This document shows, piece by piece, positions 1-45,999 of a stretch of 45,999 nucleotides of DNA. The number at the start of each line of letters is the position of its first letter. The first letter of the stretch is position 1. Position numbers and translations under genes: made by a program. The notes under the pieces were generated by a model. It was not told the origin of the DNA. It was given only the letters and a program-made list of their open reading frames with translations, and ran no database searches. The DNA comes from a virus, in the IMG/VR virus record IMGVR_UViG_3300032282_004665, positions 1 through 45,999 of that record; one strand, 5' to 3'.

Positions 1-2
1 CT

Positions 3-1454
3 ACAGCATATTCCAATGCAATTATCATTGCAGCCAATGCCACTACTATTACTTCAGGTACTCTTGATACAGCTAGACTTCCAGCTACGGCTAATTTAAC
101 TACAGCATTGAATGTCGGCGCTAATGTAACTCTTAGTACTATTCAATTGTCTATTGGTAATACCACAGTTAATTTATTAGCTAATTCTACTTCAATAATA
201 GGTGGTGCTAATGCTGTATTTAATGTTGTAAATGCATCTTTAATTACTTCTGGTAATACTACAGTTAATTCTACTCTTATAAGTACAACTGCCAATTTGG
301 TAGCTAATGTGATGACTGGCAACGGTGTTAATATCACCAGTGTTAATGCTAGCACAGTTGGTGGTAATACTGCAACTACTCTTAGAGCATATTCAGATAC
401 AATGGCTGCTACAGCATATTCTAATGCAGTAACTTTCTCGGCTATAGCAACTAATATTACTTCTGGTACACTTGATACAGCTAGACTTCCAGCCACAGCT
501 AATCTAACTACAGCATTGAATGTTGGTTCTGTTGTTACTGCCAATACAACAAGTGTTAAAGTTGGCAATGTCACTATCAATTCAACATCTATAATTGGCA
601 ATACTGCAACATTCACAGGTCTTATTACTGCTGGATCTTTTTCTGGTGTTGGATCGGCAATCACTAGTGTTGATGCTAGCACAGTTGGTGGTAATACTGC
701 AACTACTCTTAGAGCATATTCAGATACAATGGCTGCCACGGCTTTTGCTAATGCAGTAGCCAATGCGACAACTTTCTCTGCTATAGCAACTAATATTACT
801 TCAGGCACATTAAACACAGCTAGACTTCCAGCCACAGCAAATCTAACTACAGCATTGAATGTTGGTGCTAATGTATCATTAGATACTGTCCGACTTTTTA
901 TTGGCAATACTACCGTTAATACTTTTATTAATTCTACTAGTATCGCAATTAGTTCAAATTTTATAGCCAATAGTACAGCAGTAGTAACACCAAACACTGT
1001 GACTATTGGCACTGCAACTTATGCTGTAGCTAATGGTAATTTTGGTATAGGTACTAGTACACCAGGCTTTAAATTGGATGTTAATGGTATTGCCAGCATA
1101 TCAGCCGCAATTAGATTAGGTCAAGCAATCATTGAGACATATGCTGCTCCTAGTATATCAGCTGGAACATTAACTATAGATTTAAGTACTGCTACTATAT
1201 TTAATGTAAGTGTTAATGCCAATATTACTACATTTACTATTAGCAATGCTGCTTCTAGTAAAGCTCAAGCATTTACTTTATTTTTAAAAGGAAATGGAAC
1301 CGGATATACGCAGACATGGGGGACTTCTGTTAAGTGGGCAGGCGGGACAGCACCAACGTTAACTACTACTCTCAATAAAACAGACGTAATTACATTTGTT
1401 ACAAATGATGGTGGCACTACTTGGTTTGCATTTGTTGGAGGTCAAAATTTCTAA
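3..1454 (+). CDS. Tail fibre protein, 5'-truncated by window start
   Basis: The reading frame is open from the first bases of the window, so the true start lies upstream. The product is rich in Thr, Ala, Asn and Val and is built of repeated modules: a 'TLDTARLPATANLTTALNVG' unit appears three times (near nt 60, 468 and 807, the third with one or two changes), and a unit starting ASTVGGNTATTLRAY appears twice (near nt 348 and 676). A 'GIGTSTPGFKLDVNG' segment near nt 1044-1090 is typical of the shaft-to-tip junction of environmental phage fibres. The last 100 residues form a predicted beta-rich domain ending in an aromatic segment, a common C-terminus of such fibres. It probably mediates host contact from the tail. 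Its stop overlaps the start of the next gene (TAATG). The family assignment is by composition and module pattern; the receptor cannot be inferred. Confidence 0.75.
   Translation, partial: TAYSNAIIIAANATTITSGTLDTARLPATANLTTALNVGANVTLSTIQLSIGNTTVNLLANSTSIIGGANAVFNVVNASLITSGNTTVNSTLISTTANLVANVMTGNGVNITSVNASTVGGNTATTLRAYSDTMAATAYSNAVTFSAIATNITSGTLDTARLPATANLTTALNVGSVVTANTTSVKVGNVTINSTSIIGNTATFTGLITAGSFSGVGSAITSVDASTVGGNTATTLRAYSDTMAATAFANAVANATTFSAIATNITSGTLNTARLPATANLTTALNVGANVSLDTVRLFIGNTTVNTFINSTSIAISSNFIANSTAVVTPNTVTIGTATYAVANGNFGIGTSTPGFKLDVNGIASISAAIRLGQAIIETYAAPSISAGTLTIDLSTATIFNVSVNANITTFTISNAASSKAQAFTLFLKGNGTGYTQTWGTSVKWAGGTAPTLTTTLNKTDVITFVTNDGGTTWFAFVGGQNF
51..870 (+). repeat. Long in-gene direct repeats of the tail fibre
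   Basis: Two families of near-identical DNA repeats, about 70-90 nt each, are interleaved: family A at about 51-120, 459-531 and 798-870, family B at about 345-432 and 673-759. The period is roughly 330-400 nt, so each module is about 110-135 residues. Conservation at DNA level suggests recent duplication or recombination between modules. Confidence 0.8.
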
Positions 1455-2314
1455 TGGTCATTGGTGTAGCTCGAGCTGGTCTCATTTCTGGCGTAAATAT
1501 ATTTAAATTTAACATTGCGTCTAATCAAATAGATGCTAACTTAAGAACTTTAGCAAACGCTGCAGGTTATTCTGGATATGGAGATGTAGAAGCTACTATT
1601 AATAATGGTGTAGATTTATATGCATCTTCTACTAGTTCATACGGTCTTAATATAGGTTCATTTCCTTCTGGCAGAACTGTAACTTTAATAAACAACGGTT
1701 ACATAAGTGGTGCTGGTGGTGCAGGCGGAACAGCTTGGCGTGATTATGAGTCTGGTTCAACACCTGTAGCACCTACAGCTGGTGGGCCAGCACTATATTG
1801 CGTTACGTCTGGTTTTATACTCAAAATAAATAATGCAAATACTATAAGAGGTGGTGGCGGCGGAGGTGGCTATGGTCCTTTCGGATCCGGCTCTTATTAT
1901 TATGAATATTACGACGCCGCTCAGGGAATACTAGTTCCTGGCTATTACACTGGCGCCGCCGGCGGCGGCGGCGGAGGCGGCGGGCAAGGTACCCAGGGCG
2001 GCGCTGGCGGTGGATTTGGATCATATGGGGGTGCATCTGGTGGCTCGGGTAGCGCTGGCAATTCGAGCAGTGGTGGTGGTGGCGGCGGAGGCGCTCTTAA
2101 TAATGATAATTTTGCGGGCGGCGCTGGCGGCGCTGGAGGATCGTGGGGCAGTTCTGGCAGTTCCGGATTAACACCTCCAGATCCTCAAAATGGATATACA
2201 CCCATAAGTTATTCAACTGGGCCTTCAGCTGGTGGTGCAGGCGGCGCGGCCACTGTTGGTAATAGTTATGTCACATGGTTAGCAACCGGTACGCGTTATG
2301 GTACCATAAGCTAA
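1454..2314 (+). CDS. Glycine-rich tail fibre tip / adhesin-like protein
   Basis: The start is the ATG that overlaps the fibre stop codon (TAATG). An upstream in-frame start at 1421 lies inside the fibre gene and is less likely. The protein has an N-terminal segment of about 80 residues (MVIGVARAGL...) without low complexity, then a long polyglycine region (about residues 85-270) with runs such as GGGGGGG interrupted by Tyr, Ser and Ala. Such polyglycine folds are known in T-even gp38-type adhesins and other receptor-binding phage tips, where loops between glycine helices carry the specificity. Being directly downstream of, and probably coupled to, the fibre gene supports a role as fibre tip or fibre chaperone-adhesin. 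The glycine codons make a local GC peak in an AT-rich genome. The function is inferred from composition and position. Confidence 0.6.
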   Translation: MVIGVARAGLISGVNIFKFNIASNQIDANLRTLANAAGYSGYGDVEATINNGVDLYASSTSSYGLNIGSFPSGRTVTLINNGYISGAGGAGGTAWRDYESGSTPVAPTAGGPALYCVTSGFILKINNANTIRGGGGGGGYGPFGSGSYYYEYYDAAQGILVPGYYTGAAGGGGGGGGQGTQGGAGGGFGSYGGASGGSGSAGNSSSGGGGGGGALNNDNFAGGAGGAGGSWGSSGSSGLTPPDPQNGYTPISYSTGPSAGGAGGAATVGNSYVTWLATGTRYGTIS

Positions 2315-2315
2315 T

Positions 2316-2323
2316 CATAAATA
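2316..2323 (+). promoter_or_regulatory. Late promoter-like box CATAAATA before gp13
   Basis: CATAAATA differs by one base from the T4 late promoter box TATAAATA and lies 20 nt before the gp13 ATG, right after the preceding stop codon. It fits recognition by the encoded gp55-type sigma factor. Confidence 0.5.
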
Positions 2324-2342
2324 ACAGAAAAAGAGAGTACAC

Positions 2343-3326
2343 ATGGCTGTTGCAACTGATAGAGCATCATTTAAAGAGTATTGCCTACGTAGACTTGGCA
2401 AACCTGTTATTGAAATCAATATAGATGATGATCAAATTGATGATCGCATTGATGAAGCTCTTCGTTATTTCTTTGATTATCATTTTGATGGTTCAGACAA
2501 GCAATATTATAAGTATCAAATTCAAGCTAAAAACTACCCATATAATTTAGCAGATGTCGTAGTTGGAAATGGCGGTACTGGATATTCTAATTCAGATACT
2601 ATTGTAATTACACAAGGTTCAGATGTAATTAATTTAAATCCAATTACAAGTGCAACTGGTACTATTCTCTCTGTTCCGGTTGATAGTCTATATACAAATG
2701 GTAATACCTATCATCTATCAACTGATCCAAGTTATACTATAACTACTTCTACTGGTTCGGGTGCAATTCTTCAACCACGTAAAGGTGGATTTATTCCCAT
2801 TCCAGATAATATTATTGGTGTTGTTTCAATGTTTCCCGTTGGTCAAGCATTGAATACTAATAACCTATTCAATATTAGATATCAAATTGCTCTTAATGAT
2901 TTATATACTTTAACATCTGTTTCAATGGTTCCATATTATATGGCATTACAACATGTTCAGTTTTTAGAACAAATGTTAGTAGGACAACAACCTATCAGAT
3001 ATAATCGACATAAAAATGCATGTTATGTTGATATGGACTGGGGTATTGTTAGTCCCGGAGATTTTGTTATTTTAGAAGCATATCAAATAGTAGATCCAAC
3101 TACTTATTCGAAAGTATGGTCTGATCGCTGGCTTCAGCGCTATGCTGCATGTTTAATGAAGCAGCAGTGGGGATGGAATCTCACCAAATTCACTGGTATG
3201 CAATTACCTGGTGGTGTCATGTTCAATGGTGCTAAAATTTTAGATGATGCAACGAACGAGCGAGAAGCTCTAGAAAAAGAAATGATTTATTCATATTCAC
3301 TTCCAGTTACGGATATGATCGGCTAG
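2343..3326 (+). CDS. 13: Neck protein gp13
   Basis: This is the head-completion/neck protein of T4-like phages; with gp14 it forms the collar between the portal and the tail. The N-terminus (FKEYCLRRLGKPVIEINIDD, followed by DQIDDRIDEAL) matches the strongly conserved start of gp13 in environmental T4-like phages. The length of 327 residues is close to T4 gp13 (about 309). Residues about 75-140 (Gly/Ser/Thr-rich, 'GNGGTGYSNSDTI') look like an inserted beta domain. A near-consensus late promoter box lies just upstream and gp14 follows. The start follows an 'aaaaagagag' ribosome-binding sequence. Confidence 0.88.
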   Translation: MAVATDRASFKEYCLRRLGKPVIEINIDDDQIDDRIDEALRYFFDYHFDGSDKQYYKYQIQAKNYPYNLADVVVGNGGTGYSNSDTIVITQGSDVINLNPITSATGTILSVPVDSLYTNGNTYHLSTDPSYTITTSTGSGAILQPRKGGFIPIPDNIIGVVSMFPVGQALNTNNLFNIRYQIALNDLYTLTSVSMVPYYMALQHVQFLEQMLVGQQPIRYNRHKNACYVDMDWGIVSPGDFVILEAYQIVDPTTYSKVWSDRWLQRYAACLMKQQWGWNLTKFTGMQLPGGVMFNGAKILDDATNEREALEKEMIYSYSLPVTDMIG

Positions 3327-3436
3327 AATATATACTTTGTATTAGTGCCTGTCGCGGTATTAAAACCCACAGGCTCTATCATTAAACGCTTCAAGAGCAT
3401 GACAGCACACTATATATATTATCATATTTTTGAATG

Positions 3437-3444
3437 AATAAATA
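3437..3444 (+). promoter_or_regulatory. Late promoter-like box AATAAATA before gp14
   Basis: AATAAATA differs by one base from the T4 late box and is 19 nt before the GTG start of gp14. The 136-nt spacer before it also holds a weak 6-bp hairpin (3347-3352 with 3369-3374) that could slow or end transcription from gp13. Confidence 0.45.
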
Positions 3445-3462
3445 GACAAAAAGGAATATATA

Positions 3463-4188
3463 GTGGCCTCGTCTTTTTTCTTCAATAATTTTCAATCTAG
3501 TCAAGAGCAACTTCTCATTGAGAATTTGATTATTGAAGCCATTAAAATTTATGGTGAAGATGTATATTATATTCCACGTAATATCAATAATTTAGATAAG
3601 CTTTATTATACAGATGATCAATCATCATATGACCGCGCAGTACTTATTGAAATGTATATTAAGTCAATTGATGGTTTTGCTGGTGATGGTAATTTTATGT
3701 CTAAGTTTGGTCTTGAAATAAGAGATCAAGTAATATTTTCAGTTGCACAACGCGTATTTAATGAAGAAGTTTCTGCATATACTGCGGATATTAGACCTAA
3801 TGAAGGAGATCTTATATATTTCCCATTAAATAAGAAGTGTTTTCAGATTAAGTATGTTAATAAACATGAAATGTTTTATCAACTTGGCGCACTGCAAACA
3901 TGGGAAATGACATGCGAATTATTTGAATATTCAAATGAAATCTTTAATACTGGTATAGCAGAAATTGATGCTATACAAGTTAATTTTGATACAAATATTA
4001 TTAGTTGGTCAGTTCTTACAGAAACTGACGAAGCGCTTCTTACTGAAGATAGCGACTATATTGTGTCTGAAAAATATGATCTTGAAGTAATAGATCCTAC
4101 CACAGAGAATAAGACTATACAAGATGAATCAGATGAATTTATTGACTTTTCTGAGAGTGATCCTTTCAGCGAAAACGGTGGATTATAA
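3463..4188 (+). CDS. 14: Neck protein gp14
   Basis: Neck protein that works with gp13 to close the packaged head and accept the tail. The N-terminus 'ASSFFFNNFQSSQEQLLIEN' and the segment with 'GEDVYYIPR' and 'DGNFMSKFGLEIRDQ' are characteristic of gp14. The length of 241 residues is similar to T4 gp14 (256). Translation begins at a GTG preceded by 'aaaaagg'; no ATG is available nearby. The C-terminal 60 residues are acidic and less conserved. Position between gp13 and gp15 confirms the call. Confidence 0.88.
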   Translation: MASSFFFNNFQSSQEQLLIENLIIEAIKIYGEDVYYIPRNINNLDKLYYTDDQSSYDRAVLIEMYIKSIDGFAGDGNFMSKFGLEIRDQVIFSVAQRVFNEEVSAYTADIRPNEGDLIYFPLNKKCFQIKYVNKHEMFYQLGALQTWEMTCELFEYSNEIFNTGIAEIDAIQVNFDTNIISWSVLTETDEALLTEDSDYIVSEKYDLEVIDPTTENKTIQDESDEFIDFSESDPFSENGGL

Positions 4189-4210
4189 AAATGCTAATGA
4201 GTAATAATCA

Positions 4211-5062
4211 ATGAGTATATTGGGTAATCCTCCGTGGTATTTTTCTACTACTAGAAAATACATTACTATGTTTGGTCGTATATTTTCACATATACAGATT
4301 ACTAGAACATTATCTGACGATAGAACTCAACTCATCACCGTGCCTTTGACATATGCGGCCAAAGAAAAGATGATGACACGCATGATATCAGATCCAGCTA
4401 TTGATCGACAGACCGCAATAATACTTCCAGTAATGTCTTTCGAAATGACTGGATTAAAGTATGATGGAAATAGAAAATTACCAACTGTTAATAGATATGC
4501 TGTTATAGATACTACTGACAAAAATAAACTGCAGTATCAATATAATCCAGTTCCATATAATCTTGATATGAAGTTGTATGTGTATGTAAAGAATAATGAG
4601 GATGGCACAAAAATTGTTGAACAAATTTTGCCATTTTTTACTCCTGACTGGACTCTTACTGCGAACTTAGTTCCAGAGCTAAATATCAAGCCAGATATTC
4701 CAATCATTTTAAATAATGTAAGTTTTGATGATACTTACAGCGGCGATTTTAAAGAAAGAAGAGCTATTATTTGGACTCTTGATTTTACATTAAAGGGATA
4801 TTTCTATGGTCCAGTGCGCAAGAGTGCAATTATTAAATTTGCCAATACAAACTTCTATATACCAACTACTAATACTGCTGCGCAAGGTGTAGGAATAACT
4901 GATCCAGCAGAACGCCTTACAATTCAACCAGGATTAACGGTTGATGGAGAACCGACTTCAAATGCTTCTCTTACTGTACCATATGCTGATATTGAAGTAG
5001 ATGATGATTATGGATTTGTTGAAGTAATTACCAACTTAATTAGCGAAGAAGATATTACATAA
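4211..5062 (+). CDS. 15: Tail terminator / sheath stabiliser gp15
   Basis: gp15 caps the finished tail, stabilises the sheath and joins it to the neck. The N-terminal stretch 'GNPPWYFSTTRKYITMFGR' and the following 'HIQITR' are highly typical of this family, as is 'FTPDWTLTANLVPEL' in the middle. The length of 283 residues compares with 272 in T4. The stop overlaps the start of the small terminase gene (TAATG), suggesting translational coupling. No clear Shine-Dalgarno sequence is seen before the ATG. Confidence 0.9.
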   Translation: MSILGNPPWYFSTTRKYITMFGRIFSHIQITRTLSDDRTQLITVPLTYAAKEKMMTRMISDPAIDRQTAIILPVMSFEMTGLKYDGNRKLPTVNRYAVIDTTDKNKLQYQYNPVPYNLDMKLYVYVKNNEDGTKIVEQILPFFTPDWTLTANLVPELNIKPDIPIILNNVSFDDTYSGDFKERRAIIWTLDFTLKGYFYGPVRKSAIIKFANTNFYIPTTNTAAQGVGITDPAERLTIQPGLTVDGEPTSNASLTVPYADIEVDDDYGFVEVITNLISEEDIT

Positions 5063-5517
5063 TGACTGACAATTCAAATAATGATCCCATATCTGCTGCC
5101 ATGAATATGACACCAATGATTCCTGGCGATCAACCTAATCAAGTAATGAAATTGATGGGTGATATTTTTGATGATTCTGCTAAAACAGATTTTACCACTG
5201 CTAGAAATAATATTCTAGAACTTATAAATGCTGGAAAAATATCTTTAGATAATCTTGTAAATCTAGCTTCTCAAGCACAGCATCCACGCATGTATGAAGT
5301 ATTAGCTGGTTTAATTAAGACTCTTGTAGATGCTAATAAAGATCTTTTAGAAATACAAAGTAAAATTAGAGAAATACATAATTCAGATACGCCACATAAT
5401 ACTGATAATAAGATTATTAATAATAATCTATTTGTTGGCTCAACACATGAACTTCAAAAAATGTTGAAAACATTGAGTAATAATGACAGAATTAAAGACA
5501 TACCAAGGCAATCCTAA
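5062..5517 (+). CDS. 16: Terminase small subunit gp16
   Basis: Small terminase subunit that recognises DNA for packaging and stimulates the gp17 motor. It has 151 residues (T4 gp16 is 164), with Asn/Met-rich ends and a central helical region ('FTTARNNILELINAGKISLD', then 'NLVNLASQAQHPRMYEVLAGL') typical of the central oligomerisation helices of T4-like gp16. It overlaps gp15 by one base and its 3' end overlaps the gp17 start by 35 nt, the usual compact arrangement. Confidence 0.85.
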   Translation: MTDNSNNDPISAAMNMTPMIPGDQPNQVMKLMGDIFDDSAKTDFTTARNNILELINAGKISLDNLVNLASQAQHPRMYEVLAGLIKTLVDANKDLLEIQSKIREIHNSDTPHNTDNKIINNNLFVGSTHELQKMLKTLSNNDRIKDIPRQS

Positions 5518-7114
5518 TCTAAAAAGAGCTGATCAAAAAATAGAATGGGATGAGCATACAGTTAAAGAACTGATAAAATGCTCAAATGATCCTGTCTATT
5601 TTGCTGAAACATATATGAAGATAGTATCACTTGATGAAGGTCTTATTAATTTTGATCTTCGTGACTATCAAAAAGATATGATTAGATCAATGAAAGATAA
5701 TCGCTATTGTGCATTTAATCTTTCACGACAAAGCGGTAAGTCTATTACTGTATGTGCTTTTCTTCTTTGGTATATCATATTTAATGAATCTAAAGAAGTA
5801 GCTATTCTTGCAAATAAAGGCGATACTGCTCGTGAAATTTTATCAAGAATTCAATTAGCATATCAGTATCTGCCTAAGTGGTTGCAGCAAGGAACCACCG
5901 TTTGGAATAAAGGTTCTTTTGAATTAGAAAACGGTTCAAAGATTATTGCCACAGCAACTACATCAGATAACGTTCGTGGACATTCTATTTCTATATGTTA
6001 TCTCGATGAGTGCGCATTCATCGATAATTATGATGAATTCTTTGCATCAGTATTTCCGACTATTTCATCTGGATCTGAAACGAAAATTATTATGACTTCT
6101 ACACCACGCGGTCTTAATCATTTTTATAAAACTGTTAAGCTTGCTAAAGAAGGCAAAAATGGTTTTAACGTTATTGAAGTGCCATGGCATAGAGTACCAG
6201 GACGCGATGATAACTGGAAACAAAAAACTCTTGAAGCTCTCAATGGTGATACAGAAAAATTTGATCAAGAATTTAATATTCAGTTTCTTGGATCTTCTGG
6301 CACTCTCATTTCTGGTTGGAAACTACAAGAATTAGTTGATCAAAAGCCTATCATGAAAAATGATGACGGTCTTAAGCAATACAAAACACCAATAAAAGAT
6401 AGACAATATGTTGTTATTGTTGATGTTGCAAGAGGTAAAGGTTTAGATTACTCGGCATTTTCTATCATTGATATTACTTCAATGCCATACGAACAAGTAT
6501 GTACATTTAAAAGTAATAATATATTAGTAGCGGATTATGCTGAAGTTATTTTACAAACAGCTACACTATATAACTCTGCATATATTTTAGTAGAAATAAA
6601 TGATATAGGTGAACAAGCAGCATGGACACTTCAAAATGAATTTGAATATGAGAATTTATTCTGCACAGAAGCCGGAGGTCCTCGCGGTAAAAAGCTGACT
6701 TCTGGATTTGGAACATCTAGTAAAGATTTAGGTATTAGAACTACTAAAGTCGTTAAATCGGTTGGTTGTTCAATGCTTAAAATGTTAATAGAACAGAATC
6801 AACTTATAATAAATGATGCTGATACTATATCAGAATTAACTACATTTTCTAAAAAGAATAATAGTTATGAAGCTGAATCTGGTGCAAATGATGATCTAGT
6901 TATGGGACTAGTATTATTTGGATGGATGACTGGCCAGCAATATTTTAAAGATTTAAATAATATAAATACTCTTATAGAAATTCGAGAAAAAACCAAAGAT
7001 GAAGTCAGTGATGACATACTGCCATTTGGATTTATCAACAATGGTCGCGAAGATTCCGAAATTATTACATCAGATGGCGAACGCTGGATCATTGTAGAAA
7101 ACGATAACCTATAA
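5483..7114 (+). CDS. 17: Terminase large subunit gp17
   Basis: ATP-driven DNA packaging motor with headful nuclease. The N-terminal ATPase domain carries the Walker A motif SRQSGKS (about residues 81-87) and the Walker B 'YLDECAFI' (about residue 172). The C-terminal RNase H-fold nuclease shows the acidic 'IVDVARGKGLDYSAF' segment (about residue 311), 'VEINDIG' (about 371) and 'ANDDLVMG' (about 468), matching the three catalytic acidic positions of T4 gp17. The length of 543 residues is below T4's 610, as in many environmental relatives. The start lies 35 nt inside gp16. Confidence 0.95.
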   Translation: MTELKTYQGNPNLKRADQKIEWDEHTVKELIKCSNDPVYFAETYMKIVSLDEGLINFDLRDYQKDMIRSMKDNRYCAFNLSRQSGKSITVCAFLLWYIIFNESKEVAILANKGDTAREILSRIQLAYQYLPKWLQQGTTVWNKGSFELENGSKIIATATTSDNVRGHSISICYLDECAFIDNYDEFFASVFPTISSGSETKIIMTSTPRGLNHFYKTVKLAKEGKNGFNVIEVPWHRVPGRDDNWKQKTLEALNGDTEKFDQEFNIQFLGSSGTLISGWKLQELVDQKPIMKNDDGLKQYKTPIKDRQYVVIVDVARGKGLDYSAFSIIDITSMPYEQVCTFKSNNILVADYAEVILQTATLYNSAYILVEINDIGEQAAWTLQNEFEYENLFCTEAGGPRGKKLTSGFGTSSKDLGIRTTKVVKSVGCSMLKMLIEQNQLIINDADTISELTTFSKKNNSYEAESGANDDLVMGLVLFGWMTGQQYFKDLNNINTLIEIREKTKDEVSDDILPFGFINNGREDSEIITSDGERWIIVENDNL

Positions 7115-7117
7115 ATA
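7110..7117 (+). promoter_or_regulatory. Late promoter box TATAAATA before gp18
   Basis: Exact T4 late promoter consensus, overlapping the gp17 stop codon and 46 nt before the tail sheath start, which itself has a strong 'aaggaga' ribosome-binding site. It would give high late expression of the sheath. Confidence 0.7.
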
Positions 7118-7162
7118 ATGAAAGAATTAAGATGAGAATTTCTGATCAAGGAGAATAAACAT

Positions 7163-9466
7163 ATGCCATTTCAGTTAAGTGCTGGCGTTAACGTTAGCGA
7201 AATTGACCTAACAACAGTAGTTCCAGCCGTATCGACCTCTGTTGGTGCAATCGCGGGTATCTTTGGTTGGGGTCCAGTAGGACAGAGAGTTGTTATAGAT
7301 CGCGAAACAATTTTAATTAATCGATATGGCAAGCCTACTAATTTAAATGCAGAAACATGGTTTACTGCATCTAACTTTCTTGGTTATTCTAATCAGTTAA
7401 TTGTTGCTCGTACTGCTAATACTTCTGGAGATACACCAAGTCTAGCTTTTACAACATTAGTATCTAATAACGTTTTAGTTGGTGCAACAAACCCCCAAAC
7501 TGCTGGTATTGTTGCTGGAATGTATATATCTCAATCAAATACTACTGGTGTTGCCGCTGGCAATAATATTACTGTTTCATCAGTAAATTCTTCAGCTATT
7601 GTTCTGTCACAGAATGCTACATCAAGTGGAAGTGCTACGTTATATTTTGCTAATCCCAATACAACATATTCAGCTGTTGCCTTAACACCAGGCACATTTG
7701 TAGCAAATCTATCTGGCCAGATAGTAAAAAATCAAAATGCATATACAGCATTAGATGGTACTTTTGATACAGATATTTTATATGTTGCAAAATTTCCAGG
7801 CGGAATTGGAAACTCATTAAGAGTTTCAACATGCGGTTCTGCGAATGCTTATGCTTCTACTCCATCTATTGCTAATACAACATGGGTGCCAGTATTTTCA
7901 ATTAGCATTGGTTCAAATACCGGTGTTATAGCTACTACGGCATCTACACCAAATACTACTTCAAATACTCTTGCTACTAGCATCGCAGCTAATGTATCAG
8001 TTGGTGATGTATTACAAGTTGGAAATGCATCTATTGGAACACAGTATTTAAAAATTACTGGTATTGCAAATGTTGCCAGTAATGCAACATCTTCGTATGT
8101 AACACTTAATTTTGAAGACACATATCGTTTATCTACCGATTATACTTCACTAGTAAATGGTAATACACTTAATCGTTTCTGGGAATATTATAATATAGTA
8201 GATATAGCTCCCGGTCAATCTAACTTTGTAAAGAGTTTTGGTAATACATCTGCAAATGATGAATTGCATATAGTAGTATCTGATGCCGGTGGATTATTTA
8301 CCGGTACACCTGGAACAGTTCTTGAAGTTTATAAGGGATTATCACGTGCCACTGATGCAAAGGGCTCAGATACATCAAGTAATTATTATAAGACTGTAAT
8401 TAATGAGCAATCACAGTATATTTGGTGGGCTAATGATCGATCAGCAGCTGCATCTGCTAATGCAATGAATGTTGCTTCTTCTACAAATGGTACACCACTT
8501 AGAACGCAGTTTGCACTTGGATCTGATGGACATTCGGAATCTAATGTTCCGCTTGCTGTAGTTTCTCAAGGATATGATTTATTTGCTTCTGCAGAAGATA
8601 TTGATGTATCAATTGTAATGCAGGGCAAGGGAATTGGTGGTTCAGTAGCATCTGGTGGACAAACTGTTACTAATTTCCAACTAGCAAATTATATCATTGA
8701 TAATATTACTAACCAGCGTAAAGACTGTGTTGCTGTTATTTCGCCTGATAAGTCAACTGTTGTAAATAATATTGGATATGAAGCAACATCAGTAGTTAAC
8801 TGGAGAAACGTATTGCATGACACATCATATGCAATAATCGATTCTGGTTATAAGTATCAGTATGATCGTCACAATGATATATATCGCTGGATTCCACTAA
8901 ATGGTGATATCGCCGGTCTCTGCGCACGTACAGATCAAACAAATGATGCTTGGTGGTCACCTGCTGGTTTCAATCGTGGACAGATCAAGAATCTAGTAAA
9001 ACTAGCATTTAATCCAACAAAGACTGATCGCGATATTCTTTATAAGAATAGTATTAATCCGGTAGTATCATTTCCTGGTCAAGGTGTGGTTCTATATGGT
9101 GATAAGACTCTACAGGCAAAACCATCTGCGTTTGATAGAATTAATGTAAGAAGACTCTTCATTGTTCTTGAAAAGGCAATTGCAACGGCTGCTAAGTATT
9201 CGCTCTTTGAATTCAATGATGCATTTACACGTAGACAGTTTGTTAATCTAGTAACGCCTTATCTAAGAGATGTACAAGGACGTCGTGGTATCTATGACTT
9301 CAAGGTAGTATGTGATGAGACAAATAATACTGCACAAGTAATTGATACTAATAACTTTGTCGGTGATATCTATATTAAACCAGCTCGTTCGATTAACTTT
9401 ATTCAGCTTAACTTCGTGGCTGTCGGTACCGGTGTTCAGTTTAGCGAAGTGATTGGGGCTTTTTAA
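7163..9466 (+). CDS. 18: Tail sheath protein gp18
   Basis: Contractile tail sheath subunit. The N-terminus with 'SAGVNVSEIDLTTVVPAVS' and 'GAIAGIFGWGPVGQR' is the hallmark of T4-like sheaths. The C-terminal domain includes 'RDVQGRRGIYDFKVVCDETN' and 'IDTNNFVGDIYIKPARSINF', the conserved core that forms the inner sheath layer. The length of 767 residues exceeds T4 gp18 (659); the extra length sits in a Thr/Asn/Ser-rich middle (about residues 85-330), probably surface-exposed variable domains. A strong ribosome-binding site (aaggaga) and an exact late box precede it. Confidence 0.95.
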   Translation: MPFQLSAGVNVSEIDLTTVVPAVSTSVGAIAGIFGWGPVGQRVVIDRETILINRYGKPTNLNAETWFTASNFLGYSNQLIVARTANTSGDTPSLAFTTLVSNNVLVGATNPQTAGIVAGMYISQSNTTGVAAGNNITVSSVNSSAIVLSQNATSSGSATLYFANPNTTYSAVALTPGTFVANLSGQIVKNQNAYTALDGTFDTDILYVAKFPGGIGNSLRVSTCGSANAYASTPSIANTTWVPVFSISIGSNTGVIATTASTPNTTSNTLATSIAANVSVGDVLQVGNASIGTQYLKITGIANVASNATSSYVTLNFEDTYRLSTDYTSLVNGNTLNRFWEYYNIVDIAPGQSNFVKSFGNTSANDELHIVVSDAGGLFTGTPGTVLEVYKGLSRATDAKGSDTSSNYYKTVINEQSQYIWWANDRSAAASANAMNVASSTNGTPLRTQFALGSDGHSESNVPLAVVSQGYDLFASAEDIDVSIVMQGKGIGGSVASGGQTVTNFQLANYIIDNITNQRKDCVAVISPDKSTVVNNIGYEATSVVNWRNVLHDTSYAIIDSGYKYQYDRHNDIYRWIPLNGDIAGLCARTDQTNDAWWSPAGFNRGQIKNLVKLAFNPTKTDRDILYKNSINPVVSFPGQGVVLYGDKTLQAKPSAFDRINVRRLFIVLEKAIATAAKYSLFEFNDAFTRRQFVNLVTPYLRDVQGRRGIYDFKVVCDETNNTAQVIDTNNFVGDIYIKPARSINFIQLNFVAVGTGVQFSEVIGAF

Positions 9467-9495
9467 AGATAATTAAAGTAACATGAACTTGAACA

Positions 9496-9503
9496 GCTAA
9501 ATA
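9496..9503 (+). promoter_or_regulatory. Late promoter-like box GCTAAATA before gp19
   Basis: The sequence shares TAAATA with the T4 late box and sits 25 nt before the tail tube ATG, which has an 'aaggag' ribosome-binding site. It is two bases off consensus, so it is weaker evidence than the exact boxes elsewhere. Confidence 0.35.
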
Positions 9504-9527
9504 AGAAAAAGAATAAGGAGTACATCG

Positions 9528-10115
9528 ATGGCTTTTAATATTGACCAGTTTAAGACTAGAGGCTTACAATATGGAGGTGCTCGCCCTGCACTTTTCAGTG
9601 TAGCTGTAAGTCCTCCACCTGTAATTGGAATCGATTTAACATCGGCTAATAAGTTTGAATTTACAGCTCGTGCAGCATCACTGCCTGAATCGAATATTGA
9701 TTCGATTCAGGTACCTTACTTTGGTCGTAAGATCAAGGTTGCTGGTGATAGAACATTCGCTGATTGGCGTGTTACTGTAATGAATGATGAGGACTTTGGT
9801 GTTCGCGCCATGTTCGAAAAGTGGTCAAATGCTATGAATAGACATATAAGTAATACAAGACAGGCCGAAGTAAACGTTGAAAATTACAAGGCCACTATGA
9901 ATGTAATTCAGTATTCTAAGGATGGATCTATTATCCGTGAATATGAAATTATCGGTGCATTCCCAACTGTAATTGATGCAATTGATTTAGACTGGGATTC
10001 AACAAATTCTATTCAGACTTTCAATGTTGGATTTGCATATGATTACTGGATTCCACTAGTAGAAGTTTCTGGTAAGATTGCCGGTGGTATTAACCAATAT
10101 TCTGGTAATCTATAA
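9528..10115 (+). CDS. 19: Tail tube protein gp19
   Basis: Subunit of the inner tail tube through which DNA passes. At 195 residues it is close to T4 gp19 (163) and to environmental homologues. Characteristic segments include 'FNIDQFKTRGLQYGGARPAL' near the start, 'FTARAASLPESNI' and 'VPYFGRKIKVAGDRTFADW' in the middle, and 'VGFAYDYWIPL' near the end. It follows the sheath gene directly, in the standard 18-19-20 order. Confidence 0.93.
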   Translation: MAFNIDQFKTRGLQYGGARPALFSVAVSPPPVIGIDLTSANKFEFTARAASLPESNIDSIQVPYFGRKIKVAGDRTFADWRVTVMNDEDFGVRAMFEKWSNAMNRHISNTRQAEVNVENYKATMNVIQYSKDGSIIREYEIIGAFPTVIDAIDLDWDSTNSIQTFNVGFAYDYWIPLVEVSGKIAGGINQYSGNL

Positions 10116-10170
10116 TATTTAATTTCTTATAGTATTTTGGCGATTTTAAATCGTCGTTGGAGAGAAATAA

Positions 10171-11907
10171 ATGGCTTCATTGTTCGGATTTGAATTCCGG
10201 AAGATTAAATCAGATGAAATAGAGCAGCCATCGTTTGTTACAAAAGAAACAGACGATGGTGCTTTAACTATTTCAGCTGCAGCAGCATATGGTACTTATG
10301 TAGATTTAGACGGAACAGTTCGAACTGAAGCTGAATTAGTAACTAAATATAGAGAAATGTCTCTTCAACCAGAAATAGATTCTGCTGTTGACGAAATTAT
10401 CAATGAGATGATGGACATTGCTGAACCAAAAATTGTATCTATTGAGTTAGATCAAATAGACAATTTAACCGATTCAGTAAAGAAAGCGGTACAAAAAGAA
10501 TTTGAAAACTGTCTTTCATTATTAGATTTTAACAGACGCGCTTATGAAATAGCTAGACGCTGGTATATTGACGGACGTCTATATTATCATGCAATGATTG
10601 ATCCTAAAAATCCTTCTATAGGATTAAAAGAAATTAGATATATTGATCCTCGTAAAATTCGTAAAGTTAGAGAAATTGCTAAAAAACCAATACCTGATAA
10701 ATCAGTAGATTTACAAGTTGTACTACCTATTACAAAAAATGAATATTATCTTTATAATGAGCGCGGTTTCAATTATGGTAATAAAGTAGTAGGGCCTAGT
10801 ACTACTGGATTAAAAATTGCAAAAGATTCTATTGTTCATGTAGTTTCTGGTTTGACTGATACACAAGGAACCATGGTTCTTTCATATCTTCATAAAGGAA
10901 TTAAAGCTTTAAATCAGCTTAGAGTACTTGAAGATTCATTAGTAATTTATCGTTTAGCGCGCGCGCCTGAACGTCGTATATGGTACATTGATGTCGGTAA
11001 TCTTCCAAAGATGAAAGCCGAACAATATGTGCGTGATATTATGGTTAAGCATAAAAACAGATTAATTTACGATGGTAATACTGGCGAAGTGCGCGATGAT
11101 CGTAAATTCATGACAATGCTAGAAGATTTCTGGTTACCAAGACGCGAAGGTGGCCGTGGAACAGAAGTAACAACACTTCCTGGAGGTCAGTCTCTTGGCG
11201 AAATGGATGATGTTCTTTATTTCCAAAAGAAATTATACCAGACACTTAATGTTCCAGTAAATCGTTTAAATTCAGATGCTTTATTTTCACTTGGCAGAGC
11301 AACTGAAGTAACACGAGATGAACTTAAATTTGCCCGCTTTATAACTCGTATGCGCGGTAGGTTTTCAGTATTATTTCTAAGTATTCTTGAAAAACAAGTT
11401 GTACTAAAGAATATAATGACTATTGAAGATTGGAAACTTATACAAGCAAAGATTAAATTTGATTTTGCTAAAGATAATTATTTTGAAGAATTAAAGACTG
11501 CTGAAATTGTTGAAAATCGTGTTAATTTAATGTCTCTTATGCAAAATGCACAAATGATTGGTAAATATTATTCTGAAGATTGGGCTAGAAAGAATATTTT
11601 ACAACAAACAGAAGATGATATAATTGAACAAGATAAACAAATTGAAGAAGAAATGCCTGATGAATCTGAAATGCAACCAGATCAAGATGGTTCAATGGGT
11701 GGTCCTCAACCATCAGATCAAGTAGCGCCACTTGCTAGTGATCAAGCAACATCTGCACCATCTGATAAAGATGATAAAATAGCAAAAGTACGTAAAGCAA
11801 AAGTTAGATATGATATGCTTATGCGCAAGGATAATAAATCTCTTCAAGATGAATCTGAATTAAAGAAAGTTTCACAGATTATCGCTAAAAATAAAGGCAT
11901 TGTATAG
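10171..11907 (+). CDS. 20: Portal vertex protein gp20
   Basis: Dodecameric portal of the head, initiator of head assembly and docking site for terminase. Diagnostic segments include 'EPKIVSIELDQIDN', 'FNRRAYEIARRWYIDGRLYY', 'LEDFWLPRREGGRGTEVTTL' with 'PGGQSLGEMDDVLYFQKKLY', and 'ALFSLGRATEVTRDELKFAR', all conserved in T4-like portals. The length is 578 residues against 524 in T4; the last 100 residues are acidic, Gln- and Asp-rich and less conserved. A 'ggagag' ribosome-binding site precedes the ATG. There are no gaps or frameshifts. Confidence 0.95.
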   Translation: MASLFGFEFRKIKSDEIEQPSFVTKETDDGALTISAAAAYGTYVDLDGTVRTEAELVTKYREMSLQPEIDSAVDEIINEMMDIAEPKIVSIELDQIDNLTDSVKKAVQKEFENCLSLLDFNRRAYEIARRWYIDGRLYYHAMIDPKNPSIGLKEIRYIDPRKIRKVREIAKKPIPDKSVDLQVVLPITKNEYYLYNERGFNYGNKVVGPSTTGLKIAKDSIVHVVSGLTDTQGTMVLSYLHKGIKALNQLRVLEDSLVIYRLARAPERRIWYIDVGNLPKMKAEQYVRDIMVKHKNRLIYDGNTGEVRDDRKFMTMLEDFWLPRREGGRGTEVTTLPGGQSLGEMDDVLYFQKKLYQTLNVPVNRLNSDALFSLGRATEVTRDELKFARFITRMRGRFSVLFLSILEKQVVLKNIMTIEDWKLIQAKIKFDFAKDNYFEELKTAEIVENRVNLMSLMQNAQMIGKYYSEDWARKNILQQTEDDIIEQDKQIEEEMPDESEMQPDQDGSMGGPQPSDQVAPLASDQATSAPSDKDDKIAKVRKAKVRYDMLMRKDNKSLQDESELKKVSQIIAKNKGIV

Positions 11908-11925
11908 TTGAATGGAGAATATGTA

Positions 11926-12216
11926 ATGGAATCTGATTTAAATGCTCTATTAAATGCTAGTAATGAAGCAAAACCGCTTGAGTTTCAGTCACAGTTTAAT
12001 GACTTATTGAATCAAAGAGTGGCTGCAGCAATAGAAAGACAGAAGCAAGAAATGGCTCAAACATTATTTGTTCCTGTTGAAGAACTTCCAGATGATATAG
12101 AATTGTCTGATACCGATAATACTGATGAAAGTGAAAGTGAAGACGGAATAAATAATGATGAAACATATTCAGCTGATATAGACACTGAGGAAAACAATAA
12201 TGGCCAAGACTCTTAA
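11926..12216 (+). CDS. 67: Prohead core protein, gp67-like
   Basis: The preferred start is the ATG at 11926, preceded by 'ggaga'; an in-frame TTG at 11908 adjoins the portal stop codon but has no ribosome-binding site. The 96-residue product has a helical N-terminal half ('EFQSQFNDLLNQRVAAAIER') followed by an extremely acidic tail (DDIELSDTDNTDESESEDG). This layout, and the position between portal and protease genes, match T4 gp67, an abundant acidic core protein essential for head shape that is cleaved by gp21 protease. The sequence match is by general resemblance. Confidence 0.65.
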   Translation: MESDLNALLNASNEAKPLEFQSQFNDLLNQRVAAAIERQKQEMAQTLFVPVEELPDDIELSDTDNTDESESEDGINNDETYSADIDTEENNNGQDS

Positions 12217-14149
12217 ACAGATTCTAGATGGAGTAAAGTCTTCAAAGATCAAAGATAAAGATATACTTGGATCTAAGCCTGGTGTCGATTATCGACCAAA
12301 GTCACGTGATGAACAGAAGTTTGCTGATAAACATAAGATTGAACAGCATGCTGACAGAGTTGGCAATGAAGATGATATCTATCAAGCAAATAATATTAAT
12401 TATACAATGAACAAAAAAGGTCACGGCTATAAGCCCGGCGAAGATGAAAAAGTTTATGAGGAAGCCAAGTGTAATATGACAGAGGCTGGCAAGATGTGTG
12501 AAGCACATGGCATGAAAAAGTGTCCGCCAGTTCTTAAAGAAAAGCCTGTTAAAGAAGAAGCTATTGACGAGATTTCACGTGGTTTAGCATCACGTTATCT
12601 TAATAAGACAAATCCGGATTATAGTTCACCGGCTGAGGTTCAGAAGCGTAAGGCTGGTAGAGAGTTAGCTCTAAAAAAGAAGTGGGGCGATAAGAATTTT
12701 GGTACAGCAGAACCAAGAGTAAAGGCTACTGAAGAAGTTGAACAGATTGATGAAATTTTAATTCAACAGTATATTTCTGGGCCAAAAAATAAGAGTGCGC
12801 AAGTTCGCAAGAATATGAACACTGATAATTATTCTGTTAAAAAGATAACAGATGGTACAGTTGTCGGTATTTCAAATCATGATGATGTCTCAGCAGCTCA
12901 TGCTGCTGCAAAGAAACATATCAGCGAGGGTTATGGCAATGATCTATCACGTGGTCTATCGACTAGTTCTTTAATCAAGAAAAACACTGGCCACAAGGTA
13001 CACTTCAATACCAAGAGCCAGATGATCCACACTGATTCCAACAAGGTAATTACTCAGAACGCTGATAACCACTCTGTTCCAGAGCTAATTCAGCATGCCA
13101 AAAACTTTAAAGAAGAAGTCGAACTAGATGAAGCAATGAAGTGGGATAAGAAGAGCCATGCATCATTGCCAGCTATGGATCAACCTAGCATTAAGGCACA
13201 TAAAGAAGCAGCTAATTGGCACAGAGAGAATTATGAAGATAGTTCGGCAGATGCAAAGTCAAAGCAGTATCACAAGAAAAGAATGCTGCATCACACCACT
13301 CAAGCTGATGCTATGAAGAATGCGACTACTAAAGAAGAAGTTGAACAGATTGACGAAAAGAAAAGATCAAGGAATATTCTAGTTACAATGAAGGGTGAAA
13401 AGGGTGCTGGTGGTGTTAAGCGCATCAGACAATCCGAATATGACCCAAAGATTCATAGTCTAGCTGAGCGCGCCATGTCTGCTACTGAAGTGGATAAGCG
13501 CGAAGAAATTGTTAAGGGCATGAAAAAGAAGCTTGGTGACTTTCGCAAGCGCTATGGCGAAAAAGCAAAGAGTGTAATGTATGCTACTGCTACAAAACAG
13601 GCGATGAAAGAAGATATAAAGGAGTCTGTAATTCCTGCAAACTCACCTATTCGTGATTATAAGCGCAAGGATGTTAGTGGTCTCTATAATTTTTCACATC
13701 TAGAACATCCGAATGGTAATTATATCCAGCATAATCAAAATAAATATGTGCATTATAATAAGAAAACTGGAGAACACAAGTCTTTTAGCAGAACAAAATC
13801 AGGTCTCGCAGATCTTATTAACCATGTAAATAAAGTTCATTCTATTAAAGAAGATATTGCTCAACCTCTTATTGGTGCAACATCAACACCTCCACGCGAA
13901 AATTCTGATGGAGAAGCCGCAATGGTAAAGACTGAGTTGCGCGCCATTGCTAATAAGGCTATGCATCTAGTAACACAGATGCCTCAGGGAATGGATATTG
14001 AGCCATGGGTGCAATCAAAGATTGCACAAGCAAAAGAAATGGTATCATCAGTTCATGACTATATGATTTATGGTAATCATGATGAAAAAGAGCAGACTGA
14101 TACACCAATAACATTTCCCAATACTAATGTAGATACTGGAAGAATTTAA
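12200..14149 (+). CDS. Modular internal head / prohead core protein with repeated IDE/LDE motifs
   Basis: The product has 649 residues, is Lys/Glu/His-rich and lies between gp67-like and gp21 genes, where T4 has the small core protein gp68. It is divided by a recurring acidic signature: 'EEAIDEI' near residue 118, 'EEVEQIDEIL' near 178, 'EEVELDEAM' near 304 and 'EEVEQIDEKK' near 378, with further 'KEDI' segments later. Each contains Ile/Leu-Asp-Glu, matching the (I/L)-x-E site cut by T4 prohead protease gp21. The stretches between are basic and differ from each other ('SRGLASRYLNKTNPDYSSP', 'KKSHASLPAMDQPSIKAHKE'). It may be a precursor processed into several internal peptides during head maturation (inference). 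Similar EEVEQIDE proteins occur in other marine T4-like phages. It overlaps gp67-like by 17 nt. Confidence 0.6.
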   Translation: MAKTLKQILDGVKSSKIKDKDILGSKPGVDYRPKSRDEQKFADKHKIEQHADRVGNEDDIYQANNINYTMNKKGHGYKPGEDEKVYEEAKCNMTEAGKMCEAHGMKKCPPVLKEKPVKEEAIDEISRGLASRYLNKTNPDYSSPAEVQKRKAGRELALKKKWGDKNFGTAEPRVKATEEVEQIDEILIQQYISGPKNKSAQVRKNMNTDNYSVKKITDGTVVGISNHDDVSAAHAAAKKHISEGYGNDLSRGLSTSSLIKKNTGHKVHFNTKSQMIHTDSNKVITQNADNHSVPELIQHAKNFKEEVELDEAMKWDKKSHASLPAMDQPSIKAHKEAANWHRENYEDSSADAKSKQYHKKRMLHHTTQADAMKNATTKEEVEQIDEKKRSRNILVTMKGEKGAGGVKRIRQSEYDPKIHSLAERAMSATEVDKREEIVKGMKKKLGDFRKRYGEKAKSVMYATATKQAMKEDIKESVIPANSPIRDYKRKDVSGLYNFSHLEHPNGNYIQHNQNKYVHYNKKTGEHKSFSRTKSGLADLINHVNKVHSIKEDIAQPLIGATSTPPRENSDGEAAMVKTELRAIANKAMHLVTQMPQGMDIEPWVQSKIAQAKEMVSSVHDYMIYGNHDEKEQTDTPITFPNTNVDTGRI

Positions 14150-14391
14150 TGATGATAATTAAACCATTAGGCGTAGAAATAGCTTTAACATCAAATACAA
14201 CTGTTGCTAATTCAACATTAGTACGTGTAATTAATACCGGTGTATCAGGTATATTAACATTTGCTAATGGTGGAACTACATATGCTAATGTAACTGTATC
14301 AAATGCCCAGTATGTCGTTGTTCAAAAAGCTCCTACAGATACGCTTCAAGGCACTAATATGCTTGGTGTTCCAGTAGCATATAAAAATTAA
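14149..14391 (+). CDS. Small beta-rich protein of unknown function in the head operon
   Basis: An 80-residue product whose ATG overlaps the preceding stop codon (TAATG) and which sits 11 nt before the protease gene. It is rich in Thr, Val and Asn and looks like a small beta-sandwich ('LVRVINTGVSGILTFANGGT', 'ANVTVSNAQYVVVQKAPTD'). Its place among head genes makes a capsid accessory or decoration role possible, but I do not recognise the family. Confidence 0.6.
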   Translation: MMIIKPLGVEIALTSNTTVANSTLVRVINTGVSGILTFANGGTTYANVTVSNAQYVVVQKAPTDTLQGTNMLGVPVAYKN

Positions 14392-14402
14392 AGAGAGATA
14401 AA

Positions 14403-15068
14403 ATGCGTCTATTTACAGAACTAAATGAAGAAGTAGAGTATATAACCGAAGCAAAAGAAAACGGTGATAAAGAACACTTTATTCATGGCATTTTCTTACA
14501 AGCTAATAAGAAAAATCGTAATGGACGAATTTATCCTGTTAATGTAATGGAAAAAGAAGTTAACAGATATAACAATGAAGTTATTAATAATAAGCGTGCT
14601 TATGGTGAATTAGGTCATCCACAAGGACCACAAATCAATCTAGATAGAGTATCTCATCTTATTACAGAGCTAAAGCGCGATGGTGATAACTTTGTTGGCA
14701 AAGCAAAGCTTACCAATACTCCAATGGGTAATATAGCAAAAGGTCTTTTGCTTTCTGGTGCAGGTCTTGGTGTATCATCCCGTGGTCTTGGAACACTTAA
14801 GCCAACCAAAGATGGTATTATGGAAGTTCAAGATGATTTTCGTTTAGCCACAGCTGCTGATATTGTTGCAGATCCATCTGCACCAGATGCTTATGTTAAA
14901 GGTATTATGGAAAACTGTGAATGGTTATATGATGCTGTTAAAGATACTTGGCTTGAGCAAAAATTAGATGATACTAAAAAAACTATTCATAAGTTGTCTC
15001 GTTCTAAGATTGAAGAACGCCAACTTTCTCTTTTTGAGAGTTTTGTAGAATCTCTTAAAAGAATTTAA
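14403..15068 (+). CDS. 21: Prohead core protease gp21
   Basis: Serine protease that cleaves scaffold, core and capsid proteins during head maturation. The 221-residue length matches T4 gp21 (212). Expected catalytic elements are visible: the His within 'GELGHPQGPQINLDRVSHLI' and the Ser within 'GAGLGVSSRGLG'. Acidic residues follow in 'DDFRLATAADIVADPSAPDA'. It is preceded by 'aagagagataaa' and followed by the scaffold gene gp22, its main substrate. The C-terminal 40 residues are basic/helical and may be an autocleaved tail. Confidence 0.93.
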   Translation: MRLFTELNEEVEYITEAKENGDKEHFIHGIFLQANKKNRNGRIYPVNVMEKEVNRYNNEVINNKRAYGELGHPQGPQINLDRVSHLITELKRDGDNFVGKAKLTNTPMGNIAKGLLLSGAGLGVSSRGLGTLKPTKDGIMEVQDDFRLATAADIVADPSAPDAYVKGIMENCEWLYDAVKDTWLEQKLDDTKKTIHKLSRSKIEERQLSLFESFVESLKRI

Positions 15069-15069
15069 T

Positions 15070-15077
15070 TATAAATA
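15070..15077 (+). promoter_or_regulatory. Late promoter box TATAAATA before gp22
   Basis: Exact T4 late box in the 36-nt gap between gp21 and gp22, followed by an 'aaggag' ribosome-binding site. It would give the abundant scaffold its own late start. Confidence 0.7.
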
Positions 15078-15104
15078 ATCTTAAGATTCAAGGAGAAAAT
15101 CCAT

Positions 15105-16175
15105 ATGACTGTAAAGAATAAAGAAATTTCAGAAGACGGCTTAGAAGATATGCATGAGGAAGATACTCAGGCATCAGCTTCTCTTAAAGCTGGTTCTAGA
15201 TCTATTGCCGATCCAAAGGCTATTGATGGTTCTAAGGTTGCAATGATGAAGACTATGATGAGCATGGCTTCAGCCATGGGCAAAGAAGATATGACTGATT
15301 GGTTTAATAAGGCAATTGCACTTATTGGACACGAAGCTGATAAGGTTGGTGACAATTCTGGTAAGAATCAGTCATCTATTGATTCAACTCTTGGTGCTGG
15401 ACCAAAAACAAAAGATGCAATGTCTAAGCTAGCATCTATTACTCCAGGACAGACAATGAGAGAAGATGTTGCCGATCTATTTGGCAATGAAGATCTTTCT
15501 GAAGAGTTTAAAGAAAAGGCTACTGCCATTTTCGAAGCAGCTGTAGTATCTCAGCTATTAGTTGCTCGTGAAGAGCTCGTTGAAGAGTTTCAGACAGCAT
15601 TAAATGAAGAAATTGCTCGTATTGAGAGTGAAAGCGTTGAGAATTTAGATAAGTATCTCAATTACGTAGTTGAGGAATGGATGAAGGAAAATGAAGTGGC
15701 TATTGAGTCATCACTTCGTACAGAACTTACTAATGATTTCATGGAAGGTTTAAAGAATCTATTTGCTGAGCATTATATCGATTTACCAGAAGACAAGGTA
15801 GATGTTGTTGAGAGTCTTTCAGATAAGGTAGCTGAGCTCGAAGACAAACTTAATGCAACTATTACAGAAAACTTAAGTCTAAAGGATGAACTAGTTAATA
15901 CAGAACTTTCTTCTGTAGTAGAAGAGCTAGCTTCTGATTTAGTAATGACACAGCAAGAAAAGTTTAAGTCTCTTGCAGAAGAGATTGAATTTGATGGCGA
16001 TATTTCTAACTTTAAGAAAAAGTTAGAAATTGTCAAAGAAACATATTTTAATAATGAATCACCAACATCTTCTAATATTGAAGAAGAAACATTTGAGACA
16101 AATGATTCACAGCCAGTGTCAAATACATTGGTAAACCGTTACGTTCAGGCTATTTCAAGAACAGCCAAGAAGTAA
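15105..16175 (+). CDS. 22: Prohead core scaffold protein gp22
   Basis: Main internal scaffold of the prohead, degraded by gp21 before packaging. The product of 356 residues (T4 gp22 is 269) is very acidic and predicted to be nearly all helical and coiled-coil from about residue 120 onward (segments starting 'FGNEDLSEEFKEKATAIFEA' and 'LSDKVAELEDKLNATITENL'). Its position between protease and major capsid genes is diagnostic. Many (I/L)-x-E sites fit destruction by gp21. The N-terminal 110 residues are a less typical Met/Ser/Ala-rich segment, which accounts for the extra length. Confidence 0.88.
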   Translation: MTVKNKEISEDGLEDMHEEDTQASASLKAGSRSIADPKAIDGSKVAMMKTMMSMASAMGKEDMTDWFNKAIALIGHEADKVGDNSGKNQSSIDSTLGAGPKTKDAMSKLASITPGQTMREDVADLFGNEDLSEEFKEKATAIFEAAVVSQLLVAREELVEEFQTALNEEIARIESESVENLDKYLNYVVEEWMKENEVAIESSLRTELTNDFMEGLKNLFAEHYIDLPEDKVDVVESLSDKVAELEDKLNATITENLSLKDELVNTELSSVVEELASDLVMTQQEKFKSLAEEIEFDGDISNFKKKLEIVKETYFNNESPTSSNIEEETFETNDSQPVSNTLVNRYVQAISRTAKK

Positions 16176-16182
16176 GACTTTT

Positions 16183-16190
16183 AATAAATA
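16183..16190 (+). promoter_or_regulatory. Late promoter-like box AATAAATA before gp23
   Basis: One base from the T4 late consensus, in the 42-nt gap before the major capsid gene and 28 nt before its ATG, which has an 'aaggag' ribosome-binding site. Confidence 0.5.
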
Positions 16191-16217
16191 GAAATTAGAA
16201 AACAAGGAGAAGACTTT

Positions 16218-17588
16218 ATGTTCCTCAACGAAGAAATCCAGAAGAAGTGGGCGCCAGTATTAGATCACGATGCGCTTGGTACCATTAAGGACCAGCACAA
16301 GCGTTCTATTACTGCTTTAATGCTTGAGAATACTGAGAAAGCACTACGCGAGACAGGTGGTTATCAGTCATTAAATGAAATTTCGTCATTACTTCCAGTT
16401 AATGCTGTAGCCGGTGGTTCACAGTCGTCTGGCGGTACTATCGATACATTTGATCCTGTATTAATCTCACTCGTTCGTCGTGCAATGCCAAATCTCATTG
16501 CATATGACATTTGTGGCGTACAGCCAATGACAGGCCCAACTGGCTTGATCTTTGCAATGCGTTCGCAGTACTCCAATACTACAAATGCTACAGCTGGTGG
16601 TGAGACATTCTATAACGAAGTCAATACCGCATTCTCAACTGTTACAGCTGGCAATTCTACATTTGGTCAGGCAGCTGGAACAGGCCCAGGAGCTTCTATT
16701 CCTGGTCAGACAAATACCACAGCAATGACTACTACAGCATTCTATAATACAAACTTCGGTATGTCAACAGCCCAGGCTGAAGCTCTCGGTACAGATTCAA
16801 ATGCTGCTTTTGCTCAAATGGCATTCACCATTGAAAAGGTTACAGTAACAGCTAAGTCGCGTGCTCTTAAGGCAGAGTACACAATGGAACTCGCTCAGGA
16901 TCTTAAAGCTATCCATGGTCTAGACGCTGAGACAGAGCTTTCAAACATCCTTTCAGCTGAAATTCTAGCCGAGATTAATCGTGAAGTTGTTCGCGAGATC
17001 AACATTACTGCTAAGGCTGGTGCACAGGATAACGTAACTACACCTGGTATTTTCGACCTAGATACAGATTCAAATGGCCGTTGGTCAGTTGAGAAGTTCA
17101 AGGGTCTAATGTTCCAGGTAGAGCGTGAGTGTAACCGAATTGCTCGTGAAACACGTAGAGGCAAGGGCAACGTTCTTATCTGCTCATCAGACGTAGCATC
17201 TGCTCTTCAGATGGCTGGTGTTCTAGACTATGCACCTGCACTAAATTCTAATAACCTACAGGTAGATGACACAGGCAGCACATTTGCTGGTGTTCTAAAT
17301 GGACGTATCCGTGTATATGTTGACCCATATGCAATTGGTGGTAACTATCTAACAGTTGGATACAAGGGTTCAAGCGCTTTCGATGCAGGCGTATTCTATT
17401 GCCCATATGTTCCACTACAGATGGTACGTGCAGTTGATCAAATGTCATTCCAGCCAAAGATTGGTTTCAAGACACGATACGGAATGGTAGCCAATCCATT
17501 TGCTGAAGGCACATCTAAGGGTCTTGGCGTACTTAACGTCAATACAAATGTTTACTACCGTAAGCTTATTGTTACAAACTTGATGTAA
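16218..17588 (+). CDS. 23: Major capsid protein gp23
   Basis: HK97-fold major head protein. Conserved T4-like segments include 'PVLISLVRRAMPNLIAYDIC' with 'GVQPMTGPTGLIFAMR', 'GMSTAQAEALG', 'LSAEILAEINREVV' and 'FQPKIGFKTRYGMVANPF'. The length of 456 residues compares with 521 in T4; environmental gp23 proteins are usually shorter. A candidate gp21 cleavage site lies after Glu54 ('GYQSLNE' followed by ISS), matching the (I/L)-x-E rule and giving a mature N-terminus comparable to T4, where cleavage is after residue 65. Two palindromic hairpins follow the stop codon. Confidence 0.96.
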   Translation: MFLNEEIQKKWAPVLDHDALGTIKDQHKRSITALMLENTEKALRETGGYQSLNEISSLLPVNAVAGGSQSSGGTIDTFDPVLISLVRRAMPNLIAYDICGVQPMTGPTGLIFAMRSQYSNTTNATAGGETFYNEVNTAFSTVTAGNSTFGQAAGTGPGASIPGQTNTTAMTTTAFYNTNFGMSTAQAEALGTDSNAAFAQMAFTIEKVTVTAKSRALKAEYTMELAQDLKAIHGLDAETELSNILSAEILAEINREVVREINITAKAGAQDNVTTPGIFDLDTDSNGRWSVEKFKGLMFQVERECNRIARETRRGKGNVLICSSDVASALQMAGVLDYAPALNSNNLQVDDTGSTFAGVLNGRIRVYVDPYAIGGNYLTVGYKGSSAFDAGVFYCPYVPLQMVRAVDQMSFQPKIGFKTRYGMVANPFAEGTSKGLGVLNVNTNVYYRKLIVTNLM

Positions 17589-17598
17589 GCATCATAAT

Positions 17599-17620
17599 GA
17601 AACCGAATTAATTCGGTTTC
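17599..17620 (+). terminator. Perfect 22-nt palindrome after gp23
   Basis: The sequence 'gaaaccgaatt' is followed immediately by its reverse complement. It lies 10 nt after the capsid stop codon and is followed by only a short T-rich stretch, so it is a weak terminator or mRNA-stabilising hairpin that precedes the stronger one below. Confidence 0.55.
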
Positions 17621-17636
17621 ATATTTAAACTAGAAG

Positions 17637-17687
17637 TAAAAGCCGATTAGTACGTACTAATCGGCTTTTATTTTAATATTTTTTATT
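17637..17687 (+). terminator. Strong intrinsic terminator closing the head operon
   Basis: A perfect 34-nt palindrome (17637-17670, arms 'taaaagccgattagtac' and complement) is followed by TTTTAATATTTTTTATT. With the upstream hairpin it ends late transcription of the capsid gene before pstS. It is symmetric, so it could also work from the other side. Confidence 0.85.
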
Positions 17688-17719
17688 ATTAAATATAGTA
17701 TTAAAGTTTGGAGTAATTT

Positions 17720-18586
17720 ATGATGAAAAAACTATTGTTAAGTATTATATTATGTGTTATAACTATTCCTGCTATGGCACAAATTACAGGAGCAGGTGCT
17801 ACTTTTCCATATCCAATTTATAGCAAATGGGCAGAATCATTTAAAAAAGATACTGGTGTTATAATTAATTATCAAAGCATTGGCAGTGGCGGTGGTATCA
17901 AACAAATTCAGAACAAAACTGTTACATTTGGTGCTACCGATATGCCTCTTGAAGCTGATGTTCTTGATAAATTTGGATTAATTCAATTTCCATTAGTTAC
18001 TGGAAGTGTTGTTATTGGTCACAACTTTAAGCAAGATAATATAGTATTAACACCAGATCAAATAGCAAATATATATCTTGGTAATTTAAACAAATTAAAT
18101 AATGAAAATATAATACCGGTGAGAAGAAGCGATGCAAGTGGCACAACTTATCTTTTTACTAACTGGCTTAGTGCATTAAATACGGCATTCAAAGATAAAA
18201 TTGGTGTAGGATCATCAGTTAGTTGGCCCATTGGCATAGGTGCAAAAGGTAACGAAGGTGTTACCAACAATATTAAATTGAATAATAATGCGTTAGGTTA
18301 TGTAGAATATGCATACGCAAAACAGAATGGTTTAAAAATGATCAACCTTAATATCAATGATCAAGTAATAAAACCAAATACAGAATCATTCAAAAATAAT
18401 ATATGGCCAATTACTTCACCTACATATATTTTAATGCATAAAGATACATTGAAATCTAAAGAATCAAAGCAAGCTATAGCATTTTTTATATGGGTAATGA
18501 AAAATGGCGATAAAATGGCAGAAGAATTAGACTATATTCCATTAAGTCTAGAACAAAAAAATAATAATCTGAAAATTTTAGAATAA
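17720..18586 (+). CDS. pstS: Periplasmic phosphate-binding protein PstS
   Basis: Substrate-binding component of the high-affinity phosphate ABC transporter; phages carry it as an auxiliary metabolic gene to raise phosphate supply in infected cells. The first about 21 residues form a signal peptide (MMKKLLLSIILCVITIPAMA, cut before QITGAG). Family motifs are 'GAGATFPYPIYSKW', 'YQSIGSGGGIKQI', 'FGATDMPL' and 'RRSDASGTTYLFTNWL', the last with phosphate-binding residues. At 288 residues it is shorter than most bacterial PstS (about 330-345) but contains both lobes. It stands alone between two terminators with its own ribosome-binding site (ggag); a near-late box (ATTAAATA, about 17689) is possible. 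No clear Pho box is seen. Two adjacent ATGs make the exact start uncertain by one codon. Confidence 0.92.
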   Translation: MMKKLLLSIILCVITIPAMAQITGAGATFPYPIYSKWAESFKKDTGVIINYQSIGSGGGIKQIQNKTVTFGATDMPLEADVLDKFGLIQFPLVTGSVVIGHNFKQDNIVLTPDQIANIYLGNLNKLNNENIIPVRRSDASGTTYLFTNWLSALNTAFKDKIGVGSSVSWPIGIGAKGNEGVTNNIKLNNNALGYVEYAYAKQNGLKMINLNINDQVIKPNTESFKNNIWPITSPTYILMHKDTLKSKESKQAIAFFIWVMKNGDKMAEELDYIPLSLEQKNNNLKILE

Positions 18587-18594
18587 TTATAATG

Positions 18595-18602
18595 TATAAA
18601 TA
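18595..18602 (+). promoter_or_regulatory. Late promoter box TATAAATA after pstS
   Basis: Exact T4 late consensus 9 nt after the pstS stop codon. It lies before the 18638-18667 terminator hairpin, so a transcript from it would be very short unless it reads through; the second copy at 18671 lies beyond the hairpin. Confidence 0.5.
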
Positions 18603-18637
18603 AGTTGTAAATAATAAGAAAAAAAGAATATAAACTT

Positions 18638-18667
18638 AAGAGGAGCTTTGAGAGCTCCTCTTTTTTT
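18638..18667 (+). terminator. Intrinsic terminator after pstS
   Basis: A 10-bp stem (aagaggagct with agctcctctt, loop ttgag) is followed by a run of seven T in total. This is a textbook intrinsic terminator for pstS. It overlaps an apparent upstream extension of the next reading frame, which argues against translation starting before 18684. Confidence 0.88.
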
Positions 18668-18670
18668 CAA

Positions 18671-18678
18671 TATAAATA
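18671..18678 (+). promoter_or_regulatory. Late promoter box TATAAATA before the internal-protein gene
   Basis: Exact T4 late consensus immediately after the terminator T-run and only 6 nt before the ATG at 18684. Transcription from it would start at or just inside the coding start, so the mRNA would be nearly leaderless unless upstream read-through supplies a leader. Confidence 0.55.
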
Positions 18679-18683
18679 AGTTT

Positions 18684-19028
18684 ATGAAAACATTCAAAGA
18701 ATTCATATTAGAATCTACTAAATATAAAAATCCATCTGAGATACTCAATAAATCTCAGCTAAAAGCCATGAATAAACATCCACATTATCGTACATATGTA
18801 CATTCATATGAGCATCCAACTGTTTATATGAGATTGAATCATAGAAATAATCCTAAGTCATCAATTAGAGATGTTGCAGTTGCTAATTCTGGTCAGAAGC
18901 ACTATATGGAATTTGCTATCTCCAAAAGAGGAAAGATCTACCATTCAACGGTATACAAACACGATCATACTGATGAAAATGGTAATAAGATCTGGAGTAT
19001 TGCTGCACAACACTCAGTAGATGATTAA
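18684..19028 (+). CDS. Probable internal head protein with capsid-targeting sequence
   Basis: The start is placed at ATG 18684; a TTG 36 nt upstream lies inside the terminator hairpin. The first ten residues, MKTFKEFILE, closely resemble the T4 capsid-targeting sequence (MKTYQEFIAE in T4 internal proteins), which brings proteins into the prohead core and is cut off by gp21 after the Glu. Here 'ILE' fits the (I/L)-x-E rule, leaving a basic mature protein of about 104 residues rich in His, Lys and Tyr. In T4, such internal proteins are injected with the DNA and some block host restriction. The gene carries a late box and lies near the capsid gene, as expected. The mature part is not recognised; an injected role is inference. 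Confidence 0.6.
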   Translation: MKTFKEFILESTKYKNPSEILNKSQLKAMNKHPHYRTYVHSYEHPTVYMRLNHRNNPKSSIRDVAVANSGQKHYMEFAISKRGKIYHSTVYKHDHTDENGNKIWSIAAQHSVDD

Positions 19029-19029
19029 T

Positions 19030-19037
19030 AATAAATA
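19030..19037 (+). promoter_or_regulatory. Late promoter-like box AATAAATA
   Basis: One base from the T4 late box, right after the preceding stop codon and 17 nt before the tail-tube-like gene. Confidence 0.4.
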
Positions 19038-19053
19038 TTGGAAAAGTGTTTAA

Positions 19054-19575
19054 ATGTCAGCTATAGATTCAGCACCAGCAAATAAGAATTTTTTATCACC
19101 AGTTTCTTTTAAATTCTTAATTAAAAAAGCGCCTGGTGTTAATTTTTTTATTCAAGAAGTTACTATACCACGTATGAGTTTACCAGCTGTAAATACACCA
19201 AATCCATTTGTGAATTTACCGAAACCTGGTGATCATATAGATTTTGATACTTTATCTATTAAATTTAAAGTAGATGAAGATCTGCAAAACTATATGGAAT
19301 TATATAATTGGATAGTTCAAATGGGTAAACCACAGACTTTCGATCAATATAAGTATATACAGGATAAAGATCCTATGAGTGGTGAAGGTATTTATTCAGA
19401 TATAGAATTAGATATTCTAAACTCAAAAAGATCAGCTAATTATGCTGTAGTATTTCAGGATGCTTATCCAATTGAACTTGGTGATATTACATTCGATGCT
19501 ACTATGGAAGATGTAAACTATGTTACTGCTTCAGCTGTATTCAAGTATAAACTATACACCATTGATAAGATTTAA
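19054..19575 (+). CDS. Tail-tube-like protein (gp3-type tail completion protein or tube paralogue)
   Basis: A 173-residue protein with a tail-tube-like organisation: 'NFLSPVSFKFLIKKAPGVNF', then 'PGDHIDFDTLSIKFKVDEDL', then 'YNWIVQMGKP' and a C-terminal strand 'ASAVFKYKLYTIDKI'. Proteins with this pattern lie just after gp23 in marine T4-like phages and are usually annotated as gp3 (tail tube terminator/sheath stabiliser) or as a gp19-like tube protein; the length matches T4 gp3 (176). I cannot decide between these from sequence alone. It ends the late structural block: a long inverted repeat follows and the next genes are enzymes. Confidence 0.55.
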   Translation: MSAIDSAPANKNFLSPVSFKFLIKKAPGVNFFIQEVTIPRMSLPAVNTPNPFVNLPKPGDHIDFDTLSIKFKVDEDLQNYMELYNWIVQMGKPQTFDQYKYIQDKDPMSGEGIYSDIELDILNSKRSANYAVVFQDAYPIELGDITFDATMEDVNYVTASAVFKYKLYTIDKI

Positions 19576-19604
19576 CTAACTGCTTATTGATTAGGTGATA
19601 CACC

Positions 19605-19695
19605 TATTATACCATACATTTTGGAAATGTGCATAAAAATATTACACTATTTTAACATTTATTTTTACCGAATTTGAAAAATGTATGGTATAATA
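19605..19695 (+). promoter_or_regulatory. 18-bp inverted repeat carrying an extended -10 element in each arm
   Basis: The arms 19605-19622 and 19678-19695 are perfect reverse complements separated by 55 nt. The right arm contains TGGTATAAT, an extended -10 box directed at the SDR gene (predicted start about 19701, ATG at 19731, 'agagga' ribosome-binding site). The left arm carries the same element on the opposite strand. No matching TGTACA-like -35 box is present. It may be a promoter with operator symmetry, divergent promoters, or a long stem at the end of the late transcript. Confidence 0.5.
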
Positions 19696-19730
19696 ATTTA
19701 ATTATTTTTGAAGTTAATAGAGGATGAATA

Positions 19731-20651
19731 ATGCAAAAAGTATTAATTACTGGAATGTCTGGATTTATTGGTGGATATCTCAAAAATAGGTTTGAGGGAA
19801 AATACTTACTATATGATCTCAACTGTGATTTATTGAATATTGAAGATATTCGAAATAGATTAATTGATGTTCAACCTGATTATATTGTGCATCTTGCTGC
19901 AAGAACTGAAGTAGAAAAAAGCTTTTATGAACAAACCAGTTTTAGTGAAGTTAATTATGTAGGTACTGTCAATTTAGTTGAAGCTATAAGACAAGTTGAA
20001 CTAAAATTAAAATTATTTGTTTTCAGTTCTACAATGGAAACATATGGATGGCAGCCAGAAAGTGATCTAATTAGAGATAATAAGGAATTTGTATTGCCTG
20101 TATTTGATGAAAATACAGTTCAAAATCCAAATGCTCCTTATGCTGTAGCTAAAGTAGGATGTGAATATTATCTAGATTATGCTAAACGCGCTTATAATTT
20201 TCCATATTGTATTTTAAGACAAACAAATACATATGGTAGAATTGATAATGATTTTTTTGTTGTAGAGCAAATTATTACACAAATGTTAGATAATCCAAAT
20301 GAAATTAATCTCGGATATGGCAAGCCATATAGAAATTTCTTATGGATCGACGATTTAATTGATCTTTATGATACTGTATTAGAAAAGCCTAACCAGTCAG
20401 TAGGACACACATTTTGTACAGGTCCAAATAATGCGTTAAGTATTGAGCAATTAGTAGAAAAAATTGCAAATAAACTATCGTGGAATGGAAAGGTTAATTG
20501 GGATACAAAGCCTAAGCGTCATGGCGAAATTTATGTATTAAATTCTACTAATAATAAAGCCACATCTATTCTCGGTTGGAGTCCTAAAGTTGATTTAGAT
20601 GAAGGACTTGATAGAACCATAAAGATATGGAAAGAAAAAAGACAAAACTGA
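19731..20651 (+). CDS. NAD-dependent sugar-nucleotide epimerase/dehydratase (SDR)
   Basis: Extended SDR enzyme acting on nucleotide sugars. The N-terminal Rossmann motif is 'GMSGFIGGYL' (GxxGxxG, residues 8-14). Further family features are 'DYIVHLAARTEVE', the catalytic Ser/Thr in 'FSSTMETYGW' and 'YAVAK' (YxxxK, about residue 136), followed by 'RQTNTYGR'. The length of 306 residues is normal for the GalE/RmlB/WcaG superfamily. The exact reaction cannot be read from motifs. It could supply a sugar for glycosylation by the phage glycosyltransferases later in the window, or alter host surface sugars. Its own extended -10 promoter lies upstream. Confidence 0.85.
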   Translation: MQKVLITGMSGFIGGYLKNRFEGKYLLYDLNCDLLNIEDIRNRLIDVQPDYIVHLAARTEVEKSFYEQTSFSEVNYVGTVNLVEAIRQVELKLKLFVFSSTMETYGWQPESDLIRDNKEFVLPVFDENTVQNPNAPYAVAKVGCEYYLDYAKRAYNFPYCILRQTNTYGRIDNDFFVVEQIITQMLDNPNEINLGYGKPYRNFLWIDDLIDLYDTVLEKPNQSVGHTFCTGPNNALSIEQLVEKIANKLSWNGKVNWDTKPKRHGEIYVLNSTNNKATSILGWSPKVDLDEGLDRTIKIWKEKRQN

Positions 20652-20675
20652 AAATATTATTATCAATAAGATAAT

Positions 20676-21110
20676 ATGAAAATAGAAGATATAATGAGTG
20701 AGTGGAATCAAGATGCACAAATTGATTCCACCGAAATTGGAAACGAAACTCTTAAGATTCCAAAGCTGCATTCTAAATATATTAATATTCTAGTATCTGA
20801 ACGATTGCTTCTTAAAAAGCTTGAAACAGAACTAAAAGTCTTGAAAAAAGACAAATATGAAATGTTCACTATGGGTGCTACAAAAGAGCATAAAGACCTA
20901 GGATGGGAATTACCGCCTAAAGGTATTGTGCTTAAGCAGGATGTTCCAATATATATGGAGTCTGATACACAGATTATTAATTTATCACTTCGTATTGGAA
21001 TGCAGCAAGAAAAAGTGGACTTATTAGAATCAATTATCAAATCAATTCATAATCGTGGATATCAACTTAAAACAGCACTTGATTTCTTACGATTTACCAT
21101 GGGCGGATAA
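20676..21110 (+). CDS. uvsY: Recombination mediator UvsY
   Basis: UvsY loads the UvsX recombinase on single-stranded DNA covered by gp32. The protein of 144 residues (T4 UvsY is 137) begins with 'MKIEDIMSEWNQDAQIDSTE', closely parallel in layout to the T4 start (MRLEDL...DVFIDSTKL). It has the mid-segment 'KLHSKYINIL' and a C-terminal helix 'SIIKSIHNRGYQLKTALDFL' similar to T4's 'AIKSRGFAIKHIQDM'. Its position just before UvsW, as in related phages, supports the call. Confidence 0.85.
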   Translation: MKIEDIMSEWNQDAQIDSTEIGNETLKIPKLHSKYINILVSERLLLKKLETELKVLKKDKYEMFTMGATKEHKDLGWELPPKGIVLKQDVPIYMESDTQIINLSLRIGMQQEKVDLLESIIKSIHNRGYQLKTALDFLRFTMGG

Positions 21111-21123
21111 AATGGAGCATAAT

Positions 21124-21318
21124 ATGGAAGAAAAGACAATTAATGATCAAATTACTGATGCATATAATTCATACATTGAAGAAAATACACGGTTTGTTAG
21201 CAAGGGTGTAAAGGCATCTGCAGCTCGAGCGCGTAAGGCACTTGGTGAATTGCGTAAGTTAGCAGGTGAGCGTCGGAAGCAAATTCAGACAGAGAAAGAA
21301 GCTTTAGCTTCTAAGTAA
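21124..21318 (+). CDS. Small basic histone-H1-like protein
   Basis: The start at ATG 21124 is chosen because 'ggag' lies 6 nt upstream; an in-frame ATG at 21112 has no ribosome-binding site. The product has 64 residues with an Arg/Lys/Ala-rich C-terminal half ('VKASAARARKALGELRKLAG' then 'ERRKQIQ'). Similar small 'ARKALGELKKL' proteins are found next to uvsW in marine T4-like phages and are sometimes called histone-like. DNA binding is plausible from charge but not shown. The stop codon overlaps the UvsW start (TAATG). Confidence 0.65.
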   Translation: MEEKTINDQITDAYNSYIEENTRFVSKGVKASAARARKALGELRKLAGERRKQIQTEKEALASK

Positions 21319-22763
21319 TGGACGTTATTAGAGTAACACGCTTTAATGAGACCTATGATAAGTTAGACTGTGATCCAGGTATAGCTCAAGAAATTAATTT
21401 ATACTTTACATTTGATGTGCCTGGGGCTAAATTTACTCCATCATATAGAAATAAAATATGGGATGGAAAAATTAGAGTATATAAGATGTTACAAAGTCTT
21501 TTATACTGTGGTCTAAGACATAAATTAGAAGTGTTTTGTCGTGAGCGTAATTACATTATAGAATACGACTTTGATACAACTCATAGAGAATTTTCTGCAA
21601 TTGAGGGAGATAAATTCGTTAATGACCTAGGTCTAACTCTTACACCTCGCGATTACCAGATGAAATCATTTGTTTCTGGTGTTCGCGAGGGTAGAGTTTT
21701 ATTTCTATCACCTACTGCATCCGGTAAGTCACTTATTATCTATTTACTAACAAAGTATTATAATAAGAAAACACTTATTGTTGTACCTACAATTTCTCTA
21801 GTACATCAGATGGTATCTGACTTTGAGAATTATTCTGGTAAAACTGAAAATGCACATAAAATTCATGGTGGTAAAGAACGTGATTCTGATTCACAGATTA
21901 TATGTACAACTTGGCAAAGCATTTATAAACAACCAAAGAGTTGGTTTGACCAATTTGAAGTAGTTATTGGCGATGAAGCCCATTTATTTAAAGCAAAATC
22001 CATGATTTCAATTATGGAAAAGATGGGTAATTGCAGATATAAGTTTGGTTTTACTGGAACACTTGATGGTACTGCATGTCATGAACTTATTTTACAGGGT
22101 CTTTTTGGTCCAGTTAAAAAAGTTACAACAACTGCTCAATTAATTGAGCAGAAACATCTTGCAGATTTTACTATCAAGTCATTAGTATTAAGTTATCCAG
22201 AAGATATAAGAAAGCAATTATCAAAAGCTTCTTATCAAGATGAAATAGATTTTATTGTTAGAAATGAAAAAAGAAATAAATTTATCAAAAATTTAGTATT
22301 TTCTCTTAAAGGTAATACACTTCTTTTGTTTCAATATGTTGAAAAACATGGTAAAATATTACATGATCTATTAAATAAAGACATTAATAAAGATAGAAAG
22401 ATTTTCTTTATTCATGGTGGTGTAGATGGTGAAGAACGTGAAGAAGTAAGAAGAATAGTAGAGTTAGAAAATAATGCTATTATAGTCGCTTCATATGGAA
22501 CGTTTTCTACAGGCGTAAATATTAAAAATTTAAACTCAGTAATATTTGCTTCACCATCTAAATCCCGTATACGTAATCTTCAGTCAATTGGTCGTGGATT
22601 GCGTAAATCTGATACTAAAACATCTGCAGTATTATATGATATAGCTGATGATTTAGTCTGGAAAAATAAAAAGAATTATACTCTTTTACATTTTCTCGAA
22701 AGAATTAAAATATATGCTGAAGAAAAATTTCCTTATAAATTATATCGTATTGGATTAGAATGA
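21318..22763 (+). CDS. uvsW: RNA-DNA / DNA helicase UvsW
   Basis: Superfamily 2 helicase that unwinds branched DNA and R-loops, switching replication from origin- to recombination-dependent mode. Visible motifs are Walker A 'SPTASGKS' (about residues 131-138), motif Ia 'VVPTISLVHQM', DEAH in 'GDEAHLF' (about 219), motif III 'FTGTLDG', motif V 'VASYGTFSTGVNI' and motif VI 'QSIGRGLRK'. The length of 481 residues is close to T4 UvsW. The N-terminal domain (1-100) matches the UvsW DNA-binding region. It is coupled to neighbours by 1-nt and 4-nt overlaps. Confidence 0.95.
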   Translation: MDVIRVTRFNETYDKLDCDPGIAQEINLYFTFDVPGAKFTPSYRNKIWDGKIRVYKMLQSLLYCGLRHKLEVFCRERNYIIEYDFDTTHREFSAIEGDKFVNDLGLTLTPRDYQMKSFVSGVREGRVLFLSPTASGKSLIIYLLTKYYNKKTLIVVPTISLVHQMVSDFENYSGKTENAHKIHGGKERDSDSQIICTTWQSIYKQPKSWFDQFEVVIGDEAHLFKAKSMISIMEKMGNCRYKFGFTGTLDGTACHELILQGLFGPVKKVTTTAQLIEQKHLADFTIKSLVLSYPEDIRKQLSKASYQDEIDFIVRNEKRNKFIKNLVFSLKGNTLLLFQYVEKHGKILHDLLNKDINKDRKIFFIHGGVDGEEREEVRRIVELENNAIIVASYGTFSTGVNIKNLNSVIFASPSKSRIRNLQSIGRGLRKSDTKTSAVLYDIADDLVWKNKKNYTLLHFLERIKIYAEEKFPYKLYRIGLE

Positions 22764-23293
22764 TTAAGAAAAAAACAGTACATTATGTAAACAATAAAAT
22801 GATGTATGAAACTATGAAATCGTATATTGAATTAGTAAAATTAACCGATATTGATTCAGATCCACCACGTATTCCGGAATATATTGGTGAATGTATATAT
22901 CTTATTTGTAATAAGCTTGCACTTAAACCGCAGTTTTTTGGCTATACGTGGCGAGATGAAATGGTTTCAGATGGAATAGAAAACTGCATAATTGCTATTA
23001 ATAATTTTGATCCAAACAAATCTAATAATCCATTTGCATATTTTACTATGATAGCATGGAATGCTTTTATTAGACGAATTCAAAAAGAAAAAAAGCAGAC
23101 TTATATTAAGCATAAGAATATGCAAAACAATTTCATTATTGATGATCTTATAAGCGAATTTGGTTCAAACCAAAATAGCGATTATAAATCTGATAATGTT
23201 ATTAAAGAATTTGAAGACAAATCAGAAGCTTCCAGAAAAAAGAAAATCAAAGCAGTGAAGAAAAAAGGTGTAGAGGTATTTTCACATGAATAA
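22760..23293 (+). CDS. 55: Late-transcription sigma factor gp55
   Basis: Phage-encoded sigma-70-like factor that directs host RNA polymerase to late promoters with TATAAATA boxes; such boxes are present before structural genes in this window. At 177 residues it is similar to T4 gp55 (185). The middle has a region-2-like stretch ('FGYTWRDEMVSDGIENCIIA', 'NPFAYFTMIAWNAFIRRIQK') that recognises the -10 element, and the C-terminal part is basic. It overlaps UvsW by 4 nt and a small downstream gene by 8 nt. In T4, full activity also needs gp33 and the gp45 clamp; gp45 is encoded here, gp33 was not found in this window. Confidence 0.92.
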   Translation: MIKKKTVHYVNNKMMYETMKSYIELVKLTDIDSDPPRIPEYIGECIYLICNKLALKPQFFGYTWRDEMVSDGIENCIIAINNFDPNKSNNPFAYFTMIAWNAFIRRIQKEKKQTYIKHKNMQNNFIIDDLISEFGSNQNSDYKSDNVIKEFEDKSEASRKKKIKAVKKKGVEVFSHE

Positions 23294-23465
23294 TAATTAT
23301 TTAGTTCCAGATATAATAAAAGATCTCTTGGTAAAGATGATTAATGCAACTAGTCAGAATGAAAGACAGGCTTACGAGTTGCAAATACGTACAATTAGAG
23401 ATGCGTGTAATACAGCTCTTACTAAGGCATCTACTACTAATATTAAGATTAGGAAGCGCGCTTGA
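23286..23465 (+). CDS. 59-residue protein of unknown function between gp55 and gp47
   Basis: An ATG overlapping the last codons of gp55 opens a frame of 59 residues starting MNNNYLVPDIIKDLLVKMIN, ending at a TGA that overlaps the TTG start of gp47. It is helical, Asn/Thr-rich and basic at its C-terminus. The tight fit between two coupled genes, with no other frame covering this 170-nt stretch, supports it as real. I do not recognise a family. Confidence 0.65.
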   Translation: MNNNYLVPDIIKDLLVKMINATSQNERQAYELQIRTIRDACNTALTKASTTNIKIRKRA

Positions 23466-24523
23466 AAATATGTTTAATTACAGATACTCATTGGGGAATA
23501 CGTGGGGATAATGTAAAATTTCTTGATTATTTTAAAAAATATTATACAGACTTCTTTTTCCCGTACTTAAAACAGCATAATATTAATACTATTATTCACT
23601 GTGGCGATTTAATGGATCGTCGTAAATATGTGAATATTAATACAGCAAGATGTCTTCAGCGCGATTTTTTGAATGTAATCAATAAAAACAATTATACATA
23701 TCATCAAATATTAGGAAATCATGATTGTTTTCATAAGAATACTAATGCAGTAAATTCATTTTCTATAATCGGTAAAAATGGTAATATATATTTGTATGAA
23801 AAAGCTACAGAAGTAGAGTTTGATGGATGCAAAATTCTTTTTGTGCCATGGATATGCGATGATAACTACACAGAAACGTTTGAACTCGTAAAGAAAACAA
23901 ATGCAGTATATTGCTTTGGTCATTTTGAATTTGGCGGATTTCAAATGTATCGTGGACTTCCATCACATGGTGGCATGAGTAAAGCAGAATTTGATAAATT
24001 TGATTTAGTATGTTCTGGACATTATCACCATAGATCACGCACAGATAATATTCAATATCTGGGCGCCGCAATGGAATATACGTGGTCAGATTATGATGAT
24101 CCGCGTGGATTTGCTATATTTGACACTAATACTGGTGATATTGAGTTTGTAAATAGTCCAATTAATATTTTTGAAAAAACTTTATATGATGATGTTAATA
24201 CTTCTATGGACGAAATACTTGGCATGGACTTTAACAAATTTAAAAACAAAATTGTAAAAGTAATTGTCAGAAATAAAAGCAATCCATATGTATTCGATCA
24301 ATATATGGAAAAGATCGAAGAACAAGGAATTATTGAACTTCAGGTAGTAGAAGATCATCTTAATTTAGATATTCAAGACGATGATTCTATTATTGACGAA
24401 GCAGAATCAACTATAGATATATTTACTAAATTTATTGATCAAACTGAAACCGGTGGCATTGATAAAAGGAAAATTAAGTCAATTATGGTTGATCTATACA
24501 ATGAGGCAAATGAACTCGAATGA
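23462..24523 (+). CDS. 47: Recombination nuclease subunit gp47 (Mre11-like)
   Basis: Calcineurin-like phosphoesterase; with gp46 it resects DNA ends for recombination-dependent replication. Metal-binding motifs are in the usual order: 'DTHWG' (about residue 8), 'HCGDLMDRRKYVN' (about 48), 'GNHD' (about 84), 'FGHFEFGG' (about 152) and 'SGHYHHR' (about 183). The length of 353 residues matches T4 gp47 (339). It starts at TTG with an 'aggaag' ribosome-binding site, overlapping the previous stop, and overlaps gp46 by 4 nt. Confidence 0.95.
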   Translation: MKICLITDTHWGIRGDNVKFLDYFKKYYTDFFFPYLKQHNINTIIHCGDLMDRRKYVNINTARCLQRDFLNVINKNNYTYHQILGNHDCFHKNTNAVNSFSIIGKNGNIYLYEKATEVEFDGCKILFVPWICDDNYTETFELVKKTNAVYCFGHFEFGGFQMYRGLPSHGGMSKAEFDKFDLVCSGHYHHRSRTDNIQYLGAAMEYTWSDYDDPRGFAIFDTNTGDIEFVNSPINIFEKTLYDDVNTSMDEILGMDFNKFKNKIVKVIVRNKSNPYVFDQYMEKIEEQGIIELQVVEDHLNLDIQDDDSIIDEAESTIDIFTKFIDQTETGGIDKRKIKSIMVDLYNEANELE

Positions 24524-26232
24524 GTATTAAATTTCATAAAATTAGATGGAAAAACTTGTTGTCTACAGGCAACGAGTTTACTGAAATTCAATTAGATAAG
24601 TCACAAACTACTCTAATTATAGGTGAAAATGGTGCAGGAAAATCTACATTCTTAGAAGCTTTAACATATTCTCTATTCGGTAAGCCATTTAGAAAAATCA
24701 ATAAGCCACAATTGATTAACTCAATGACACGTAAAAATCTTGTTGTTGAAGTAGAATTTAGTATTGGCCCGAATTCATATAAAATTATTAGAGGTCTTAA
24801 GCCAAATATATTTGAGATTTATATCAATGGTACACTCATTGATCAGTCTGCTGAATCTAAAGACTATCAAGAAGTATTAGAAAAAACTGTTTTAAAAGTA
24901 AACTATAAGTCGTTTTGTCAAGTGGTCGTACTTGGATCAGCTTCTTATGTTCCATTTATGTCTTTGCCAACAGGTCAACGCCGTGAAATTATTGAAGATC
25001 TATTAGATCTTGAAGTATTCACGGTCATGAATAATTTGCTTAAAGACAAAATCTATTTCAATAATGAAGATATTCGTTCAGCTGAAACTGAAAAGCGTAT
25101 TATTAATGAAAAAATAAAGTTAGTAAAGAAACATTCAGCTGATCAAGAAGAAAATGATCGTGTAATCATTGAAGATAGAAAGCAAGTTATAAAATCTACA
25201 CAAGATCAAATTGATAATGCATATACTAAAAAGCAGCAATTGATATTAGAAGTAGATAATATCATTACAATGGTTAGTAACGATCAAACCGCTGTTGATA
25301 GTATTAAAAAGATGAATAGGATTAAGCATGAACTTGAACTAAAACTGAATACTTTGAAAACTGATTCAGAATTTTTTCATAATAATACTACATGTCCTAC
25401 TTGCACTCAGGAAATTGATTCTTCATTTAGAGAATCTCATATACATGAAATAAGCAATAAGATTAACAGTATTAATGAATCTATACCAAAACTTTTAAAT
25501 AAGTTAAATGAAGCTCAAGAAATAGTAGATCAAACAATAAAAAATCGAAATACTATGAATGAGATTAAATTAAAAATAGCTACTATTGATAATCAAATTA
25601 AGACCTACAATGATTATATTGAACGCACACAGCGTGAAATACAAAATATAGAAACCCGTACCAAAACTACCAATTCTGAAAATCTTGAGTTGTTAGAGCA
25701 ACAGAAAACAGAATTAGAAATAAAACTTACTTCTCTTACTGAATATAGTTCAGTATTAAGTCTTACTGGACTAATGCTTAAGGATGGCGGTATCAAATCT
25801 AAATTGGTAAAGCAATACATTCCAATTATCAATAAATTCATTAATAAGTATCTATCAGCATTAGATTTCTTTGTAAATTTTGAACTCAATGAAAACTTTC
25901 AAGAAACAATTAAGTCTAGATTTCGTGATGATTTCTCATATGAATCTTTTTCTGAAGGAGAAAAAATGAGATTAAATCTAGCAATTCTATTTGCATGGAG
26001 AGCAATTGCTAAATTACGTAATTCTATCAATACTAATATATTAGTTCTTGATGAAGTATTTGATTCTTCTCTTGATACCAATGGTACTGATGAATTCATG
26101 AAGATGCTCGATGGATTAACAAATGATACTAATACATTCATCATATCTCACAAACAAGATACTCTTATTGACAAATTTGAGAGTGTTCTTAAATTTACTA
26201 AGGTAAAAAACTTTTCAAAAATAGCAGCTTAG
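24520..26232 (+). CDS. 46: Recombination nuclease subunit gp46 (Rad50-like ATPase)
   Basis: SMC-type ABC ATPase partner of gp47. Walker A is 'GENGAGKS' (about residues 36-43). Two long coiled-coil arms flank a zinc hook 'CPTC' (about residue 292). The ABC signature is 'FSEGEKMRLNLAILF' (about 476) and Walker B 'NILVLDEVFD' (about 506), followed by an H-loop 'IISHKQD'. The length of 570 residues is nearly the same as T4 gp46 (560). It closes the recombination operon: a new promoter starts immediately after its stop codon. Confidence 0.96.
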   Translation: MSIKFHKIRWKNLLSTGNEFTEIQLDKSQTTLIIGENGAGKSTFLEALTYSLFGKPFRKINKPQLINSMTRKNLVVEVEFSIGPNSYKIIRGLKPNIFEIYINGTLIDQSAESKDYQEVLEKTVLKVNYKSFCQVVVLGSASYVPFMSLPTGQRREIIEDLLDLEVFTVMNNLLKDKIYFNNEDIRSAETEKRIINEKIKLVKKHSADQEENDRVIIEDRKQVIKSTQDQIDNAYTKKQQLILEVDNIITMVSNDQTAVDSIKKMNRIKHELELKLNTLKTDSEFFHNNTTCPTCTQEIDSSFRESHIHEISNKINSINESIPKLLNKLNEAQEIVDQTIKNRNTMNEIKLKIATIDNQIKTYNDYIERTQREIQNIETRTKTTNSENLELLEQQKTELEIKLTSLTEYSSVLSLTGLMLKDGGIKSKLVKQYIPIINKFINKYLSALDFFVNFELNENFQETIKSRFRDDFSYESFSEGEKMRLNLAILFAWRAIAKLRNSINTNILVLDEVFDSSLDTNGTDEFMKMLDGLTNDTNTFIISHKQDTLIDKFESVLKFTKVKNFSKIAA

Positions 26233-26235
26233 ATG

Positions 26236-26264
26236 TGTACATCAACTATTTTTTATGGTAATAT
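26236..26264 (+). promoter_or_regulatory. Early/middle promoter (TGTACA-17-TAATAT) for the SLOG-deformylase operon
   Basis: TGTACA at 26236-26241, a 17-bp spacer and TAATAT at 26259-26264 preceded by TGG (extended -10). The predicted transcription start, about 26271, is the A of the ATG of the next gene, so the transcript would be leaderless. Confidence 0.7.
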
Positions 26265-26270
26265 AGTAAT

Positions 26271-26630
26271 ATGAAAGTAGTAATAGCAGGTAGTCGCAAT
26301 ATATCAGATAGACTTGGACTAGTCAAAGCCATAAAACAGTCTGGATTTGATATCACCGAAGTAGTATCTGGTAAAGCGCGCGGTGTTGATACTCTAGGTG
26401 AAACCTGGGCTATGGCTAATGATATAGTCATTAAACAGTTTCCAGCAGATTGGGCAAAACATGGTAATGCAGCAGGTCCAATACGTAATGCCATAATGGC
26501 AGAATATGCTGATGCTGCTATTATTCTTTGGGATGGTGAATCTAAAGGTACTCTTAATATGATTAAGAATATGCATAAATTAGATAAGCCTTATTTTATT
26601 AGGATGAGTTTCAATGAAACTAGTAAGTAA
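26271..26630 (+). CDS. SLOG-family (DUF2493-type) nucleotide-binding protein
   Basis: The 119-residue product has the Rossmann-like SLOG pattern: 'VVIAGSRNISD' at the N-terminus, 'VVSGKARGVDTLGETWA' (the GxARGVDxLxxxxA signature) around residue 42 and 'AGPIRNAIMAEYADAAI' near 72. Members of this DUF2493/YspA-type family are thought to bind nucleotide-derived ligands; the phage role is unknown. Translation probably begins on a leaderless mRNA. Its 3' end overlaps the deformylase start by 17 nt. Confidence 0.8.
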   Translation: MKVVIAGSRNISDRLGLVKAIKQSGFDITEVVSGKARGVDTLGETWAMANDIVIKQFPADWAKHGNAAGPIRNAIMAEYADAAIILWDGESKGTLNMIKNMHKLDKPYFIRMSFNETSK

Positions 26631-27111
26631 AACTGATCCAATTTTGAATTCAGTATGTCATCCGGTAGATTTTAATGATTTACCATTTGATATGATTGAA
26701 TTTGCACATGATCTAGTTAAGTGTATGTATGACTCTAATGGCATTGGACTTTCTGCAAATCAAGTAGGAGTTCCTTATCGTATTTTCTCAATGAGAGGTT
26801 CTCCTGAAAATTTTGTATGTATTAATCCAAGGGTAGTAAATCCATCAGAAGAACAGGTATACTTGGAAGAAGGTTGTCTTAGTTATCCAGGTTTAGTAGT
26901 TAAGATTAAGAGACCTAGACATATTCGGGTGCGTTTTAATACTCCAAATGGAGATACTCGCACAGAAACATTTACTGGCATGACAGCAAGATGTTTTCTA
27001 CATGAAATGCATCATATGGATGGTGATATATTTTATAAACATGCTACTGATTATCATAGACATCAAGCTTTAAATAAAATGAAGAAGTTTGAAAGACGAC
27101 TAAAGCAATGA
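26614..27111 (+). CDS. def: Peptide deformylase
   Basis: Metalloenzyme that removes the formyl group from nascent N-terminal methionine. All three signature motifs are present: 'GIGLSANQVG' (residues 43-52, ideal GxGxAAxQ type with Ser), 'EEGCLSYPG' (about 85-93, metal-binding Cys) and 'HEMHHMDG' (about 130-137, HExxH). The length of 165 residues is standard. Phage deformylases are known from marine cyanophages and pelagiphages, where they are thought to favour maturation of short-lived proteins. It is translated with the SLOG gene and overlaps the next gene by 4 nt. Confidence 0.93.
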   Translation: MKLVSKTDPILNSVCHPVDFNDLPFDMIEFAHDLVKCMYDSNGIGLSANQVGVPYRIFSMRGSPENFVCINPRVVNPSEEQVYLEEGCLSYPGLVVKIKRPRHIRVRFNTPNGDTRTETFTGMTARCFLHEMHHMDGDIFYKHATDYHRHQALNKMKKFERRLKQ

Positions 27112-27323
27112 AAACTATTGAAGAACTAACCGAAGAAAATACTAAACTTAAAAGAATTTTATCACATATATTCCCAGATAAATCTGGAAAATATTTTATA
27201 TGTGGTGAATTGGGTAAACATGAAAATGATTTACCTGAAATGATTATGGTTTGTCCAATGTATGGATCAGACGCAGTACAAATTTATAGAAAAGATGGTA
27301 ATATGACATCTCCGGAGTACTAA
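27108..27323 (+). CDS. Small protein of unknown function
   Basis: A 71-residue product coupled to the deformylase (4-nt overlap) and to the next methyltransferase (1-nt overlap). The N-terminal third is a predicted coiled coil ('MKTIEELTEENTKLKRILSH'); the rest has Cys and Tyr residues without a clear metal site. No family recognised. Operon position is the main support. Confidence 0.6.
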   Translation: MKTIEELTEENTKLKRILSHIFPDKSGKYFICGELGKHENDLPEMIMVCPMYGSDAVQIYRKDGNMTSPEY

Positions 27324-28081
27324 TGAATTTTCTTGAAGATAAGCCAAAGACTATGTTTGAACAGTTTCTTATTGATTATAATCCATCAATACAAATTGAT
27401 AAGAATCGTGCGCGTGAATTAGTAAAAACTGATGAACTCTTTAAATCACTTACTGTTAAGTGGTATGAGCATCTAGAAAAAAATGATATGGATTCAGCAT
27501 ATTCTGTATATGATGATGACTATTATTTTATTGATATTTTTCAATGTTTTAAGACTTATAGTCGTCTATTCATTAGACAGCTGCTTAAGAATCCCGCACT
27601 TGAAGAATTAAAGAATATCAAATCATTTGTTGATGTTGGTTGTGGTCTTAGCTATAGCACATGCGCATTGCAACAGGCGTATCCTGGCGCAAAAGCTTAT
27701 GCAGTAAATCTTCGTGATACTAAGCAATGGGACTTTTGTAAGTCGATGTCTATGACTCATAATTTTGAATTAGTTGGCGCTATTGAAGAAATTAATGAGC
27801 CAATTGATTTAGTATTTGCATCGGAATTTTATGAACATCTATATGAACCTCTTGATCATGTACAGATGGTTATTGATAGACTTAAGCCTAAGTACATGGT
27901 TATTGCTAATTCTTTTAATGTCTGGGCTATTGGGCATTTTACTGAATACAAACATGGTGATCGTATTATTGACCAATCTAAGATGGGAAAGGTATTTAAT
28001 CAGTATCTTCGTTCTCAAGGATATGATAATATGAAATGTGGCATGTGGAATAACAAGCCCGTAATTTGGAAAAAGAAGTAA
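27323..28081 (+). CDS. SAM-dependent methyltransferase (class I)
   Basis: A 252-residue protein with a Rossmann methyltransferase core: motif I 'SFVDVGCGLSYSTCALQQA' near residue 94, a following acidic/Asn strand 'AKAYAVNLRDTKQWDF' and the motif IV-like 'EPIDLVFASEFYEHLYEPLD' near 157. The N-terminal 90 residues are a helical extension. The substrate cannot be told; small molecules, sugars or proteins are all possible. It belongs to the operon starting at the SLOG gene. Confidence 0.78.
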   Translation: MNFLEDKPKTMFEQFLIDYNPSIQIDKNRARELVKTDELFKSLTVKWYEHLEKNDMDSAYSVYDDDYYFIDIFQCFKTYSRLFIRQLLKNPALEELKNIKSFVDVGCGLSYSTCALQQAYPGAKAYAVNLRDTKQWDFCKSMSMTHNFELVGAIEEINEPIDLVFASEFYEHLYEPLDHVQMVIDRLKPKYMVIANSFNVWAIGHFTEYKHGDRIIDQSKMGKVFNQYLRSQGYDNMKCGMWNNKPVIWKKK

Positions 28082-28099
28082 CTTTTATAGTGAATTGAA

Positions 28100-28633
28100 A
28101 TGAATATTTTTCAAGTTGATAATAATCCAGTAATTGCTGCACAATCTCTAGTAGATCGTCATGTAGTTAAAATGATTCTAGAAACTGCACAATTGCTTTC
28201 TACGGCTCATCGTATTCTAGACGGTGAGCTGTACGTAGATTCTAGTACTGGACGTAGAATCAAGCGGTATAAGCTATATGATGGGCGTGAAACTGTATTG
28301 TATAAAGCAACACACGCTATGCATCCTTCTGCAGTCTGGTGTCGTGAATCAGTAAAAAATTATCTATGGCTTGTTGATCACTTTGCTGCATTGCTCGATG
28401 AATACACTTATCGTTATAATAAGAGACATAAGTGTACTGATCTTCTTTATACTCTCCAGTCGCCGCCATTTAATCTAAAGGAATATGAAAGCACAACTAT
28501 GCGATGTGCTATGCCGGATATGTATAAGATATCTGCTAATCCAGTAATTAACTATCGTGAATACTATAAGAATGGAAAGAAACATCTGTTTAAGTTTACT
28601 AAAAGACAACCTCCGGAGTGGATTTATGAGTGA
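28100..28633 (+). CDS. Conserved phage protein of unknown function
   Basis: The 177-residue product belongs to a family I recognise from many unrelated phages but whose function is unknown. Typical segments are 'ARSLVDRHVVKMILETAQLL'-like near the start (here with Q in place of R), 'YKATHAMHPSAVWCRESVKN' in the middle, 'LLDEYTYRYNKRHK' and a C-terminal 'NYREYYKNGKKHLFKFTKRQ' ending in PPEW. Several invariant His, Cys and Arg residues suggest an enzyme. The next gene starts inside its last 8 nt. No signal sequence or membrane segment is seen. Confidence 0.75.
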   Translation: MNIFQVDNNPVIAAQSLVDRHVVKMILETAQLLSTAHRILDGELYVDSSTGRRIKRYKLYDGRETVLYKATHAMHPSAVWCRESVKNYLWLVDHFAALLDEYTYRYNKRHKCTDLLYTLQSPPFNLKEYESTTMRCAMPDMYKISANPVINYREYYKNGKKHLFKFTKRQPPEWIYE

Positions 28634-29054
28634 TAATTGGATTAAAGATATTGCTGAAATGCATGAACATTTTGGCGTAAATAAAGCAGTAAATAATATG
28701 AGTGTACAGTCATTAGTACAATATTTCGATTTTAGAGTTAAATTTCTTCAAGAAGAATTAGATGAACTAAAGAATGCTGAAATTCCAGCAGATGCAATTG
28801 ATGCACTTATTGATTTGTGTGTAGTTGCAATTGGCACACTTGATGCATTTGGTATCGATGGCAATGACGCATGGAATAGAGTACATGCAGCAAATATGAA
28901 AAAGCAAGTTGGTGTTAAAAACAGCCGACCAAATCCACTTGGATTGCCTGATTTAATTAAACCAGAAGGTTGGACGCCACCAGATCATGATAATATGCGT
29001 TCACTTTTGGACCAAGTATTTGTTGAAAAAATTATTGGGCCAAATAGAACATAA
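28626..29054 (+). CDS. MazG-like nucleotide pyrophosphohydrolase
   Basis: The start is ATG 28626, preceded by 'ccggag'; an in-frame upstream GTG would add 23 residues inside the previous gene. The 142-residue helical protein has the all-alpha NTP pyrophosphatase signature: EExxEL-type 'QEELDELKN' and, about 20 residues later, the second metal-binding element 'DALIDLCVVAIGTLDAFGID'. Such enzymes hydrolyse (d)NTPs to monophosphates, and in phages may remove unwanted dNTPs or lower alarmone levels. The neighbouring nucleotide-modification genes make a dNTP role attractive (inference). Confidence 0.82.
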   Translation: MSDNWIKDIAEMHEHFGVNKAVNNMSVQSLVQYFDFRVKFLQEELDELKNAEIPADAIDALIDLCVVAIGTLDAFGIDGNDAWNRVHAANMKKQVGVKNSRPNPLGLPDLIKPEGWTPPDHDNMRSLLDQVFVEKIIGPNRT

Positions 29055-29059
29055 TAGAG

Positions 29060-29088
29060 TTTACAATCCCTATAGAATGTGATAGAAT
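29060..29088 (+). promoter_or_regulatory. Early/middle promoter (TTTACA-17-TAGAAT)
   Basis: TTTACA 29060-29065, 17-bp spacer, TAGAAT 29083-29088 with TGA before it (extended -10). The start site is predicted at about 29095 and the ATG of the next gene is at 29094, so the mRNA is probably leaderless. Confidence 0.72.
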
Positions 29089-29093
29089 ACGCC

Positions 29094-29546
29094 ATGCTTA
29101 CAAACAGTGATTCTCGATATATTATTGGCAACATCGGTGAGAAAGCCGTCGAGTCTGCTTTCAAGACTCGACGCTCTGATGATTGGTATGATGATAATAA
29201 GGACGGAACCATTGGTGGTATGACCTATGAGGTAAAGACATTTCGCCTTAATAATAAGACCAAAGGTTTCTGGCTAGGAGAGAATAAGACGAGGACTATG
29301 TGGAAGAAAGTCGACAATGTTGATATGCTCTTCTTCGTCATGATTCCTGAGTCTGAAACCGAATCAGCCGCTATCTATCTCTGCATAGACCATAAGAACT
29401 GCTGGGAAAAGGCACGGCGCAATAACGGCGAGGGTGTTAGGTCATACCCACTCTCTAAGTGTCTGCAAATCTCTACTATCGGTACACGGTGGTCTAAGAC
29501 ACTGTATGAGCACTCTATTAAGATTTCTACATATAGAAGAAATTAA
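29094..29546 (+). CDS. Protein of unknown function, possible PD-(D/E)xK nuclease
   Basis: The start is placed at ATG 29094, exactly at the predicted transcription start; an upstream GTG lies inside the -10 box. The 150-residue protein begins with a helix containing 'GEKAVESAF', then 'DGTIGGMTYEVKT' (D37, E46, K48), which fits the D-(x)n-E-x-K core of small PD-(D/E)xK nucleases. The middle is Trp/Lys-rich and the C-terminus basic. Codon use is visibly more GC-rich than in neighbouring genes, suggesting separate origin. The nuclease call is by motif pattern only. Confidence 0.5.
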   Translation: MLTNSDSRYIIGNIGEKAVESAFKTRRSDDWYDDNKDGTIGGMTYEVKTFRLNNKTKGFWLGENKTRTMWKKVDNVDMLFFVMIPESETESAAIYLCIDHKNCWEKARRNNGEGVRSYPLSKCLQISTIGTRWSKTLYEHSIKISTYRRN

Positions 29547-29562
29547 ACTGAGGTGAAATATA

Positions 29563-29991
29563 ATGGGGAACTATAATAATGCTGATCAGGAACAATTTTT
29601 TATGCATTTAGATGATCTAAAGCCAATGGTACCAAAGATGGACATGAAAACAACAGAAACAGAATCAATGCGCGTATTAGATGAATGTCGCGCTATTATG
29701 GTAAAGAAGTCAAACGACTATCAAAATCCAAATTCTAATATTCGACAGGCTGACTATTATCCAAATGGTTGTCTTAGTATTCTGGATGCTATTCATGCCA
29801 AGACTCTTCGTATTCGATCAGTTATGGAAGCCATGACCAATGATACTAATTACAAGCCTAATTTTGAATCGCTAGAAGATTCAGCAAAGGATCTTATCAA
29901 TTATTGTGCTTTCTTTGTCGCATATTCACGTGGCAAAATTGATGGTCAGACTCCAGATCGCGATTGGCTTAATAAAAAGATTGTAAAGTAA
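29563..29991 (+). CDS. Nucleotide modification-associated domain protein (NMAD1/DUF1599-like)
   Basis: The 142-residue product has the pattern 'KKSNDYQNPNSNIRQADYYP', 'NGCLSILDAIHAKTLRIRS', then 'LEDSAKDLINYCAFFVAYSR', typical of the family called nucleotide modification associated domain 1 (DUF1599). This helical family often neighbours thymidylate synthase-like hydroxymethylases in phages, and here that gene follows 2 nt downstream. The function is unproven; the association suggests processing or supply of modified nucleotides. Ribosome-binding site 'gaggtg' precedes the ATG. Confidence 0.75.
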   Translation: MGNYNNADQEQFFMHLDDLKPMVPKMDMKTTETESMRVLDECRAIMVKKSNDYQNPNSNIRQADYYPNGCLSILDAIHAKTLRIRSVMEAMTNDTNYKPNFESLEDSAKDLINYCAFFVAYSRGKIDGQTPDRDWLNKKIVK

Positions 29992-29993
29992 TA

Positions 29994-30650
29994 ATGTTTA
30001 AACATTATAATGTAAGTAATATTAGAGATTATTTTAGATCTGCTTTACGTGGTGAGTTTTTTGTAACTGATAAAACCGGTTGCAGAATGCTTGAGCTTCG
30101 TTCAGCATCATTTATTGCTGATGAACCATTTATTTTTGGTACACCTAATACTGATTATATTAAGCGTGAGATTGAATGGTATAATTCTTGTTCTCTTAAT
30201 GTGAATGATATTCCAGGTGGTCCTCCAGCTATATGGAAGCAAGTAGCAACACCTGATGGCCGCATTAATTCGAATTATGGATGGTGTATATTCTCATATG
30301 ACAATGTAAATCAGTTTCATCGTGTAGAAAATGAATTGCGCACTAATCCAGATTCGCGACGTGCAATCATGATATATACTCGACCTATAATGTGGGAAGA
30401 TTATAATAAAAATGGTATGTCCGATTTCATGTGTACTAATGCTGTACAATACATGATCCGTAACGGACGTCTTGAGGCGCATGTTCAAATGCGCAGTAAT
30501 GATGTCGTATTTGGATATCGCAATGACTATGCATGGCAGGAACATGTACAAAAGTTACTAGCACAAAAGCTTGATATTCAAACTGGAGATATTTACTGGA
30601 ATGTTGGATCACTTCATATATACGAACGACACTTTGACATGGTGAAATAA
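29994..30650 (+). CDS. Thymidylate synthase / pyrimidine hydroxymethylase family enzyme
   Basis: A 218-residue member of the folate-dependent thymidylate synthase fold. The catalytic Cys is in 'DFMCTNAVQYMIRNGRLEAH' (about residue 146). The nucleotide- and phosphate-binding part reads 'MRSNDVVFGYRNDYAWQEHV', and the C-terminal strand 'VGSLHIYERHFDMV' carries the Tyr and His that contact the sugar. The RSND replaces RSCD/RSTD of ordinary synthases, as in several phage (d)UMP or dCMP hydroxymethylases. Whether it makes dTMP or a 5-hydroxymethyl pyrimidine cannot be decided, but the adjacent NMAD1-like, glycosyltransferase-like and methyltransferase genes favour a DNA-modification role (inference). 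Confidence 0.8.
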   Translation: MFKHYNVSNIRDYFRSALRGEFFVTDKTGCRMLELRSASFIADEPFIFGTPNTDYIKREIEWYNSCSLNVNDIPGGPPAIWKQVATPDGRINSNYGWCIFSYDNVNQFHRVENELRTNPDSRRAIMIYTRPIMWEDYNKNGMSDFMCTNAVQYMIRNGRLEAHVQMRSNDVVFGYRNDYAWQEHVQKLLAQKLDIQTGDIYWNVGSLHIYERHFDMVK

Positions 30651-30653
30651 CTT

Positions 30654-31751
30654 ATGAAAAAGATACTTATTACTGGTATGAATCGTGAGCAATGTAATCG
30701 CGATTTTTTTCTTCGTAAAGAACTTAAGATTCTCAACTCTCAGTATTCACTTATTCGATGCTTAGAAGATATGGGATGGGAAGTTGAGCAGCGTGCAGTA
30801 ACTATTGGTGAAGATCTAAGTAAATACGATGAAGTAATTGTATACTTACATTCTACTAATGCATTTTGTCAGCATATCTATGATGGTTTATATGCTATTT
30901 CAGCTCGACCAAATTGTATTCTAGCATTTGATGATTGGCAAATCAATCAAGTATTAAATGGCATTTATCGTTATCGTGCTGAATTAGTAGATAAAATTAG
31001 CGATCCTTATCGCGATTATATCTTTAATTTATACATTGGCGATTCTTCTAAAGAAAAAGTTATAAGTCATGAACAAGATTATATTAATGCTTGCAATATT
31101 ATCATATCTAAAACTAATAGACTTATGATTTGTGCTTTTGCTGGTGGTGATTTAAATAAGATGAATATTGGCTGGAATATTGAACGTATGTTTCAGTATA
31201 ATCCAAATCCATATAATATGAATCGTCGTCCTGAAAATAACTTCGGCGAAGATGCACCTGCTTTAAGTATGTTTTTTGATACGTCTGAAAATATAGTAAA
31301 AAATAGATCGTGGGTATTTTCATCCCTTATGCACGATAAAACTCGTAAATGGCTTGAAAAGAAAAATGCAAAGTGGCCGATAAATATCTATGGTTCACGC
31401 CGTGGAAAAAACAAAAGTGAGCGTGTTATTGAACCTGAAATGTGTAAAGTTTATCAGGCAAACTGGGGTTGCTTAATGCCAGTTTACTATCATGCAGGTT
31501 CTGGTTGGTGGCGTTCTAGAGTTCAGCAGGTAGTAGATGTAGGATCTATTCTATTCTGTGAAGATATAGAAGGAATGGTCTATGGAGAAGCTTTTACAGG
31601 TCTCAATATTAATGAAATTGAAAACATGAGTGATATTGAACTTTCTACTCTTGCTAAACGCCAATATGAATGTTTGTATACAAATCATCCACTTGATAAG
31701 AATGTACAGTGTAATGAAATTACATGTATTTTAGAAGCTATTGATAGATGA
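30654..31751 (+). CDS. Glycosyltransferase-like protein (candidate DNA glycosyltransferase)
   Basis: A 365-residue protein with a GT-B-like plan: an N-terminal Rossmann start 'KKILITGMNREQCNRDFFLR', a middle 'YDEVIVYLHSTNAFCQHIYD', and a C-terminal half with 'GCLMPVYYHAGSGWWRSRVQ' followed by 'VDVGSILFCEDIEGMVYGEA', where GT-B enzymes bind the nucleotide sugar. No membrane segment is seen. It follows the hydroxymethylase-type gene by 3 nt and overlaps the cytosine methyltransferase by 4 nt, so it may glycosylate modified bases as T4 glucosyltransferases do. This is inference; surface-sugar transfer is an alternative. Confidence 0.5.
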   Translation: MKKILITGMNREQCNRDFFLRKELKILNSQYSLIRCLEDMGWEVEQRAVTIGEDLSKYDEVIVYLHSTNAFCQHIYDGLYAISARPNCILAFDDWQINQVLNGIYRYRAELVDKISDPYRDYIFNLYIGDSSKEKVISHEQDYINACNIIISKTNRLMICAFAGGDLNKMNIGWNIERMFQYNPNPYNMNRRPENNFGEDAPALSMFFDTSENIVKNRSWVFSSLMHDKTRKWLEKKNAKWPINIYGSRRGKNKSERVIEPEMCKVYQANWGCLMPVYYHAGSGWWRSRVQQVVDVGSILFCEDIEGMVYGEAFTGLNINEIENMSDIELSTLAKRQYECLYTNHPLDKNVQCNEITCILEAIDR

Positions 31752-32941
31752 GACACTCATTTATAGTACCTCTTATTGGAGGACAGGTTTTAGGACAAGA
31801 ACGCGCTCTTGGTTCTAGACCTGAATATTTACTATCATATTCACCATTCAATTCGAATGATTCGCATATAGTAAATTATTATAAAGATGTACCTTATCAT
31901 GTATTAGACCAAGAAGCTTTACCTAACTTGAAGCATGTAGACGTTATTGGAACTACATGCCCATGCGCCGGATTGTCAACACTTTCGCATCATGCATCTC
32001 CAGATGCTGCAGCAAATGATTGGATGTATAAGACAGCTGAATTTGTTTTAGAAACACTAAAACCAGAAGTATTTTGGGGAGAAAATAGTCCACAATTTGC
32101 AGGTAAAATTGGCCGACCAGTAGTTCAACGACTTGCCGCAATTGCACGTATGAATGGTTATACAATGTCCATATATCGGACTAAATCACTTCTGCATGGC
32201 ATACCACAGGTAAGAGAACGCGCCTTTTATTTCTTTTGGCGCGGAGATAGAATTCCTATTCTTAACTATTTTAATGAAACTGTTACACCTATTGAGAATC
32301 TATTAGATTCAGTATCTAGAAATGCATCACAGCATGATTTAACAAATGATAAAACTCCCAGTGAGTGGGATGTTATGTACAAATATGTTTTAGATGTAGT
32401 TGAAAAAGGTGTTACACATAAACAATTTTATGGTATAATTGATAAGACTACCAATCCAATGGATTGGCTAGAGCATAAAGGCTATACTTATTATAAAGTA
32501 GCTGATGATATGCGTAAACTTGGTCATGATAGAATTGCAGCACGATGTGATAGAATAGCTAAAAAATTAGATGCTGGTGGTTCTATTATGCGTCGATGCA
32601 CGACAATTCCAAAGCATCATATTGGAGCATTTGTCGGACATTTACCAACAGCTCTTACGCATTATTCAGAAGATAGATATCTCACTGTACGTGAATGTAT
32701 GTCTATTATGGGTTTACCAGAAGATTTTGAATTGCTTAAGCCGAAGAGTAATCTTAATCATATTTGTCAAAATGTACCAGTTGGTACTGCTACACATATG
32801 GCATCTGAAATTATGGCAGTTGTTGAGGGCAAGCGACCAATGGTTAATGCATATCTTCTACTTCAATCAAATCATAGACAAAGTCATGAAATATTAGATT
32901 ATCAGCGGAATACTATTACTGATTTTATTTCTACGGTATAA
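31748..32941 (+). CDS. DNA (cytosine-5) methyltransferase-like protein
   Basis: A 397-residue C5-MTase-type protein. Motif IV with the catalytic Cys is 'GTTCPCAGLSTL' (about residue 66-77, Pro-Cys as PC pair), motif VI 'GENSPQFAG' (ENV-like, about 110), motif VIII 'HGIPQVRERAFYFFW' (QxRxR, about 153), and the C-terminal motifs IX/X are 'RYLTVRECMSIMGLPEDFEL' and 'QNVPVGTATHMASEIMAV'. The motif I region is atypical ('SFIVPLIGGQVLG' instead of DLFAGxGG). It could methylate DNA to resist restriction, or work on the modified cytosine pathway of its operon neighbours. No cognate restriction gene is nearby, so it is an orphan enzyme. Confidence 0.82.
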   Translation: MRHSFIVPLIGGQVLGQERALGSRPEYLLSYSPFNSNDSHIVNYYKDVPYHVLDQEALPNLKHVDVIGTTCPCAGLSTLSHHASPDAAANDWMYKTAEFVLETLKPEVFWGENSPQFAGKIGRPVVQRLAAIARMNGYTMSIYRTKSLLHGIPQVRERAFYFFWRGDRIPILNYFNETVTPIENLLDSVSRNASQHDLTNDKTPSEWDVMYKYVLDVVEKGVTHKQFYGIIDKTTNPMDWLEHKGYTYYKVADDMRKLGHDRIAARCDRIAKKLDAGGSIMRRCTTIPKHHIGAFVGHLPTALTHYSEDRYLTVRECMSIMGLPEDFELLKPKSNLNHICQNVPVGTATHMASEIMAVVEGKRPMVNAYLLLQSNHRQSHEILDYQRNTITDFISTV

Positions 32942-32944
32942 ATA
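32937..32944 (+). promoter_or_regulatory. TATAAATA box overlapping the methyltransferase stop codon
   Basis: An exact T4 late box that includes the stop codon of the methyltransferase gene and is 19 nt before the DUF3310 gene. It is outside the structural block, so it could extend late expression to the replication genes or be a chance match in AT-rich DNA. Confidence 0.4.
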
Positions 32945-32962
32945 ATATAAAGGATTTATAGA

Positions 32963-33265
32963 ATGAAAGAATTGGATGTGATTATACCATATAAATATGC
33001 TGAGGACAAAATCCTCGCCGATCTCCAGAAATATATTGATGCTACATATAGCGAGCATTATAAATCAGCTGACCAAGATATCCAATGTATCGATGCATGG
33101 ATTGCTATGGGTGATGCTACGCCTACATTTCGAAATACTGCTATGAAATATTTGTGGCGGTATGGCCAGAAAAACGGAAACAACAAGAAAGATTTACTTA
33201 AAGCACTTCATTATATCATTTTTGCATTATATAATGATCATTATCGTAAAGGGAATACACAATGA
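32963..33265 (+). CDS. DUF3310 protein (T7 gp1.7-type)
   Basis: The 100-residue product shows the DUF3310 pattern 'YSEHYKSADQDIQCIDAW', 'FRNTAMKYLWRYGQKNG' and 'KKDLLKALHYIIFALYND'. The family includes T7 gp1.7, reported as a nucleotide kinase acting on dGMP/dTMP. Its place beside nucleotide-metabolism genes and the sliding clamp fits such a role. It overlaps the next gene by 4 nt. Assignment is from the conserved HY(K/..)...KYLWRYG signature. Confidence 0.82.
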   Translation: MKELDVIIPYKYAEDKILADLQKYIDATYSEHYKSADQDIQCIDAWIAMGDATPTFRNTAMKYLWRYGQKNGNNKKDLLKALHYIIFALYNDHYRKGNTQ

Positions 33266-34110
33266 ATATTGAAATTTCAGTTGAAAAGCTAAGAGAACGT
33301 AAACTAATGGTTGCTACACCTATGTATGGTGGAGCATGTGCAGGACTTTTTGCAAAGTCTATAGCAGATTTAGCAGCTCTCTGTACACAGTATGGTATTT
33401 CTCTCCAAATGTATTTTCTTTTTAACGAGTCATTAGTAACTCGTGCCAGAAATTATTGTTGTGATGAATTTGTAAGATCTGAAGCTACTCATCTAATGTT
33501 TATTGATTCTGATATTGGTTTTAATCCACAGGATGTTATTGCTCTTCTTGCACTTGCTGATGATGATTCAGAATATGACGTAATTGGTGGGCCTTATCCT
33601 AAAAAGTGTATTTCATGGGAAAAAATTAAGCATGCAGTTGATAAGGGCGTGGCTGATAATGACCCAGGCGTTCTTGAAAAGTTTGTTGGCGATTATGTTT
33701 TTAATCCAAAGAATGGACAAGGCAATATTCCACTTAATTCACCCGTAGAAGTTCTTGAAATTGGAACTGGGTTTATGATGATTCGTAAGAATACTCTTAA
33801 GAAGTTTGCAGAAGCCTTTCCGCATTATGCTTATAAGCCCGATCATGTACGTACCGAGCATTTTGATGGATCACGTAAGATTATGCAATTCTTTCAGGCT
33901 GAAATTGATCCTGTATCAGAACGTTATCTTTCAGAAGATTATTGGTTCTGTCAGAAAATTCAAGAACTAAATATGAAGACATGGTTTTGTCCTTGGATGC
34001 AGATGTCCCATGTAGGAACATATATCTTTGGTGGTTCGCTTGCTGATCTAGCATCTATTGGAGCACCAGCTACTGCTGCTCCTGAGATGCTTGGTAAGAA
34101 TAAGAAGTAA
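33262..34110 (+). CDS. GT-A type glycosyltransferase
   Basis: A 282-residue family-2-like glycosyltransferase. The nucleotide-sugar fold begins 'KLMVATPMYGGACAGLFAKS', the DxD metal motif is in 'HLMFIDSDIGFNPQDV' (about residues 82-84), and the acceptor part has 'VLEIGTGFMMIRK' and the catalytic 'YLSEDYWFCQKIQEL' (ED motif about 228). Such genes next to gp45 are common in marine T4-like phages. The acceptor is unknown: modified phage DNA or a host/virion glycan. The C-terminal tail with 'GTYIFGGSLADL' is typical of the group. Confidence 0.82.
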   Translation: MNIEISVEKLRERKLMVATPMYGGACAGLFAKSIADLAALCTQYGISLQMYFLFNESLVTRARNYCCDEFVRSEATHLMFIDSDIGFNPQDVIALLALADDDSEYDVIGGPYPKKCISWEKIKHAVDKGVADNDPGVLEKFVGDYVFNPKNGQGNIPLNSPVEVLEIGTGFMMIRKNTLKKFAEAFPHYAYKPDHVRTEHFDGSRKIMQFFQAEIDPVSERYLSEDYWFCQKIQELNMKTWFCPWMQMSHVGTYIFGGSLADLASIGAPATAAPEMLGKNKK

Positions 34111-34125
34111 AATAGGAATTATATT

Positions 34126-34794
34126 ATGCAAAAGTTAAAGTTGAGTCAGCGTACTATTCAGATTTTGAAGAATTTTTCTTCAATTAATCCGTCAGTTCAT
34201 ATCAAGCCTGGCAAGTCTATTGCTACAATTTCTTCTTCTAAGTCTATTATGGCTAAGGCTTCTATTGAAGAAGAATTTGAATCTGAGTTTGCTATTTATG
34301 ATATTTCACGATTTTTGTCAGCCTTGTCCTTATTCAAGGATCCAGAATTAGTAATTGATAGCGGTTTTGCCACTATCACTGAAGATAAAAAGAAAATGAA
34401 TTATGTTTTCGCTGATCCTAAAACTATTATCTCACCGCCGGATAAGCGAATTGTAATGCCATCTGAAGATGTTAAGTTTAAACTTACTAATGATGTAATG
34501 TCAGATGTAAATAAGGTAGTATCAATTCTACGTTTGCCTGAAATCATGGTTCAGAGTGCCGGTAATAATATTACAATTGGTACTTCGGACTCTAAGAATT
34601 CAACCTCGGATAATTTTGCTGCCGAAGTTGGAGAAACTGATAAGAAGTTTAGATTTATCTTTAAGTCAGAGAATATTAAGATTATGCCCGGCGATTATGA
34701 TGTTACTATTTCGGCAAAGGGTATTTCGCAGTTTGTTACTACAGATCTTACTTACTTTATTGCTGTTGAAAGCAATTCTACATTCGAGGCTTAA
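34126..34794 (+). CDS. 45: Sliding clamp gp45
   Basis: DNA polymerase processivity clamp; in T4-like phages it is also the moving enhancer for late transcription with gp55. The protein has 222 residues (T4 gp45 is 228). Its start 'MQKLKLSQRTIQILKNFSSI' and the segment 'FAIYDISRFLSALSLFKDPE' match T4-like clamps, and the C-terminal 'TDLTYFIAVESNSTFEA' corresponds to the conserved end. The clamp loader genes follow after one small gene. Confidence 0.93.
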   Translation: MQKLKLSQRTIQILKNFSSINPSVHIKPGKSIATISSSKSIMAKASIEEEFESEFAIYDISRFLSALSLFKDPELVIDSGFATITEDKKKMNYVFADPKTIISPPDKRIVMPSEDVKFKLTNDVMSDVNKVVSILRLPEIMVQSAGNNITIGTSDSKNSTSDNFAAEVGETDKKFRFIFKSENIKIMPGDYDVTISAKGISQFVTTDLTYFIAVESNSTFEA

Positions 34795-34796
34795 CT

Positions 34797-35024
34797 ATGA
34801 GTTTGATGAAATTTAAAGACCGTTTCATCATTGAAGATAATTCAATTAAAATGTTTAGAGGATATTATAGAGATAAGCCATGTTTTGAAACATGCATTGA
34901 GGGCAATGAAGAGTTAATTAAAAAGATTTACTCTTTGTTGGAAATGGTGTATAATTCAGGAGAGCACCAAGGTAGACTTTTTGTACGGAATAATATTAAA
35001 ACTGCACTTGGCATAGATCTTTAA
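34797..35024 (+). CDS. Small protein of unknown function between clamp and clamp loader
   Basis: The 75-residue product starts 2 nt after the gp45 stop codon and ends 16 nt before gp44. It has mixed charge and a C-terminal segment 'GRLFVRNNIKTALGIDL'. A small gene in this interval is common in marine T4-like phages. No domain is recognised; co-expression suggests an accessory replication role. Confidence 0.65.
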   Translation: MSLMKFKDRFIIEDNSIKMFRGYYRDKPCFETCIEGNEELIKKIYSLLEMVYNSGEHQGRLFVRNNIKTALGIDL

Positions 35025-35040
35025 ATTATGGAGTTATATT

Positions 35041-35976
35041 TTGGAAGATTCACTTTGGGTCGAAAAGTACCGACCTCGTATTGTAGAGGATGTTGTACTA
35101 CCAGTAACTCTTAAGACTACATTTCAAGAGTTTGTTAACAACAAGTTGATACCCAATCTTATTCTATCAGGTCCACCTGGAGTTGGTAAAACTACAATTG
35201 CTAAAGCTATGTTAAATGAGCTTGAATGTGATTATATTGTCATTAACGGATCTATGAATGGCAATATCGATACTCTTCGTAATGAGATTATGAATTTTGC
35301 ATCATCGGTTTCATTTCTTGGCGGTAGAAAATATGTAATTCTAGATGAAGCTGATTATCTAAATGCTAATAGTACACAGCCAGCTCTTCGTAATTTCATG
35401 GAAGAATTTTCAAGCAATTGTGGATTTATTCTTACATGTAACTTTCGAAATAGAATTATTGCACCACTCCATTCACGATGTTCAGTAATTGATTTTATTA
35501 TTGGTAAAACTGATCGACCTAAGATGGCAGCTCAGTTTATGCGACGTGCTATTGATATCTTGGAAAAAGAAAATATTGAAAGTGATAAGGCTGTAGTTGC
35601 TTCTGTAGTACAAAAGCATTTTCCAGATTGGCGTCGCGTATTAAATGAATTACAGCGTTATTCGTCTACTGGCAAGATCGATTCTGGTATTCTTACTGAT
35701 ATGCAGGAAGTATCAATTGCTGATCTTGTAGAAATGATGAAATCAAAAAATTATACTGGAATTAGAAAGTGGGTTGCTGAAAATATTGATCAAGATCAGA
35801 ATGCAATTTATCGCAAACTATATGATCAATCGGCTCAGTTTCTTAAGCCTCAGACAGTTCCTATTTTAGTACTTACCATTGCAAAGTATTCTTATCAATC
35901 CGCATTTGCAGCAGATCCTGAAATTACTATGATGGCTTGTATTACTGAAATTATGATCAATACGGAGTTTCAGTGA
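35041..35976 (+). CDS. 44: Clamp loader large subunit gp44
   Basis: AAA+ ATPase that opens and loads the gp45 clamp together with gp62. The start is TTG, preceded by 'ggag'. Motifs are 'WVEKYRPRIVEDVVLP' at the N-terminus, Walker A 'GPPGVGKTT' (about residues 44-52), Walker B 'VILDEADYL' (about 100), sensor 1 'FILTCNFRNRI' and 'LHSRCSVIDF' with the SRC arginine-finger motif. The length of 311 residues matches T4 gp44 (319). It overlaps gp62 by 4 nt (GTGA). Confidence 0.95.
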   Translation: MEDSLWVEKYRPRIVEDVVLPVTLKTTFQEFVNNKLIPNLILSGPPGVGKTTIAKAMLNELECDYIVINGSMNGNIDTLRNEIMNFASSVSFLGGRKYVILDEADYLNANSTQPALRNFMEEFSSNCGFILTCNFRNRIIAPLHSRCSVIDFIIGKTDRPKMAAQFMRRAIDILEKENIESDKAVVASVVQKHFPDWRRVLNELQRYSSTGKIDSGILTDMQEVSIADLVEMMKSKNYTGIRKWVAENIDQDQNAIYRKLYDQSAQFLKPQTVPILVLTIAKYSYQSAFAADPEITMMACITEIMINTEFQ

Positions 35977-36344
35977 ATCCTTTTGATATAGTTTCTTCGG
36001 TATCTCATAATAAGAAGAGAATAATTGATAATGAAAATGAACATGAATATAGTTCATTTATTATCAACCGAGCTCTTTCATATTATCCGGATACTTTAAT
36101 GTATGCTCAAGATATGAATATCAATCATCATATCTCTGGACTTCTTCAATATGACTATTATTTTAATTCACTTCGACCTAAGAAACGATTTTCTAAATGG
36201 CATAAGAAAGAAAAGACTGAAACTTTAATGGCTGTCATGAAGTATTATGGTTATAGTTATCGACGTGCTATTGAAACTATGAATACGCTTACTAAAGATC
36301 AACTAGATCATATTAAGAATACTATGACTACTGGCATTGAATAA
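35973..36344 (+). CDS. 62: Clamp loader small subunit gp62
   Basis: Partner of gp44 in clamp loading. The 123-residue product starts at GTG within a GTGA overlap with gp44, which implies translational coupling. Segments 'SSFIINRALSYYPDTLMYAQ' and 'YDYYFNSLRPKKRFSKWHKK' are characteristic of short gp62 proteins in environmental phages; T4 gp62 is longer (187). Position between gp44 and RegA is the standard order. Confidence 0.88.
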   Translation: MNPFDIVSSVSHNKKRIIDNENEHEYSSFIINRALSYYPDTLMYAQDMNINHHISGLLQYDYYFNSLRPKKRFSKWHKKEKTETLMAVMKYYGYSYRRAIETMNTLTKDQLDHIKNTMTTGIE

Positions 36345-36471
36345 AGCTCAAAAAGTAGAGATTAGAGTGAAAATAAATATAACATGTAAAATGCCTGGAA
36401 GTATGTGCAGAATGTGATTTGCAAATGGTTCTTTGGCAGTTGACCTATAATAATAAAAAGGCTAACGTGTC

Positions 36472-36897
36472 ATGGAAAATAATAATATATTTTTAAATCA
36501 TGGTATTGAGATTGATCTTAATACTAAAGAAGACTTTCTTAAAATCAAAGAGACTTTAACTCGTATTGGGGTGTCTTCTAAAAAAGAAAAGAAGTTATTT
36601 CAGTCTTGTCATATATTACATAAGCAAGGTAGATATGTAATTATTCATTTTAAAGAGCTTTTTGCTCTTGATGGAAAATCTACAGATTTCAATGAAGAAG
36701 ACGAAGGTAGAAGAAATACTATTGCTGCTCTTTTAGAAGAATGGAATTTAATTAAAATTCTTGAAGTCGATAAAGTCAAAAATCCAAGAACGCCTATGAA
36801 TCGTATTAAAATTATTTCTCATAAAGAAAAACAAGACTGGATACTTGTCAGTAAATACAATATAGGTCGCAATTATTCTTCAAATACTAATGATTGA
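36472..36897 (+). CDS. regA: Translational repressor RegA
   Basis: RNA-binding protein that represses translation of early phage mRNAs, including clamp and clamp-loader genes in T4. From residue 12 on it follows T4 RegA closely: 'IEIDLNTKEDFLKIKETLTR', 'KKLFQSCHILHKQGRYVIIH', 'FKELFALDGKSTDFNEEDEG' and a final 'WILVSKYNIGRN'. It has 141 residues against 122 in T4, with short extensions at both ends. The 127-nt gap upstream holds no other gene that I can support; it contains an AATAAATA at 36372 and an 'aaaaagg' ribosome-binding site, and may hold RegA's own control site. Confidence 0.93.
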   Translation: MENNNIFLNHGIEIDLNTKEDFLKIKETLTRIGVSSKKEKKLFQSCHILHKQGRYVIIHFKELFALDGKSTDFNEEDEGRRNTIAALLEEWNLIKILEVDKVKNPRTPMNRIKIISHKEKQDWILVSKYNIGRNYSSNTND

Positions 36898-36911
36898 TTA
36901 GGAGTTATATT

Positions 36912-37265
36912 ATGTTTAGTATATTTAAACGACATGAAGTTGCTGATTCGGATGTTAAATTAAAGCAAATTATAGATTTACTTTTTCCTCAGTTTGAGAC
37001 TAAAGTTACAGACGAAGGTCTTAAATATGCTATTGATTCTAGTATTGATACAAACATTGATGCAGTTGTAACAGATCTTCAAGATGGATATCTAGACAAC
37101 ACGTGTATTAATACATTAGAAGCATGTTTACAGCGTATTCAGAAAGTGCGTGAAATTCTTAATCCTCGTCAGATCATGAATCCTGATATTGAAAGATATA
37201 TTCTCAGTGTTGATAAAAATGAGTTGGATCTTAACCACTATAGTCCAGCTATAGAAAACGAATAG
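36912..37265 (+). CDS. Protein of unknown function downstream of RegA
   Basis: The start is ATG 36912, preceded by 'aggag' 8 nt upstream; a longer in-frame version would begin inside regA. The 117-residue acidic, helical product starts MFSIFKRHEVADSDVKLKQI. It contains many Asp/Asn residues in the middle ('SIDTNIDAVVTDLQDGYLDN') and ends acidic. No domain is recognised. It lies between RegA in T4-like order and the cell-wall hydrolase. Confidence 0.65.
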   Translation: MFSIFKRHEVADSDVKLKQIIDLLFPQFETKVTDEGLKYAIDSSIDTNIDAVVTDLQDGYLDNTCINTLEACLQRIQKVREILNPRQIMNPDIERYILSVDKNELDLNHYSPAIENE

Positions 37266-37294
37266 TTTTAAACAGAAGTACAAAGGAGACTAAA

Positions 37295-37330
37295 ATGATC
37301 CATGAGTACAAGCCGTTTGTAATTCGGTAA
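37295..37330 (+). CDS. 11-codon mini-ORF with a strong ribosome-binding site
   Basis: ATG to TAA encodes MIHEYKPFVIR. The ribosome-binding site 'aaaggag' is optimally placed 7 nt upstream, better than that of many neighbouring genes. It lies in the leader before the cell-wall hydrolase and overlaps a candidate promoter, so it may be a leader peptide or a decayed gene. Confidence 0.4.
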   Translation: MIHEYKPFVIR

Positions 37331-37333
37331 TAT
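37305..37333 (+). promoter_or_regulatory. Candidate promoter (AGTACA-17-TAATAT) for the cell-wall hydrolase
   Basis: AGTACA 37305-37310, 17-bp spacer, TAATAT 37328-37333 in the context CGGTAATATAG, almost the same as the -10 region at 26259. The predicted start (about 37340) is 6 nt before the GTG start codon. It is the weakest member of the promoter family, and overlaps the mini-ORF. Confidence 0.4.
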
Positions 37334-37345
37334 AGAATATAAAAA

Positions 37346-38155
37346 GTGTTTTCTAAAATAATGCAGAGATTCATTTCTCTGCTATCGAACAGGTATTATG
37401 TGTACATATATGTATGTACGCTGAGTATATTTTTTATGACCTGTACAATTGGGCAAGATGGTCCTGTTTATTATCATGCTGCTTTATTACGAGCTGCAGC
37501 CATGGAAATAAATGAGAATGACGCGCGTCTTAATAATGTTAGTTCTAGAAAATATACTATATCTAGAACTGACTGTATTCCGACGAAAGAAACATTCTTG
37601 ACTTGTGTTGGTAATATGGTAAAAGAAGAAAATGCTATCATTGAATCATATCGCACTCGTCTTTTTGACATACAACTAATTAAACAATTAGTTGGTTATA
37701 ATGATTTAGAAGATCTTTTATGGTTAAATGATATGAAGATCCACTATGGCGTAAAAGATGAAATTGAATTATTTCGACGTGTAGATGTTATTCCAGTAGA
37801 AATGGCTCTTGCACAATCTCTTCTTGAGTCTGGGTGGGGAATGTCTTATGCAGCACGTGTAGGTAAAGGATTGTTTGGTCAAATCCAATCTAGAGGTACA
37901 CATTCTACTACAGTACCATGGACTCCAGGACCCGATCGTCCACAACCTTTTGTTTCTCACAGAGAATCAGTTACGGCTTACTTTATTAATCTTAATACAC
38001 ATCCTGCATATGCTGGATTTAGAGCGGCAAGAGAGCAAACTAAAGATCCTATTAAGCTAATGAATTATATGACGCGTTATTCTATTCGTGGTCAAGATTA
38101 TATTAAACAAGTTCAAGATATTATTATTTCTTTAAGTAAATATGATTTTAAATAG
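37346..38155 (+). CDS. Bax-like N-acetylglucosaminidase (cell-wall hydrolase)
   Basis: A 269-residue protein with an N-terminal hydrophobic segment 'YVYIYVCTLSIFFMTCTIG' (about residues 18-36) that could be a signal anchor, and a C-terminal glucosaminidase domain. The key stretch 'IPVEMALAQSLLESGWGMSY' has the catalytic Glu (Glu161), followed by 'GLFGQ', 'FVSHRESVTAYFINLNTHPA' and 'YSIRGQDYIKQVQDII', as in Bax-type enzymes. It probably cuts peptidoglycan for lysis. The start may be GTG 37346 or ATG 37361; neither has a clear Shine-Dalgarno site. The Cys in the N-terminal region leaves a lipoprotein possible but unlikely. Confidence 0.82.
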   Translation: MFSKIMQRFISLLSNRYYVYIYVCTLSIFFMTCTIGQDGPVYYHAALLRAAAMEINENDARLNNVSSRKYTISRTDCIPTKETFLTCVGNMVKEENAIIESYRTRLFDIQLIKQLVGYNDLEDLLWLNDMKIHYGVKDEIELFRRVDVIPVEMALAQSLLESGWGMSYAARVGKGLFGQIQSRGTHSTTVPWTPGPDRPQPFVSHRESVTAYFINLNTHPAYAGFRAAREQTKDPIKLMNYMTRYSIRGQDYIKQVQDIIISLSKYDFK

Positions 38156-38158
38156 TAG

Positions 38159-38187
38159 TGTACAAACACTGAAATCTATGATAGAAT
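38159..38187 (+). promoter_or_regulatory. Early/middle promoter (TGTACA-17-TAGAAT) for tRNA-Lys
   Basis: TGTACA 38159-38164, 17-bp spacer, TAGAAT 38182-38187 with TGA upstream. The predicted start is about 38194, 17 nt before the mature tRNA. The same promoter type serves protein genes, so the tRNA is expressed in the same phase. Confidence 0.75.
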
Positions 38188-38210
38188 GATTATATAATAT
38201 AAAAGAATAT

Positions 38211-38285
38211 ACACCGGTAGCTCAGTGGCAGAGCATGGGACTTTTAATCCCTTGGTCGCGGGTTCGACCCCCGCCCGGTGTACCA
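38211..38285 (+). tRNA. tRNA-Lys (anticodon UUU)
   Basis: The cloverleaf is visible: acceptor arms ACACCGG and CCGGTGT, discriminator A, encoded CCA, D-arm 'GCTCAGTGGCAGAGC', anticodon loop CTTTTAA with anticodon TTT, and T-arm 'CGCGGGTTCGACCCCCGC'. The anticodon stem has four pairs plus a T-T mismatch at its base. AAA codons are frequent in this AT-rich genome, so it may support translation of late genes. Confidence 0.92.
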
Positions 38286-38294
38286 TTTTCCTTC

Positions 38295-38319
38295 CACATT
38301 CAATAAAATATTGAATGTG
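38295..38319 (+). terminator. Hairpin after tRNA-Lys
   Basis: An 11-bp perfect stem (cacattcaata/tattgaatgtg, loop aaa) lies 10 nt after the tRNA CCA. It has no T-run, so it may be a processing or stability element rather than an efficient terminator. Confidence 0.45.
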
Positions 38320-38348
38320 ATGAGTAAATAATTACGATTGTGATATGT

Positions 38349-38606
38349 ATGAATAAGAAAGAAGTGGAACAGTTTGTGGATAATATGATGGCACATATTT
38401 CAAATACCAACATTAGCCATACACAATTGATTATTGATCCTCCTTGTGGTTGGAAGTATGGTTTTCCTAAACACTATGTAGATTCTAATGGTAATAGGCC
38501 TGACAATATGAAACAATGGTTACTGGATAGTGGATATCCTCAATTTGAAATTGATTCATACGGTAAACACTTTCATGTACGATTTTGGGAAACAAAAGAG
38601 ACTTAA
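38349..38606 (+). CDS. Protein of unknown function
   Basis: The start is taken as ATG 38349, giving 85 residues; an in-frame GTG at 38340 would add three codons. The protein has a helical start ('MNKKEVEQFVDNMMAHISN'), then Gly/Pro-rich 'DPPCGWKYGFPKHYVDSNG' and a His-containing C-terminus 'GYPQFEIDSYGKHFHVRF'. No Shine-Dalgarno site is clear. I do not recognise it. Confidence 0.6.
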   Translation: MNKKEVEQFVDNMMAHISNTNISHTQLIIDPPCGWKYGFPKHYVDSNGNRPDNMKQWLLDSGYPQFEIDSYGKHFHVRFWETKET

Positions 38607-38614
38607 TTATTAGA

Positions 38615-38643
38615 TATACATTTCTTGTCATTTAATATATAAT
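38615..38643 (+). promoter_or_regulatory. Early/middle promoter (TATACA-17-TATAAT)
   Basis: TATACA 38615-38620, 17-bp spacer, TATAAT 38638-38643. The predicted start (about 38650) is one base before the ATG at 38651, so the transcript is probably leaderless. Confidence 0.65.
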
Positions 38644-38650
38644 CTAATAT

Positions 38651-38989
38651 ATGAATAAGAGATTGCAAAAAGCGAAAGCCGAGCACGACCAGTGGCTAGC
38701 CAAACGTGGTCTTCTTCCGGCCCAGGTACGTGCTCGGCTAGGTAAGCCAAAACTACTATCTACATGGGATGCTAAGCCCATGCCGAAGCCGAATCAGTCT
38801 ATGGTCTATACGGCTGGTATAAATGATATATGGGAACGCATCCGAAAAGGCGACGAAAAACCTGAAACCATTGAGGCTATTAAAGCCAAGTCTCGTCGTA
38901 TTGCACCTCTTTTTAATAAAGGAGCTGTTCAATATGTCGGTGATGATCCCGATGTAATTAGAAATGTAGGAAAGAAGAACTCATCATGA
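38651..38989 (+). CDS. Conserved phage protein of unknown function
   Basis: The 112-residue basic product resembles a widespread phage family beginning 'KAEHDQWLAKRGLLPAQVRA', with Pro-rich 'WDAKPMPKPNQSMVYTAGI' in the middle. The function is unknown. It starts at the predicted transcription start and overlaps the following gene by 4 nt. A local inverted repeat of 'gccgagcacg' (near 38678) and 'cgtgctcggc' (near 38729) lies within its coding sequence. Confidence 0.7.
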   Translation: MNKRLQKAKAEHDQWLAKRGLLPAQVRARLGKPKLLSTWDAKPMPKPNQSMVYTAGINDIWERIRKGDEKPETIEAIKAKSRRIAPLFNKGAVQYVGDDPDVIRNVGKKNSS

Positions 38990-39189
38990 GATTATGGCTA
39001 TTAGTAATACTAACACTTAATGTACAGCCGTATGGCTGGGAAATTGAAGGACATTCATTTTCTAATCTAAATGAATGCAGGACTATTGCTTCTGAAATTA
39101 ATGATAAGCAAAATTATAGAAATAAAGAAGCTAATAAGACCAATGAGCTTGTTTTAGAACAAGTTTATGCTTGGTGTGAGAAGAATTAA
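38986..39189 (+). CDS. Small exported or membrane-anchored protein
   Basis: The 67-residue product overlaps the upstream gene by 4 nt (ATGA) and the downstream gene by 1 nt (TAATG). Residues 1-12 ('MRLWLLVILTLNV') are a short hydrophobic stretch compatible with a signal peptide or weak anchor. The remainder is Asn/Glu-rich with two Cys (Cys31, Cys64) that could pair outside the cytoplasm. Small proteins of this layout occur near phage lysis genes, but no family is recognised. Confidence 0.6.
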   Translation: MRLWLLVILTLNVQPYGWEIEGHSFSNLNECRTIASEINDKQNYRNKEANKTNELVLEQVYAWCEKN

Positions 39190-39407
39190 TGGCTACTGAA
39201 TATTGGGCCGTACGAGTAACCGACAATAAGAAGAATCATTATTTTTTTACTGGTCCTCTTGGCGGTTTTATCACTAAGAATAAAAACGAAGCTACATTTG
39301 CTTTTACTGAAGACCAAGCCAATGAACTTGGTAATGTAATGCTTGAGTTTCTTAAGTATTCTATTGCTGGAAAGCTTACTAATTCGCCTCTAAAGTCTAA
39401 AAAGTAA
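39189..39407 (+). CDS. Small protein of unknown function
   Basis: The 72-residue product begins 'MATEYWAVRVTDNKKNHYFF' and is followed by 'TGPLGGFITKNKNEATFAFT', a beta-rich start followed by a helix. It is coupled to the preceding gene by a TAATG overlap, forming a three-gene unit from the promoter at 38615. No domain is recognised. Confidence 0.6.
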   Translation: MATEYWAVRVTDNKKNHYFFTGPLGGFITKNKNEATFAFTEDQANELGNVMLEFLKYSIAGKLTNSPLKSKK

Positions 39408-39464
39408 TAAGTGTATAATGATTCTATAATAAATATAGAATAGAAGTTATTAAAGAGTATTAAA

Positions 39465-39701
39465 ATGCTTATGAGTAAAGTTCCTGAATGGTTAAACGAA
39501 CCAGACATTAGAACCTATAGTATTGAAGTATTTGTTTTAGATTATGTTATGTATGGCGAACGAACATCCAAGACAGGATATTTGTTAACTCTCCATAGAA
39601 ATGGAAAGATTAGACAATGCCACTTTATCACAAATAAGAAAAAAGCAGAATCAGTAGGTAAGAAGTATATGAAAGAACAAGGAGTTTCTATAGATAATTA
39701 A
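39465..39701 (+). CDS. Small protein of unknown function
   Basis: The 78-residue product may begin at ATG 39465 or at the ATG two codons downstream. It contains 'DYVMYGERTSKTGYLLTLHR' and ends in a basic helix 'NKKKAESVGKKYMKEQGVSI'. The upstream 57 nt include TATAAT at 39425 without a TGTACA-like partner. No family recognised. Confidence 0.55.
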   Translation: MLMSKVPEWLNEPDIRTYSIEVFVLDYVMYGERTSKTGYLLTLHRNGKIRQCHFITNKKKAESVGKKYMKEQGVSIDN

Positions 39702-39819
39702 CTAGACCTATAGACCTGTATATGCGTGCATGTAAAGATAAATTAAGATATTTTTAAATTCAATGAAGCTATCATAATAAGTATATAGGACGCGGGTTCA
39801 ATTCCCGCCACCTCCACCA

Positions 39820-39918
39820 TAGACACATCATGAGGTGCTAGTTGCATGGCACATTAGAACAAAATGCAACCCACTACATAATAGTGATCATAAAAGTAGT
39901 GAGTGATGTGTCTATGAT
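39820..39918 (+). other. Intervening segment of the permuted tmRNA precursor
   Basis: This 99-nt segment joins the CCA end of the acceptor piece to the 5' end of the coding piece. Its ends pair: 39818-39830 with 39904-39916 form 13 perfect base pairs that extend the acceptor stem. It is expected to be removed by RNase P, RNase Z or similar maturation to give two RNA pieces. Confidence 0.85.
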
Positions 39919-40008
39919 GGGGGTGATAGGGATCGACTAATACTGAATAGATAGTGGAGAATCGGCAATGCTGAAGTCGTTAGGATTGAGAATTTCTTGA
40001 TCAAAGAA

Positions 40009-40062
40009 GCAAAAGTAAATGTCAACGATAATGTTGCACATGATTATGCCCTAGCGGCCTAA
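40009..40062 (+). other. tmRNA proteolysis-tag reading frame (AKVNVNDNVAHDYALAA)
   Basis: Starting at the GCA resume codon, the frame encodes AKVNVNDNVAHDYALAA and a TAA stop. The NDN block is typical of alphaproteobacterial tags and the ALAA end is the ClpXP degron. The exact resume codon is inferred from the usual Ala start. Confidence 0.85.
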
Positions 40063-40133
40063 TCTGCGTCCGGTGGGAACGTGGAAACAGAATCCCACCA
40101 CTAATTCGGTAACCTAACAATGAGACCTATGTA

Positions 40134-40808
40134 ATGGACCTATACAAAGACAAAACAACAATAAACCAAACGATTATTGATGATGCTGGTCCATGGATGT
40201 GGCCGGAAAATGATAGAGGAGCTTCTGAATCTATAGATTTTATTGGAAAAATTGACCCAGGTGGATGGACAGCTTCTGATTGGGTAGTAAATCATAAAGA
40301 AAATTTGCTTAAACTGTTTGCTGATCGTGATAAAAAAGTAGTAGTACAAGCTGGCGGATGTGCTGGCCTATATCCTAGACTATTATCAAATATATTTGAA
40401 ACAGTATATACATTCGAACCAGATAAACTTAATTTCTATTGTCTAATTAATAATTGTCAAAAAGATAATATAATTGCTATTAATGGTGCTCTTGGTTCTC
40501 AGCATTCAATGATTACACTCAGTGAATTAGACGTTGGAAATATTGGAATGCATAGAGTAATCAAGACTAATAAGAGTTTTATTCCGGTATTTACTATTGA
40601 TGATCTTGCACTAAATAATTGTGATTTGATATGGCTAGATGTAGAAGGTTATGAATATAATGTCATTCAAGGAGCTCTTCGTACTATAGAAAAGTTTAAA
40701 CCAGTTCTTATTATGGAAACTTATTCTAATTCTATTGCTAGACAATTGAATCGATTCGGCTATAAGTATTTTAATAGATGGAATAATGATAACGTAATTT
40801 TACCATAA
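40134..40808 (+). CDS. FkbM-family methyltransferase
   Basis: A 224-residue SAM-dependent methyltransferase of FkbM type. The SAM site is 'KKVVVQAGGCAGLYPRLLSN' (about residue 65), the acidic end of the second strand is 'TVYTFEPDKLNFYCL', and the diagnostic 'TIDDLALNNCDLIWLDVEGY' with 'EYNVIQGALRTI' follows. These enzymes O-methylate sugars or similar groups; they are common in marine phages, possibly modifying glycans. The N-terminal 60 residues are an unusual extension. The gene lies between the tmRNA and tRNA-Gln, with no ribosome-binding site better than 'gagacc'. Confidence 0.85.
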   Translation: MDLYKDKTTINQTIIDDAGPWMWPENDRGASESIDFIGKIDPGGWTASDWVVNHKENLLKLFADRDKKVVVQAGGCAGLYPRLLSNIFETVYTFEPDKLNFYCLINNCQKDNIIAINGALGSQHSMITLSELDVGNIGMHRVIKTNKSFIPVFTIDDLALNNCDLIWLDVEGYEYNVIQGALRTIEKFKPVLIMETYSNSIARQLNRFGYKYFNRWNNDNVILP

Positions 40809-40817
40809 AGTAATTAA

Positions 40818-40892
40818 TGGGGTGTCGCCAAGCGGTAAGGCAGAGGATTTTGATTCCTCCATTCCCAGGTTCGAATCCTGGCACCCCAGCCA
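40818..40892 (+). tRNA. tRNA-Gln (anticodon UUG)
   Basis: Acceptor TGGGGTG pairs with CACCCCA, discriminator G and an encoded CCA follow. The D-arm is 'GCCAAGCGGTAAGGC', anticodon stem GAGGA/TCCTC with loop TTTTGAT (anticodon TTG), and T-arm 'CCAGGTTCGAATCCTGG'. The stem set is complete and it looks functional. It reads CAA, a frequent Gln codon in this genome. Confidence 0.93.
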
Positions 40893-40897
40893 TTTCT

Positions 40898-40931
40898 TTT
40901 ATTTCAAGATACTTTGAATCTTTGAAATAAA
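40898..40931 (+). terminator. Hairpin after tRNA-Gln
   Basis: Stem TTTATTTCAA with TTGAAATAAA plus an inner GAT/ATC, separated by a 7-nt loop and one bulged T. It lies 5 nt after the tRNA CCA and just before the next promoter. A possible bidirectional terminator, since both arms are T- or A-rich. Confidence 0.5.
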
Positions 40932-40948
40932 ATTACAGTACTTTCCTG

Positions 40949-40977
40949 TGTACATCAGCATCAATCTAGGATAGAAT
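40949..40977 (+). promoter_or_regulatory. Early/middle promoter (TGTACA-17-TAGAAT) for the AAA+ operon
   Basis: TGTACA 40949-40954, 17-bp spacer, TAGAAT 40972-40977. The predicted start is about 40984, giving a 26-nt leader that includes 'gaagga', so this member of the promoter family makes a normal leadered mRNA. Confidence 0.75.
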
Positions 40978-41009
40978 GACTATATTGATTGTGAATGAAG
41001 GAATACAGA

Positions 41010-41879
41010 ATGCCTCGCGGAAAGTATGATCGTACTGCAATGAAGGCCCGTCGCGCTGCTCAGAAGCAGCTGGATATGGGTCAGTCGTTTCCCGCAGTAC
41101 GTCTCAATGCTCGCATTGAGACTGATGAAGAAATTGATGTTCGTATCTCTGAGCGTTTTGAGGTGCTTGAGGATATTACTAAGTCGGTTATTTCTGGCGT
41201 TTCGCGCTCGCTGATTGTCTCTGGCCCGGCTGGTCTTGGCAAGTCTTTCACGATTGAAAAAGTTCTTCGTGAATGGGATCCTCAGGAAGACAACCACGTT
41301 TTTATTCGTGGTTACGCAAAGGCTACTGGTCTTTACAAGCTTCTGTATCAATATCGTAATCCCGGTCAGGTCATTGTGTTTGATGATGCCGACTCGGTGT
41401 TTTTTGATGATACTGCTCTTAATCTGTTGAAGGCTGTGGCTGATACCACTGAGCGTCGTCGAGTTTCTTGGCTTTCGGAAGCTACTCTTATTGATGAAGA
41501 GTCGGCCGAGTCCATTCCGCGTACATTTGACTTCAATGGTTCGATCATCTTCATTACTAATCTTGATTTTGATGGTGCCATTGAGCGGGGTTCAAAGCTT
41601 GCTCCTCATCTTCAGGCTATGATGTCGCGTTCGCATTATGTCGATCTTACGATGAAGACAAAGCAGGATTATCTTGTCCGTATTCGTCAGGTTGTTAAGC
41701 AGGGTCTCCTGTCTTACCTGAATTGGCATGAGGCTGGCGAGGTTATGCGCTTCGTCGAAAAGAATTCTGAGACTCTTCGTGAACTGTCGCTGCGTATGGT
41801 CATTAAGATTGCTAATCTTCGCAAGGCTAATGGCGATCGCTGGGAGCGAGTGGCAAAGGTAACTTGCATTAAGAATTAA
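41010..41879 (+). CDS. AAA+ ATPase I
   Basis: The start at ATG 41010 (MPRGKYDRTAMKARRAAQKQ) is chosen because 'gaagga' lies 7 nt upstream; the ATG at 40995 would have none. The 289-residue protein has Walker A 'GPAGLGKS' (about residues 71-78), Walker B 'VIVFDDAD' (about 121), sensor 1 'SIIFITNLDF' (about 183) and a basic N-terminus. Similar single-domain AAA+ proteins are frequent in large phages but their task is unknown. The gene is clearly richer in GC at third positions than most of the window. A second AAA+ gene follows 18 nt later. Confidence 0.85.
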   Translation: MPRGKYDRTAMKARRAAQKQLDMGQSFPAVRLNARIETDEEIDVRISERFEVLEDITKSVISGVSRSLIVSGPAGLGKSFTIEKVLREWDPQEDNHVFIRGYAKATGLYKLLYQYRNPGQVIVFDDADSVFFDDTALNLLKAVADTTERRRVSWLSEATLIDEESAESIPRTFDFNGSIIFITNLDFDGAIERGSKLAPHLQAMMSRSHYVDLTMKTKQDYLVRIRQVVKQGLLSYLNWHEAGEVMRFVEKNSETLRELSLRMVIKIANLRKANGDRWERVAKVTCIKN

Positions 41880-41897
41880 AATAATATAGGATTAACC

Positions 41898-42986
41898 ATG
41901 TCTCCTTCATACATTAGCTATAGTAGTACTGGTGTTTTTAATCACCCATCTGGTATTCTTAAACATGAATTTGTTTCTTTAAAAACTAAAGAAGTAAGAG
42001 TTATTGAGTCAACTTTTACTTTTTCATTTACTATGTCTGTTAAAGAAGTTCTTGATACTACATATTCGCTTTGCGCCGAGTTTTTTCCAAGCACTCAATT
42101 TAAACCAACTGATATGGAGTCGTCATCAGCGAGTTTATATCTTATTTCTGATAATATGCTTTTGATTATAACTTCGCCGCGGCCAACCGATTCAGAATTA
42201 GAATATAATGTACCACAATCTGGATCATGGAAATTCGAACTTATTGGTGTTGATGATTATAAAGATCAAATCAATGTAATTAGTAAATTACTAAAAAATA
42301 CTTTCAAAAATATTAGTGTTCCTAATGTTCGTTGGCATTTTTATGGTCAACATGGAGCCGATTATAAAGATATTAATCTAGAAATAAGTGAAAAAAAACA
42401 AATTAAAGACTCATTTTATCCATGGCTCAAAAATGGTATAGAATCATATTTGAATGAATATATTTCTTCAAAAGCATCGATTTTGTTGATGGCTGGTGAA
42501 GCTGGTACTGGTAAGACGTCTCTTCTTCGTCATTTTTTGTTTCGATATCAAAATCTTGGTTATCGAGCTCATATTACATATGATGAAAGAGTTATTCAGT
42601 CTGACTCAACTTTTATTGATTTTATTACTGAGAATAATCCATCAATTCTCATTGTCGAAGATTCTGATGTTCTTCTTACATCACGCGAATCAGATGCTAA
42701 CAAGCTCATTGCACGATTTCTAAATGTCTCTGATGGTCTTATTCCTCTTACTAATAAGAAAATTGTTTTTACTACAAATATAACTGACTTTCGTCGTATC
42801 GATTCAGCTCTTGTTCGACCGGGACGTTGTTTTGATTTTATGAGATGTCGGCAACTTACTGTTGATGAAGCTGCATTGGCAGCTGCAGATGTTGGTATTC
42901 AGCCTCCTAATAGTTCATGCACTCTGGCTGAGTTGTTTAATAATAAGAAGAATATGGAACTTCCAAAGATTGGATTTGCTATCTAA
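41898..42986 (+). CDS. AAA+ ATPase II (BCS1/FtsH-like module)
   Basis: A 362-residue protein. The N-terminal 190 residues are mixed alpha/beta without recognised motifs. The AAA+ domain has Walker A 'GEAGTGKTS' (about residues 200-208), Walker B 'ILIVEDSDVLL' (about 251), sensor 1 'FTTNITDFRRIDSAL' and the arginine-finger 'VRPGRCFDFM' (about 306). The RPGR segment and 'DSALVRPGR' resemble the FtsH/BCS1/proteasomal branch, which remodels proteins. A ribosome-binding site 'tagga' lies upstream. AT-rich codon use contrasts with the preceding AAA+ gene, arguing against recent tandem duplication. Confidence 0.83.
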   Translation: MSPSYISYSSTGVFNHPSGILKHEFVSLKTKEVRVIESTFTFSFTMSVKEVLDTTYSLCAEFFPSTQFKPTDMESSSASLYLISDNMLLIITSPRPTDSELEYNVPQSGSWKFELIGVDDYKDQINVISKLLKNTFKNISVPNVRWHFYGQHGADYKDINLEISEKKQIKDSFYPWLKNGIESYLNEYISSKASILLMAGEAGTGKTSLLRHFLFRYQNLGYRAHITYDERVIQSDSTFIDFITENNPSILIVEDSDVLLTSRESDANKLIARFLNVSDGLIPLTNKKIVFTTNITDFRRIDSALVRPGRCFDFMRCRQLTVDEAALAAADVGIQPPNSSCTLAELFNNKKNMELPKIGFAI

Positions 42987-43261
42987 TGATAAGCATTAAT
43001 CAATTGAAAATAACTCCTGAACCGTCATTTGGTGGTTCATATCCAGAACAGTATGATGTATTATTGGATAATAAAACAGTTGGTTATATGCGGCTTCGTC
43101 ATGGGCGTTTTACTGTAGAATGTCCAGATGTGGGTGGTAAACTAGTGTATGAAGCTTATCCAAAAGGATATGGCGAATTTGAAGATGAAGAGCGTTCTTA
43201 TTTTCTAGACATCGCTTTGTCAATGGTAACAGATTTCTTAAATGAAACAAATCTAAAATAA
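42986..43261 (+). CDS. Small protein of unknown function coupled to AAA+ ATPase II
   Basis: The 91-residue product starts on the TAATG overlap with AAA+ ATPase II and ends 4 nt before the next promoter. It has a beta-rich N-terminal part ('YPEQYDVLLDNKTVGYMRLR'), an acidic 'FEDEERSYFLDIALSMVTDF' and no Cys cluster. Similar short proteins occur in other phages, but I cannot name a family. Confidence 0.62.
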   Translation: MISINQLKITPEPSFGGSYPEQYDVLLDNKTVGYMRLRHGRFTVECPDVGGKLVYEAYPKGYGEFEDEERSYFLDIALSMVTDFLNETNLK

Positions 43262-43264
43262 TCC

Positions 43265-43293
43265 TGTACAACTTCTAGATCTTGTGGTAGAAT
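43265..43293 (+). promoter_or_regulatory. Early/middle promoter (TGTACA-17-TAGAAT) for the SWIM/ACP operon
   Basis: TGTACA 43265-43270, 17-bp spacer, TAGAAT 43288-43293 with TGG upstream (extended -10). The predicted start, 43300, is the A of an ATG-ATG pair opening a 20-codon leader frame. Confidence 0.75.
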
Positions 43294-43299
43294 TACTAT

Positions 43300-43362
43300 A
43301 TGATGAAGATTGGCAGTCAAGAGCAGGTATGCGACCAAGAGTGTTTGGGATGCTGCTCTTGA
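43300..43362 (+). CDS. 20-codon Cys-rich leader ORF
   Basis: A frame of 20 codons (MMKIGSQEQVCDQECLGCCS) begins at the predicted transcription start and ends inside the 3' arm of a large hairpin, 20 nt before the SWIM gene ATG. It has four Cys in nine residues. Translation through the hairpin could control access to the downstream ribosome-binding site. Whether it is expressed is unknown. Confidence 0.45.
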   Translation: MMKIGSQEQVCDQECLGCCS

Positions 43363-43368
43363 CTGCTA
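43311..43368 (+). promoter_or_regulatory. Long-stem RNA structure in the leader of the SWIM gene
   Basis: GCAGTCAAGAGCA (43313-43325) pairs perfectly with TGCTCTTGACTGC (43354-43366), extended by a G-U and a U-A pair to about 15 bp. The 28-nt loop has its own small stem (CCAA with TTGG). The 3' arm ends two nt before the 'ggtggga' ribosome-binding region of the SWIM gene. This may be a cis-acting regulatory element or a small RNA; no T-run follows, so it is not a standard terminator. Confidence 0.65.
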
Positions 43369-43382
43369 TGGTGGGATATTAA

Positions 43383-43754
43383 ATGATTGAGCTTATTGCT
43401 CGTAATTATCCGCTTTCTATCGGCGAGATTTTTTACTATGAGCCATCGATTATAAAGTATACATGCGAAATCTTGCCAAATCCAAAGCATATTTCGAATG
43501 ACTATATTGTGATATCAGGTAATGGATTTATTCCATATCGAGTAATTGCAAAGAAAGATATCGTATCTATTAATGGCAAACCAGCAGAGTATACTGCTCC
43601 TACTGTAATTGATAGAAGCTGGCTTGTATGTGGATCGCGTGGGCAACATTATACAGTAAAAAAGACTGAAAATCAATGGTCATGCACATGCCCTGGATTT
43701 TCTTTTCGTCGAGAATGTAAACATATTACATCACTTCAAAACGAAAGTAATTAA
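43383..43754 (+). CDS. SWIM zinc-finger protein
   Basis: The 123-residue product has a C-terminal SWIM motif, CTCPGFSFRRECKH (CxC, 8 residues, CxH), that binds zinc and usually contacts DNA or proteins. The N-terminal part contains beta strands ('NDYIVISGNGFIPYRVIAKK') and 'TVIDRSWLVCGSRGQHYTVK', the usual lead-in to phage SWIM domains. Ribosome-binding site 'ggtggga' precedes it after the leader hairpin. It is followed 2 nt later by an ACP-like gene. Function in the phage unknown. Confidence 0.8.
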   Translation: MIELIARNYPLSIGEIFYYEPSIIKYTCEILPNPKHISNDYIVISGNGFIPYRVIAKKDIVSINGKPAEYTAPTVIDRSWLVCGSRGQHYTVKKTENQWSCTCPGFSFRRECKHITSLQNESN

Positions 43755-43756
43755 AA

Positions 43757-43981
43757 ATGAATCAAGAGCAGATTTTAATTAAAATGCAGACTGTTCTTAA
43801 GAAAGAAATTTCTTATGAAACAGTATTTGCACATGCATTTGAAGATTCACTAGATGCTCTAGATAATATTGCTGAAATTGAAGATGCTTTTGATATAGTA
43901 ATTCCAATAAGTATTCTTACTGGCATTAATACAATTGGTGATTTAATTGAACATATTGAAATTGCTATTATGTCAAAGTAG
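43757..43981 (+). CDS. Acyl carrier protein-like protein
   Basis: The 74-residue acidic helical protein fits the carrier-protein layout: helix I 'QEQILIKMQTVLKKEISY', the DSL motif in 'AFEDSLDALDNIAEIEDAF' with Ser31 as the expected phosphopantetheine site, then 'DIVIPISILTGINTIGDLIE', typical of ACP helices II-III. The usual Gly before DSL is replaced by Glu. Carrier proteins tether acyl or aminoacyl groups; no partner synthase is visible in this window, so it may act with host enzymes. It is in one operon with the SWIM gene. Confidence 0.7.
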   Translation: MNQEQILIKMQTVLKKEISYETVFAHAFEDSLDALDNIAEIEDAFDIVIPISILTGINTIGDLIEHIEIAIMSK

Positions 43982-44010
43982 TGTACTTATGTTGAATTGT
44001 GTTGTATAAT
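43982..44010 (+). promoter_or_regulatory. Early/middle promoter (TGTACT-17-TATAAT)
   Basis: TGTACT 43982-43987, 17-bp spacer, TATAAT 44005-44010. The predicted start is 44017, the A of the next ATG. The sequence TATAAATG (44012-44019) overlaps the start codon and resembles a late box as well. Confidence 0.68.
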
Positions 44011-44016
44011 CTATAA

Positions 44017-44286
44017 ATGATGAATAAACACATGATTGATATTTCAAATCGTTATGCTAGATGCAGTTGTGGTAAGACTGAAAAGTCTTCATATGATTTG
44101 GCTTTCTATAAATACAGAGGGTCTGGTTCAGATTTTGCTAATCAAGTCTGTAATAACTGCGGTTATAATGTATCAGCTCATCGTCGCGATATTGGCAAAA
44201 GATCTTTGATCTGTTCGAGTTTTACCGCCAAGAGTACAGGACATGAATATGATTCTTATTACTGCGGTTGCAGAGGATGGGATTAA
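44017..44286 (+). CDS. Cys-rich, probably zinc-binding protein
   Basis: The 89-residue product has three Cys groups: 'RCSCGKTEKS', 'NQVCNNCGYN' and a C-terminal 'YYCGCRGWD', plus a few His residues, suggesting one or two zinc sites. ATG occurs twice in tandem at the start, right at the predicted transcription start. No Shine-Dalgarno sequence is possible upstream on a leaderless mRNA. I recognise the general type from other phages but not a named family. Confidence 0.65.
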   Translation: MMNKHMIDISNRYARCSCGKTEKSSYDLAFYKYRGSGSDFANQVCNNCGYNVSAHRRDIGKRSLICSSFTAKSTGHEYDSYYCGCRGWD

Positions 44287-44291
44287 TGTAG

Positions 44292-44320
44292 TGTACATAT
44301 ATAATTCTATGTGATAGAAT
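44292..44320 (+). promoter_or_regulatory. Early/middle promoter (TGTACA-17-TAGAAT)
   Basis: TGTACA 44292-44297, 17-bp spacer, TAGAAT 44315-44320 with TGA upstream. The predicted start is about 44327, leaving a 33-nt leader before the ATG at 44360. Confidence 0.74.
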
Positions 44321-44359
44321 AAATATCTAGTTGATAACTAATAGAAAGTGAAATACAAA

Positions 44360-44698
44360 ATGAAGACTTTTAAGAACGTTTGTGCGCAGGGTGATATCTA
44401 TATTCGTCGAGTTACTGAACTTCCGAGCAATGCAGTTCTAGCAGCTCTTGAGAATGGATACAATATCGTTACTCATTCCGAGACTGGGCATCATCATGTG
44501 ATGGATCGAAAGGTAAAGATGTATAATATCCCCGACTCGATTTATGACATCTTTCTCGAGGTCGAGACCGATGGTGCTGTACTTGAGCATCTTCGCCCTC
44601 ATGATACTCATGAATCGATTAAGTTTGATGCTGGTATTTACCATGTTAGTCGTCAGCGCGAGTATACTCCAGAGGGCTACAGGCGAGTTGAGGATTGA
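44360..44698 (+). CDS. Conserved phage protein of unknown function
   Basis: The start is ATG 44360; an in-frame GTG at 44348 adds four residues. The 112-residue product has 'QGDIYIRRVTELPSNAV' and 'NIVTHSETGHHHVMDRKVKM', a pattern I recognise from short phage proteins of unknown role, with a His cluster that could bind metal and a C-terminal 'GIYHVSRQREYTPEGYRRVE'. The layout suggests a cupin-like or other beta-barrel fold. Codon use is GC-rich compared with its neighbours. A hairpin follows the stop codon. Confidence 0.68.
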   Translation: MKTFKNVCAQGDIYIRRVTELPSNAVLAALENGYNIVTHSETGHHHVMDRKVKMYNIPDSIYDIFLEVETDGAVLEHLRPHDTHESIKFDAGIYHVSRQREYTPEGYRRVED

Positions 44699-44706
44699 TC
44701 TTGGTT

Positions 44707-44735
44707 ATGAAGAGTGAGACTGTCTCACTCTTCAT
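44707..44735 (+). terminator. 13-bp hairpin terminator
   Basis: Arms ATGAAGAGTGAGA and TCTCACTCTTCAT with a 3-nt loop (CTG), 8 nt after the preceding stop codon and followed by a short TTT stretch. It separates the gene at 44360 from the next promoter. Confidence 0.6.
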
Positions 44736-44744
44736 TTAACTTAG

Positions 44745-44773
44745 TGTACATCAGATTGCCTTTATAGTATAAT
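44745..44773 (+). promoter_or_regulatory. Early/middle promoter (TGTACA-17-TATAAT)
   Basis: TGTACA 44745-44750, 17-bp spacer, TATAAT 44768-44773. Predicted start about 44780, 12 nt before the ATG at 44792; the short leader contains no Shine-Dalgarno sequence. Confidence 0.74.
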
Positions 44774-44791
44774 CTTATTATTGTTTATAAC

Positions 44792-45679
44792 ATGGTGACT
44801 ATTGTGAAGAAGATTGAAAAGCTTACTGCGCAGCAGGAAATTGAATTTGTTGAATATCGTAATGAATGGCTTAATCATGGTCTTTCTACAGAACCTGCTG
44901 AATTTGCAGTTGCTGAAGAAGCGATTACGCGTTTTTATGAACGTGTAGGTAGCAAGCGACCGACATTCCATCGTCTTTCTTCTCCAAATGCATGTGCTTT
45001 GATGGCAAAGAAAGATGGTAATGTTTCAAATATTTCAAATCATCTTACTAAGTGTTTCTTTGGACAACATGAGTCTTACTGGGTTGCTTATTATAGTTTT
45101 GCAGAAAAGATTGGTGTGAAGTACAGCAAAGATAATTCTGCGCTTCTTAAGGATTGGGCTTCTATCTCAAAGAGTATTAATTGGTGGACTCCATATGACA
45201 ATGATTGTTATATGTCGGATCGTCCGATTCGTGTTATGTATGACAATGAAAATCGTCTTCATTGTGAAAACGGTTTGGCAGTTGAATATCCTGATGGCTG
45301 GGGTATGTGTATGTGGCATGGTACACGCGTACCGCGTGAATGGATTATGGACAAGAAGTCTTTGACGGCAAAGATTGCTCTAACTTGGGAAAATATCGAG
45401 CAGCGACGTGCAGCATGTGAAATTTTTGGCTGGATTTCTATTGTAAATGAGTTGAATGGTATTGTTATTGATCGCGATGATGATCCTGAAATCGGCGAAT
45501 TGATTGAAGTTAACATTCCTGAAATTGGCAATGAAAAGTTTCTAGTTGTAAGGTGTGGTACTGGTAGAACGTTTGCTCTTCCTGTCCCTCCTAACATGAA
45601 GACTGCACTTCAGGCTAATTCGTGGACATTTGGTATTGATAATGTAAATGAATTTCTAAAGCCTGAAATCAGGACTTAA
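44792..45679 (+). CDS. DUF6745-like protein
   Basis: The 295-residue product contains the stretch 'RPIRVMYDNENRLHCENGLA' followed by 'VEYPDGWGMCMWHGTRVPRE', then 'LTWENIEQRRAACEIFGWIS', which I recognise from a large family (DUF6745-type) found in phages and bacteria, of unknown function and with many conserved Trp and His residues. The N-terminal third is helical. It is a single-gene unit between its own promoter and a strong terminator. Confidence 0.7.
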   Translation: MVTIVKKIEKLTAQQEIEFVEYRNEWLNHGLSTEPAEFAVAEEAITRFYERVGSKRPTFHRLSSPNACALMAKKDGNVSNISNHLTKCFFGQHESYWVAYYSFAEKIGVKYSKDNSALLKDWASISKSINWWTPYDNDCYMSDRPIRVMYDNENRLHCENGLAVEYPDGWGMCMWHGTRVPREWIMDKKSLTAKIALTWENIEQRRAACEIFGWISIVNELNGIVIDRDDDPEIGELIEVNIPEIGNEKFLVVRCGTGRTFALPVPPNMKTALQANSWTFGIDNVNEFLKPEIRT

Positions 45680-45698
45680 TATTTTTACTATTTAAGAT

Positions 45699-45727
45699 AA
45701 AAGGAGGATTCGAATCCTCCTTTTTTT
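45699..45727 (+). terminator. Strong intrinsic terminator
   Basis: A 26-nt perfect palindrome (AAAAGGAGGATTC and its complement, ending at 45724) continues into an unbroken T-run to 45727. It ends the DUF6745-like gene 20 nt after its stop codon. The next promoter begins 4 nt later. Confidence 0.88.
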
Positions 45728-45730
45728 ATG

Positions 45731-45759
45731 TATACATTCATATTTAGATATTGTATAAT
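45731..45759 (+). promoter_or_regulatory. Early/middle promoter (TATACA-17-TATAAT)
   Basis: TATACA 45731-45736, 17-bp spacer, TATAAT 45754-45759. The predicted start, 45766, is the A of the ATG of the repeat gene, so the mRNA should be leaderless. Confidence 0.7.
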
Positions 45760-45765
45760 ACAATT

Positions 45766-45987
45766 ATGAATAATATTAAGCATCAGCTCAATTATCAGCT
45801 CAGGAATCAGCTCTATAATCAGCTCAGGAATCAGCTCTATTATCAGCTCTATTATCAACTCTATGATCAGCTCTATTATCAGCTCTATTATCAGCTCAGG
45901 AATCAGCTCTATGATCAGCTCGGGAATCAGCTCAGTGATCAGCTTATGATTCAGCTCATGATTCAGCTAGAGGAAGATCATGAATAA
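45766..45987 (+). CDS. Tetrapeptide-repeat (xxQL) protein
   Basis: The 73-residue product consists almost entirely of an xxQL repeat (NYQL, RNQL, YNQL, YYQL, YDQL, GNQL, SDQL, MIQL), about 16 copies, with a short start MNNIKH and an acidic end EEDHE. At DNA level the unit is 12 nt containing 'cagctc'. The regular spacing of Leu and Gln every four residues suggests a helix with a Leu/Gln face. Similar QL-repeat proteins are seen in marine phage and metagenomic sequences without known function. Its start is at the predicted transcription start. Confidence 0.75.
   Translation: MNNIKHQLNYQLRNQLYNQLRNQLYYQLYYQLYDQLYYQLYYQLRNQLYDQLGNQLSDQLMIQLMIQLEEDHE
45776..45967 (+). repeat. 12-nt tandem repeat coding xxQL
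   Basis: About 16 imperfect copies of a 12-nt unit ending cagct(c/t/a), in frame throughout. Variation is mainly in the first six nucleotides, so the QL pair is preserved while the xx pair changes. Confidence 0.9.
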
Positions 45988-45999
45988 TATTAAGGATAA
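45980..45999 (+). CDS. Start of a second MNNIK gene, truncated by window end
   Basis: The last 20 nt begin 'atgaataatattaag', identical to the first 15 nt of the xxQL gene, and overlap that gene's end by 8 nt in another frame. It is probably a tandem paralogue; only MNNIKD can be read. Confidence 0.5.

Follow-up and report, generated by a model that had tools for sequence, protein, structure and literature searches.

The permuted tmRNA locus

The window analysed here is the whole of a viral contig of 45,999 bases, which carries genes for gp23, the gp44 clamp loader and RegA, in keeping with the T4-like phage context proposed earlier. tmRNA is a bacterial RNA that frees stalled ribosomes and marks incomplete proteins for degradation. 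The initial annotation had placed a permuted two-piece tmRNA gene at 39751-40115, and covariance-model searches bore this out with significant matches to RF04321 (tmRNA_permuted; 39757-40062, 108.9 bits, E 1.8e-20, curated cut-off 47 bits) and RF01849 (alpha_tmRNA; 39713-40102, 81.3 bits, full-length at model positions 1-355, cut-off 50 bits). ARAGORN independently called a permuted tmRNA at 39724-40153, and both models and ARAGORN agree on a locus at 39757-40102. The span first given was about right and takes in the alpha-type 3' hairpin. The acceptor end, with its CCA, lies 5' of the coding piece, which is the permuted order. The locus is an intact, phage-borne two-piece tmRNA gene of the alphaproteobacterial type, and its features are as follows.

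39429..39435, plus strand: ATAAATA, a T4-like late-promoter motif, 36 bp before a small ORF (39465-39701)
39757..39819, plus strand: acceptor piece (RF04321 and RF01849 alignments, ARAGORN, direct reading, pairing)
39769-39773 and 39780-39788, plus strand: P2 3' strands, within the acceptor piece
39792-39808, plus strand: T-arm, GCGGG-TTCAATT-CCCGC
39809-39815, plus strand: acceptor 3' strand CACCTCC, with U70 at 39813, followed by the discriminator A and CCA (39817-39819)
39820..39918, plus strand: intervening segment of 99 nt (fold, comparison with other permuted tmRNAs)
39919..40020, plus strand: coding piece, 5' part (Rfam alignment, direct reading)
39919-39925, plus strand: acceptor 5' strand GGGGGTG, with G3 at 39921
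within 39919..40020, plus strand: D-loop region GGGATCGAC, then the P2 5' strands
39984-39989 with 39997-40002 (GATTGA/TTGATC) and 39993-39996 with 40006-40009 (TTTC/GAAG), plus strand: proposed pseudoknot PK1, drawn by hand
40021..40062, plus strand: tag frame, GTC, VNDNVAHDYALAA, TAA (ARAGORN, tag frames compared across phage and cellular sequences)
40072..40099, plus strand: 3' hairpin GGTGGGA ... AACAGAA TCCCACC, an alphaproteobacterial 3' element (RF01849 match)

The two acceptor strands form all seven pairs of the acceptor stem, including the G3:U70 pair (G39921:T39813), which is the identity element for alanine. P2 is also formed across the two pieces, by AGTAT (39780-39784) with ATACT (39940-39944), TAG (39786-39788) with CTA (39937-39939) and CTATC (39769-39773) with GATAG (39950-39954), confirming the acceptor-first arrangement and the pairing across the gap that had been read from the sequence. 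The linker ahead of the D-loop is one base below the usual length. The T-loop is TTCAATT in the window and in the related contig L051, and GGCAGTA in the nearest full-length relatives, L066 and L063. The window does not have the atypical GGCRGTA-like T-loop of the sampled cellular alpha copies, a common cellular trait that RF01849 does not demand.

The intervening segment continues the acceptor stem through 13-bp arms, CATAGACACATCA (39818-39830) and TGATGTGTCTATG (39904-39916), and the fold of 39809-39925 has an energy of -51 kcal/mol (z -6.7) that was equalled by none of 200 shuffled sequences. A similar outer helix, built from other sequences, is found in most permuted tmRNAs of phages and in many of those from cells, and the spacer is probably a processing hairpin that is cut from the precursor. 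The median spacer length was 82 nt in 25 phage copies, a set picked in part by patterns that fix spacer length, compared to 33 nt in 24 sampled cellular copies. Free of this bias are the copies L061-L071, which were reached via a neighbouring gene and have spacers of 28 to 157 nt.

Within the coding piece, a pseudoknot is proposed at 39984-40009, ending 11 nt before the resume codon; the first of its stems could form in L066 as well (GATTGG/TCGATC). In the same region of L066 (1560-1623), a 21-bp unit occurs three times without a mismatch. The encoded tag VNDNVAHDYALAA (40021-40059) ends in ALAA and is followed by the stop codon TAA (40060-40062). In the cellular and most of the phage copies compared, the resume codon stands directly ahead of the N-D-N-like core, after a short A/T-rich stretch; since ARAGORN also puts it there, the tag is taken to start at GTC 40021, which follows TAAAT. 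The intact NDN-type tag and stop of the initial annotation were therefore upheld, with the start moved downstream by four residues: the AKVN that had opened the tag (AKVNVNDN...) lies upstream of the resume point. The resume codon is GTC in the window compared to GCN in all 24 cellular sequences examined. A single genome-contig scan for a valine-resume NDN-type tag in cells gave nine matches, none alphaproteobacterial by title, and ARAGORN found a tmRNA in only one of these, a Clostridia MAG with a standard-type gene and the tag VNDNNRVAMAA, so that valine resume codons exist in cells too.

Conservation, context and upstream signals

The acceptor stem is fully paired and G3:U70 invariant in all 25 phage sequences, a result close to a selection criterion because the extraction script demanded at least six of the seven acceptor pairs; the evidence therefore lies in the compensatory changes at acceptor pairs 4 to 6 and not in the pairing itself. 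In the 3' hairpin, all six inner pairs are kept in 15 of 15 alpha-type phage copies with three to five pair types per position, a count somewhat inflated by a search that maximised pairing over a few offsets, and with a doubtful partner in L064. As the 3' hairpin and the acceptor stem covary across phages, the RNA is under selection, and the acceptor-coding pairing on which the initial annotation had staked its reading is conserved in related phages. The comparison with L051 gave a similar picture: identity in the flanks is about 88 to 98%, and the spacer matches at 94 of 99 positions (five differences), while the mature segments are identical except for one base of the 5' flank. The phage tags are intact and mostly end in LAA, VAA, QAA, MAA or IAA, with -MSA in one lineage. 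Covariation together with phage-specific tags indicates that retention of these genes serves a purpose.

The tmRNA lies between the small ORF at 39465-39701 and an FkbM-type methyltransferase gene, with tRNA-Lys and tRNA-Gln nearby (ARAGORN), in a neighbourhood partly common to L003/L066, L004/L063, L051 and L054. The closest relatives, the IMG/VR contigs L051, L054 and L066, encode the same tag in a similar neighbourhood; L066 differs from the window in its alpha-type T-loop and in the repeated unit of its pseudoknot region. A tmRNA was found in 15 of 41 related viral contigs above the cut-off, many of which are fragments. None was found in L005, a relative whose downstream gene shows 82% identity, so the tmRNA is dispensable in some relatives. 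The gp23 of the window is nearest to those of Stenotrophomonas phage DLP6, Sinorhizobium phages and Melnitz, and phiM12, phiN3 and DSL-LC03 contain no permuted tmRNA. SmpB (PF01668) was searched for in 24 phage records, the window among them and several being fragments, and was detected in none of these but in 10 of 14 controls. Because no SmpB was found in these records, the phage tmRNA presumably uses the SmpB of the host.

No dedicated promoter beyond chance was found directly upstream of the window tmRNA, and no intrinsic terminator within 39300-40300. The nearest ATAAATA is the copy at 39429, ahead of the upstream ORF, which is a candidate promoter for a transcript that could run into the tmRNA. 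Of the 19 plus-strand copies of this motif in the window, 12 fall within the 120 bp ahead of an ORF start, stretches that together make up 16% of the window; the total number of copies is not enriched over shuffles. ATAAATA stands 65-89 nt before the CCA end in 13 of the 25 phage copies (L061, L062, L064, L065, L067-L071, L073, L098, L106, L107), some of which are near-duplicates and so represent fewer independent cases, and about nine of the 13 also have, at the 16-17 nt spacing of sigma-70 promoters, a TTGAC-type -35 box. ATAAATA is missing from that place in every sampled cellular copy.

The phage copies comprise an alpha type and a beta type, the latter in Stenotrophomonas and Xanthomonas phages. 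Beta-type permuted tmRNAs were observed in the Stenotrophomonas phages DLP6 (L095 1501-1722) and Moby (L097 1501-1767); that of Moby has a GTC resume codon and its deposited record has no tmRNA annotation. Xanthomonas phage XacN1 (AP018399.1) has a GOLLD RNA (RF02032, 227 bits; L096 2840-3253) near its permuted tmRNA, and two identical-scoring tmRNA places (37231 and 356026) that perhaps lie in terminal repeats. A permuted-tmRNA match of 90 bits in L105 (IMGVR_UViG_3300006414_000101) was not called by ARAGORN, and L059 has the same pattern match.

Tree analysis placed all of the 25 phage copies apart from the 24 sampled cellular copies with 92/78 support, the sequences being short and diverged and the cellular set being the best-scoring part of one sample in which SAR11-like bacteria may be absent. 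Capture from an alphaproteobacterial host had been suggested from the tag. The alpha type is supported by RF01849, and the gene may have been captured from a host long ago, but the separation of phage from sampled cellular copies in the tree gives no support for a recent capture.

Proposed function and alternative readings

The features of the locus point, with high confidence, to a functional alphaproteobacterial-type two-piece tmRNA (ssrA) that would work in ribosome rescue; its processing, charging, tagging and benefit are inferred. A single precursor RNA containing both pieces and the spacer would be transcribed, and host tRNA-processing enzymes would excise the spacer hairpin, with RNase P cutting at 39918/39919 and a 3' nuclease trimming after the CCA. 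The acceptor and coding pieces would stay joined via the acceptor stem and P2, and host alanyl-tRNA synthetase would charge the molecule through G3:U70. Together with host SmpB the charged tmRNA would enter ribosomes stalled on broken mRNA, translation would restart from the GTC at 40021 and append the peptide A-VNDNVAHDYALAA, directing the product to host ClpXP-type proteases. The likely benefit would be the freeing of ribosomes during the breakdown of host and phage mRNAs.

The same gene could instead make an inhibitor or decoy that blocks trans-translation in the host by tying up its SmpB or the stalled ribosomes, a role that was proposed for the TLD-only tmRNA of mycobacteriophage DS6A, has a precedent in the inhibition by such a molecule (PMC4131195; PMC11915505), and would fit phage records without an SmpB of their own. 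A decoy needs no conserved tag, however, and the intact tag frame with its protease-type C-terminus, along with the maintained 3' hairpin and P2, makes this role highly improbable. The wide variation of tags between phages would suit a tag that directs chosen host proteins to proteases, or spares phage products, instead of recycling ribosomes, and degradation of host proteins was proposed by the authors of the Melnitz study (PMC9004378). Tagging depends on ribosome stalling and not on protein identity, though, and the C-terminus is an ordinary protease signal with no sign of selectivity here, so selective tagging is considered unlikely.

The patchy presence among related contigs, including the absence from L005, could also be read as the trace of a degenerate or passively captured host ssrA copy that plays no part in infection. 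Against this stand the covariation across deeply diverged phage copies, the paired acceptor stem with G3:U70 that every one of the 25 has, the nearly identical mature regions of L051 beside a varying spacer, and the separation of the phage copies from the sampled cellular alpha copies. As these argue for long retention under selection, passive carriage has hardly any probability, and a working tmRNA in ribosome rescue is the preferred reading. A broader and more speculative proposal, which we regard as rather doubtful, is that T4-like phages maintain a two-piece tmRNA lineage that is old and distinct from host copies. Some branches of it would resume at a valine codon, its structured spacers would be unusually long and might be set free as small RNAs, and many of the phages would drive the gene from a dedicated promoter with both early (sigma-70) and late (ATAAATA) signals. 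If true, ribosome rescue would be under phage control throughout infection.

Comparison with known tmRNAs

The phage-borne ssrA genes of the Bxz1 group of mycobacteriophages, mycobacteriophage Wildcat and Bacillus phage G resemble the window in being carried by phages, but are standard one-piece genes and not known to be permuted. Alphaproteobacterial cellular tmRNAs share with the window the permuted order, the acceptor stem with G3:U70, the NDN-type tag, the 3' AACAGAA hairpin and, in many cases, a spacer hairpin; the window differs in its spacer (99 nt compared to a median of 33), its T-loop (TTCAATT compared to GGCGGTA-like) and its resume codon (GTC compared to GCN).

A two-piece tmRNA on a T4-like phage had been expected to be striking, but a count from 2021 already listed 53 two-piece genes among 133 unique phage tmRNAs, 50 of them from aquatic phages, including the T4-like Melnitz and Mosig (PMC9004378, published 2022), and a 2025 database holds 79 phage tmRNAs (PMC11915505). 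Melnitz (MZ577097.1, a Methylophilales phage) and Mosig (MT647606.1, a Pelagibacter phage; tmRNA annotated as SsrA in its record) infect aquatic bacteria, and like the window they encode a permuted tmRNA of the alpha type in which the acceptor stem, a tag and the AACAGAA-containing 3' hairpin are present; no SmpB was found in Mosig. Their tags (ANDNYVPVDYALAA and GEDNFALAA) are unlike that of the window, and the tmRNA of Melnitz is closely followed by a glutamine riboswitch and preceded by a promoter-like site of its own, neither of which was found in the window. The long spacers, the valine resume codon in some phages and the promoter-like signals upstream of about half of the phage genes are possibly new details. 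The infection roles given for phage two-piece tmRNAs in the papers found are proposals, and the window tmRNA, a well-preserved further case of these known genes, adds to this little-studied group a conserved example with comparative evidence of selection.
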